Shown here: positions 1-64,000 of the stretch, one piece after another | Numbering within the stretch: position 1 is the stretch's first letter | Layout: the number at the start of each line of letters is the position of its first letter | Assembly (NCBI GenBank): GCA_019096065.1 | Contig: JAGUCH010000009.1 | Coordinates: 5,590,001-5,654,000 of the forward strand | DNA from: Paracyclopina nana | Lineage: Eukaryota > Arthropoda > Copepoda > Cyclopoida > Cyclopettidae | DNA: 64,000 bases | Reading direction: 5' to 3' | Position numbers and translations under genes: made by a program | The notes under the pieces: model-generated | The model's input: the letters and a program-made list of their open reading frames with translations, nothing else | Database searches by the model: none | What the model was told of the DNA's origin: nothing

Positions 1-55
1 TTTTTTCTGTGAGGAAATTGGAACTTTGTGATCGAATGTGAGATTCAGTCCATTT

Positions 56-3018
56 ATGAGTTCTTCGAGCGAGGACGAATCGGAAATCAACTGCCAAAAT
101 GACTGCAGTAGTAGGGTGGAAGTTCGAAATGAACCGAGCAGAGCAAAGTCAAGAGTCCTGAGAGATGCAATGAGGGATGTTGTGATATCCATTTTTCTCC
201 TGGTCCTCACCACTTTCGTGACCCAGGGGGATATTCAAAGCTCTCCCTCGGCCTCTCTGTTAGTCTCAGGTAATTCCAAATCAAAGCAATTCCCACCTGA
301 AATCCACAAATGCTTTTGTCATTTCTGTTTTGCTTCTAAACCGTTTACCAAACTGATCTTTTTGATTTTTAGCTTCTTCTATTGATTCCTCTGTATCAAA
401 TACAGGTATTGTAAAACGGCCATTGCAATCAATATCTATTTACTCACCTTGGAGTGCGTACACTCTTTTATTATTCATGCAAAATCAATATGCACTCTTT
501 TAATTGTAACGAGTATGGTTATTGGGATCCTTGATCAGTCTCAGTTAGGCAACTTTTGATTGACATTTTTTCCCCCTATTTTAGGGCCGAGAACTCGCTC
601 TTCTAGAACACCTCAGCCTCTTTTTGGAGGTGACAACTCTTACCTGGATGATTACTTTTCTGGTGATGTCTTCTCCGCTTTTGAGGAAGCGGACACCTAC
701 GAAAATGCCTTCATCATGTTTTATGCACCTTGGGACGCGGATTGTCTTCGCGCCGTGCCACTAATTGAAGAAGTGGCCAAGGTTTTCGTTGACAACGATG
801 TCTACTTTGCTGCTGTCAACTGTTGGGAGCCAAATGGGTACTGCCATAAAGAGTTCAGCCGCAAAGACGGCAAAACTGCCAAGAATCCCAGATTGTTCCA
901 CCACCAATATCCCATTTTCGTCTTTTATCCCAAAGATCGACGCGGCATCCAGTACAACGGTCCAATTGCTGTGCAGAGCATCTTGGAGTTCCTGAGCTTG
1001 GCCAAATCTCCTTATCAGCACATTGGGCAAAAGTCCGACTTGGCTCAATTAAGAGCCAATCACGGTGGACAGGCCTTAATTGGATACTTCCCAGATCTGC
1101 TGAACAGCCAGCGTGATAGGCAAACCTTTAAGAAATTCATCGATTCCTCCTACCAACTCCTTGAGCTTGATCCATTCCGCAAGAACTTGGGCGGCATTGG
1201 AGTAGTCACGTCACCTCTGGTTGCCATCAACCTTCAACTTGACGCATCGAGACCCGTCAGATATTTCTACTGGAACGGCACTTCCATTTCGTACCCGAAC
1301 AAGACCATATCCTCAGCCCACTCTGTGGTTACCTGGACCAGAGAGAATGCTGGCCGCAACCTTGTCAACTGGATCGGATCCACCGGTCGCAAAAGTCTGA
1401 GCTTATCAACGAGATTGGAGACTGGCTCAAAGTACTCCCTTCTTCTCTTCCTTGATAGGAAGCAAAGGCAGGTTGATTATTTTTTGGATTGGCCTCCTTT
1501 TAACCAATTTCGATTTCTGCTAGGAGGTCCTACAATAAGCTGCTGAAGGCAATCAATGAGATCGCTCTTCAATATTTCACCTGTGATGATGATGATGGCT
1601 GGGATGCATCTTCGACGAGCTCTTTGCTGGAAGCAATGTCGGATCAACAAAGGGCTGCGTTCATGCGCCAAGATTCATTTGTAGCGGAGTGCCTCGAGGA
1701 TCCCTGGTTTATAGAGTATTTTGGCAACCATTTCGCCTCCGGCAGCGTCAACCGAAGCTTGAATTCGAACCAGGAGTTGCTCATTCGGTATCCGCACAAA
1801 ATGCATCCCGGAAGGCCGAACGTGGACTCTCAAGTATGTTAATCGTCGAATACTCGAAACGCAGCCCAGTGAGCTTTGCTCTTCCAGGTCGTTGAAATGA
1901 AACGAATGGCTCGTCGACTGGATTGTGCAATGATGGCGTCCTCGTTACCAGCTCAATGTGATAGTCCCTTCGTCGACCTAGTTTTCGATGAACATGATCC
2001 CTCCGTCTGGGGCCTTGGCTGCCAGGACAACCGGACCTTGAACCTGTATGTCCTCGACCTGACTACCCAGTGGTCCCTGGTGCAAAAGCTGGGCCTGAGA
2101 CACGAGCACCAGGCCCTGATAGTGAGTCTGCACGAAGACAAGATTTTGGCCATGAATCATGGCCAGGATCTGAATAGCAAAAACCTTGCCAAGTTTGTGA
2201 GAGCCTTCCACGAGGATCCCGACTCTTTGAAGTTGCTGAAGTTGTCCTCGACAACATCTGAGCAGTCAGATGCAACTTCAATTGAAGAGATAAACGCGGA
2301 CAACTTTGCCAACAAACTCTTGTCTGTAAGAACTGAGCCTGGTAAGTTCTTATCAGTTACAGCCCCATTTTTTTCTTTTTCGAGTATAGCAGCAACAACG
2401 AAACAAAACCAATGCGAGGCCATGAATCTTGCAGATCTTAACTGATGTGGGCCTGGCTCAACTTTTGTGCCAACTCAACAAACAGTTGTCTTTTTTTCCC
2501 ATGCAGATTGCTGTCAAATGTGACATATTTATGCTGCTTCTGAAATCCATTCTAAATTTCAGTGGACTTAATTTTTTCTCTCTCATCTTACAGTGATTGT
2601 GCTGTACAAAACGAAAACCTGCGCCTTTTGCTCCGTGGCCTCTCACGTGTTCCATTCAGTGAAAAGACTCATTTCGCCGAAACTGGTTAAGTTTGTGACC
2701 ATCGACGCCTCGGAAAACGATCTTCCGTGGGCCTTTACGGCCTTGGCCGTTCCCTCGATTCTCTACTTCCATGGCCCGGCCTCAACTCCAGCGAGGAAAA
2801 GCAGCAATAATGAGACTCGAGCGTTTCCCTTGGAGAAACCGTTATCGGTGCCAAATCTGCTCAGTTTTATTGTCGCGAATTTGGATCCGGAGGGAAGAGT
2901 CAAGCTGGCCATGTCCATATGCGGCGAAGATTGCGTGCATAATCTGCAGATTGAGGCCTTGGCCAACAGCCTCGACTTGAGGCCGTATCTACTGCTGAGC
3001 CTCAAGGACGAACTGTGA
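56..3018 (+). CDS. TXNDC11: Thioredoxin domain-containing protein 11 homologue
   Basis: Six coding exons were inferred: 56-269, 373-405, 585-1467, 1524-1833, 1888-2341 and 2594-3018. Phases close exactly and give 772 aa (human about 960-985). The start is the ATG at 56. Residues 42-57 are a hydrophobic N-terminal anchor followed by a lumenal region. An N-terminal thioredoxin-like fold is seen as FYAPWDADC (C136), with the first active-site Cys replaced by Asp. A C-terminal thioredoxin domain keeps CAFC at 641-644. In the family, TXNDC11 is an ER membrane protein that assists DUOX maturation and pairs with EDEM proteins in ER-associated degradation; that role here is inferred. Exon 2 is a 33-nt microexon. 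The third intron needs an incoming phase of 2, best met by a GC-AG intron (donor AAAG|GCAGGT at 1468); a GT donor at 1432 is the alternative and would remove 12 residues. The gene is convergent with brat. Confidence 0.85.
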
Positions 3019-5410
3019 TGGAGTTTTTCCAAACAAAAAATAGTTTTTTATTAATACTTTGATAGAGACTTTTACAGCAGCATGAGCGCATCTTCATCAA
3101 TGATCATTTCATGTTCACATCATAGTAGTAGTAGTAGTAATTATTCTGCAGTAACAAAGAGATTGTTTAATAATGAATGTTGTTGTTGGGACAGCTCAAG
3201 GAAATAATAGTATAATAATAAAACGAAACACTGCATGGAATCATTTTGTGGTTGCTCTTTCTAATAATTGCAGAGAAGAAACGGAATTATTAATGCCCTC
3301 AAATCCCGAGAAAAATTTGGTGTAGTAGCAAAAACGATGTCAATGTTCACAATTGTTCTCTTCAAAGACTAGTAGTATAGTAGCATTATTTTAGCAAGTA
3401 ATTTTATAGTATTTTCATATATGGTATTAGGAAAAACATGCCAACAATAGTAGTAGTATTTTTTTCATAGCATTTTAGGCAAGTCAATTTCGTCGTCGTC
3501 TTTGTCGTCATCATCATCATCATCTCAAGTAATGGAGGGTTGCTTTCATTTTATAGAAAAACTTCTTTTGCGTTTGCTTGCTGGGGCTGGTTTTCTTTTT
3601 TAGTGGTACAACAAAAGTGATGTCATTTAGGGGCCATCAAAAATTCAACTCGTTCTCTCTCACACACACGCGGAATTGCCTGCTAAATATCGTGCAATAA
3701 CTATTATCAAAAGAGTGAGTTAATTCAGCGTGTGTGCTTCCGATGGAAAAAGGCCGCAAGAAGAAACAACCTCGGTGAGTAAAAAGCATCCGCATCGTCT
3801 GTAATAAAGAGAGACTCGGAGCATTTTTCCATTGGATGGTTCGTGGGATCCGTACAAAGCAGGAAACACAAAAGTGTCCGTCAACTCAAAAAATCACCCC
3901 GGATTAAAATGACGGCAATTAGTTGCACACAACCTTAATCCTCATCATTGCTGTAGTGAAGTGATGTACTCAGAGTTGTTGTTTTTTAGACAATCTAAAT
4001 TAGTTATACAAAAATATAATATCAGAAGTATTTACATGCGCACGCCTGTGGCGACGCGATGTTAAAGTAGCACGGAAAATCTTTTTCTCAATTAGAAGCC
4101 TGGTTATTTTTTTTTTTTTGCTATAGAAACACTCGATATTCTTCTTCTCAATATGGGAACGTAATAATACTATTTTTCACTGACAGATTGTTGTGTAACT
4201 GGGAGGGCGCTAACAGTATAATAACGAAGTATAGGGAACGATTATCAACTGAACATACATATCATCTTTTTTCAGTAGCGTATACTTTTAGGGTGGTTGC
4301 AGTAGTAGTAAAAGCAGCAGATTCCTGTTTCTTTTTTGATGCCCTCACAGCTTCAAGAGTAAATTCTGAAGATATTACTAGGAGTAGTAGGCACAATCAA
4401 TTTTACAGTGTACTTATAAAAATACGAACCAAAAAAGTCGTTGCTGCATGAAAAAACACAAAACGAAGCGTAGTAGTATTTCAGGGTGGAGGATGATGAC
4501 TTTCAACAAAAAAAAATTGAGTGACTCAACGAATGAACGAAAATTAACAAAAAAAAATACTGAATGAGAATCTGAGCTTTCAAAACTGATCAATGGGGAA
4601 TAAATCAACCAAAATTTGGCATTTTCACAAAGAAGGTACACCTAAACGTAATATTCACATTATACATCAATTCAATAATAGCGGGTCTCTAAATCTGGTT
4701 GTTGTTGTTGTGGTACTTTTGGGTCGCATTAGATAAAAACAAATTTACATATACAGCATTACTAATTAGTATATATTGGATATAATCGTAGTTGTTGTAG
4801 TGGTAGGAGGAGGCTTGGACAAGTAGTCTGTCAAACTGGGTAAAACACTGCACAGTGGGTTTATTTGCCGATTTCACGCGCACGGAAAAAAGTCGCGAAA
4901 TCAACGTGGCTCCTCTTTCTTAAAGTCCGTAAGCTAAAAATGTTGCATCTCAGCACCCGGGAGAGCAAGTAAGAGCAGCCAATTCTGGTGGATAATCAAA
5001 GTATGCCATAAGCTTGACTTCCCTGACTTGGTCACTCAATTGGATTCGTTTGGAATAAAAAGTTATGGAAGATTCAATTTTTGCTCAATTTGTGCAAAAT
5101 TGCTGTTCTACTGAATTCGCCAAAATCAACTTTTTCCCAAAAATTATTTTTTCAGCACCAAATTTGAATCTTTAACTGTCATTTACAATAGTTTGAGCTC
5201 TCTTGATAGTCTAGAAATTGTTCAAATTAGAAGATGAAAATTGGTACCAAAATCGGAAATCTGCGATTTGACGCAATTTCTCGTGCGCGTAAAAACGGCT
5301 TTTTGATCCACCGTGCACTGTTGTTGTTGTTGGAGGACTTTCTTTTTTTTTAAGCTGGGCATGTTCGTAGTGGTTGTCGCGTACAAAACAGAAAATCAAT
5401 GCTCATCATG
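3019..5410. other. Convergent 3' UTR / intergenic region between TXNDC11 and brat
   Basis: No credible coding exon was seen on either strand. The stretch should contain the 3' UTRs of both convergent genes. It is AT-rich, with runs of GTA/AGT trinucleotides (for example around 3124-3140) and GTT/ATC triplets (around 3500-3525 and 4700-4710). On the minus strand, TGTAAATA (4029-4036) matches a Pumilio-type site and would lie in the brat 3' UTR if that UTR is long, but one such 8-mer is expected by chance. Confidence 0.6.
3218..3223 (+). promoter_or_regulatory. Candidate poly(A) signal for TXNDC11
   Basis: AATAAA lies 200 bases after the TXNDC11 stop codon and is the first canonical hexamer on the plus strand there. 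No downstream GU-rich element was tested. Confidence 0.4.
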
Positions 5411-8400
5411 TTAAATGCCCACGGGTGGCACCTGAACGTATCTATAGATGTACAACCTGTAGTCTTTGGAGGCCAAGACCACGGAGCCGTCGTCCATGAG
5501 GCTGACGTCGAAGCACTGAGCGTGTTTCACCTTGGATTCGAGGGCAGCCAATAATTGGCCATCCTGGGAGAACACAGACAAGTTGAAGTTATTGTGGTTG
5601 TCGGCGATGATCACCTCCCCGGCGGCGTTGATGCCCACGCCAATGGGGTAGTTGGTAATGCCTAGGTAAAAAAAAAAGAAAAATGAAGAGTTTTGCGCAT
5701 TTCACGATTTTCTGCTCTGATCACCTTCTCCTCCGATTTGCCTGAGGTAGACGCCTTCGTAGTTAAAGACCTTGACGCAGTGAGCTCGGTTGTCGGAGAT
5801 AAAGATCTCCTGGCGGTCGTTGACCACCACTCCGTTGGGGAACTCCAAGTGCTTCGAGCAGCCGAACTTGTTCAACACGTTGCCGGCCTGGTCGAAGATG
5901 ATCACTCGCATCACCTTGCACTCGACCACGATGATCCGGCCTTTATTGTCGACCGTCACGCCTCGAGGGTGCTGCAGGATATTGGCACCAAATTTGCGCA
6001 CGAATTGCCCATATTGGTTATAAATTTGGACCTGCAGCAGGGGGAAATTGAGTCAGTTTTTCACAAGTCAGTTTGGTGTGCGAAAAAAGGTACGCAAAAG
6101 CAATCAAGGCTTGATTGCAATCAAGCGGATCTTGTCGACAATTGAGTTGCGCTGACTAATAATAATTAGGGCCCAATTAATACCTGATGAGTTGGCGATC
6201 TCTCCGTGACGATTATGTCACCGGAGCTCTTGACCACAGCCACACGGTTGGGGTAGAGCAGCTGGCCGTCGCGCTTGCCACACTCCCCGAACTGGAACTT
6301 GAACCTGCCCTCCTTGTCGAAGATCTGGATGCGGTGGTTGTTCGTGTCGGCAACCACGATGTCGTTTTGGGCATTGACAGCCACGCCACTAGGCTCGGTG
6401 AATTGGCCTTCAAGGACACCAAATTCTCCAAATTTGCAATGGTAGACCATTTTTTGCCGCTTGATCTGGGACTTGGGCGGGAATCCGTTGGGGGTCGACA
6501 CTCCATTGCAGTTGTTGCCAGATGAGTTGAGAGGGTTGCCACCCAAGGATGATGAAGATATAGAGCTCTGGTGACCTGCAAAATTTGTCGTCGTCACATT
6601 ATTGCGTAATGCATTTGATTTATTACGGCTAACGTACCTAAGCTCAGAAGTTTGCTGGACAAATCGAGAATGCTGTCGTTGGTGTGGTGGTCAAAGAGCT
6701 TGTCCGACCCGTTGGACCACTTCTCGTACGGGTTAAGGCTGGCCGAGAGGTCGCCCAGGTTGCCCAGGGGGCCGAGGGTCGGGGGCGAGTTGAACCGCTT
6801 GCTGAGGAGCCCAACGCCGTTCTCGAACGAATTGTTGTTCATGGAGGCCGGGCAGCCTCCTCCGAGTCCATTTGAGAAGGGTCGGGAGGCGTGCTGCAAA
6901 TGCTGTTGCTCCAGCAAGAACTCCTTCAGCCCGTTCCCCACCGAGTGGTGAGAGCTCTGAGACTGCTGCTGCTGGGAGCTGCTCGAATGGCCATTAGAGG
7001 CTGCCAATGTGGCAGCAATGCCTTGTGCGAGGCCATTACTCAACGACGTCGAAGAGTTGTTCATTAGAGAGTTCAACATGGCCACTGAGGGGGCAGAGCC
7101 GCTGCCGTTGGAGCTGTTACTCGAGGTCGGCCTCGAGATCGGAGGCTGCCTGGCCACGCCGCCATTCATGCCGGTCACGCTGCCAACGCTGTTCGTACCG
7201 CTCGAGTTTCGCGACCTCACGTACCCAAATGTATTCTTCACGCTCGTTTGGATGGCTTGCGGGTTGGAGATGAACTCAAAGTCAATCACCTCGTCTTCAG
7301 TCAGTGTGAAAATGTCTCCGCAGCTGCCGAGGCCGGAAAACTTTTGCTCAATAGGCCTCTTAAAGAGCAAGACTTCGCCGTTAGTGGCATGTTTCATCAG
7401 CCTCTCAATGAAGTCTGTCACCTGAAAAAAAGGGCAAAAAAGTGGTTATTACATACCGCATAAAATCGAATTTGACTGAACAACAACTTTGCACTTGCTC
7501 ACTCAGTGTACCTTTGGAAGTAATAGCTTACTCTCCAGGCTAATCAAGCCATTTATCAGCATAAAAGCCCTCTATATTTAAGCTGCTGGCTGATATGTGA
7601 ATTTGGCATGAATTTTTAAAAGCCCTCCCCCCCTTTAAGCTCCCTGATCAGATACCAAGGTGGAAGGAAAGCTAAAGTACCTGGTAAATTTTGTCGATTG
7701 TGTCTTGAGCCTTTTGGCTGCACACATTCAACGACATTTGCTTGACGGAGTAATGGCCATCCAACTCTTTCATGATTTCAGCCTTCCTCTCTTCGAGCAA
7801 GGAGGTATAAAACTGGAATGTCTCGTTGATTTCGTTTTGGGCCTTGTTGTACTGCGACTTCAACCGAGTGGAGGTCGACTCCAAGTTCTTCATTTGGGTC
7901 CTGATTTCGGAGGCTTTCACCTTGCCCTCCTGCACGACCCTGGAGATGGATTCCAGCTCTTGGATCTCGGTGCGATTTCCATCTTTGCTCGTGATCTCGC
8001 CCAGAGTGGTCACATGATGACCCTCGAAACAATGCATAAACTAGGGAGAAAAAAAAATTATTCTAACTGTGTGTCATATTTCATCACTTGTTAGCCGCTA
8101 ACTGTCAAAGTAAACATCAAAATCTGCAAAATATTTATGATGTATAGCTGCATGATAAACGTTGAAAAAAAACGTGTGCATGGAAAAGTCCGATGTTGTA
8201 GACTATCTAAAAATAAGCCGTAATTTATGAAGGTAAGGCTGCATTATATGGCGATAAAGAAAGCTTTGTTTTCTACGGTTCTCTTAAGAAATATGTTTCA
8301 CCGCGTCTTTGCAGTTGGTTTATAGCCCCTTTTTCAAATGCACACCATATAACACCGATTGAAATCGCGCTCGTGAAAAAGTCGACGAAGTCTTAAAAGT

Positions 8401-9181
8401 AGCTTACTTTGTGAGCCATCACGCAGTTGGGGCACAAAAAGTTGGCGCAGGTCATACATCTTGCCACCGCAGGTGCGGATTCACGGCCCGATTTACAGCC
8501 GGTACAATAGGTGGCACCAAAGTCAATGCCCCCAAGGCCCGAGCTCATGGCCACAGCCTCTAAAAGGCCGGTCACGCCGTAGTCGGACAGTAGGCCGGCC
8601 ACACCCCCGCTACCCAGGGGCGTGTCGTTGTGACATTGGGGACAACTCACCCTATCCGGGTGATCTTGCACTTTTTCCAAACAAGCTTGGCAGAATGTGT
8701 GAAAGCATTGAAGCACCTGTGAGGAGGAGAAGGGGTTGACATGTTAGGATCATGCGGCAAACATTCAAAACGTCATACAATACAGCGCACGTGTATTTTT
8801 AAACCAAGTTTGACAGGCACAAAATATATTAATATGTACCTTTGGTCTCTTGAAGGTGCCAGAGCAAATGGCACACTTTATAGCGGTAGCGTTTGAAGAG
8901 AACAACGATCCATTGCCTAATGGGGACGAGCCGAGGCCGGAGGACGAGGCCGAGGACGAAGAGACGCGGTCGGTGCTGCTGTTCCCGTTTCCGTTGGTGG
9001 ACGCAGAGGCCAGCCCGGACTCGCTGTGATCGTGGATGGCCTCGACCGCAGTGCCGATGCCATTGGCCAGGACCATGCCGGTCAGGCTGTCCAGCGACGG
9101 TGTGGGAGAGGCTGAGCTGACTAGGACTCCATTACTGTGGTGATGCTGAAGTGTGGCCGCCATCTCCAATTGCCAGGCCAT
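5411..9181 (-). CDS. brat: Brain tumor (Brat) TRIM-NHL protein with RING finger
   Basis: Seven coding exons on the minus strand: 9181-8840, 8716-8408, 8040-7681, 7421-6638, 6575-6184, 6031-5725 and 5661-5411. Phases close and give 914 aa. The coding exon begins at 9191 with acceptor TTTTGCAG; the ATG is at 9181. Order of parts: N-terminal SPTPSLDS motif as in insect Brat; a complete C3HC4 RING (C103, C106, C118, H120, C123, C126, C139, C142); a B-box (C185, C188, C201, C204, C209, C212, H216, then HCFEGHH in the next exon); a coiled coil at about 225-337; a long Ser/Gly/Asn-rich linker; and six NHL repeats from about 645 to the C-terminus, near-identical in pattern to Drosophila Brat. In flies Brat binds mRNA through NHL, with Pumilio/Nanos, and represses growth genes cytoplasmically. 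Drosophila Brat lacks the RING that is intact here. Upstream lies a long intron. Confidence 0.95.
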
Positions 9182-12100
9182 AACAGGGAATCTGCAAAAG
9201 ACAAGGGTATACGTGTAAGGAATGGCGTCTTCGATGTTTGCTTGTGCTCTCATGCACCCGAATCGCCAGTGGAGGCTGGCCAAGCAACGTCCTCTCAACT
9301 CCCAACAATGCAATGACCAACAACTACCCTGTCTAAATTCCGCGGTCCTTTTGCATTATTTATTTGCTGAAAAAACGACGCTCGCCCGCGCACGGTGTGT
9401 ATCGATAAAATAAGCCGAGACGTGCAACACCTGTTTGTCCCGGTCGTAATAAGTCCAATTTTTCCCTGTGGCCTCATGGCAAATCGATCTTTTGAGGCTG
9501 ACTTTTCTGTTTGGCAACCGCAAAGAAAACTGCCGATCATCGGTTGTTTACATTTGAATTTTTGGTGCGATCGTGCCTCAAATTTTCCGCCAAATCAAAC
9601 AGTCAGCGCGCCCGAGTGTAAACAAAGGCGAAAATAGCTTAGCCGGATGAAATTGAAGCAGCGACTCGGGGAGGAGAACTTTGTGACAGCAGCAGCCTCG
9701 AAATTAACATTAAATCAAGATGCCTTGATTTGATTAGCAGTTGGTAAGAATGGCTAGGATGATGATGATGATGATGGCATTTGTGTGCAAGCTGTGAATA
9801 ATTTGCCATAGAAATTCGAGCCGTCTCATTTACAAAGTTTGCTCAAATCTCATTCCAGTTAAGCCCACGCATGAGTTTTCTTTGTGTCTTTTTGCCACGA
9901 ATGAAATGATTATCGCGCGCAAGTTGGTTTTCGCTTGGCTTCCCCGACGGCAGCAGAGGCAAGTTAAAGAAGACAAATCGGAGGAAATTCGGTGGACTCC
10001 CACCAATTTTCGGGGATCCTTGGCATTGTTGGACCTCTTGGCTACAAAAACTTTATTGGCATTGTTGAAGGTGAACAACGAACTGCCGATCAATCCATGT
10101 CCAATTTGCGGCTCAACGAGATTGGCGTCCGTAGTTGCTACTCTTTCATCCTTACTCCCGCTCAATTTGTCAAGATGAGGAGCAACTTTCTGGGATCCCA
10201 GGGAAGAGGCAGCTGCAAAAAAATGCTGCCTGATCGAAGCCTGTGATTTTAATCAGACTCCTTTTTCCGCGCCATCAGTCTGGTTGGTCAATTAGCCGAC
10301 GAAGGGTGACAGCTTTCATTTTGCACCACACACCACCATAGCACTTTCCCTCCTTAAAGGTATGTGCAGTTGGAATTCTCATGCGTCGACCTTAATTTAA
10401 AGCCGCTATTCCTTGCGCATTGAATTGCTGCGCCTCTACTCACTATATGTAGCCTAGACGTGTGAGCAACTCCAGAAAGCTGCTAAGAGAAAAGTGAGGC
10501 TCTGTCAAAGGAGATGTACATATGTTTGCAACAACGTTAGGAGCCATTAAAGCCCTATTTCCGCCGCCTTTCACCCACAGAATGCCTTTCTTGAGCGGCT
10601 TGTGCATGCAAAAGCAGCTTTTCGATGATGACAATTTCTTTTTGCGTGCGGGCAGAGGAGGATTCAAATTCTGTTTGGGCTTCGTACTTCACACAATCTC
10701 TCTCGCGGGAAATACACACTTTTAAAGCTTCGTTTACCGGAGCGCCGAAGAGTCCTGTTCAGCCTTAATTTCCAGTTGAGGCCGCCACGGTGTGCACTTA
10801 GGCACGAAAACAGTTTTTATAGCTCCTGGATGCACGTCAACTCGATTTATGACGAGAGATCTCATTGATTTTCCCTGCTCTGCGAGCGAATTGAAAAAAG
10901 GGGGTTTAGAAAGCCTCTCGATCCACCTACGTACGTTGCTGCACAACAAACATTCTGGTAGCAAAGGTGGCATCGCTTTCAAAAACACCGCATACTAGGT
11001 TTCTTCTTCACATCCCAGCTCTAATCAAAACAACTGCAATATTCCCGAGAGAAAGGACACACATCCTACTTCTCCTTCTCCTGCTCGTATCACTACATTT
11101 TCCAATGGTTGAGGCTCATATCGCAACCAAGGCAATGGAAGCTATTAGGTGTGGTGGCAACGATCTAAAAACACTCCCTACGGCTGTGCCACGCGCGCAC
11201 GCCGAGGGGTAAATGCAAACTTTGTGTGCCAGTTGTGGTGGCCATGGCTCTTAATTTCAGCATTCAGTCAGTAGTGGGCTTTATCAAGAAATTCGCCTTC
11301 AACTAGCTAGCACGAATGGTATGTCAGTTTGTTGTAGACAAGTACACACACCACGCAGAAGGAGTAGGAGGCGGAAAAGTTAGCTTGAATTGCATTTTTG
11401 AGGTTTTCTTCCTCCTCGCGTGTTTTCTTCTTGTTGGTTTTGTACTATGGTTGCAGTCTCGCATCTCTATTTACCTTGATGTTTAGCCTTTTGATCCCCT
11501 TGCTTGGCCGTTCTTTGTTATGAATCAGGGCCGCCCACAAACATGTTTGTCCAGAAATGTTACAACTTCTTCCTTCCCCCATCGTCATCAAATTCTTTTT
11601 TTGCGCCAAACATGGCGGCATTCTATCAATTTCAAGTCTTTTTATGCATCTCTCAAGCTGGCTGTCATTACTGCTTTCCAGAGCGGTTTTATGATGTTTT
11701 GCATGATTGTAAAAGGCACTAATGGAAAGGCTGTAAACGGATACAGCTCCCAGGATAGCTGTTGTTGCTACTGCTACTTCTACGATACTACACTATCGTG
11801 AGTTAAATGCAAGTCCCCCAATTGGATGGAATTTAGGATCATGATCGCCATGCTTCTCTTCCCCCTTTTTTCTTTGGTTTGTACTATCTGATCTGAGGCT
11901 ATTCATTTTTAGCAGCGCAGTACGGCCGAGTGTGTGTATTATAAGCTGAATATCCTTTTGAGAACGAGGCTCCTTTGAGCACTTCATATGTGTGGCATAT
12001 CTATCGATATGATTGAGCCTCACTTCAAGCCCGTTTTGAGGGAGAGGGGGCCGCAAAAAATGTATGGTTATGTGGTCGTTTTTTCGCTCGAGGCTTTCCA

Positions 12101-15100
12101 TTTTTTCAACGCCTTTGGCTTGATCCTCGACGTTTCCCACAGCACAGATGCAGCATGACCAAGGACAGCAGCAGCTAGCCATTCATATTTTAAAGCTCTT
12201 TAGCTGCAGCCACCTCCTCCCGACTGCTCTGAGAGAAAGTCCTCGATTTTGACAGGGTTTTGCACACATTTCCCCCACCTCAACTCTTGGTTGAATCTGT
12301 TGCTTTTTCTTCCTGCCACCGCTAGCTGTTGTGGTTCTTTGTTCTTCTTCTTATGTTGTTGTACTAGTTGTGCGGTTAAGCGTAAGCGTTAGAAAGCCGC
12401 GCCGTGAGCGAGCCCGAGGCCTTTTTTAAAACTCAGTTTATCAACAGTTGTACATATTGCTCAAGGGGCTGTGTTGTAGTGGCCAATTTTCTCTCACCAC
12501 CACAGCTGCAAGTGGTTTTCTTCTGCTGCTGCTGAAGGAAAAAAGTTTTTTTCTTTAAGAAGGCTTTCACGCTTCCCAGAGCATCTTGAATAGTTAGTCT
12601 CGACAAAAGTGAAAGCAATCAAACTGTATCATTACAGAGCCAGGAGCTGGAATGGCATTCTCCCCACCAAGCTGAAGAGATCGAGAGCCAGAGATTTGTG
12701 GCCTCCCAATCTGCATGACAATGCTTAGTCGACGACGACCCCATTGGTGAAAAATATGTCGTAAGACCGATTCCCTGATCCCACTTATTGTCAGGAGGAT
12801 GAGGTTGTTTGCCAAAAGAGGCGCGGTTATTAGTAAGTAGGTAACTTGCAAGAAGTCAAAGAAGAAGAAGAAGAAGTCTTAAGCCGATAATCCGCCCGGA
12901 AAGAAGAGGAGTCAGGGTCAGAATGTGTGTGGCATGGTGCATACATGAAGGGAAAAATTCTCCAGCTTCTGCGGATCGTTTAGAAAATGAAGTGAGTCAA
13001 GTTGGGAAGAGGGCACATCTGTGGTGTGGCAGCATCAGCAGCTAGACACATTCTCTCCTTGAATGGAGCCAAGAATTGTGTGTCATGTCCTGTGCGAGAG
13101 GAGCTGCTCTGAGGACCTTTTTTCCCCCCCACAACTAGTGTTGGGGAAATGGTGACGATTTTTGGCACCAACCTTGCATCGGGCTGGTTGGCCTTGTTAA
13201 AGACTCCGAGAGGAGTGGCAAAAAAGTCCCACCGCTCATCAATGGTGAAAAATTACTTTCACCACGTACGACGTGCTGCTTTCTAATACTTCTTTTGCAT
13301 TTTAGTCTCGAGGCTCCTCTCTTGGCCGGACGTGAATCATCATCAGCAGCAGCAGTGATTTGTAGGATGTGAAAAGTTGGCACAATTTTGGCTGCTGCTG
13401 CTCTTCTCTAAGGTGATGCCTTTTTTATGGTGTCCCAAATCGAATCTCTGCTCGGCTTCTATTGATCACCGTGGAGGCTGCTGTCGCCAGCTGACCTCAC
13501 ACGTCGCACCAAATGCCAAATGTTTCGAGAGCTAATCTTGCCAATCGGCATCATTTTTCTTCCATGATGATGATTATGATGACGGCTTTCGATGATGTGT
13601 CACAATATATCTAGCGTCTTCCTCAAAAAGGTGCTTTCTCTTTATTTACTTCATTCTTGATTAATTGCGAATTTCCAGCATTTTAAAAATCGTACTGAAT
13701 GCAGTCCAATCAAGCCGAAGCTGATGGGGGATTTTTGAGGAGTTGTACTACTACTACTACATTCTGGCGTGCATGTCGATCAAGCAAATGTGCCTGTCAA
13801 GATGCATATGAGTGTGCTACATGGATGTGTGTGGGTGCACACACTATAGATATACTACATAATAATGTGGTGGCATCATCAATGCTAATAACGTGAGTTG
13901 TTACTAGACTAGAAGTACTTCTACCTTCAGGTAGGAGCTAGGAACTGCTGCTGCTAAAACTTGGTGAAACTTTGTGTTTCACGGATCGATTGGTCTTTGA
14001 GTAGGCTGCTTTCTAACAGCTTTAGACGAGTGGTGCATCATGGGCATGCAGAATTTTAAAATACCATTTCGCTCTTGCCAGTTGTTGCGCTAGCTAGCTG
14101 CTACATATATAGTCATACTATACATAGGTGAATTTTTCCAGGCTGTCATCGGATTTCGGACAATTTACGTCGTGATCGGCATCTTTTGCGAATGTGAAAG
14201 CCAGCTCTCTGTAGCAGTTTTCCTGGCAATTGGTTTTTATTAATCCTTGCCGAAAGAAGACCGACATTTTACTGGCAATGTGCAATCCTGGTCACTTGGC
14301 CTGGCTCTCGGTCAAGAAGACACAACTAGTGGAAGAAGAAGAAGCCTTGTCTGTTTGATGATGGTTAATGCGTTTCGTTTTGTATCCGCCTGGCCACAAA
14401 GACCTTTGTGTTGCGTAGTGGTACACTTGTATTACTACTACATGCAGTCGGCCAAAAAAGAAAGGTTAGGCCTTAGCCTTCAAGGGTGCTTTGTCTTTTT
14501 TTTGCATTGCATTTCCAGGGCACATTTTTCCTTTTGATTGGTAAGCTAGCTAAGTCTGGCTACTAAATAAACAAAACCCAGCAAGCTACTTCAGTAGCTC
14601 TGCCAAAGTAATGAGCTTTCTCTAACTAATCCTTGGAAGCTGAAGCACCTTGAGCTTCAACAAGATAAGCATTGCAGGACTTATCCGAAACGGCTTTCTT
14701 TATACTACTATATGCGTGTAATTATAATATATTCGTTTCCTAGCTGCGAAACTCGTGGCGAAGATAGGAAGGGTTTCGTAGCTCTCGCTAATTGAAACAA
14801 GATACTACCTTGGTGGATGTGAGTGACAAGGGGCTTTTGCCGATTTCAAGTTGCGACTTTCTCTCGCGTGATTGCAGTTGTAGAAAAGCCGAGTATATTA
14901 GCCAGCCATTTGACATTTCTCCGATATTGGAACTTTTCCTCTCTATACTGCAATCTCGATGAGCTTGTTTCGCAAGAATCAATCCGCCTTACTATTTATT
15001 GGTAGCAGATATGAACTTTGGGTTAAATAGCACTATGAAAAAACAACAGTATATGTGAAAGCCGGCTGCCAGAAATATGTATCTTGTGTCTCTGCCGCTG

Positions 15101-15747
15101 CAGCAGAGATAAGCATCCAACCACGAAATGAAGGGGTTTCCTTTGCCATATCATGAAAGGAAAAGCCACCACCAACGTACCACAAGACACACACAATGCA
15201 GTCTCATATAAACCTACCCTAGAAGTAGCTTTTTTGCGCTCATCCCCAGGATATTCCACCTCAATTCCAGGGAGTGAAATAGTATAATGATATGAAGTAT
15301 ACATCGTTGCGGCTAGTTGAAGTTGTCAGTAATAAAGTCTCGGGCTTTATTGCGCTGCCTTTTCTCCATTTCCCCCTTTTAGAAAGCAAACTGACTCGCT
15401 AAGCGATTGTGCAACTTTCCGGATAAATGTGTCTTCCGAAAGAGAACCACTAACGACCACCACACAACAAATTCACCATATGTATATGCGGCCCAGCTGA
15501 TGGGATCTAGGCCTGGCCTCATTCCCTAATCAACTTATCGTCCAAAGTGACAGGTGTCATGTCGTGACCTGAGCGCACTACGTATGTACGTACGTACCAG
15601 CGCCTCATATTCATATAGTATAAGAGGACGGCCTTTCATTTTGGCCGCAGCAGCCCAAACTTACTATATTATTATGTAGCTTACGTATGTACGTGGGTAG
15701 GCCTGCCTGAATTTTGACTCGCTAATGGAAGTGTCATAGACAGATGG

Positions 15748-15761
15748 GCGCGCGCGCGCGT
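15748..15761. repeat. Alternating (GC)n tract
   Basis: Fourteen bases of strictly alternating G and C (GCGCGCGCGCGCGC) inside the putative brat first intron. Such tracts can adopt Z-DNA. A similar one is at 24864-24879. Confidence 0.8.
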
Positions 15762-18348
15762 GATTTCCTAAATTCCTGGCAAATAAGGGAAAACTTCTTG
15801 TGCTTCTTCCACGTATTGTCTCCCATTTCCTGGGCTGCTTCTTCTGCATGGCTGGCTTCTCCTTCAGCACTCCTTTTCTTGCATCATTCCCAACAAGATT
15901 CCAAAGATCCTCGAACAATAACAGCCACTTCCTCTAACTGTAGCTTCTTTGGTGCGGCGGCTCCCTCGCTCGAAAGCAATTGTGAATACACAGCTACGTA
16001 CTGCATATCATTAGCGGAGATGATTCGCCGATAAAAGTCTCAACAGATATTTATCTGGGCGAGGCCATTTTCCTTGAAAGTAGTGCTATGGTTAGTTCTT
16101 TGCAGTCACTTCTCCCTGTATAAATAATACAGGGCAAGGCCGCGAGTTGGGCCTATAAAGGTCACATTTAGCTGGAGCAGACAGACCTATGACTGTAGTG
16201 CCACAGTACAGTACAGCTTATACCTCCCTTTTTTGAGGATTTATGGCGCGACGACAAAGTAGGCAAAAGCAGATAATATTTCGCCTCGCTACTCTCCTCC
16301 TTTTTCTCAATTATTCACATGTTTTGGACACCTCACGAACCTGTTATTCTTCGTTGAGGGCCTCGACACACTCACACGTTCAACGTGTGGTATGCTCTCT
16401 ATTACATAATCAAAGTGCATTCGGACATAATTGCTGCCAACACGAAAGCAATCATTATTTATTCCAGCCAATGGGAGCTAGCCTTTACTACAAAAAAGCA
16501 TGTGGAGGATCTTGCAACATTTCAGGTATTTTTTAAGTTTAATTAAGAGGGGGCCAAATTTTTCTCCCGGTTTGTTGTGGCGTTTTTAAGGCTGCAAACA
16601 GCTGAGCTGCCGCCAAAACAAATCGCAGCGCCCTCTAGCGGATCACTGCCCAACGAACCACTATAGCTGTAATTGACTGTGTACTGCCGAAAAATCTGGT
16701 GAAAATCAATGGAAAAGTCCATTAATCCGCCGCTAGCTTGTTGCGTGCGCATTATTATCTATCTCCTTTTTCATATCGACGACTGCTTTATGCCATATTA
16801 CTGCTGCATATATATACTCGAATGTGGCGGTGGCCCCCGGTAAATTACTTGGTTTCCCTGCTGCAGACCGAGCCGAAAAGTGACACACATGGGCCTCACA
16901 AAAACGACTCATGAATAGGTTAGTGACTATATCGACTGGAATGACATGCACTGTACGAAATAGTTTTAAAATTAATTTGCAATGTGATCATCATGATGAC
17001 CCAGTTGTGTGTGTGTGTGTTAGCTAAAAGCCATAAAGTTGACAAAAATCCCATTTGGCGTGGCCAAATTTTCTGGCTCTGATAATCAGGACTTGCATGA
17101 CATCACAGACTTCCTGTGCTACTACGTGGTACAAACTTCATGACATCGACTGCTTCACTTTTATAACCGCAACGAGCACTCGGTGGCCATTTTGTTTAAT
17201 CAAATACTCATGCACAAAACCATGACCGGTCAACGTGGCGAATTTTCGGGGGGTTTCTTTGTGAAAATCGGTCACTGCCAGTTATGGAAAAGCTCACAAA
17301 GAATTTCCGTTTGAAACAGATCGACAACAGGGACAAAGAAGGTGTTTTCCACCACCACCAGCTATTTTTCAAAAAGGGCTATTTTATGCTGCAACACAAA
17401 GAAAACTCAGGTTAGTCACCGATTGCCCCCTTTCGCCTAATGGGAACCCCACCGGCCGTGCCTAGCGCGCGGCACAGCGGGGCGAAGCATCCTTAAAAAA
17501 CTCACTGGAGAAAAAAAACGTTCGTACCCTGGCAGCTGGCATAGCTCTCGATGTATCAATTGCAATCGAACATTGATAAGGTCTTAATTTCACGTGACAT
17601 TTAAATAGTACTCTGGCTAAGCTTTTTTAGCTTTTTTGGTCATGAGCCAACTCTAAATAAATGGAGATTGAAAACTCCTGGTTTGCGGCTGGCTGGCTCT
17701 GATGGCGATAATGTTGTCGTCCTAAGGCTCGGCGAGGACAGACAGACAGCACCAATGGAGGCGGAAAAAATTGCGTGGCATACTATAAAGAAGAAGGTGG
17801 TCAAAATTCGGCAGGCGCTCGGAAATTAGCAGTGGCCATCTTGCTGCTGCTTCTTTTTATCTTTGGGACGCAAAATGGCAACAACAATACTTCCAAGCGT
17901 TTGGAAGCCCTAGCAAAACGTGCGAGAAAGCTCGTCTGGAAATTCCGCTACTACTGAGGCAATCAATCTCTTCTTCTTGCAGAAGCAGTAAGCAATCGAC
18001 AAGATAAATAAATACGCTCAGTTTCGTCGTCGTCGTTGCTGGATCGTTAACGCGGCGATGCTGGATTCCTCGGCTCCAAATTATGACGGAAAATAATACG
18101 GAGGAAGCAACAGCGCGAGTATACCTTGACAATTAGGCTAATGTTTGCGATGATTGATGAGCCCTAGACTCGGCCCACTTTTTCCTGATTTTTCCCTGCC
18201 GAAGCTCGCGTTTGTAGAAATGTCTGATTGCCAGATGTCAAGCGAGATGATTTCAAATTTTCAATTGCACGCAGCGAGCTTTGCTGCTGCAAGGGTCAAA
18301 TTACGAGCGAGTGCGCATCAAGGAGCAATCATTGCCCAATCAGTAGAG

Positions 18349-18510
18349 GTTTAGTTTTTCCAGATGGCGCCACCGTGGAGTTACAAGGTTGCCAGATGCG
18401 GATTTGTTCTCTATTCATGCATTTTGGCGTTTTTGAGGGTGGAACGGCGAATATAGGCTGGATTGTACGAAAATTCCGCCAAAACAGATCGCCGCTCCAT
18501 CTGGCGTTCA
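18349..18510 (+). repeat. Dispersed repeat copy (GATGGCGCCACC family)
   Basis: It contains AGATGGCGCCACCG, then a GGCGTTTTTGA-like block, then CAGATCGCCGCTCCATCT, in the same order as copies at 37281-37480 and on the opposite strand at 38930-39165. It is a divergent copy of a short non-coding family. The outer ends are not defined. Confidence 0.6.
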
Positions 18511-21500
18511 AAAGTTACATCAAGGCGCAAGCCAAGCTGTTTTGGTTTCAAAATCGACGACAGGTTTTCCCCAGCTTTTTCTGCCTCTTCCCTCCATAGA
18601 AATGTCTCGGTATGGCAGCGATAAAAGAATATTTGAGAAATATCTCGCCAGCCATAAAGAACGGGCTTTCTGCAGTCGCACACCTCCTATTTTCTCATTT
18701 AACGCGCAATTCTTTACTATTCCTGGCTGCTACTCTATTCAGTATATATGGTGGAAACACTGGCCAAATTATGCTTTTCCCCCAGTGAAAAAGGAGGAAA
18801 AATATAGGATATATGTTGACCAAAAAAAAAGGTAGCTTTGGCAGAGGAGCTGCTGTACAACAGGACACGAGTACAACAGCAGCAGAGGAGTTCAAATAAG
18901 CCACAGTGAGAAGTGCAGCTCATGAAAACCTTATATTAGAACTTGGTGGCAAGTCATGAGTCTGAGGTCATTCTGCGGCTGCATCTATTAACCGCCATTT
19001 CTCTGCTCCACTGCGACTGCCAATCCCCATTGTGCTACCAAATGCCGAGCAGTTGTTCTCTGTTTCAGTTTCCACTTTAGCCGGGAAATCAAATAGTTCG
19101 AAAGACCATATATATATCAGTGCAGGTCAAACGCAGTTTCTCCTCTGCAAACATTGAAATTCAATTTCCGAGCTCGATCTTCAAAGTCATCATCCGATCC
19201 GAAATAAGCCCTTTTTATCCGGAGACTTGAGCCTCGGCGGTAATAAATGGCCATGAATTGAATTGTTTTGTTGTCAACAAAGGCGCGCGTAGTGTGCGCG
19301 CAGCTGCTGCCGTGACCCGTCCGCCCATGGAATCTCGCTGCATTCGAATTTCGAAGGGATTGGATCGGCGCGGGCTTTTTTCGCGCCAACCAAACGGAAT
19401 TATCGAAAAATCGTTCGCGCGTTTGTCTGCAGCTGCCATATGGAATTTCCTGGCCAGTGCAGCCTGCAATTTGCTCTCCCGGCTAGCTCTTCCCTAGAGT
19501 ATATACATTTATGCTGCCAGCTAGCCTTGATGGCGGAGAATTTACACCTTCTTCTCACGACTCGATGCAATGTTGTGTCAGTGTATTGATCTTACAACTT
19601 AGCTCCATATCGGAAAGGTCATGACAGCTGAGCCCAGCTTCATCTTCATCTGTTTATAATTGGGGCCGAGCATTTTTCCCAATGATGCATATAGTATATA
19701 CGTATATACATATGCGTATGCATAAAAACACCTTCCTAATCTACAAAGGTCCCTGTCACTTCGATACACGTGCGTACTCTGTGGTCGGGGAATTCTTGGG
19801 CTGCTGGCATGGATACATTTCGAGTAATGGGTTAAGTTTTGCAGAGGAGGAGAAGAAAAAAGCTCAAACTCCATATAGTTCTATAAAGTATACGTATACA
19901 CATACAGAAGAAGATGGGGTAGTAACGCGCACGTACGCAGCATAACTACAGTACATCTGCCGTCGTTATGCGCGCCTTTTCATCAAGTTTCTATTTCGAG
20001 TCGTCTGGTTCCATCTATCTGCCAGCAAAAGCACGGAGCAGCAGTGGGGAAAGCATTGATCTAGTCTCAACCGACCGACCCTCTGTCTGCCAATGTCTGA
20101 ACATCGCGACTATAGGGGTTAGTGCTGCTGCCATTGCTGTTGTTGCACTCAAATTTAGCGGCCCGACTCCAACTCAACGTGGAGGAAAAAGGACGGCCTT
20201 CAAATGTGGCCTTCTCCCACAATAAACTATTGTGGCCATTAGGGCAAAATGACGATGGTCAGCGATTATGATTGCCGAGCGGAGCGGAGTTGGTAGCGTG
20301 CGAAATTCTACCTCAGCAGTTTTTCGTGCCAAACGTTGAAAATGGTGGTATGCAGGCCCATAAAGTGCTTCCAATTCCATGTATTGGATATGTGAAACGG
20401 CGCTGCCATGAATGAGTCACTGCCACATGTAATATGGTTGAAAAGCATCTGCCGCGTGCATGAGTAATACGCCAAATTGCCAGCTTTCCAGTCCGCCGCC
20501 ATAAAAAGGTCCCCCTTTTCCCCCTGCTCCTCCGGTCCGGATTGATGACCCAATGAACTTTTTGCAATTGGTCACACAAAAGCTTTCACAATTTTGAGTC
20601 GCGAGTTGCCTTATCTTTTAATCAAACACCAACTAAGAAGTTTTAGCCCCGAAGTTTTGCTCAGCTGCTGCTGCTGCTGCAATTTTCATCATGCCAGCTC
20701 GTGTGGAAAGTTTTAAAGCTTTTCTTTTGATACTGCTACTCTCTCTCTCTCTCTTTCTCTCTTGTTGGAGCTAGGTGAGTGGTGCAGTCAATTTTTAGGA
20801 TTTCCTTCGTATTTTCATGGATGATGCCATGATAGAAGAAGTACCGACATGGCCTTTTTTGCGCGACACAAGGCTTTGTTGTTGTCCTCTACGTCGTCGT
20901 CCTCGTAGCCTTTTCGACTGGCACAAAAGAAAGAAAGAGAAGAGAGCAACTGAGAAAGATAAGGAAATCAGTCTAAACAGCAGGCCTAGCCAACAATGAA
21001 ACCAGCCATATCTCTTCCTCAAAATGTTTGGTGGGGACAAAAAAAGCGCACTGCCAGGACGAACCCCGCTGATCATTCGAGCCTTTCTGATACCGCTGAC
21101 ATTAGCTGGTGAGGAATGAAAGGCTTCAAATACGTAAGTGCCAAAATAGCAGTGCACTCGTCTTGACGCTCATGCGAGGGAAGTGCATATTTTTTCCACT
21201 AGCATATTTTGTCAAAACTGCTTTGTTTAGGCTTGACGTGATTTTGCAAGGAGCAAAAGCTTACAACTTCCATGCACACACATGGCAAATGCGATAAAGG
21301 AGACGCACGTTAATTGCGCTCCAAAGTTGAAAAACTTGAAGGGCTCGTCGGCTTTTGATGTCAGATCTAGACAGGCGCAACTACTTGAATCTTGAAGCGT
21401 ATTATATGTATACCTTCTTCTGCTGCCATCACGCGGTAAAATTCCACGCGTGCTTTTGACTTCTTTTCTGGCTTGATCAATCCATGCCTGCGCGCGTACG

Positions 21501-22333
21501 TTTTTGAGCAGGCCGAGTCACAATTTGGCAAAAAGAGGAGCAACATTTTATGGCTGGCAGCAGTGTCATGGCCATTAAAGACTCTACAATATGTTCCAGG
21601 ACATCTGCGTTGAAAGGCAGGGGGACCGGCGAAATTGTTCATAAACTCCCGAGCTCATCACGCATCCTAAAGGAATCATGGCTGTAATGGGAGCGGAGAG
21701 CGCCAATGACTCATTGGCCGATAAGCATCGGCAGTAGCCGAGTTGCTGCACATAAAAACTAGTTCACTCACAAAAATGCAGATAAAGCTTCAATCGCTAG
21801 CAATGACCTTAGTTTTTACGTAAGCCACTATGCAGATACGCTCATTCGGTCCATTAGCCCCAATCAAGATTGTCACTCGTTTCATCTTGACCAATTGCTC
21901 ATGGGCGGTGACAGCGACATCCCGGGCAGCGTATGGAGCAGTAGGTTGCAAGAAGCAAGCTGTCATGCCGAGCAAGCCGGCCGCGGTTGCTCGCGGTCTT
22001 AAAAACGAACGAATGCGCCAAAATCGAGAGCCACCCCATAGACGGCAGCTTGTTCCTCCCTGTCTGCAATTCTTGAGGGGTTCGCACTTTACAGCTAGGC
22101 TTTTAGGGACTTTAGCCGTGAATCAAATCCGAGCTGACACCCATGCACCTCCGCATTTCGCCCCACTGCTGCATTGTTTTGCCGCGTAGCACTTATCCGC
22201 GAGTGCGGAAGACGATCCCTCTTCCGCGTTAGCCCGCACGTCCCGTTATGACGTAACAATCAAAACAAATGGAAAAAAGTGCGCGAAATCGTCGCGGGTC
22301 AAAACCGAAAGTAAACAAGCGGGGTGGGCTTAC

Positions 22334-22960
22334 CTGATAAGGGTGGAGGAGCAACAAAGACGATCCTTCGGCCTTCGCAGAGGCCGTCCAAGGTCTCGAT
22401 GATGGGTCGGGAGAAAAGCTCGAGGATCAACCGGTTAACATGCAACAAAGCGAGGCGTGCGGCCTTTGCGTGGCAACGAGCAACAACAACGGGTTCAGGC
22501 CTCGGCCTTCGGTGCTGCCGACTGAGTCATGTCAACGCGTGCGTCGCAACTGTTTTGTGTTGGTGGTGCAAGTCGAAGAAGACGGCGCGACAACGTGGTG
22601 TTGGCGCCACAACCTTCACACAAAGACTGAGTGAGTTTGAGTTGCTCGTCCGCGATCGTCGTCCGCACGTCGTTCGCGTTCGCAGTCTCACTCACTACAG
22701 TCACTGCAGCTTGGACGGCAAAAAAACGCGGCTACCGACGAGGGCCAATGCGCGCACAGACTCGGCCAAACAGAGAGACGCTCTGCGGCCTCATTCGCTG
22801 TTGCCAACCGAGGCCGACGGCCGCCCCGGGGTCGGGGCTCGGCCGCCCTTTTTGGCAATTGCCATGAATAACCCCACCTCATTACAACGACGGCCACGCG
22901 CTCCTCGTCCCCTTTACGCGTCCTTTTCGTGCTCGAGCGGCGCGTTGTTTGATCACGGCC
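22334..22960 (-). promoter_or_regulatory. Candidate brat 5' non-coding exon and promoter region
   Basis: On the minus strand CAG|GTAAGC at 22334/22333 is a perfect 5' splice site with no in-phase coding exon ahead of it, as expected for a 5' UTR exon. The adjoining 600 bases are visibly richer in C, G and CpG than the surrounding DNA, which suits a CpG-rich promoter. Assignment to brat rests on strand, on the open acceptor upstream of the brat ATG exon, and on the absence of another minus-strand gene between. No TATA box or start site was fixed, so the right-hand end is approximate. Open frames here look like compositional artefacts. Confidence 0.4.
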
Positions 22961-25900
22961 TCGGAGGCTGCCAATAATCGTTGCATACATGCCCAATAGC
23001 ATGGGATTAACGAGATAGCCAATAATAATCGTGTTAGGCGCGACATCGATCCTTCCTCCATCCATCGAGGATCCGCTTTTTTCCGCCACCAAAACCGCTA
23101 TGTCCTTTTCGATCGGTGGCGTTGCACTTTAAAAACAGCTGATATGAGGAACAAGGAAGAGCCCAACGTGCCCAAGCCACGCACTCGTACACGCGGACGA
23201 AGAACCCTAACCTACTACAAATATGGATAACCGATGCCATGTCACCGCCTATGATCGGCTCGCTCCCTTCGAGACAACCTCCAAGTTCACCCGGGAGAAG
23301 TACGTTTCATCAAGGAGAGCAAAAGTCAAGTCGTGCTTTATGGGCTATTTGGATAGTTGTGGCGTGCACACTCCTCCGAATGGCCTCGATCATCTGGGGC
23401 GGCCTTTCAAGCTCCTTTTTGTGCAGCAGCCGTAAAAAAGGCAAAGTCACCCCTTGCACAGTTGAGCTTGAGCCAAAGTGCTTGCGGTGGTGGAGTTGCC
23501 GCGGCAGCTGAGCAGCTTGCGTTTGGAGTCCGTTAACCTGACCTTGAGGAACTCGAACGGCAACGCAACGTTGTCTGCTCCCAAGCTGCGAGCGATCGCA
23601 CTGGCCCAGTAACGTTCCCGCCGAAAATCTCATTCTTCCCGTTTGGCCCCCACCCGAATAATGCTCAACTGGAAAAACGAGCCAACAAATGAGGATTTGG
23701 TTCAAGATTCACGACTACATAAGCAAGCAAGCAAGCTAGCAGCTGGCTGAAATTGTTTATGCATTCACCAAAGGGGATCCATACGTTCGCAAATGCTCAT
23801 TTTGACGAGGAGCTAGGAAGGGAGGGGAAAAGGGCGATTCGGTGCGAAAATGGCGCTCACGATTCCATAAAGTATGACAACACTTGAGGCCCCTCATTCA
23901 TGCAAAGCGATGATGACAAAGAAGGTGGGGCTGGTTTTAGCACTTGATTAAAAAAATCCCCGCTAGCATTGGCACGACATGCGGCCTTTAAAAGTAGCCA
24001 ACGGCCCAATTGTCTCTTTTTAAACGCTTGCCACTTTACTTGGGTGAAAAAATCAACCCGATTGTACGTCGAGTGTACGTGTTGTAAATAGCGAGGCCTG
24101 GGTCAAAGACAAGCTCGCAAAAGTTGGCCAAATGCATTTCAATGTGCGATATATTCGTGCAAACCTGAAGAGACTGCTCACTCCCACGAGTCGTACGTAT
24201 GGAGCTCAACTATCCTGATAACTTCAACCGCCTACTTTGTGAGTTGTTGGCACACGCAAAAATGCTAACCCACTGGCTTTTCGCATTGCCTTTGTTTGAA
24301 TGCAACTTTTAGCAGGAGCAGCAGCTGATGATGACGATGATGGGCTGGTCATCGTGATGCATCCATAATTCAGGACGGTGAGTTGTTGCGCGCCGCGGCC
24401 TTTGATGTAAAAAGGATGACATGGTCAGAAGGGAAAAGTTGACTGGGGTCATCTCATGGCCAGCATCAAAGCGGTGCCACTGCATGACACCACTACAACG
24501 ACTCGCGCGGAATAAGTTGCTGAAACGATTGAAAAGCGTCATTTTTCTCTTTTCAGCTTTTTGTCATACAGATGTTGTCCTGATTTGTCCCTGTTCGTAG
24601 GTTGTTTGAGCCCAGGCTCTGCTGCTGGATGATGAGCAAAAAAGGAGCAGTATATTCCCGAGCAAAAGTTGAGGAAAGAGGAGAAAAGACTGCCTGGAGT
24701 ACATTAGCAGCTACACTAAAAAGTTGCCGAAAAGATTACTGCTACTCCCCAAGAATGGACAATAAATAAGGGCTCTCTCTCAGTGACCCTCGCATGTCAA
24801 AAGGTTTGCCACCGAGAGAAACTGCAACAAAAGTGGCGTGTGGCCTTTTTAATGCGATATGCTTGCGCGCGCGCGCGCATGTGAAAAATGTCTATCTCAA
24901 GTCTCGGAAATTTATGCTTGGTCACGCAACCTCGCTAATGCAATCCAGACGGCTGTCATGGGCCCACGAATGAATGCACCAACAACCACATGGTCTGAAA
25001 AAGAGACGGAAAAGGCGAGCCATCATAATCTATGCAAAAATCTGCATTGCTCGCTTGATTAATTACACTTTCTTGCCAGGGAAATGCGGGGCGCACCAAT
25101 TTTCCGGAGAGGTTTTCCAGTGCAGTGGCTCGATCGCAGTTTGTAAGCACACACAAGATAAGTCGATCATTAGTTGACTCCTCGCAGCCAAAGCTGGGGG
25201 CATTAATGGGCGCTCTTTAGCAGTTAGGGAAGTGAAGAGCAGCGTTAAATGAAGGCCACAACGGACTACACACTGGCAATGAGCATGCATGCCTCAATTT
25301 TGACCTACTTCACATGTCAGCCTACATAATTAATTAAATCAACGTGTGCCTGAAAAATTGGTTTAGCAAAACGAGCATATTTTCAGGATTGTCATCAGTG
25401 TTGCCATTTGAAGTTTCTTCCTTGTGGAAACAAGATCGAAAATGCCATTTCGGTTGGCTGGCTGCTTAGCATTCCTAGCCATCATCATTTGGCAGCCAGA
25501 AGGAGACCCCCAACGTGCTCCAAAAGGAGACATCTGAATCTGGGTAAAAGCACGCGAGTTCGAACTGAATTTTTCGTTTCCGTGGAAGCTTCACCACATT
25601 ATAAAGTACATGAAAAGGGAGCTGGTGTAATGCAAAGTCAAAAATACTCGTGGCTATGATAAAGCTAGCCAATAATGGACTATGGCTTTGTTGCTAGCCC
25701 ATTAAGGTTTATTTAGCCAGGAAATCCTGAGATTCGTGTAAAGCAAGAATTTTGCTTCGAAACTTGTTTTTTGCTGCTGCTTTAAAGGATTATTAGCATG
25801 CGATAACTTTACGCAGTCAAGGGCGAGCAGAAGGACATTGCTGGTTAAACAACTTTTCTTTTTCGTGGAAATTGGAATCAATGACAGCAACATAAAGCTG

Positions 25901-26991
25901 CTAGCTCAATAATCACGAAATGAAGGACCACCACATATATGCATATGGTCTACCTCCGATATAAGTGAAAACTGATAAATTGATATTACAGAGTTGGAAA
26001 TGTCATTATAGCACTGTGCTTTCTAATGCTTTCATTTCTTGCTCCGAATGAAGTATCATCTTCTTTCACAGCAGGCTGACAGTAAATGTTTTTCCTTATT
26101 CCAGCCATTTTTTACCGGCTTAGAAGAGCAATTATTATTTGTAATTGCTCGCCATGGAGATCTCCTTGATCCAAGCACATATCTGGTGTTATATATACAA
26201 TCACGAATCATCTGGCGAGCAAAAGAGACCGGTCAGCTTTTCTTGACATTCAATTAGGTTGATGATCATGTCGTGCTTTAGCCCCCTGCTCCGGCCGCGA
26301 CTGGCTCAAGATATGACAAGCGAAACATGTGAGGCCAAAGAAAAAAAAGCCATGGAAAAATACCAATAAGCAATTATCGTGAAATCTTCTTTTCCCTCCA
26401 GTCAAATTGGATCCTTTCAAGCCCGATTGCTCCCAATTTTTCGGTTGCAGCTTAGGACCTTCCACGATCAATTTCAGCCTTCATATCTGATTCATTTATG
26501 CTCTGACCTCATTGTAGTAGCACCTCAGTTTCGAAAGCCATGCAGCCAGTGAAGTAGAGCTGAATATCTTCCAGACTTTCCTGTCATGATGGCACGTGGC
26601 AGCTAGCGGTGCATTTTGGCACCGATTGCGAGTCTTCCTTCTGCTCTCCATATCATTCAGGTGCATTAGTGTATCCATGTTGTTGAAAAGAATGATTTTC
26701 AATCTCTCTGATTGGATGCACTATATTATTCATCTCATCGTGTATAATGCTCCAAATCCTTCTTGGCCCTGATAAATGAATGGCCACTGCTGCTGGCCTC
26801 TTCTTCTTCTTCCTCAGCGGTTGTACGTGTGCGAGCTTTCACTCGCTCGATCGGCTAAACAAACTGGGAACATCATCATTCATAATTCCATGTGGGATAG
26901 TTAGGAGATCATCCGAGAACCTTTCTCACGATGATGCCTTATATGTTTATATTCTTGTTATACTGCCTACGCGTGGATATACTATTAAGAG
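22961..26991. other. Gene-free interval between brat promoter and transposon
   Basis: No open frame shows a recognisable domain or usable splice sites. It holds simple repeats, including an alternating GC tract at 24864-24879. The right edge is the insertion point of the transposon at 26992. Confidence 0.5.
24864..24879. repeat. Alternating (GC)n tract
   Basis: An alternating purine-pyrimidine GC run flanked by TT and ATGTG, in non-coding DNA. It is the second such tract in the window. Confidence 0.8.
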
Positions 26992-27003
26992 CCCCACAAA
27001 ACA
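26992..27003 (+). repeat. Left terminal inverted repeat
   Basis: CCCCACAAAACA, identical in reverse complement to 35889-35900. It is preceded by ...TTAAGAG, giving AG directly outside the terminus. Confidence 0.85.
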
Positions 27004-27143
27004 CGAAAGTTTGCCTAAAGTTTACTTAATGGCTTTTAGTGTGTGAAGTTAAGTAAGCTTTAACCCCTCAAAACAGTGACGCACAACCAATGAAAGTATT
27101 TGTTATAAGTTGCTTTTACGGTACGGTTAAGTAAACTTTAAAT
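27004..27143. repeat. Left subterminal repeat zone
   Basis: Contains AAAGTTTACTTAA, GTTAAGTAAGCTTTAA (27048-27063) and GTTAAGTAAACTTTAA (27126-27141), variants of one motif in both orientations. In CACTA-type elements such subterminal repeats are binding sites for the element's DNA-binding proteins; that role is inferred here. Confidence 0.6.
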
Positions 27144-27290
27144 AGGCGTACATTTAACTATTTCCTATAATTTTTTATTTGTTGCACGCCTTATTTTAAG
27201 GGATTACCGAAAGTTTTACTAGACTTTATAAGTGTGTTGACGCAACCTTTAAAATGACTATAAAAGTTTGTATAAAGCCTGCTTTCGGGG

Positions 27291-27370
27291 TTGCTGCTGC
27301 TGCTGCTGCCCGGTTGCTGCTGCCGCGGTTGCTGCTGCTGTCGGGGTTGCTGCTGCTACTCCTGCTGCTC
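27291..27370. repeat. Imperfect (CTG)n / TTGCTGCTG microsatellite
   Basis: About 80 bases built from TTGCTGCTGC units interrupted by CCCGG, CCGCGG and TCGGGG. It lies between the left subterminal zone and the 3' end of the minus-strand gene, inside the transposon. The plus-strand Leu-rich open frame over it is a by-product of the repeat. Confidence 0.75.
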
Positions 27371-27912
27371 CCCGCTTATTTTTTTACTCCATTAATTGTA
27401 GTAACTTTTCCCAGTAGTATTCTCTTTATTAACTCTTATTGTGGTGTCGATATCATATACTTTATAGTAATTGAAATAGAGGAAATGCTGCTGATAATAC
27501 TGTTTAGGCAGCATGAGCTAGCTTATATCAAAATTCACATAGAAATTTTCACATCTTCATTTTTCACACCTCCTTGGTAATTTATCGTTGTTCTGCCCAT
27601 CATAGGTATCCGAAATGTTGTGTGTGTTGCCGATCGCTTTTATCAAACTTTTACTTCTGTTTCAGGTAAGTTGAGGGTTGAGCAGAACAGGTGTGGTATC
27701 GGGCGACTTAATCCAGTGACATAGATGCCTGCCTCTCCTCCTGCAGATAATATTATTGATGATTATACATTTGTTGTAAACTTGGATAATTTGATTATAA
27801 AGTATATAATAGGCATTAAAGAAATTGCGTTACTACTACTAAAAAAATGGATGCAAATGAAGTTTACTGCGTAACCAAGTTACGCAAGCCTTAAAGAAGC
27901 TTAAACTACTGT

Positions 27913-30900
27913 TCAATGATAAGGATCGGGGCTTACGGGAGGCTGAGGAGGGTCGTTGTTGGCATTGCCATCATCCATTGGCTCATCTTCAATCGGAGCA
28001 TCTTCAGTCGGAGCATCTTCATTGCCAGAGTCTTCGGCTTCTGCTTGAGGATCAATGTTCTGAGGAAGGTCTTCATGCTCGGACTCAGACTCGCTATCAC
28101 TCTCATCCTCTTCAAGGATTGGCTCTTCTTCCTCCTCAGTGGTTGTTTCCTCATCCTCCGTCTCCTCTTCATCATGAAGCTCTTCGACATGAGCAGCAGC
28201 ATCGTCCTTCTTCTTAGCCTGCCTTTTCTTGGCCTTGAACTTCATCTCGTTGAGCTTCTCCATCTGCTCGTTGAATTGTCTCTCGTCCTTAAAGTATTCG
28301 TTTTTTAGAGTTAAAAGGTTATTTAAGGCTGCCTAAATTTACTTACTCGTGATTCATCAATGGTGCTCGATTTGTTGGCAGGCCTGACATTTTTGAATTT
28401 TCTGTCAGCTTTCATTTGTCCTTTTGCAGATGTCCGAATGCGCTTCCTCTTCTTTTTTTGAGACTGGGTCTCAGCAACTGCTCCTCTCTTCCTAGATGGC
28501 CCAGGCTGCGGTTCTGCAACCATTTCCACGTCTTGCAAGTCTTGTGGATTGTGCAACTCGTACTGCTCATCCTCATCCTCATTGATGTTGGGGATAGCAG
28601 CCAGACCATCTTCCTCAAGGATAAGATTTTCATCCGCCACGTTGAACCGAGCCATTGCCTCTTTCATATCGAGTTGACCGCCATTAAGCAAATCTTCATA
28701 TTCTCGAGTTATCTATGTTGAAGTAGACTTTTAATACGACCGAACTATAACTTAATGTGTCAATACTTACTCCAACGGTGTGCGCATTCTCGTTGAACCG
28801 GTTCTTTTCCTTGGTGATCACCTCGAGTACTCTAATCAACTTGAACATGTCCAGTTCGCTAAGTGGCTCTTTGGCATCCTCGAGAGCGTCCTTGAAAATG
28901 ACGTCTGGGTCATCTGAGTAGGGCTTGTCCCGTGGCTTGGCTCCGAGTTCCTCATATTCGAGCTTTCGCTCAACAGGCTTCAACGAACGGATGTGAGCAT
29001 TGTATTCCTCTCGAGTCATGACATTCAGTTCCTCGGGAATGGCGTGCTGTACAAAAATCAAATAGTTATCCTAGCTTATAAGACTAACAAAAAGTTACTT
29101 ACTAGCATGTCTGCTCGGTAAGCCATGTCCATGTTGTACATGATGTCGCACATGTCCGCCACTGTGGGAGCATTTTCCAAAGCACATTTGACTAGCCGTT
29201 GCCTATCATTCGAGAACTTGTTTTGCATGGCCCCCTTGCAGGTTAGGTAGTTCTCCTTAATCGTAGTGCCCTTTAGGTCGTACACTTTGCGGACATATTG
29301 AATGACCGATCCGAGGACCCAAGCAGCAAACGGTTTCGGCAGTAGTCGCTTATAGTAGTGCATCTTCCTGATGCCACTATTCAAGTTACAATTATGAAAG
29401 GTTTAAATGAACATTATGTTAGAGTTTAGCGATTACTTACTTAGTCGTATCACCGAAGGCGACATGAGCAGCAGCAATTGGGCACAAGATATTCTTAATC
29501 ACTGTGTTCGCAATGGAACACATTAGGCTAGCCTCATCTAGGCATTCAAGCAGCGGCTGAAGGTAGTACAGTAAGTACTTGCGGCAAATGGAAGAGGCAA
29601 AGAAAATGTCGAATTGCTTCCCAACCATCTTGAATGGGATTATTTGCGCAATCATACCCACTGCCGTGGCTCGCCGTTCAGCTGCAGTCTCTCCCAACAA
29701 TTGGACTTTGTCGTCAATCTTCTTTTGACCCTTCGTGAATTCGTCCATTCTCTTGATGACAAGGTCAAGTTTGTTATCCAGTTTCTGTAAGGTTAAATGA
29801 CCGTGTAAGGATTACTAATGAACAATTTACTCGGAAATCTTACCGAAATTGCCTGCTTAGTCACCGGGTCAGTTGCCCTCTTGCTGCTTTCAGTGATTGC
29901 AGCTCTCTCATCCCTAATGGCCTCGCGAACCACTTTCGGCAAATCATTCTTAATAAACGCTTTCAGCGCGCTACCAAAGTCGACAGCAATTTGTTGGCCC
30001 TGTTGATCCATTCGTTCAATTAATTCCACTTTGATATTGTGGATGGCGGCAGAAACATCCAATGGCTGCATGCTGACAGGGGTGACAGGGCTGACGCTAG
30101 GACTAATATGAGCAGCAACAACTGCTCGCTCAAGAGTACTAGTTAGCAAATTTTCACCCTGAAGAGCGCCTTGAACTGGTGCAGTGACTTGCTTTCTTGG
30201 GCTAACCTTTGGGTCTCCTGCATGCTTACTTGACGGCATCGGAACTGTTGGTTCCTTTCGCTCAGTAGCCGACCGTGTGCTAGGTCCTGGCTGATCCGCA
30301 GTTGGCATCATGGTCAGTTGACGCACCAATGGCGGTGGCAAGAAGACTTCGTCATCGTTATCGTCATTAGTTGAAGATGAATTAGTCAATTCAACGACTT
30401 CAGGAGGAGGCGGAGGCGGAGGCGTAGTAGCTGCACCCTTCCTTTGAGCCATGGCCGCTCTGTGAGACAATACGAATTTTCCCGGAGTTTCAGAGTCCTT
30501 CTCCTTCTCCTGATTCTTGGTACTTTTAGTAGCCGTAGAAACTTTGGAGACTGTCGCAACAGAGGCTTGTTTGACAACCTTTGAGACGGTCACATTATGC
30601 CCTGGCGACTTCAGAGCTCCAAGGGTTTTCTTAACAGAAGGAGACTTTCCCTTGACAGTGCTCACAACAGGTTTGTAAGGAGCTGATGGGGTTCCCTTTT
30701 TGGGCGTCAATCTCTTAAGTTTCTTCTTTGGAGAACTCTTCTCGGCAACTTGAGATGATGGGCCAGCTTTTTGCGAAGCAATCTGAAAAACAAGCAATGT
30801 AAGCAACTTTGAAGTTTAATAAACGGTCAAATGATACATACCGCTTCCTCATCGTCCGTGGTCAATGGAAATGCCGTTGCTTTTCCACGCGTAGTGCGAG

Positions 30901-31450
30901 CTCCAAATTTGCAAACAATGAATTTTTGAGTTTTTGCATCTCGCTCCGGATAATTATAATCCTTGGCAACCTTTTCCAGCCAATTAAAGACCATGGTCTT
31001 CACATAATAGGATTGCCTCTGGTTTTGCTTCTGCTTCTTGAGGCACGCAGTCAACTCTTTGCAAAGGCTCGAAACAAAAGACGTTTCAACCCCTAGAACA
31101 AAATATTATTGTGAAGTAAAAGTTTACGTAAGGGATTACAAAACGTTTATACCTTCTTGAACCCTGGCGAAAATTGCCCAGCGGGTCGCAGTGGATTCGC
31201 CGATTGGAACCACATTCCGAAAAGCGATCCTTTGGTTCACCTCGAGTTGGAACTCCGGGTTGAAGCGATAAATGTTGGTAAACGTCTTTCCTTTCGAATC
31301 CTTGTAGTCGATGGGCACGCATTGAAATAATTGGTCGCCATCAATGTTGCAAATAATGACGCGATCGTAAACGGCGTGCTCGGTTGGGAACGTATTCAGT
31401 GCGGTCCTGATGATGTCGACCACATCAGGGTGTCCCTCCAGTTGAGACAT
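27913..31450 (-). CDS. Transposon accessory protein of unknown family
   Basis: Eight minus-strand exons: 31450-31153, 31092-30842, 30782-29844, 29784-29441, 29376-29103, 29046-28771, 28712-28347 and 28287-27913. All phases join without a stop, giving 1040 aa; introns are 56-64 nt. I do not recognise a family. Residues 1-183 look globular. Residues 184 to about 400 are a low-complexity Lys/Ser/Thr/Pro-rich linker with a run of seven Pro and a SUMO-interaction-like VVEL followed by acidic residues. About 400-530 is predicted helical. About 530-790 looks globular (FKMVGKQFDIFF, then PFAAWVLGSVIQYVRKVYDL). A basic stretch KKKRKRIR in exon 7 resembles a nuclear signal, and the C-terminal 100 residues are strongly acidic. 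By position and analogy with CACTA elements that carry a second, DNA-binding protein, I infer a TnpA-like partner of the transposase. That is a guess from context, not from homology. Confidence 0.75.
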
Positions 31451-32016
31451 ATCGAGGCTTTAACTAACCTTTTCGTCGTCTTCTAAGGTTTTTCAACTTT
31501 TCTTTTTCTACGTTAATGGCGTCTGAAAATGGCGGATGAATTGTGAAAACGGTTTTCGTTTGAAATTCTTGCCGACTGCCTGCACTGCTGCGTGGCTGGC
31601 TCGGCAGAACTAGCAGTATGCTTCTGCCCGGAGAATAGTTCGGCAGCACTGGCTGGCCGGCAGGCTTGTGCGACGGCAGCTTACCGTTTGCAGCAGCGAC
31701 AGCTGACACAATAAATTTTTCGTCAAATCCCAACGCGCAAAAGTGAATTCAAGAAAATCGATATTTTCGCGTATTGAGTGCAATTTCTACTGCAAATTTG
31801 TGATACAGAGGTGCTCGGATACGTAATAAGTAAGATTTTTGAGATTTTTTAAAGTTTCGGGCGTGGATGCAGCGTAAAAGTTAAAATAAAAATTACCTAA
31901 GGTGTGGCCGTAGCGAAATATTTTAACGAGTGACTATTTGACGAACAAATTTAACTTTCGTGGAAATTGCTTGTTTTAACATAATTTATTATTCTTTGCA
32001 GGTAAGATAGTTCGAA
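31451..32016. promoter_or_regulatory. Divergent intergenic promoter region of the transposon
   Basis: 566 bases separate the two divergent start codons, so both transposon genes are probably driven from here. ATTCTTTGCAG|GTAAG just before the transposase ATG (31991-32005) could be an acceptor for a 5' UTR intron. No TATA box was assigned with confidence. A minus-strand open frame at 31464-31733 is not supported as a gene. Confidence 0.5.
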
Positions 32017-35000
32017 ATGACGAGATCACGCCCCGCATTAACCCCGGCGCAAAGATCAAAGAAGAGGCGTGAATTACGTCGCCAGGATGCTGAATTCGCG
32101 GCATTTCTTGCAAAGGCGGGCCATGAAAACAATCCAGCACTTGTCATGGAGATGCGAAAAGTCGGCACGTCTTTCATAACGCCTGATGATCGTAATTTTC
32201 TTGAACGAAATCGGCGAATGATAAAAGAAGTTCGTGCACAACTTGGCAACTACTCGAGCGATGAAGCGACAGTCAAGGTTGAGAGTAATGACGACTCTTT
32301 GAGCCACGTTAGCGAAACCGATACGTCAGGTGAAACTGTACTCAACGTTTCGAACAATTGCGTTGAGTCAGGAAACGTGCTGGAAATGCCAACTCAGGCG
32401 GAATTGGCAGAACAAGAAGTTCTCACGAATTGTTCAAATAATTTCGTCGAGCCGGGCAACACGCTGGAGCTGCCAACGCAGGAAGAATTGGAGGAACAAG
32501 CAGTTCGCAGCAATGACGATGAACCTGAATCGCAGGTTTTCAACGAGACAAGAAGATCGACTTGTCGTGGCAATCTGCTTGCCATTCCGGAGTACGATCT
32601 TGACGCTGCAAATGATGAGCCTTCAATGGTCTTTCCCGCACCAAGATTTCAATACACGAACAGGGAGAGGATGGCGAGCATTATCAGCGAAGGTACTCGT
32701 TACCTCAATGAGAAGACAAGGCCTGCAGTTTTGAAGCCTTCAGATGGCCTTGAAGCCTTCAATAATTATCGCTCTGCCCCAGTTTACGAGCGAACACGGC
32801 CATCTTACGAACAGCCTGAGTATCTGTTTGCTGCGGATCCGAGTTATGTCAAACAACATGACGACTACTTCTTTGACAAATATTATCTACCTGCTAAAAA
32901 GGCAAGGGTTGCTGCTTGTGTTGAAGATGTCATGAATGCCGAGTTAAAGAATGATGCAAGTCAATACAACGAATCTCAGCGAGGGACTTTCTATGAGCGT
33001 CAAGAAAAAGAGGCGGAAGTGCGAAAGGAGGTCACTGAAGAAATCGTCGAGAATGATGATGACTTCATTTCGATCAATGAGGACGCTATTGTGGAAACAG
33101 CAAGAATGGCACGAAAGAGAAAGTTTGACTACACATTCCTCCAAAATGATGACGTTTACCAGTACGAACAGGATGAAGAACGTGACAATGGTGCACCAGC
33201 CGATGAGGAGGACGACAATGATGCCGACAATGAGGACGAAGACAATGAGCAGATCAGACTCATCTTAGGAACTGAACATGATGCCAATGATGATAATGAT
33301 GATGTGAGTTCTATTGATTTCCTCATTTATTTAAGGCTATGAAATAAACAAGTGATATGACATTTTGCAATATTTTAGGTTGAATTAAACTCATCTCAAA
33401 GTCAACAAGTCAACATTGAGGAGGACGAGGAAATTGAAAATTTCAGTGTTGATTTATCAGCACCAGAGACTCTTGGTTCGGATAATACGTTCTCGCAAAC
33501 ACAAGGAGACAACAACTACCATTTCAGCAGGTCAGAAAAATCGTACAAAGATGTATGCAACGAGTACTTGAAGGAGATGCAGCAACCGACTGTCAAGGCA
33601 AGGAATGACTACTTGGAGAGAACATTTCTGAGTGACTGCAGTAAGCTAAATTTAACTGAGCGTGCAAGCAAACTTATGTGGGACAAACAGCGTGTCGTAC
33701 GCAACTCGTTCCCATTCAATCGCGGACTGCAGAGCTATGCCACCATTCGCAGACGAATCCTGAAAATCACACCAAGAGTGACAATGAAGTATGAGTTGAG
33801 AAAAAGGAACGGTCCCCTATCTGATCGCATTTACTATAAGGGCGAGCACTACCCAGAGAGCAAATACCCAAGAAAGAAATACGAGACTTTATCGATCTGG
33901 ACGTACTCAAACCTAGATGAAGTCTACAACTTCCATCAACTCTTACATAAAGAACCAATAACTGAAGAACCTTACATGATCAGCTATGATTTCTGCATGG
34001 ATGGCGTTCCGTTGTCTGTCTCCGGAATCGACCAAATGACAATACTGTGCACTCGCTTTGCTGGTTGTGCAACAGTGTACACAAATGGAGTGTTCATTCA
34101 CAGAAAGCACAAGGAAACGTCGGTCTTGAAGATGTTGCAACTCATGATGCGTGATGCCTATGCAAAGTGCTTCTACTTACGGCACTTCATAGCTGACAGT
34201 CCCATGAGGGCTAAATTAAAGTGTATTAAAGGGCACACTGGGTTTTGCGCTTGCGATCGGTGTCTGGCATCGGGAGTCACGCTCAAGCGAAAAGCAAAAG
34301 AGGAGATGCATCGGAAAAGACAAAAAGAAGTGCGGGTTGATGATGATGGCGACGAGCCAACAGCCAAAAGGTCAAAATTTGATAAAAAAGACGATGATGA
34401 GAGGCGAGGAAGCACAGTGTTCTATCCTGCCAACACAGTTGGGATGGCTCGCAGAAGTCACAGTCAATTTCTAGACATCTACGATAAGATAACTGCTAAC
34501 GAAGGTAACAAACCGCTCTCAGAAAAGGTTACGTTCGGTGTCAAGGGAGTATCTGTCCTGATTGAAGATCCTGGGGTCGACATGGTGGAAACCTGCGATA
34601 TTGAGCCGTTCCACAATTTGGGACTTGGCGTATGCAAAAAAATTATTAACACCATTGTGCAGCCCAAGTCGGGACAAGAACAGTTCTCTCGAGCGAGCAA
34701 AGAGATTGTAGACACGTTTGATGAGGAGTGGAGCGAGCTTCAAATTCCGTGTGAATTCAACAGGCGGCCTCGTAAGATGGGAACTTCATTAATCCATTAC
34801 AAGGCAGAAGAATACATAAGTGTGGCCACTTGTGGATTTTTGGCTTTCTACCATGCTTTACCTGGCTTACAGCACAAGTTACACCGCCAAGTCTGGCTCT
34901 TGTTCACCTATCTCATGATGGCGGCATTACTGCCACAAAAAGAATACGACGCACTGCTAATGGCCGGAATTTGTCTGGAAAGTTTGCACAAAAACTTTTA

Positions 35001-35547
35001 TTACCTGTACGAACGCACTTTCAAAACCGTTAACTGTACGTACAACACTCACATATTCTACCACTTGCCAGAGGTGCGTCGAAAGAAGAGATTGGATGAA
35101 ATAAGTGCGGAACCGTTTGAGGCCAGCTTTCAATATATTAAAAAAATCATTACAAACAACACATGTTCCTTCAGCAAGACTTTGATGCAGAAATGCTTTA
35201 TAAACAAATTTTGCGATCACAAATGCCAACGGCGAGTCACAATATCAAGCAAAAACAGGATGTCCCGGTCATGCGACACATTGATATATGCTAGGCATCA
35301 AGGACGGAACGATTTCTTCGAGGTTGTTGAGGTTACGGATGATCATTACGTTTGTGAGCCGTTCACCACTGCTAGATACTTCAACGATGATATGCCGCTG
35401 CTGAACTACGACAAAATTGGTGTCCGCAGATTTATCTGCAAGAGAGAAAATGAGAAGGTTCAAATTCCTAAAGACGAAGTCGTGGGAAAAGGTGTGCGAT
35501 ACAGATCAATTCTCATCAATGTGTCATTTTCGACACTTCATATGTAA
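32017..35547 (+). CDS. Tnp2-type transposase
   Basis: Two exons, 32017-33303 and 33379-35547, are joined in phase 0 by a 75-nt intron (donor GTGAGT, acceptor ATTTTAG), giving 1151 aa. The first 430 residues are a basic N-terminal helix followed by a long acidic region with a tandem 23-residue duplication (codons 32353-32421 and 32437-32505, 28 codons apart). The catalytic half follows the Tnp2/CACTA pattern: MDGVPLSVSG (D637), then IADSPMRAKLKCIKGHTG (D702), then a CxC-x2-C cluster (CACDRC), a Lys/Asp-rich insert, FHNLGLGVCKKI, the IPCEFNRRPRK block, and AEPFEASFQYIKK (E1010 or E1007). D637, D702 and the Glu are the likely metal-binding triad by comparison with the family. It should cut and join at the element's terminal repeats in the nucleus. 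No frameshift or stop is seen. Confidence 0.88.
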
Positions 35548-35639
35548 CAATTATGACAGCTTTATCTAAAAGTTTATGGCAATAAAAATTATGAAGACAC
35601 GGACATATTTCGCATAACAAATCCTTCAAGAGACACACA

Positions 35640-35888
35640 AAATTGTTCTAGACGTACAAGCCAATTTAAAGGCTTAATAACTTATGATTAAAAGTTTGTT
35701 TAATGCCTAATTAAAGCTACAGTTTAACGTCTATTTAACGCCTAGAACAGTGACATTAACTTAACATTTTAAAGTTAACATAAACTTACAATTTAAAGTC
35801 TACTTAACGTAACGTTTCACAACCGTTAAATAAACTTTTCAGCTAAAGGCTGCAAAAAGTTTCAAAAGTCACTTTTAAAGTTTCAATT
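35640..35888. repeat. Right subterminal repeat zone
   Basis: AT-rich DNA after the transposase stop with repeated TTTAACG, CTACTTAACG, GTTAAATAAACTTTT and TTTAAAG-type words, many in inverted orientation relative to the left zone. Probable binding array for element-encoded proteins. Confidence 0.55.
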
Positions 35889-35900
35889 TGTTTTGTGGGG
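35889..35900 (-). repeat. Right terminal inverted repeat
   Basis: TGTTTTGTGGGG, the exact reverse complement of the left 12 bp. It is followed by AGATTAC, so AG lies directly outside, as on the left. Confidence 0.85.
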
Positions 35901-37077
35901 AGATTACATCCTGTAATTAATTATTATTATTGTTGTTGCTGCTGTTGCGGCCAAAAAGCAGAAGAAGCTTCTTCTGTCTTCATTTCCTGCCCTTGTTTCT
36001 CATATGTCCTCTTCCACATCACAGGCTTTCCAGCAGAGGATGAAAGCCAGCTCACTGTTGATCATCGTGGTGATCCTGCACTTGAGGAAGATGGGAGTTT
36101 AAAAAAGAGTGCGCTAAGAAGAGCGGAATGACATTTTCTTGGTGCAAAAGTACAAGCCGCCAAAAAAACTAAGCTTTTAAAAATGTTGCTTCATAATCTT
36201 CTTCGTGGGAAATATCTTTAAGATGAAGCAGTCCATTTGTTTTGCCGAATAAGTTAAACTTTATGCTTAACGCGAGCCCAAAAAAATTGCCTCGTTTCGC
36301 AAGACCAAAAAACGTCAACAAAACTCTTACTTCTGATTGGCTATTGCAAATTTGCACCTGATTTTGATTGGTCCACTAATGTCATGCCGCTCTTACATCG
36401 TCCAGCGTCTTTAGAGTGCACTTATATTGCTGTGGCCTCAGTTTGAGCGCTGTTATGCTCATTTTTACTTGAAGGTGCGCGTAAGGCTGTCAGTTTTTGC
36501 TGCGCGATACACATTAAACTCTCCGAGGGAATCAAAAAGTCGGATTATCCTTGAGTGAAAGCTTCTTCCCTCTAAGTGACTCGAGAGAGAAAAGAGGCTG
36601 CAACAAGGCTGATGTGCGAGGATGCTATAAGCACTAAATTCTCGAATTTATTAGCTGGCTGCACCAGCAGCCCCAAATTGCTGATCATCAGCGCCCATTA
36701 TACTCGAAAGCTAATGAAACAGCGCTAATGGATAGAGTGGACACCACTGGTTCATGGAAATTAGTGTAGTAGTTGTGTAGTGTTGACACAATTGGAAATT
36801 GGTCCTGACAAGAGCTTCCATCGGACACATAACAGAAGCTGTAGCATGCAGGCAATTGCTGCTAAACAACCTGAAAAGGATGAACAGATTGAATAGGAGG
36901 CCATCAATTTGCTCGCATTGATAGTGTCCAGTGCACAAATCGTATCTAGTTTTCTGGGGTGATCTATCTACAATGGATGATGGGGATGAGGACATCTATC
37001 CTTCAGTGGACAACAACAATACCATTTTCAAATACGCGGCCCTTTCATCTACAGCTGATTTATTGCATTAATGTACC

Positions 37078-37200
37078 GAAGCCTGGATCAAAAGACTTAG
37101 TTACCACTTTTAAAAGATGGCGCCACCGGAGGTGGTGTAAAGCTACCAGAAGTGGATTTCCCCGACTATTTCCACTTTGATTGGCATTTTTTGAAAGCAG
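37078..37200 (+). repeat. Dispersed repeat copy (GATGGCGCCACC family), 5' part
   Basis: Begins AGCCTGGATCAAAAGACTTA, followed by AGATGGCGCCACCGG and CCAGAAGTGGATTT, and stops near TTGGCATTTTTTGA. The start matches the reverse complement of the copy at 60690-60890. Confidence 0.7.
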
Positions 37201-37280
37201 CTCAAGTAGGACAATACAACCTTGGTTGTCATCAAGATGCATAAAGCAATTTCCAAATGAATTTGCGTTCTTTCTTTTTA

Positions 37281-37480
37281 AGCCTGCATCAAGTAAAGTT
37301 GAGGCGTTTTTTTCGCAGCTACTTCAGATGGCGCCACCGTCGATGGGGCCAAAATTGCCAGAAGTGGATTTTGTCTCCACTTCCATTTTTTGGCATTTTT
37401 GACAATCGAATGGCGAAAATATTACTATCTCGTCTGCAATTTCAACTGACAACAAATCGCCGCTCCATCTTGCGAATTGT
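37281..37480 (+). repeat. Dispersed repeat copy (GATGGCGCCACC family), most complete
   Basis: Order of blocks: AGCCTGCATCAAG, GAGGCGTTTTTTTCGCAGC, CAGATGGCGCCACCGTCGA, GCCAGAAGTGGATTTTG, GGCATTTTTGACAATCGAAT, GGCGAAAAT, TTTCAACTGACAACAAATCG, CCGCTCCATCTT. The same blocks occur in reverse at 38930-39165, with high identity by eye. Confidence 0.8.
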
Positions 37481-37526
37481 TACCTCACATGTTTCATTTC
37501 ATAGCCTATAGAGCAATACGTTTCCA

Positions 37527-37615
37527 TTTTTAGAGGCATTTTGATGGTCGAATGGCGAAAACAGTTTGATCTCGTCCGCATTTTCAACAAAAACAAATCG
37601 TTTTGCAGATTGGTA
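37527..37615 (+). repeat. Dispersed repeat copy (GATGGCGCCACC family), 3' part
   Basis: Starts in CATTTTTAGAGGCATTTTGA and contains GTCGAATGGCGAAAACAG, then CTCGTCCGCATTTTCAAC and AACAAATCG. Only the second half of the unit is present. Confidence 0.6.
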
Positions 37616-38324
37616 CTACCTAGTTGCCTTTCTAATTTGTTTGGAGAGCAGCAGCAGCTATGGAAGTACGTAGTTGTTGTTTTTGGTTGGATCTACATCA
37701 GCAAAAGCATTCTACGACGTGATTGATATGAAAAGTTATGCCAAGGTACTACTGCATCCCTTGATGTATCATCTTGAATACCGTCGACGACACAATGTAA
37801 CGTAGCTACATTATTTCAAGCTACTTCGCTCTGATTGAGTCGGCCGCTAGCTGCTATCGCATGCACGATTGCTGCCAAAAGACCCCAGAGCTTCCATTAT
37901 AGTAGACTGTCAGAATTCCGTGAAAAATGGGCAGAACCAAGGCTAAGCTGTCTTGCAGCTCTTTAATGATCTCGAATTACGAATGGCCTGCCTTGTTGCC
38001 TCGAAAGGCTTGGATTTCATTTAATGAGATTACCTTGAAGAGAGTTGAGTGAAATTTGATGCCTTTCCATCAACTAAGTACCTTTCTTGTCAAACAACCC
38101 ACGCTAACTCCGACCGTGGGGATACCTGATGATTGCATGTAGTTTACATCCTTCTACTAATTGGCATATGCTCGCTTGTCACCTTTCCATTGAGAAATAA
38201 TCCCTTTTTAAAGGTCTACCAAGGATTTCTCCCACTTCACATAGCTTGGAGATTGGCTGGAGGTAAATAAAAACTTCATTCAAAAGGAATTTGTTTGTTG
38301 TTTACATAGCGTGTATTTAGCTCG

Positions 38325-38560
38325 CAACCAGTTCAGCTTGAGCCCGAGCAGCGTTTTCATGGGCACAAAATTGCCTATTTTCACTCATCCAAGTCGTCAA
38401 ATGTCTTTAAATTCTCGTCTTTTAAGAATGTTGCAGGTCAAAAGTTGAATTTGATGCTTGATTTAATTGTAAGAAAACTCGAGAAAGCTAATTTATATTG
38501 CTTTCAGATTGACTTAAAGTCGATCAGTTGAAGCCTCATTTTGTCTATACAAAAGTGTTT
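38325..38560 (+). repeat. Dispersed repeat pair, copy 1
   Basis: Shares CAACCAGTTCAGCT, CCCGAGCRSC, and later TTGRCTTAAAGTCGATC...GGCTTCA-like blocks in the same order with 44450-44700. Non-coding and of unknown type; ends not defined. Confidence 0.45.
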
Positions 38561-38929
38561 TGTGCTTTTCCATGGGTTTCTAGATTAACCATAATTAAAT
38601 AGGGCACCTAAAGTTTTAATCTGGCCAAAAGGAGAAGACATGATTTCTTCCATGCTGTTATGCTCGATTGGCATATATACATATGCGTAGAGAATTATGG
38701 TGAGGGTCTTTAGAGAAAGCCAGGAGCAGCTTGTAGTCATCAACATGATCACCATATGAATAAACATATTGTCAGAGTTGTTCCGTGTCCTGAATGCATA
38801 AATCGGTGCTACGCTAATAGGTAGCCATGGCTATACAGCGAACGAGGATGGTTTGTTATTTATATGGAGTCGCCCAACCATGCTCTCCGCACCAACATAT
38901 ACCATATCATGGACCTACGTACTCTATAA

Positions 38930-39165
38930 AGGCTACAAAATAAAACATGCGCGCTAACAATCCGGAAGATGGAGCAGCGATTTGTTGTCAGTTGAAATCG
39001 CGGACAAGATGAAACCATTTTCGCCATTCGATTGTCAAAAATGCCAGAAAATGGAAGCGGCGTCAAAATCCAGATCTTGTAACTTTGGCCCCCTCGACGG
39101 TGGCGCCATCTGAAGTGGCAGCGAAAAAACGCCGCAACTCAATTTCTTGATGCAGGCTAAAATAG
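38930..39165 (-). repeat. Dispersed repeat copy (GATGGCGCCACC family), inverted
   Basis: On the minus strand it reads AGCCTGCATCAAGAAATT, GCGTTTTTTCGCTGCCACTT, CAGATGGCGCCACCGTCGAG, GGCATTTTTGACAATCGAAT, GGCGAAAATGG, TTTCAACTGACAACAAATCG, CTGCTCCATCTT: nearly the whole unit of 37281-37480. Confidence 0.8.
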
Positions 39166-42100
39166 TCCCTGTCGTCAAGGGTAAACAGCGCCCCCTATTG
39201 TGAAAATAGAGCTAGTATCAACGCAGCGGCGTAGCAATGGGAAATCACGTTTTTTGACTTTATCTTGAAACCTATGCAGTATTTTCAAAAATGATGAAAA
39301 TAAACTCATAAGTATTTTTCTCAACAGCAATTTTAGTGAAAAAATCACCTTTTGTGTATGTCATATTGACCCAAGAACTCAATATCCATCGGAACTATGT
39401 TTGTGGCAAAGAGAAGATTCTCTGAAATCAGGAACATTTTGTAAATGTCTTCAAATGATAGCTCATATTTTGGTTTTATGCTTCAATATCATCAGTTTTT
39501 GTTTAAAAGTTGTAGGAAAAGGTGCTGCTTTCAGGGGCCTAGGATCAGCGGAGGAATTTTCTGAAATGCCGGAAATGAGCTCCCTCTATAGTTTCTTACG
39601 CTCAAATGCAAGGCTTATAGGAAGAACGCAAGTTCAATTGGAAATTGCTTCACGCATGTTGATGACGATCAAGATCGTCGTCTCCTTAAGCTGCTTTCTT
39701 CGACATAATTCTCGGCGACACGACACACAGTAACAGTCCATCACATAGCATAATTAATCTTGATAAGCAGGCGCGAGAGTGCAGCAATCATAATAAATAT
39801 GCGAGCGTACAGAACTGTGTGCGCACAGATAATCTTGATGTTTTGCGGCTTTTTACTTTGGAGGAGGAGCTGGCTGCAATCTTCTTCCCAGCTCCTTCTG
39901 TTTTGTCATCTTCCACCCTGAATGGACAAAAGTGGTCCACCAGACAAAGGAGATGTCAGCCACTCGACCTAAACTAAAGAACAGTCAACACAAATGTTTT
40001 TATCCCCACAAAAGGTAGGCGACACGAGGATTCCTTTTTAGTGATCTTGGCACTAGGCTTACTCACTCCAAATGATAAATTGAGGCCGACAACGAGTGGC
40101 AAAGGGATCCCAATGCGGTGACCGAAAGTCAAAGCTGTAAAAAAGTAAAGTATTGCTGACCAAAGTTATTTGGGCTGCTCAGGCCAAGATGAAAGCTTTC
40201 AGAATTAGAAACTTGGCTCAGTTTTTCCTCATCTTTCAGCTTCCAAAAGTCTTGTTTGCTTTGTCTTTTCCCTCAAAAAAATAATGAATACGAGGGTCTT
40301 GGTGTGGTAATTCAATGAGGTACGTCTGGTGGACAGGGCTTTCACGATGTCAGTTTTCTATCAATTCAGCCATATATGTATGCTTACACAAAGTGAACGT
40401 AAGGCAGTTTGACGAGTGGCTTTCTGCGTTCAAATAAATATGGTATACACTGGTATACTATATAGAGTGGTGCAGAGGTATAGAGCACCTCATTTCTCTT
40501 GAAGATGCTTCTTATCTTGGCCACGTGGTCTGGCCTGTCCTCGAAAGTCTTTTGACACAATGAAAAACGGTTTTATCTTCCTCTCTCATATACTACTCTA
40601 TATAAAGTATGGCTGCCTTTTATTTCGGCCTAATCCAAATTGGCCAGGAGCTGATACTATAACAAATGGTCAATGCATTAACCTGGAAATCTTTGCCCAT
40701 CATCAACGTTGCTCATTTCATTTATGCGGCTTTCTAATTTCATGCAGCCTGAAGAAGAAGAAGCAGCAGCTTGATCAATTTCGTACTAGCTGTATCCACC
40801 AGGGCAGGAATAAATAGTCGTGGTTGACAAGCAGCAACAATGGAAGCAATTTTTCCAATCAACCACAGGAGAAAGCTTGATGAAAAGTGAGCTTTTTGCC
40901 ATCCATCCGATCAATGGCTGCTGGCCACTGTAGGCGGCAAATGTTTGTAATTAATCTTCCCATTATTTTACCAGTAGAAGCTAGCATGTAAAGTGCAGAG
41001 TAGCCAGGAAGACGGAAAGGAATTGAAGGGCCTTTTTTGGGGCTAGGTAGATGTTTTTTGCCTTCTCATCCTCCTCGTCGTTTGAGTGCTACACTGCAGA
41101 GGTTGTTCAGCTGCTTTCACTTGGGGTGCTACGCCGCAAAGAAATCAAAAAGTCCTTTTGGGCCCCTTTTTTGTTCCATCAGGAAAACTACTGCCATACA
41201 CAGCCCTATATGGCCAAGGCTCATTTGTTTCCAGTGTTAAATAGAAGCCTATTGAAAAAGGCAAAAACGGAGATGATCTTCTTCGTCTCATCGGAAGACC
41301 ATCTTTTCCCTATCCATTAGAGCTGTGGCATTTCTCAAGTAGCTCGGAAACTTTGGCGCGCCACTTACGCACGTCGAGCGATTTGTGGAGTAAGAGAAAA
41401 GTTTCCTTTATTTCCTCTATAAGGTACTACTTTATACGGATACCACTGCTATAATGTGAACTCGATTGTTATAATGTTGATATATGCATTTTTTACAAGT
41501 GAAAGTCGATGAACTTTGACTGCTTTCTTCACTTCTAGTTAGCCTGTCTAACCTGCTGCAGGCATGCCTATATCGGAATGCAGACTCCTTTGTTTGCTCA
41601 GCAAAAGTGACACATTAGCAGGTGGGTGGTAAACGCATCGAGTAGTAAGCCAATCTGTCATCAGCACGTGGAGAGCAGCGCAACCACGTGGCTTCAGTGG
41701 TGAATAATTGACAGCGCGCTCGGGATATCTGATTTAGCCAAATGTCAACAGTTTTGAAGGAAGTTTTCACTTGTTTCTGTTAAGGCCATTATTACATACC
41801 TTTCAAGGCTAGATATCACCGTCATATATCAGTCTTATTAGATAAAACCAGACAAGAAGCCATCATTTTCCGAGCCAGTGTGCATCGTGAAAGCATCATC
41901 CCCTTATAAGGACTCCTGTGCTCCTCTTATGTGCATATTATGTGCAGTTGTGTATAGCTAAGGGCGCACGTGAACGTCGTCGTTCTTATTATGATCTTCA
42001 CAATGATACCGGACGTAATTCTTCTTCGTTGCAGCAGCTAGCAGCTAGCAGGCCATTTTTAAGCAGATCCCAAAGTCAGCCAGTCCAATTCTGCCTTAAT

Positions 42101-44449
42101 GGAAATTTATTGTACTCAAGTCAGCAAAAAACGTTAGCAGCAGTTAGAAATGACCTGCGCGCCACAGAAGCAGATTAGAAACTTTCTTTCATTTTCAAAA
42201 GGGAATTTTTGGTAGAGTAGTCACTCTACTTTGGCTGCTGCTACTTCTGGAGAGAAAGAATGGAACCTATAGGAACCCATTTTAGTGCTGCTACATCTAT
42301 ACTACGATGCTTTTGTGTGAATGTCGTCGTCCATGTGGAGAAGAAAGCAATCCGATTTCGATTGAATTGTCCTCATCTTAATCTCTAGTACTCGGCGTAC
42401 CACGTAAGATTTCATTTATATAGTAGCTTTTCGGGAGTCCCACGTAATTCCACTTCTCGCCGCTAGAGTGCGCTCAAAAAATTCCTGGTAGATACGAATC
42501 GTTCAAGAGGTAATTTGCAGTCATTTTAGCTTGGGGAATGGTGATTTTCAAGACAACTTTTATTTTATTCGCGCGTCCCCACTGCCCTGCAATTGCTACA
42601 GCAATTTCGGGCTCCTTTTTGCTCCTTTTTTCGGCTGATTCGATTGGCAAACAGAGGGCTTTCACTTTCTGCTCTCGGATGCAGATTAAATGCGTTTAGA
42701 GCTCAATTCTCTGTAAACTCGGTGTTCTATGCAAACTGAAAACCATTCAAAAATGCACTTTAGCTCTGATTGAATGACCCGAGAAATTCTCTATTAGTAG
42801 CTACGAAGTATATATACATACTTTATGGCAACAGAGAACAATCCTTCATTGCCAAAAGGACTATTACGATTGATAATCATCAGTCATAACGCAAACGGTA
42901 TCTACATGAGTAAATCACCTGCTCTCAACAAGATTTCCCCACCCCAAGATGGCTGCTGCTGCTCATTTGCATTTTTGCGCATGTTCCGAAGAAGGAGACT
43001 TTTTTATAATCAGCAGCAGAGCAGCTAAATGCTAATCTTATTCGCCTTTTTATAGCTGCTAACTCCAGCATAAATACCATTCTTTCTGAAATGAATTTGC
43101 AAATACTATAATGTGCCATATCTGGCAGCCAGATGAGAAGCTGCCATATCAGACCAGAGAAGCAGCAGGGTGGTGAGCCTATTTCGTGCTATACCAGTAC
43201 AGCTATTTTCCAATCAATACAATAGACGTAGTAGTACTACAAAAGGGGATGTCTCCACGTACGTCAGACAGCCAGAGATGTGCACACTGGCTATACGTAC
43301 ATAATCTGCCATCATTGTATTTCATAAACTAGCAACTGCTTTCACGGCGTATTACATCGAAAGCGGTTGCTGCTGCTGCTGTTGTTGTTCAGTTTTCCAG
43401 ACAGCTTGGTAGCAATTTGTGCTGCTACAATGGGGAAAATGCTAGTTGTGATCACCTTTCGGCTCACTGTGCGGCCTCCACTGTAGCATGTGCATTAGTC
43501 AGTGTGGAAAAACGCATTGGTAGACTATAGTACTACAATGTTGCTGGTACGTAGGGGGAAATGCTACCCACACACACACACATAAAAAGGTTCCACCAAC
43601 ATTGCTAATGTTTTCCACCTCTGAAGTACAACAAAATACCGAAAAGGGAAAAGTGAAAGCTGCTGCTGCTGATGCTGGCTGCTGCGAATTGTCAACAATA
43701 CACACACACACACAGACGAAATCGATTTCGGTGTCGCGCGTCTCTAACATCACACTTTCTAACCTTCTGCTTTCCAAATCGATAAGCGTGTACCCAAACT
43801 TGAACTGTTACCATGGGGATGCTGGGGAAAAAATGTATTGCCTCCTTTAACATATCCAACTTAACCCTAGCTATTCTCTCCGAATTTTGCCTGCTTTCAT
43901 TTTCGTAATCCGATTACTCACAAAGCCCTCTCCTTACTGACTCCAATCTCATATATTCCATTTTACCTATATGTGCACTCTATTATAATTAAGGCATTTC
44001 AACCTGCATATTTGTATGACAGCAGGCCATGTGCTGTCTTTAGGGCACGAATTGAGAGAAAAGTGGCGGCTATTTTTCATGAGAGCTGGCCACTGTGACT
44101 CCATCTTGTGTCTCAGTGCTTATCAGAAGTTGCAGCAGCAGTGGTGGTGCCCTGGAAGCGGCATTAGATTAGTGGAAACAAAGAAGAAAGCAGCAGCATT
44201 TCCTGATGACGTCGACATAATTTTGCTTGACCAGATCAGATTCGCATCAAAGTACTACTAGAAGCTAGCATTGGAAGTAGAATGGTCAGATTTATCACGA
44301 TCTTATCCTGCTGCTCTCCACTCCGGCGACCTCTAGCCATACTTCTACATATATGATGCCCGGTTCATGTGCTTGAAAAAGAAATTCCTATTTTATGTGT
44401 GGAATAAATAGGAATAAAAGTGAATCTGGAGCTGACAGCCTAGCAACTA

Positions 44450-44700
44450 GTTCAGCTCGGTCCCGAGCGCCATTTTTTGGGGCAAATTCGGACTTTTTAA
44501 AGCGTTTTTCATAGCGAAATCAGCTCTCTTTTAGTTTTCTGCCATAAAGCTAAATAAAGCTTAGTGCTAACGTTTGATTTAAAAGCCACTAATACTATTT
44601 ACAATATATAGTACAATAACTTTGGGTGTGTTGGCTCACTCCCTGATTGGCTTAAAGTCGATCTGATTTATTTGGCTTCAGCTTGTGGGGTTTTTCGTGC
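44450..44700 (+). repeat. Dispersed repeat pair, copy 2
   Basis: Contains CAACTAGTTCAGCTCGGTCC, CGAGCGCCATTTTTTGGGGC, and further on TTGGCTTAAAGTCGATCTGA and GGCTTCAGCTTGTGGGG, in the same order as 38325-38560. Confidence 0.45.
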
Positions 44701-47499
44701 ATTTTCTCTTTAGGAGTTTGCGGGGCACATGAACGGGGCCCACAATGTATGACGAACGAAGGCCTGGTACAAAAAGCGCAGCAGCATAAAGGCCTTGAAA
44801 ACTTTGGCCCTAAATCAAGCTTCCAAATCACCTAATTGGCAAAAGGCCCCTCTCCAAACTTTTCAAGTAAGCATTCGCTCTCCAAAAAGAAAGAGTAAAG
44901 ACGAAGAAGTGCGAAATGAGCGAATTCAAATTATATAATGCTCTTTATTTGCATCTGAAGAGAACAAAGGAGGTTAATTGCATCAAAACTGACCGATTTA
45001 TGTGGATCATTTTTGCGGCCATACTCACCACCACCTCGTGATGATTATGGTCTCGGCTAACCAGGTTTACACTGGGATCGAGCCGATGCCAATGACCACG
45101 AAACTCTCTAAAGCTGTCCGTTTATCTCATAAACCCGATTTATAGATGCCCTTCCCTTCACCACTGGCACAAACTAGAAGTACTATGCCACTATAAATGC
45201 TTTAGCGCAATTATTTTGGAACTTGCGGCTTGCATTTGCCACATTGTGCCGAATTAAAAAGCCTTAAATTTGGCGCGTCAATCCCACGCTGCTAAAATGT
45301 AAACAAAGGAGATTGGAGCCAAGCCGGTCCAAGCTACCCAGTTTTTCAATTTCTCTATTCATTTTTGAGCGAAAATACGAGGCCCAGCCAGAAGACAGCC
45401 CTGAAAAGCATATTGTATTCGCTTGCAAAGAACAATGCGAGTTCATAGATGATGACGATAGGCATTAAATCCTTTGGTACGTGTGTGCAGTATGCTGGTT
45501 CGAGGCAAGATTTATCCTTTTTTCTCAGCTTTGATATCAGCGAATTGGTTGAGTTCCATTCAAGAAAAAGCATCAGACTCAGTAATTTCCCTAGAAGGCA
45601 ATATCATAACTTACAATTCCTAGCCCTGCTGTCATAAGATCAGCAGATTCCCCTTTCTAATTCTCAGTAGTAGTAGCAGGAGCAGCTAGCTAGGAGCTGA
45701 GGATTAAATGCGGAGAAAAAGGCTATAGTATATGGCATTATGTATACTCTGGTCTACTCCATGCACCGTCGACGATGGTCCTTTGAAACCTTGAGAAATG
45801 GCGCCAATCAACATAAATCAATGTGAGCACATTTAGTAGGCGAAAGCAGGCGTGCCCTCACACCACCCCCAAAAGTCGTTGTCCAAATTGGCTCCATCCC
45901 ATTGACATAGAAAAAGCAGTGAGAACGACTACTTCTTTCTCCTGTGAAAAATTGCTCAGGAGCCACCACCCAAGAATCATCAATCCATTGCCATAGAGTT
46001 TGAACTACTATTTTATGGCCCCCTTTTTTTGGTCCTTTGCTTCTAATGGCAACCTGAGTGCAAGTGTCTCTAAATGTGAGAGTAAATGAATTATGGTATG
46101 ACTGCTCTTTACTATGGGAGCTCTGCCAGGAAAAAAACTGCCGTACCAAATTGACCAAAAAGTGATCTGACGTTGATTTGAATTGAGTGGATATATGGCT
46201 CCTTTTTAGCATTCTCCCCTAGCCAAAAATAACTGATTTGAATCTATGAAAAAACAACCTGAGAAATAATGGCAAATTGCATTTTGCAGGGAGCTTCTTT
46301 GCTTTCACTGAGCTTTCCAGCCATCGAAGCATTATTGTAAGTGAAAGCTGTATTCCACATCCTGCCATGCTGATAATGTGTGAAAATATTGAATTTTCTT
46401 GCTAGCAGTCACACCACTATAGTGTATATCTTTCTGAAAGGGTTACCGATACGTGGGCTTTCTCTTTTTCTCTCCTCTTTTTTTGATTGCGAAAAGGAAG
46501 TAGCTTTTTCGCAAGACTGCAGACGAAACGAGTTGCATCTTATTGCATTTACTGCTCAATTTTTTCCACCACCACAAGAGAAAGTGCAAATTTTAATGCC
46601 ATACACTTACCACCTACATATTATAGCTTATAGTAGTAGTCGTGATTTTGGAAGTAATTTGGCTTTTTTGTTCATTTCTAGCATGGAAGAGAGTGTGGAA
46701 GTAGCAACAACAGCAATTGTTGATTCGTGGAAAAAATGCACGAACCATCAATATTCCGATATATGCTATGTCGAAAAAGTGTACTCGACTAGGGAGCATC
46801 ATCTCGATTATTAGTCATGCTTGCCTGAACAAATTGCTTACATTTGTGTCATCCACCAGCAGCGCTTTTGGAGACTTTTTTCACTGAGCACTAGCTGCCA
46901 CTTGGTGGAAACGATGCATAAATTAAACCTCTGAGTGACAGCCGCAATCATCTGACTCGACCGCAAGAGATTTGAACAAAAATTCAAGCATGGAAAATAA
47001 ACTTATATACTATAGTAGTCCCTTGGGACCTGGGTTCAAAATTGTAAGCTTGTTGTTGTTGAATTAAAGATATAAGCTGTTTTTCGGTGTCGAGTTGCAG
47101 TTTAGTGCTGCACTCTGTACCCAATGTGTTGTTGTGCATGTGTCCATAAACATTATGCAAATACCTAATAATGTGTGTCCAGAGTAGGACTAATGGCTTT
47201 CTCGTCGCTGTCGCGTAGTTTTGTCAAATCATGTATGCTGGTGCATGTGACTTGGCTGTCATCAATCATTCATCTGAGTGAAAAATCGGGACACATATCT
47301 AAAGAAACTAGTAGTAGCGTGGCAGTGCCTTTCGCTTTATTGGCACCCACTTTTGATATTGGTCTCTTGGGACACAACCATCAAAAAAGCAAAGGGTGTA
47401 TATCTCATCTTGAGCCGAGCTTTAAGATCCACTTTTACGAGTTCGCAACCTGCAATAAAACAATCGACGAAGACGATTCTTAACCTAGAGGCTTGCGAG

Positions 47500-47660
47500 C
47501 GAAAATCCACTTTTTAAAATGTCCCTATATTGGATCAAAAACAACTCCATTTTCAGCCGCATGGTGGCGCTGCGATTTGTTTACATCGGCAATTTCGACT
47601 TATGCCGAGCGTTTTCCCCATTCAATCGTAAAAAATGCCCAAAAGCCAAAGTAGGGAAAA
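47500..47660 (-). repeat. Dispersed repeat copy (GATGGCGCCACC family), divergent
   Basis: On the minus strand: GGGCATTTTTTACGATTGAA, TGGGGAAAACG, then ACAAATCGCAGCGCCACCAT. This follows the second half of the unit but is more diverged than the copies near 37-39 kb. Confidence 0.5.
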
Positions 47661-49105
47661 ATCCACATCTGGTATTTTCCCTAAAACTAGATTGTGGTAT
47701 GGTGAAAAAAATTTGAATGCAGCATTGCACCTGCACAGTGGGAAAAAGACCATGTCATGATAGATTTTATCGGATTTCTTCACATACTACCTCTATATTG
47801 GGCACAAACTAGTAGTACACCCTCAGCAACACGCATGCAATTATGCCAGCTGCCAAAAATGCAGAAGCAGCTCCCAAATCTTGCTTTCCACTGGAAACGA
47901 CACCAATTGCGAAACGAATGCCCACTGTGCATGTGTATTCAGCGTAGTAAATGCTGCCGTAAAAACAACCACTTTTCCTGCCATGTCTGAGATGATAGCA
48001 ATGCCTGCTTAGCTGACATAACCATAAAGATTGAACGTTCAAATTTTATAGTTCAATATTTTACTTATCAATGCTCGCGAGTCGTTTTTATTCAGTTTGG
48101 TATGCAAAGTACCCTGTACAACTTCAACGTATATGTAATGGCTTTCTTTCTTCTTTTTTGTGAGCATGTTTGTACGTAGGCCTACTTATTTTTTGTCCGT
48201 CTCAGATCCCCGAGCACGAGGGAAGGGAGCAAAAAACGTGGTTCGTTTTTTGCTCGTTCTTTGTCGGTGTATGCAGTGTAGGACTAATCTAGGCCTGGGA
48301 TTGAAAGTAGGACACTGCCATGCTGCTGCTGCAGAAAGAAAGCAGTTTATTATCAAGAATGCGCGTTTTTGCTTCGTGAAACAAAGGCCTTTGTCGTTTT
48401 CGTCTGCCATGTCAGAAGTTGGAAATTTTAAGGTCGTCGCTCCCGCTTATTCAACTATCTACGCGCGAGGATACGCTATATTATGGCGTGCATTTTTGCA
48501 TTTCCTTCAACGGACTGAATTTGCCACTGCCATTTCAGCGTGGCTTTTTTCTGCTACAGTGCCAAAGTGTATATATGTGGCCTGCTTACAAAATCAAACT
48601 GTTTTCAAGCTCTCCGCACGACTGCTGCCAATTGCAATATAACTCGCAAACTTTGCCACGGTTGCTAGCTTGCAGCAAATTGCTGGCCTGATTTATCATC
48701 AAGGTGCAACCTTAAGCAGCATTGGCCTTGCTGGTCTTGCTTGCGGATTTTTTTCCTTTTTTGCCCGCAACTCGAGCCGACATTATAAGGTTTCGAGGGC
48801 GGCTTTCTAAAAGCTTGCGACGAGCCACTCGAAAAGCGATCATGAATGATTATTTTATAGTGAACAATTACACGGCCGGGGACAATTGTCTGTCAGTCTG
48901 CTTTTTCAATATTTCATGCGGTTTCCACGAAAGCATGTAGGCCTTCTCCTGCTCGTTCGCTGGTCTGATAATAGCTGGTCGTGCATATTTTAAAGGGCCC
49001 TTGATCAAAAATACTCCAGGAGCCGATAAAGATGTTTTCGCCTTGGATAAAAACACGAGGTGGGCTTAAGGAGGCATGTCATCCATAAAAACACTCTTTT
49101 CGCTA

Positions 49106-49680
49106 TACAGTCTGTTTCAGAGATTTCTACGCACTTTGAAATACAAAGTTTGTGTTACGGATTTGATAAATGCTAGACATAATGGATATCGTTGGAAACC
49201 TTGAAACTCTGGTCTTCTTTTTTATTAATATCACTTTTGATAAAAATTAATTAAGATTTGGATCAAAAGCCTAAAATAAAAAAGCACTCAAAAATGGCAC
49301 CCATTTTTTGATGGCAATGCACACATTTCAAAATGGTCAAAATTGCGAATTTTGACGTTTTTTTTTTTTCGATAAAGGATTAATTGTTCTTCTCAGCATT
49401 AAATACTAATGGTTCATCAGTGATTTTGATTTTATTATGAAAATGCTTGATTTTAGCTGCATTCAGTAGGTGAAAAATTGCACTTTTGCTCTAAAAAAGT
49501 TGCCACAGAAAAATTTAATTTTCTTATCTTTTTTATTTTTATTTTGGGATTTTCACTGATGCAAAATAGATGGCAAAAGATTCAAGCTTTCCAACGATAT
49601 CCATTTTGTACCGCATTTCTCAAATCCGCAACACAAACTTTTGATTTCAAAGTGCGTATAATTCTCTGAAACAGGCTGTA
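49106..49680. mobile_element. Long-inverted-repeat (foldback/MITE-like) element flanked by TA
   Basis: The left end TACAGTCTGTTTCAGAGA and the reverse complement of the right end TACAGCCTGTTTCAGAGA start inverted arms of about 105 bp (left to about 49210, right from about 49576). They share blocks ACGCACTTTGAAAT, AAGTTTGTGTT, CGGATTTGA and AATGGATATCGTTGGAAA. TA lies directly outside both ends (49104-49105 and 49681-49682), as expected for Tc1/mariner-type insertion. The 365-bp centre is AT-rich and codes for nothing recognisable, so this is a non-autonomous copy. The open frames on it are chance. Confidence 0.75.
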
Positions 49681-50838
49681 TAATGATGGAGTACATAGCA
49701 GAGTTTTGCTTTGGGAAATCAATGCACTCTCAACACTGCTGATAAAATCAATGAAACAACCTCTTGATACGGATTTTTTCAATCAATATGCCTAATGCCA
49801 TCATCTTTTATCAATCCACGTTTTTTTAAGCGTGTTTAAAATAATCATATATAGTTGGATTACGCTATAAGCCAAAGGCGTAAAGTTGCTAGATTCGCAG
49901 CGCCATCTAGCCAGGAAACTTGAGCAAGTACATTTGACATGGCTGCACTACATAGGCGATCACAAATGGGCTATTGTTTGGCTTTGGGTGCACTAATTCC
50001 AAAAACTTTATTAATATGACATAATCTACGGATAAAATGGCACCCTTTCAAGCCATAAAACCATATGCAACTCACACAAAATTCCAAGCTTTTCATTGCT
50101 GAAACCGATTTTTTATAGTGTGGCTCCGCTGATGAGCCAATCAAATTGCCGCTCCTGATCACAAGACAAGTTCCGCGCGCGACAGTTTTTCCAAATATAC
50201 TTGCCCAAAAAGCGCCATCTAGCGAAAAAGTTTGTCCCTCCAATGGCTTATATGTATATTTTGATTCTTTAAAGATGTAGCAAACAAGCTGCATTGAAGG
50301 CTCAAGGCTCAGTTTTTGGTGTTAATTTCAAAGACATTTTTGAATGCAATTATACCAACACTGCACTGACAGCTTTTTAAAGTCTTGCATCTGGCAATTT
50401 TTTAAGGACAAACAATCTGGCTTAATGATTAACAATACCCTTCTACTATTTGACATAAGATTATTTGATTTTCAATTCCATGCATGGAATACGCTTCTGT
50501 TTCAAAGACATTGCTATCAAAACACCTCAATTTTGACTTTTATTCAATGAAAAGTTTTAAGTTTGAAAAAGTTACTAAGTTATTGCGATATCAGACCCTT
50601 CGAAGTATCAAAAAGATTAGTAAATTCATCGGACAAAATTAATTCAGTAAATGAGCAGCCGAGATCATTCAGAATAACTTGGCATCTGTCAGGGTTTTCA
50701 TTTATAAGGAATAATCATGTTCTGGTCGGCAATTAAAACGCGCAACCTATGCCAATGATGGGCAGGCATTTTTTTATCGAGGTAAACAAACGGCAAAAAG
50801 TTCGTCAAACGGCAGCAGCGTACGTACATCGCGTTGAG

Positions 50839-51074
50839 ATGGAGGAATGTGTCAAAGTCTACGACTGGAGTTTGGCGTGGACGATTGCGGACTTTTTGCG
50901 CTCATGAGCTCCGACGTGTCGGCCGTGTCGTCCAGGTAGACGAGGCGGCCGTGGCGGCCGTCGCGGCCGGCTGGCCGCCCACTGCCCTCGCTCCCGTCAG
51001 TGACTTGAGTCGACAGTTCACCTCAAGAGCGTAGCACATGGACTAAGGAGACCAGCACCCAAAGGCCAACCTTC
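50839..51074 (+). promoter_or_regulatory. Kibra 5' leader / promoter-proximal region with three uORFs
   Basis: GC-rich, CpG-rich DNA just ahead of the kibra ATG. Three upstream ATGs open short frames that all close before the main start: 50839-50907 (22 codons), 50904-50939 (overlapping the first at ATGA, 11 codons) and 51038-51046 (ATG GAC TAA, 2 codons). If the leader starts left of these, they could lower initiation at the main ATG (51075). The transcription start was not located. Confidence 0.45.
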
Positions 51075-54000
51075 ATGGCTCAGCTGCCCAAGAGGCGGCC
51101 ACAGACGGCCTTCGCGGGCCTCTTGCCCTCGCAGGGCATGGAGGCCGTCTCAGAGGCCGCCACCATCACCGTGGCCAACGCGAACCTCAAGCACTGTCCC
51201 CTGCCCGAGGGCTGGGACATGGGCATCGACTACGATGGCAAGCCCTACTTCATCGACCACAAGAGCAGAACCACCACTTGGATCGACCCGAGAGACAGGT
51301 ACGAGGCCAAAAAGGCCACGATCGCCGAGCTCGCTGCGCTAGGTGAAATTCCATTCTCCCCCTCGCGCGGCTCAGCCTCAACTCGACTCCCGCATGCTTA
51401 AGCGACGCCACCGAAGCTGGAGGAGGCTGCAAGAGGAAAGGCCGCTGGCGAGAAGGCCGCTGGCGTCCATGCAATGGCGACCTTGCCATAGTAACGGCCC
51501 CTAGGCCTGACATTCCATCCTCCCCCTCCCTCCCGTGAAGTCCATCTCACACTTTTCCTGGCTGGCTCGCGGTGAAGTAGACGCTCGCGCCCCCTAGCGG
51601 AAAGAATTCGTGACAGCTTGGCCTACTACTGCTAGAATAGCATATATAGCATACTGCTCTATGTAGGACTCGCGCGGTTACCTTTATATATGCTTATGAT
51701 GTTGCTTTGTGTCAGGAATGCGCCGCGTTGCGCTGCTTATCTTTTTGCCTCGAATGCGAAATTCCTCGGAAACATGCCAGATTCTGCTGAGATGACTTCT
51801 TATACGCCAATGCATGCCCATTTTTCAGCACCACCAAGCCCGCAGACTTTACCGAATGCGTCGGGGATGAGCTCCCCGTGGGCTGGGAGCAAGCCTACGA
51901 TTTCCAGAGAGGCATCTACTATGTAGACCACATCAACCGTAAGCCTTTACAGCTAGAAAAGGGGATGTGTCTTTGGTAATTCGAGCTTCTTGTCTTCCGC
52001 AGAGCGAACTCAAGAAACCGATCCGCGGTCCGAGTGGCGAGCTCTTCAGGAGGAGATGCTCAGGTCGTATTTGGCCTCTGCAGAACACGACCTCAAGGCC
52101 AAGCAGGAGTTGATTGATGTCAAGCACCAAAGGCTCAACTTGGCTCAGGACGAGTACCAGCACTTGAACAACACGTTGAGCACTCTGTCCGCCAGCAGTA
52201 CCTCATGTAAGCGAGAATTTTGGCACTAGTTTTCTAGTCAGTTTCATTGTATACATTTATACAACTGCAAATGGATACAGCCATAGCCTCTCCCCCTTTG
52301 TTGCACCACCGAAGACAGCTCTCCTCGTGTGTCCATCCTGTGGCCTTGAGGCCTAAGGTTGGGCAGACTTTGCCTGCTGGACGGCAGTGCTATTCTGCCG
52401 TCACGAGCCCAATTATCTCGTGCAAGTGCACAACAGCCTCGGCGAGGCCGGCCTCCACAATTCCAGGTTCACTAAGAGTGCTGCTCCCCCAGACTGGATT
52501 TTTTTTCTAAACCATTGCACAAATCTTAACCAACTCGACTCTATAGTTCTTGTAGTAGACCTGATCGAAAAATGCTTTCACTCTAATTGAACCATAAATC
52601 CCTGCGGAGTAATGGCCGAAAAAGGCCATCCCAAGCGACCATTGCTAACTTGAATTGTTTTTGCCTCTAATCTACTTTTGCCAATAACTCCCAAGTAGCT
52701 ACTGCTCATCCTTTCTTGCTCTCTGCTTGCAGTGAACTCGTCATGCTCCACGGGTAGCAAGTATGACGTGGACCTTTTACGAGCTGATGTGGGCCAGTGC
52801 AAAGCGAGGGTGCAGAAATTAAAGCGAGAATTGGCCAACATTGATGCTGAAGTGTCCATCAAGCAGAAAGGCATGGAAACGTTGTCAAGGGTCAAAGACA
52901 AATACTCAGAGGAGACGAATGGCCTCACTCTTGAAGAGGCTCGAGCCATCAAGGCAGAGCTCAGCAACATACAAAAGTCTTTGCACACTGGAGAACAAGA
53001 GAAGATCGAACTCATGAAGAACCTGGCTTGCCTCAAAGACGACCTTGTGCGACTGCAACATTCGGATAGCACAATGGACGTCTCCTCCAAGCAGCATAAT
53101 CCTGCCATTGAGAGGCTGTCGATGGCCTCACAAACGGATCTGTCTGGTGATCTTCTTCCTGTCGGAGCTCGGTTGGCAGAAATGGCCAGGATCCGGCTGC
53201 AGTACGACGAAACAAGGCAGCAAGTTCAGGATATTCAACAGGTGAGCCTACTTTGTACTCAACGAATGCTCATTTTCCTAACCTTGACAAATTACTTTTG
53301 CGCGGCTTAATTGAAGGAGTCTGGGTAAAACTTTTTGATTTCCTTGCCTTGACTTTCACACGCGACTATCGTAATTTGCTATTGTATTATGCAGAGCTTG
53401 GCATCACTAGAGGAGCGAATCGATCCTGGCCAGCTTGAGTCGGACAAGGATCGGCTGCTTTTGATACAGGAGAAAGAGCACCTGCTGCGCGAACTCCGCT
53501 CCATTAGCCCGCGGTCAAAGTCCAGCAAGGATATGGAGAAGATCAAGGCCAAGTGCGACCGGCTGGAAAACGACCTAAGCGATGCCATGGAGACTTCCAA
53601 CCGCTGCATAGCGGATCGTCTCCGAGTTCACGAGACCAAGCAAATGCTCCTGCAGCAGCTGACCGAGGCCATGAGGGCCATGACTCAATTAGAGTCCCAA
53701 CTCAAAACCCTCTCAGCCTCCACGCTTTCTATGAGTTCATCGTCCTCGTTGGGCTCGCTGTCATCCTCGCATGCCTCATCCAAAGGTTCCCTCTCGTCTC
53801 TGTCTTTCACCGACATCTACGGACTGTCAACGACCACTGCGACCTCAGTGGTTGACCTCACTCGAAAGGCCTTGCAGAAACCTGCGCACAAGTTGTCCTC
53901 CTCTCAGTTGAGCCTAAGCCCACATAGCTCGCTCAGCTCGTTATCACCTCCAGTTACTCCGATGGATCCGGGCTATCTTCCAACCTACGATCAAGCTCGG

Positions 54001-56207
54001 TCAAGGCAGAGCCAGCAGCAGCCTCTGAGGCTGACAACCATAGACGAAACCAACAATCACTTGACTCCTACCAGCGTTGGACTCGAACTGGAGTATCTGC
54101 TCAATCATAGAACATCGAGGTCTCAAGATTCAGGAGCTCCTTTGTCACCCACAGCCACGACCGCGTCGACGGGGTCAAGTGGCTCCAAAGCAAAATCGTT
54201 GCAACCAGCTCTCATATCCTCGGCCGTCTCGAGTGAGTCTGTGGCCGGTGACTCGGGAGTGTTCGAGGCCACGTCGCCAGCCAAGCATTGTCCTCCCGCT
54301 GACGCAGAAAAGCTCTCCTCTCTGATGGCTGCCATGAGTTTCGAGGCTGCCCAGGTGCAAATCAAAATCAGCTACGAAAAAGAAGATTCACTGTTGCACA
54401 TTGGCGTGGAGAAAGCCCGAAACTTGCGCACGCTCGTCATCAAACCCAATCGCCTACTGTAAGCAACTCGTTACAACCACGTGATAATATGTAGTTAATT
54501 TAATTTTGTCCCTGGAATAGGTACTTAAAAGTATCCCTGGTGCCATCAGTATCGCCCTCCAATTGGTCTTTCACGACAAAAACTGTCAGTGCTGACGTCG
54601 AATTCCCCGAGTTTGGCGAAAGTTTTCCGGTGGCGGTGCCAAAGGCCAAGCTTTCTAGCAAAACGCTCCAGGTGACCATATGGAGCATAGACAGCATAGA
54701 ATCCGACCGCACGAGTTGCGTGGGATCAGTTCAAATCAGCCTCGCTGATTTCGACTGGAACGTCACCAGTGTGCGGTGGTACAATGTCCTCAGCCTCCAA
54801 TTCATGCTCCAGCAGCAGCCAGCAGCCAAGAAGAAGGCCAGCTTTTTTGGCAGTGCCTCGGCATTTTCGAGCCACCAAGGAACTCTAACAGAGGAGAGCA
54901 GCGATGATTCAACCATCATTTCCTCGCAGGTATGTGCAGTATAGCGATTCACGCGTTATTGGGTCATTCAAGAAATTGCCCCTTTCTTGCAGGCCTCCAC
55001 TCTCACCAGAAACATGGACCCGGATAACATGCTGAGCCATAGCTACGCTAATGACGCCAGCGGCTTCGAGGCCCTGGAGGATGACCTCAATTGCAGCAAT
55101 GACGACGACGATGACATTGTCATTCCGAGTGAGCCCTGCAAAGCATTTCACATGATGGGCAATCTCCTCAAAGTGGCCAAAACTGACAAAGAGACAAACA
55201 CCGAGTGCGTTTTCGTCAGACCCGAGGCTCGAAATTGTTCGACGAAAATGTTCAAGGCCGATCAAGCGGTGAAGAGGTCGAAAACGTTCAGCCCGAAAGA
55301 TGCCAAGGACAAGTATTCGATGAGTGTCAAGCTGAATCGCAGCGATTCGGATGGTGCTATGCCGCTTTACAGGAAACTGCCATTCCAGCACAAAATGAAG
55401 GAGCGAAGGTCGCTGAGGCTACCCACGAAGCTGACCTTGGCCTCGAGACCTACGCTAGCCTCGTCCTCTGCCAGCTCCAAGCCCATGCTGGAGGATGGGC
55501 CGGGCTCTCTCCCCTTGGCCACTAAACTGCAATTAAAACGAAGTCGAAGGTTAGCCAGAACAAAGGAGCATATGATGGAGACTCCGCTCGACTTGGAGCT
55601 AGATTTGGCTGCACAAAGGACCAAGCTGGACTTGCTCCAAAGTGACATTGCCAGGCTTAAAGATATTCAGGCCAAACTAGAAGACGTCAAGGCATCCGGA
55701 GTTGATCCAGACTCGTCGTGGCTTCAAGATCACGAGTATCTTGAGAGCCTGCTCGTTAGGGTAATAAGCCTTAGTTCTAATAAGCGATCAATTCTTTCTA
55801 TTCGGTTCTTCTTTCAGATTGATAAGTTGCATTGCAAGAGCAAAGAGGAGAAACAATTGGAGAAAATGGTCAGAAAGACAGGCCGGGAGATCCATAGGCT
55901 TCGCAAAGCTAAGCTGGGCTACGGAGAGTTGGACAAGCACATGTTCGCTGAGAAAATGGCCTTCCTAACGACCTCGAAATTTGAAGTGCCTCCAATGCTT
56001 TTTTCCTCGGAAGATTGCTCATCGCGAAGCTCGACGCTGAAGCACAATGCAGAAGTCTGCCAAGCCCTTGAGTCGTCGACGACAGACTCCTCCTCATCCA
56101 CTTGCTCAACTCCGACACCTCATTTTTTGAAGTCTTCCTCGACGTCTCCTCCGCCCCCAGAAAGATTTAGCTACGACATTGATCCAGATATCGGAGTCAT
56201 TGTTTGA
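51075..56207 (+). CDS. kibra: Kibra (WWC-family WW, coiled-coil and C2 scaffold)
   Basis: Eight exons: 51075-51298, 51829-51938, 52003-52206, 52733-53241, 53395-54458, 54521-54929, 54993-55760 and 55818-56207. Phases close, giving 1225 aa (fly protein of similar size). WW1 spans about 42-72 (W47, W69). WW2 begins at W94 and lacks the second Trp, as in vertebrate KIBRA. Coiled coils follow in exons 3-5, then a Ser-rich linker, and a C2 domain at about 665-795 ([20 protein letters not shown] onward). Conserved NRSDSD and ERRSLRL (about 977) match the aPKC-binding region of WWC1, followed by the C-terminal [15 protein letters not shown] helix. Kibra works at the apical cortex with Merlin and Expanded to switch on Hippo kinase signalling. 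The protein extends about 60 residues beyond the family's usual end and finishes GVIV, a possible class II PDZ ligand. Confidence 0.95.
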
Positions 56208-56516
56208 TGTGCCATCGATAGCTATTCGAAAACTTTTTATGATCTACTATAGCTAGTTTCTTCTACTTCTTCCAATTCCTATATAGACATACTTACTCGT
56301 TGTGCAACTAATAATAATAACTTTAGAAGTTTATCGAAAGCTCCGGAGTGGAACTTTGTCATTTGTAGCATGCGAAAATGATACAGCCATCGATCTTATT
56401 AATGCGTTTCGGCATATTTCAGAGGGTGTTGCTGCAATTACATCGATTTCCCAAGTGGAATCACATTGAAAATATTCACTTTCGTTCCGAGGGAGAGTAG
56501 CATGTTAGACAAAACA

Positions 56517-56522
56517 ATTAAA
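56517..56522 (+). promoter_or_regulatory. Candidate kibra poly(A) signal (ATTAAA)
   Basis: ATTAAA lies 310 bases after the kibra stop and 86 bases before the next gene's ATG. No AATAAA was seen in the interval. The 56208-56607 stretch holds nothing else that I can support; it must contain the kibra 3' UTR and the next gene's promoter. Confidence 0.3.
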
Positions 56523-56607
56523 GTCATTAAGGTAATTTTTAAAAAAATGAGCAGATCGATGATTTTTCGATCTTATTGTGGCTTCCCTAAACAATGCAGG
56601 CATAATT

Positions 56608-58014
56608 ATGTCTTTCTCTTCGAGAAATAAGATATTCGCATACCTTGGAGGCATAGGAATTGTCGGTTTCATAATTGCTACATTTTTTACGCATGCCCGA
56701 CACGAGTCAGTATTAATATTATTGTTTAATTTTTTACTTTTACTACATGAACTCTAGCAGATTTTTGAAAGTGGATAGCGCTAAAGAAGAGGCCAATGTG
56801 GAATTGTACGATTTGGAACTGGATTTCCAAGAAACTCCCACTATTGAAGATTTTTATGCCTATTTCTGGTAAATTAACTAGAAAGTTTTTTTTCACGTTT
56901 TCATTGCTCAAGCTTACATAAGGTATGCGTCTACGAGTGAGGAATTTTGCGCTGCTTTTGCATCGTTTAAAAGGCTTCAAAATCTTAGAAAGCACCTAGC
57001 AAATACCAAGAATGTCGATTATGTCATTTTGTATTATGAAAGCGTGGAAGTCAACCCCGAGATCATGAGCATCTTAGAGCTGTGGCAGCTTGAAGGAGGC
57101 CTCATTGGACCAGTGAACGCAACCACTGATGACTTGTAAGTCAAAGGCTTACTCTTATGGAGCATTTAATAGGAGTGTGAGTTTGTCTAGTGAAAGCCAA
57201 GAAGTGATGCTCAAGTTTTTCTCCTACAAGTTTGACTACCAATGGATCGTTCTGATGGACCCACTTGGAATTCCATTGCAACCAATGGATGAGCTTTTTC
57301 AGCTCTTCAACACTGATGTTTCAAAAAAATTTGGCTTTCGTCCAGCTGGAGAGCTAACAAATTTGGCTCTTCCTAAAGCTTCCATTAAGGAAGAAAGAGA
57401 GCTTACGAAAGGAGGCTTATCGTCAAAAAAGCCGTTTTGTAAGCATTATTATTACGCATATGCTATTTGATAACAACGATACATTTAGGCCCCAATCCAT
57501 CCGAGTTGGGTACAACAGCTATGATGGTAATCCAGCCTTTAATTGATGCTGAAAATCGTATTCTAGCTGCAATCCAGTCCATGCATGACATGAAGAGGCC
57601 TTCGCGTAATGGGCTATTAAAAGATCTCTTTTTAATCAACGAAGAATTCTCTTGTCATGACGAAATACTCACGTTGCCTCCCCAATACTGCATTCATGAC
57701 GAGCAACTATTTTCTAGAGTAAGCCTTTAGAAAGCTGCTCAGATAATGGAAATCTTGCATAACTTTGATTACAGAATAACAATAATCGGCTGTTGTTGGA
57801 TTCAGCAAAATTTATTTTCACTGGCCCTGCAATTCACCCTTTGAGGCTTGATAGCAGAAAACAAAAGCATGTAAGAAGTTCTTTTTAAGGAAATTAACGA
57901 AGTGCTTGATTTTCACACCGAAATAAGGTGTTATCAAGGATTCCCAATGGACATATACGAGCCGAGATCAAAGGTTGGATTAGCGAAGTGAGAGAGATTT
58001 GCTACAATATTTAG
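56608..58014 (+). CDS. Divergent GT8-like putative type II membrane glycosyltransferase
   Basis: Seven exons inferred: 56608-56705, 56761-56868, 56923-57135, 57191-57438, 57489-57718, 57775-57870 and 57928-58014, 359 aa with closing phases. A short cytoplasmic start is followed by one hydrophobic anchor (about 8-28). The lumenal part follows the GT8 (glycogenin / glucose N-acetyltransferase-like) order: FWYASTSEEFCAAFASFKRL, then VDYVILYYESV, then WIVLMDPLGIPLQPMDELFQ where the DXD metal site should be, then LGTTAMMVIQPL, CHDEILTLPPQYC, and AKFIFTGPAIHPL near the end. The DXD appears as D-P-L, so metal binding and activity are doubtful. Exon 1/2 joining is the weakest point: it needs donor GA|GTCAGT at 56706, and the acceptor could be three bases earlier. 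The donor at 57136 also has a nearer AG giving an implausible 37-nt intron, so 57191 was chosen. Family assignment is by pattern only. Confidence 0.65.
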
Positions 58015-58091
58015 AAGTGTATCTATTCTATGATGAACATGTAAAAATTGAAATCACAAACATCGATAAATGGTGGTTAGTGTGTATATGA

Positions 58092-61000
58092 TTATTCATC
58101 CATGTTGGTTTTCCGCTTGGACGCAGACTTGGTGGCCAATATTCTTAAAATGCGTCTAGTGTTCTCAAGCCGCTTTTTCAAAGATGTCATTGAGAGCAAA
58201 GATACCTGGAGAATAATGTAATGTAGGAAATAGTGAGAAAAAGATTGCGTTTGGGAGTGCTACCTTAATTTGAGGGTCAATAGGGAATATGTTGAGGATC
58301 CACCAGGCCCAGGTTGGCCCATTTGGCAAGGTCCAATAATTCGCCTCTGCTTCTGGCAGACGGCCGTAATGGACCGAAATACCGGCCTTGACGGTATCCT
58401 CGCTACCGTCCAGCCAATTTTTCGTGTCTTGCAAAGTCTCGTCATGAAGCTTTTTAAGCTCTGCAAAAAAAATTCAAGATTGAATCCACGATGAATAGGA
58501 CTATTACGCTATAGTAATCTACCTTCCAAGCTGTTGTCGTCGTCCACTGGATCATCCTTCAGGAATTCAACTTTAGCAGTTTGATAGCCATCCAAAATGC
58601 TCCGTTCGAGAACTTTGAACCTTCTCCCTCCAGATGTGTCCAGGATCGATCTTCCGTCGGGGAAAAACTGGATGTCTCTGATCTCTAGCATAGTTCCATA
58701 ATTAGCATATCTGGAAGAAAAAGAAGAGTTGGCCGTGAATCACCATCCAAATGACACGGAAGCTTTTGAACCTACTGGAGCTCACTGTTGACAGCACAAC
58801 ACATGCCGAATTCTCTCGCTCCGATTTCCATGCAGCGTCGAATCATCAGCCTGTAGCGAGGCTCAAACACGTGAAGAGGACATGGAATATTTGGAAAGGA
58901 CAGTGTGCACACGAAAATTGGAACATGGCTCGTTCCAGCCAGGCCCGTCTGACCACCAGCCAGTTGCTGCAAATGAGAGATTATTGGAACCACATTTCGT
59001 TTTAAAAGTACTACATTGATATGCACCTGCATTTCACTCTCGTGAATCTTCATGCGCTCGGAATACTCTTCAGGCAACACCTTTTTCATGGCTGTCTCGA
59101 CGAATTCGTTTGTCATGGTTTCTCTCCGCTCAGAGAGGTAAAGCTTCAGCGTGGCTGACTTGCACATGGGGCAGCAAGTGTTGTGGTCAAGCACTCGGTC
59201 GAGACAAGTCTTGCAGAACGTATGTCCGCACGGAGTGGTGATGGGTTTCCACAGGAGCCTCATGCACAGTGGGCATTCATAGTCCGTGGAGTCGACCTGG
59301 TCAGCTGGGATTTTCCGCGTGGGCTTCGAAATGGCCTGGCCATCCGGATTGACGATCCAGTTCAGCTCTTCCGGGAGCTCCTCGAGAAGACTCACGGCGG
59401 AGTCCTCGTCGTCCGAAATGATGTCGAGATACTGGCCAAGCTGCTGGAGACACTCTGGAAGATCGGAGGTCTTGAAGTCGCCCAAGTCGTTGAGAGAAGA
59501 CGCGTTTGAGGAGGAGGCCTTCAATTTGTTGTTGCTATCACAGAATGAATTTGAGTCCAGGGTCGAGAGGCTGGTCCCGGAAGAGCTGGGCGACAGCATT
59601 TTCTCTGAGGTCGAGGTCTTCAACAAGTGATGAAGTTCTTTGGCTAGCTCCAGCTTGACTGGTCGTGCGTTGATCGTCTCAAGGGAGAGGCAGGCGAAGA
59701 AGGCCTTGAAGGCCTCGCTCCGTTGCCCCATCAGACGCAACGCCATGCCCTTGCGCAGGTAGCCCTTGGCCCAATCTGGCCTAATGCTGATCGCCAGTTC
59801 TGCGTCCTCCAAAGCAGCTTTTGTGTCTCCCAGTTTCAAGTGAGTCAAGGACCGATTTCCAAGGATGAAATGATCTTCTGGGGCTGGAAAAGCAAAGCAA
59901 TTGACGATTTTTGCTAATATCTTTTTTGTGAGTGGTTACCTAAGCTAAATGCTTCGTTGTACATCTTCAAAGCTTCGCGATAGTTTCCGGAGCCGAAAAA
60001 CTTGTTGGCTTTGCTTCGTATGTCATTGGCTTTCAGATCGATGCTCCAGTACTTCCGCACCAGTCCATTGACCAAAGTGTCGTTGGAGATGCACTTTAGA
60101 TCGTCCTCTGGCTTGGATGTTTGCCTCTCCAGCTGACCCGAGGCAGTGAGTGTTAAACGAGGCTCTTCCTTCCGCCAAGGAGATTTGCACTGCAACAAGG
60201 AAAATAAATTAATTATGAAGAGAAAGCCATTGGGAAAAAATGATCTTACTTTCAAGCACATTGACTGATTGGCAGGATTGTTCATGACGTGTTCCCTGCA
60301 AAACGTGTGCCCGCATGGCAAAGTAACGGGCTCCACAAGGACTCCATAGCAAGATGGACAACTGAAGGGATCAGGACAAGGATCGCCAGCTTTGGCAACA
60401 AAACAGTCGTTGGTATCACACGGAGGAGCGATGATCTCCGGATGCTCTGATGATGCCTTCTTCTTGGCAATCAAGAAATCGCACGAGTTCCGCGTTTTGC
60501 CCATCGACTGCAAAAAGGTGCTCAGGCAATCATGAGTGAGCTCTTGATCAGGTTTCTTGAGCATCAGTGCTTGACCATAGGCACAAAGGGCTTCCGTGAA
60601 TTGGCCTATTTCACACAGAGCATCGCCAAACTCTGCAAACAGAAGATTTGAAATTACATAAAAATAAAGGCTTGGATAGAACATATAAAAATCCGCAAGA
60701 TGGAGCTTCAATTTGTTTTCGCTTAAGGTATACCCAACCATTTTCGCCATTCGACCGTCAAAAATGCCAAAATACATAAAAAGCTATAAAAACCACTTCT
60801 GGTAATTTTATCCCCTGCTACGGTGGCGCCATCCAAGGTGGTAGCGGAAAATAGTTTGAACTAAATCTCTTGATCTAGGCTATAATTAATGATAGCGTGG
60901 AGTCAATTATACTATATAACCATGACAAGGAACCGAGCTCTTAACGAGGTTTACGTAACCAAGTGCTTACGTCAAGAACTGAAGATCAGCTTGTTTCCAA

Positions 61001-61463
61001 TATAATTAACGTTAATTACTTTGCCACGTAACAACGTAAAACTAACGTGGCTCAAAATTACCAATATACTTGCTTGAAATTTTTAATTTTTTGCGCTGTA
61101 ACGACATATGGAACAGCCAAGGGAAAAATGCTCAAAAAAATCAGTTAGTTTCAGGTTTAACCCGTTTTTTTTCGCAAAAAAAGGGTTAAATAAATAATTA
61201 CGTAACCGCAAGATGTTACGCAACTTACCAACATAGAGCTCAGATTTTTCCTCTTCGACATCACAATTTTTGATGCTATGATAGATTTGCTGCAGTCTTA
61301 GCCAGTCTTGAAGGTTTTTCTTCGTCGGGATTTTCTCCCGGCTGAATTTCCTCTTCGATTTGTTTTCACCAGTTGACGTATTTTTTGTGGAGGAGGCGAA
61401 AGGTGAAATAATGCAGGGATTTTGTTGAAACAGAGGCATTTCTGCGTCCTCGTTGGCGTTCAT
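58092..61463 (-). CDS. LONRF: LON peptidase N-terminal domain and RING finger protein
   Basis: Eight minus-strand exons: 61463-61229, 60632-60250, 60189-59940, 59883-59027, 58966-58776, 58710-58523, 58460-58264 and 58205-58092. Phases close, giving 804 aa (vertebrate LONRF1-3 about 750-770). Order: a TPR-like unit (FGDALCEIGQFTEALCAYGQ), RING 1 from C170 (CPSC...CGHTFC), TPR repeats (KANKFFGSGNYREALKMYNE; then GNRSLTHLKLGDTKAALEDA), RING 2 from C493 (CPLC...CGHTFC...CCPMC), and a LON substrate-binding domain from about 585 (CPLHVFEPRYRLMIRRC; WTLPNGPTWAWWILNIFPID), ending in the typical basic tail. It lacks a LON protease catalytic domain, so it is expected to be an E3 ubiquitin ligase. Which of LONRF1, 2 or 3 it represents cannot be decided. 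The stop lies 77 bases from the convergent GT8-like gene. Intron 1 (596 nt) holds a dispersed repeat copy. Confidence 0.93.
60690..60890 (-). repeat. Dispersed repeat copy (GATGGCGCCACC family) in LONRF intron 1
   Basis: On the minus strand: AGCCTAGATCAAGAGATTTA, GATGGCGCCACCGTAG, TACCAGAAGTGG, GGCATTTTTGACGGTCGAAT, GGCGAAAATGG, AAATTGAAGCTCCATCTTGC. It lies wholly within the intron between 60633 and 61228. Confidence 0.75.
61156..61190. repeat. Short inverted repeat in LONRF intron 1
   Basis: TTTAACCC, G and eight T pair with seven A and GGGTTAAA around CGC, a 35-base hairpin. Nearby are several TTACGTAA-like palindromic words (60948, 61198 region), also present near 62400. Confidence 0.6.
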
Positions 61464-63201
61464 GGTTCGTGTGATGTTTAAATACTTGGCATAACACTCA
61501 ACTTCTGCGGCCTCAAAGCCTCGTATTCATACTGACACTTCGAGTTTTGAAACCAAACTCAAGTTACATAAAAGTCGCCAATTACAGGCGCACAGCGAGC
61601 GCGATGCCGCTTCGAACGCCGAGTCGATCCACATACTTCAAGCAAACTTGTATGTTCAAACTTTGACCCTCTTACAAAATCTTTGCTTTTCCGATTTTTC
61701 ATAAATTCATTTTTGACTATTTATTCACTAAAAAAACCTTAAATAAATATTCTTTGAGTAACCTTATTTAAAAGAAAATGTCATAAAAGGCCTGAAAAAA
61801 GTTTGCTCGCTACGCGCGTGATCAGTTTATGTAACACGAAGGTTATTTCTCACAAACAGTGTGAGTCGTACAGCTAAGTACAAATAAAGCCAAAAAGTAG
61901 CGTAAAACGCCACTTTTTACACTAAAACTATGCAATATAAATCCCACAACACTTTACTCTGTTAAGAGTAATATTTTATAGAATATGCTCTTATAAAAAG
62001 CTCTCTCGCGGAGAATTTAATGTAGCAACGCTGAAAAATTAGACTTTTTGACGTTTCGTTTCATCTATTGCAGCTAATATTTGAAAGATGGGCGATAAAC
62101 TGGAAAAACAAGATAAATCGGTACATCTATGGCGTACACGTGACGTCTGCGCACGTGCAGCCCCAAGTCTGGAGTACACTAGTAAAAAACTTCGTTCTTT
62201 ACCTTGAATGTAGCTGCACCATTCCGGCATTCCCACAGTGCACGGCTATATTATGCAACGAGCATTTATTAAGGGGGAATGGTTTACGGTCATTTTCGAT
62301 TGCTGAGAGAAAGAAGCATGCATATATTATTTGGTATAATTTAGCTTGAAATCACGAAGAATTCAGTCACGTGTCCGTAAGACCGCATTTAGGCTGTTAC
62401 GTAATTTTCTTACGTAAAATTAAGAATTGATGCCGCCTTTTATACCATGCAGTGCATTAACCTTAATGAACATTGACAAGCGTTGAATTGTTTAAATTAA
62501 ACCAATTTTAGCTGAAGTTGGTAAACCATTAATTATATGCACGCGAAATAATGTCCAACATCTTTTTGTCACGTTTATTTGTCTGTAGCATCGAGGCCTC
62601 TTTTTTTGCCATTAATGGCCCGCGATAACGGGACAAAAAACGCAATCATCATACTGTCAGTGCAGTGTTTATCGCAAGATATGCTTAAAAAATGTAGGCT
62701 AGGCTTGAAATAAGCGAGCTTGGCTCAGGCCGAAATCTCACGCGCAGAAGCTTCTATCATAGGCAGGTTGCACACATGTACATACACGTATATACATGCA
62801 TATAAAAAATTGCAAGCATCAGCACAAACCGAAGGTCATTTGCGAATTCTGCTGCGCACTATTCCCGCATTTTTCGCTTTGACTTCATTCGAGAAAATGT
62901 CGCTATTTCCGTCAGCATAACTTGATGATGGGCAGCTTTATGCAACTTCTTATGTCATAGCGTCTTACAGCATGTATATGAAATAGTTTACGTAATAACA
63001 TATACTGTATAGTGAGTATGTGTACTAGTAGCTCGTACATATGTACTAAATGCAGTATCAGCTTAACAAGGACCGGCATGGCTTTCTAATCATCCGTTCG
63101 CTTTGCAAACAGGCTTATTTTGTATATATGATCAGCTGAAAAAAAATCGATACAGAGGCGTTTCTTTTTACTATCATTTTTATGTGAAACCAGGCTATGC
63201 T
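61464..63201. other. Divergent intergenic region between LONRF and FKBP15
   Basis: No coding exon supported. It should hold the promoters of both genes. It is AT-rich, with TTACGTAA words around 62395-62420. A 3' splice site AAACCAG just before the FKBP15 ATG exon is possible, so a 5' non-coding exon may lie here. Confidence 0.45.
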
Positions 63202-64000
63202 ATGGATTTCACTGACGAAGGAGAAGACATCTTTGCTCCTGCCAATCATGGTCTGGAAGGGCTGTTTCGAGGTCAAAAAGATGCTGCCAGCAGCCTCAAG
63301 TACCAGGCTCCAAAAGCACTGGATGAGCCTAGCTCCAAAACGAGCACTGCTAAATCATCCGCGATCATCGTGGCAGCATTGACTTGGGATGGAAACGCCT
63401 ATCAACCTGTTGGCAAGCTTGGCCTTGCCTTACTGCAAAAGGACAGCAAAGCCTTTGCCATCCTGTACAAATCGAAGCAACAGACACTATCCATGATTGA
63501 CCTCACTGCCAAACAGCTCCAGATTGAGCAGCACTCTGACACTATGCTAGCAACGCTGGATTCAAATGTAAGCTATTATGTATCGATTACATGCATGAAG
63601 TACAACAGTGTATTTTGGGAGAGGAATAGATGCCATAATTGTGTAAGTAAGAGTACGGTTTTACTTACTGTTGTACTACTGTCCCTACAATGATATACAG
63701 AATGCGGCTCCGAAATTGCGCGCGGCTCTGAAGAAGTAAATAAATTTCGGCGCCGCAATCTGTATTCTGCACAAGAATCGGGCTAATGTACGCGAAACGC
63801 CTTATGTAAATTTTTTTGCTTTTTTCGTCATTTTTTTTAGTGCAAAAAGCTGCTTTTATTTTAGGGACGCGCGTGGACGCTCCAATTTGACAGGAAGGAA
63901 ATATTAGAGAGTTTTGTGGTGGAAGCTCTAAGTGCTAGGCAAAAAAGCCTTGGCCTTGATTACGTTGCTTTCACTGCTTCGAAGGGAAGCGGCAAGAAGA
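63202..64000 (+). CDS. FKBP15: FKBP15 (WAFL) homologue, 5' part only
   Basis: Two exons are visible: 63202-63567 (122 codons, ends in phase 0 at AAT|GTAAGC) and 63865 to the window end (acceptor TTATTTTAG), together 167 complete codons. The start is the ATG at 63202 (MDFTDEGEDIF). The protein begins with an acidic stretch and LKYQAPK, then a WH1/PH-like fold (SSAIIVAALTWDGNAYQPVG; ILYKSKQQTLSMIDLT; GRAWTLQFDRKEILESFV), matching the N-terminus of vertebrate FKBP15, where this region precedes the FKBP domain and a long coiled coil. FKBP15 is linked to actin and early-endosome transport. The FKBP domain is beyond the window. ATGs upstream in the same frame exist only as open-frame extension. Confidence 0.82.
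63695..63765 (+). repeat. Hairpin-forming inverted repeat in FKBP15 intron
   Basis: The left arm ATACAGAATGCGGCTCCGAA (63695 onward) and the reverse complement of the right arm ending at 63765 agree over 23 positions with two mismatches, around a 25-base loop. The stem size is in the range of a small pre-miRNA or a short palindromic repeat. No known miRNA seed was recognised. Confidence 0.6.

Follow-up and report, generated by a model that had tools for sequence, protein, structure and literature searches.

The window, the 64,000-nucleotide stretch of Paracyclopina nana DNA analysed here, contains a transposon of 8,909 bp (26992-35900), with exact boundaries and two genes that read away from each other. 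Gene A lies on the + strand in two exons and encodes 1,151 aa with no internal stop. Gene B lies on the - strand and runs in eight exons from 31450 to 27913, encoding 1,040 aa in a homology-guided model; without that guidance, the initial model had 1,032 aa and a different last intron. The initial annotation had described an intact 8.9-kb Tnp2-type transposon with two divergent, multi-exon genes, terminal inverted repeats, an intact transposase and a second intact gene of 1040 aa. These descriptions were borne out, with exact coordinates, a 12-bp perfect inverted repeat at both ends flanked by an AG duplication, and a CMC/Tnp2-like character as judged from motifs. The features, by position in the window, are as follows.

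26990-26991, no strand: target site duplication (TSD) AG, left copy; a 2-bp TSD likewise at 18 other loci
26992-27003, + strand: left terminal inverted repeat (TIR) CCCCACAAAACA, 12 bp, perfect
27004-27290, + strand: left subterminal region, short repeats of AAACTTT/AAGTTTA type, moderate support
27913-28287, - strand: gene B exon 8, acidic tail and C-terminal PPVSP motif, stop included
28347-28712, - strand: gene B exon 7
28771-29046, - strand: gene B exon 6
29103-29376, - strand: gene B exon 5, conserved core; length 274 nt in 16/20 modelled copies
29441-29784, - strand: gene B exon 4, conserved core
29844-30782, - strand: gene B exon 3, linker, weakly conserved
30842-31092, - strand: gene B exon 2, carrying the second half of the N-terminal conserved region
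31153-31450, - strand: gene B exon 1, with its ATG at 31450, carrying the first half of the N-terminal conserved region
31451-32016, no strand: gap of 566 bp between the two start codons, presumed from the layout to hold a shared divergent promoter
32017-33303, + strand: gene A exon 1
33379-35547, + strand: gene A exon 2 with its stop codon, 722 aa, the catalytic part
34000-34002, + strand: first proposed catalytic Asp, D208 in the exon-2 frame (protein D637), motif DGVPLS, invariant in 18/18 rows
34195-34197, + strand: second proposed catalytic Asp, D273 (D702), motif IADxPxR[AS]K, invariant in 18/18 rows
34252-34263, + strand: C(2)C motif, C292 and C295 (exon-2 frame), invariant in 18/18 rows
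35050-35064, + strand: H(3)H motif, H558 and H562 (exon-2 frame), invariant in 18/18 rows
35119-35121, + strand: proposed catalytic Glu, E581 (E1010), motif SAEPFE, invariant in 18/18 rows
35550-35888, - strand: right subterminal region, with the short repeats of the left side again
35889-35900, - strand: right TIR, reverse complement of CCCCACAAAACA, 12 bp
35901-35902, no strand: TSD AG, right copy

The ends were surveyed at 22 loci, comprising the window element, 20 fetched relatives and one deletion derivative. The ends recur: both were located at 19 of these loci, and all 19 carry a 2-bp TSD, with a 3-bp match at none. Eighteen of these calls (18/18) come from the main comparison; the other, at L021, was read by eye, and the left end there is the variant CCCCAG. 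L022 has two candidate right ends 5 bp apart, of which the inner one was chosen, giving TG/TG as the TSD. Only the left end was found at L032 and L033, and neither end at L037. The recurrence of the ends rules out single-copy host sequence. The end motif CCCCACMARAA, allowing at most one mismatch, is not rare in the window (9 occurrences vs 4.4 expected; 5/100 shuffles reach 9) and was therefore dropped as proof by itself, so that the evidence for true ends is their recurrence on both sides together with the TSD. The 2-bp target varies; only 4/19 TSDs are TA, which rules out TA-specific insertion. The subterminal motif arrays reported initially held up in part: the 650 terminal bases contain 10 AAACTTT motifs and the best 7-mer reaches p 0.02 against shuffles, but no 8-mer reaches significance (best p 0.135). 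The short-repeat array is thus moderately supported, and its use as strong independent evidence was abandoned. An Rfam scan of the window gave no match.

Gene A carries the order D-D-C(2)C-H(3)H-E, the pattern of the EnSpm/Mirage/Chapaev/Transib group. The published CMCT signature consists of three acidic residues, D, D and E, a C(2)C and an H(3-4)H motif falling between the second D and the E (PMC12730594), and D208, D273, C292, C295, H558, H562 and E581 are invariant in all 18 aligned rows. These rows are 18 of the 21 loci, the broken L030, L037 and L038 being excluded; exon 2 is uninterrupted at 16/21. Pfam returned 0 families for exon 2 of the window gene and, for its relatives, scattered matches with one or two sequences (E 0.0029 at best), none credible; the best hit of a PDB profile search for gene A, likewise not credible, was an interleukin receptor (E 0.084). 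Because of this, group membership is based on the motifs and their order rather than on scored homology. On these motifs, assignment of the element as an intact CMC/Tnp2-like transposon is supported.

The 2-bp TSD at all 19 loci with both ends falls within the 2-5 bp of the CMCT group, whereas the ends of that group are mostly, though not obligatorily, CA..TG and those found here are CCCCAC..GTGGGG. Two marks of plant-type CACTA elements (EnSpm sensu stricto) are absent: the CACTA/CACTG ends, and a match to Transposase_21 (PF02992), which was found in none of the 18 transposase members; in a genome search with the Transposase_21 family, the family and the controls alike gave nothing. The termini had initially been taken as a sign of an undescribed lineage. 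However, CCC ends with 2-bp direct repeats were already reported for animal CACTA-related (TRC) elements in the available part of DeMarco et al. (2006; PMC1636069), in Schistosoma (2-bp repeats in 7/14 copies), Tribolium and Aedes, so CCC-type ends alone do not mark such a lineage. Besides the CCC core (also in the CCCCAG of L021) and the 2-bp repeats, the element shares with TRC elements the DG and CxxC motifs and a motif resembling [LVI]-D-x-[LM]-H-x3-L-G, and is comparable to the Aedes element in inverted-repeat length (10 bp in Aedes, 12 bp here) and size (9.2 kb vs 8,909 bp) (PMC1636069). The strict form of the latter motif, TRC motif A, occurs in 0/18 rows and a form relaxed to [DE] and [LMF] in 17/18; motif I of most TRC elements, DG...[FY]...WP, is strictly present in 0/18, with DG kept and WP absent; and the two D residues are 80 residues apart in TRC elements vs 65 here (PMC1636069). 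SmTRC1 is a 4.5-kb element with one 1,683-bp ORF, alternatively spliced transcripts and 54-bp TIRs, and the available part of the report describes no second, divergent gene of the kind present here (PMC1636069). CNEST of Cryptococcus, as far as its available description goes, likewise has a CMC transposase, which shares a clade with animal transposases that are unclassified, and a 2-bp TSD, but its TSD is TA and its TIR starts with CACGG, whereas the target here is not fixed (PMC12810828).

The divergent layout, initially regarded as an oddity, is the standard arrangement of a large family in the Paracyclopina nana genome. Gene B lies upstream of gene A and divergent from it at 21/21 loci read, and a divergent gene B accompanies 40/62 listed transposase loci (0.43 expected by chance), with no same-strand case. 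At the remaining 22/62, all among the more diverged loci, single-sequence searches did not find it upstream. Evolutionary distances of the two genes correlate closely (Mantel r 0.96 over 16 copies; 0/5,000 permutations as high), and in eight between-lineage pairs both show low nonsynonymous change with synonymous sites at or near saturation (pS 0.70-0.91). For the N-terminal region and core of gene B (9/17 aligned models), Pfam gave single-member matches (best E 0.0023 and 0.0039) and PDB nothing credible. What looks novel is this conserved divergent partner, whose conserved regions have no credible Pfam or PDB match. No such element was named in the literature on the group, its ends or the two-gene layout, within a coverage that excluded most subscription journals and Repbase Reports.

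Related two-gene copies number in the dozens in the genome. The initial mention of one copy is correct for the full-length window element, found once in genome searches, and incomplete in that an internally deleted derivative of 1,459 bp also exists, with 1 mismatch in 1,406 bp at the left end, an identical right end (57/57 bp), a 4-bp overlap at the junction and its own TSD, GA. L038, L039 and L040 are 8.3-kb sister copies on contigs C1, C2 and C5 that are 99.84-99.99% identical and occupy different sites, with the TSDs TC, AA and TA. Given these near-identical copies and the derivative, some copies moved very recently, and the group is recently mobile, as had been suggested. The TSD halves show 0 differences at 38 positions (19 loci), which limits per-site divergence to about 7.6% or less (upper 95% bound). 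Empty sites had been proposed as a check; a paralogous one was sought and none was found.

En/Spm of maize (TnpA, TnpD) and ProtoRAG each encode a catalytic protein and a helper protein, and duplicate 3 bp and 5 bp of target, respectively; TnpA and the RAG2-like protein are DNA-binding or end-bridging partners. The present element, which would resemble both in having two proteins and differ in layout, is very probably an autonomous cut-and-paste transposon of the CMCT group with ends near those of TRC, gene B encoding a co-moving partner protein. Gene A, to judge from its motifs, would supply a DDE transposase cutting at the CCCCAC ends, and insertion with a 2-bp stagger would account for the observed duplication. 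Gene B, reading away from gene A out of the shared central region, would provide a partner that travels and evolves together with the transposase and may bind DNA or bridge the ends, by analogy with TnpA or RAG2-like. Internally deleted copies may be mobilised in trans, as the one such copy suggests.

Synonymous saturation marks old lineages, and these are represented by young, mostly intact insertions. It is quite possible, if not favoured, that the many lineages arrived by repeated horizontal transfer rather than persisting vertically in the species line, as the between-lineage divergence alongside insertions with intact TSDs and the uninterrupted exon 2 would suggest. However, vertical persistence of low-copy active lineages predicts the same picture, and searches of IMG/VR and GTDB contigs, from which Paracyclopina nana records were possibly excluded, yielded 12 and 71 pattern matches, of which not one was confirmed, with Paracyclopina nana as the sole eukaryote genome searched. 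A broader reading is rather doubtful: that the elements form an undescribed superfamily-level branch of CMC, obligately two-component, in which gene B, without known relatives, would be an essential transpososome subunit retained for long enough to saturate synonymous sites, while dozens of deeply divided lineages stayed active side by side in one 92-Mb genome. It is also rather unlikely that gene B is a passenger outside the transposition machinery that protects the element, for example as an antagonist of silencing or repair. Its conserved regions show no recognisable similarity to known DNA-binding domains, a PxVSP motif close to its C-terminus in 15/20 models could dock a host factor, and the 22 loci where it went undetected leave room for loss; yet its tracking of gene A and its fixed position at 40 listed loci speak against this, since loss or exchange of a passenger should be more frequent. 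That the elements are extinct, or are domesticated host genes merely keeping transposon ends, is very improbable: strong purifying selection in both genes and the single exact full-length copy are compatible with it, but the near-identical copies with different TSDs and the deletion derivative rule out an extinct fossil, and TSDs are intact at 19/19 loci.

The RAG recombinase, which also acts together with a second protein, derives from this broad transposase group. CMC elements with another two-protein design, present as many intact copies, would offer a separate system in which to ask why these transposases acquire helpers. That old lineages are found here as insertions that are young and largely intact also bears on how DNA transposons persist, whether through horizontal transfer or quiet vertical survival.

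The window is G000:C9:5590001-5654000. The element lies among genes that include those for WWC1-type and NHL-repeat proteins, so the host is probably an animal. The element's inverted repeats stand as the initial annotation had them.

Features of the transposon (window positions)
26992-35900: whole element, with inverted repeats CCCCACAAAACA at both termini and AG on either flank
32017-33303 and 33379-35547, + strand: gene A (transposase), predicted, running right, 1,151 aa
31450 to 27913, - strand: gene B, predicted, 8 exons, running left, 1,040 aa
27916-27942, - strand: PxVSP region of the gene B C-terminus

Comparisons were made in a single eukaryote genome (91.95 Mb, 10 contigs), using 22 loci: the window, 20 stretches around transposase relatives and one around the second match to the left end. 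Taken alone, the end motif is not rare within the window. Both ends were seen in 19 of the 22 loci, and in all 19, locus L021 among them, the target site duplication (TSD) is 2 bp, with a 3-bp match in none. The ends thus recur with other copies, a check proposed in the initial annotation, and are real transposon ends. Because the duplications differ between loci (AG, TG, TA, TT, CA, CT, AC, TC, AT, GG, AA, GA), the target dinucleotide is not fixed. At loci L032 and L033 the left end is present and no right end was found within the 10.6 kb read. An extra open reading frame, gene A exon 1-like as judged by eye, lies downstream of the transposase there (L032+L043, ~9,540-10,400; L033+L044, from ~9,720); this subfamily may be larger, or gene A may be rearranged in it. 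Locus L037 (G000:C7:1413000-1422900) is interrupted, neither end was found, and ~5 kb, apparently a nested insertion, separates its match to the first exon of gene A from that to the second. Within the left end of the window element, a short CTG/GTT-rich repeat (27281-27370) has similar stretches on contigs C2, C5 and C8.

Two outward-facing genes are present, as first described; the layout is not unusual among relatives in this genome, where it is the rule. Genes A and B both match in 21/21 loci (window plus 20 fetched), with B upstream and facing away from A, although the stretch read at L037 covers just the start of gene B. Genome-wide, at least 62 transposase loci were obtained by merging 109 listed matches (62 of 242 candidates scored, hence a lower bound), and a gene B first exon lies upstream, within 9.5 kb, in 40 of these 62. 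All 40 pairs, which take in 40 of 67 gene B loci, are divergent and none is same-strand (0.43 expected by chance). One gene B exon downstream of a transposase is part of the next element in a tandem pair. Two same-strand transposases ~6.6 kb apart, each with gene B, stand in tandem at G000:C8:4369509-4371320 and 4376111-4377928. Distances for A and B correlate (r 0.96, 16 copies), so the genes travelled as a unit. A gene B exon length of 274 nt recurs in 16/20 models, and such recurrence supports the predicted introns, though homology to the window gene guided the models.

The C(2)C/H(3-4)H signature by which PMC12730594 defines the EnSpm/Mirage/Chapaev/Transib group is shared by the gene A transposase. 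CCC ends with 2-bp repeats, as in the window element, were published in 2006 for animal CACTA-related elements (TRC; PMC1636069), which weakens the novelty first attached to the CCCCAC termini. The strict motifs I and A described in that paper were each found in 0/18 transposases. Since these motifs are absent in their strict form and Transposase_21, of plant-type CACTA elements, does not match the transposases here, the element was assigned to neither plant-type CACTA nor strict TRC. The most fitting description is an animal element of the CMC group, TRC-like, that carries a divergent partner gene. No published account of such a partner was found in a literature search of open-licence papers.

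Acidic residues of gene A are invariant in the alignment, and the protein would be a DDE enzyme (D637, D702, E1010) with a putative zinc-type C(2)C/H(3)H pair. Gene B is probably a helper. In its protein, ~180 residues at the N-terminus are conserved, as is a core at ~residues 520-790; the linker shows weak conservation and the tail is acidic. Neither conserved region showed a credible relation in Pfam or PDB (9 of 17 aligned models used). A PxVSP motif, possibly a docking motif, lies within 31 residues of the C-terminus in 15/20 models.

The claim of continuing or recent mobility holds in its recent part. Elsewhere in the genome, the leftmost 289 bp match a single site, at 100% identity, which belongs to an internally deleted, non-autonomous derivative: the left-end 1,406 bp (1 mismatch) are fused to the right-end 57 bp (0 mismatches) across a 4-bp overlap, with its own TSD, GA. 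Among the matches listed, no second full copy was found, consistent with the single copy first reported, and the next transposase has 81% protein identity; besides the derivative, the longest match to 27281-32016 is ~1.2 kb at 68%. In a sister subfamily (exon 2 proteins of L039 and L040 35% identical to the window's), the 8.3-kb elements L038 (C1), L039 (C2) and L040 (C5) are pairwise 99.84, 99.86 and 99.99% identical, L038 and L040 differing by one 1-nt gap. Their TSDs differ from each other, and they are the youngest full-length copies found in the genome searched. The group of the window element moved recently.

Between the window and L021, exon 2 of gene A has 82% protein identity (pS 0.90, saturated; pN 0.12) and gene B 59% (pS 0.79, pN 0.28). 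Seven further pairs are similar, with pS 0.70-0.91 across all sixteen comparisons, and dN/dS was obtainable in one only (gene B, L030/L031: 0.065, near saturation). Exon 2 of gene A, by open frames, is uninterrupted in 16/21 loci and broken in L021, L028, L030, L037 and L038. Given this synonymous saturation and mostly uninterrupted exon, the lineages are old and the insertions young, a history that fits vertical survival of the lineages at low copy number and also fits their repeated horizontal arrival.
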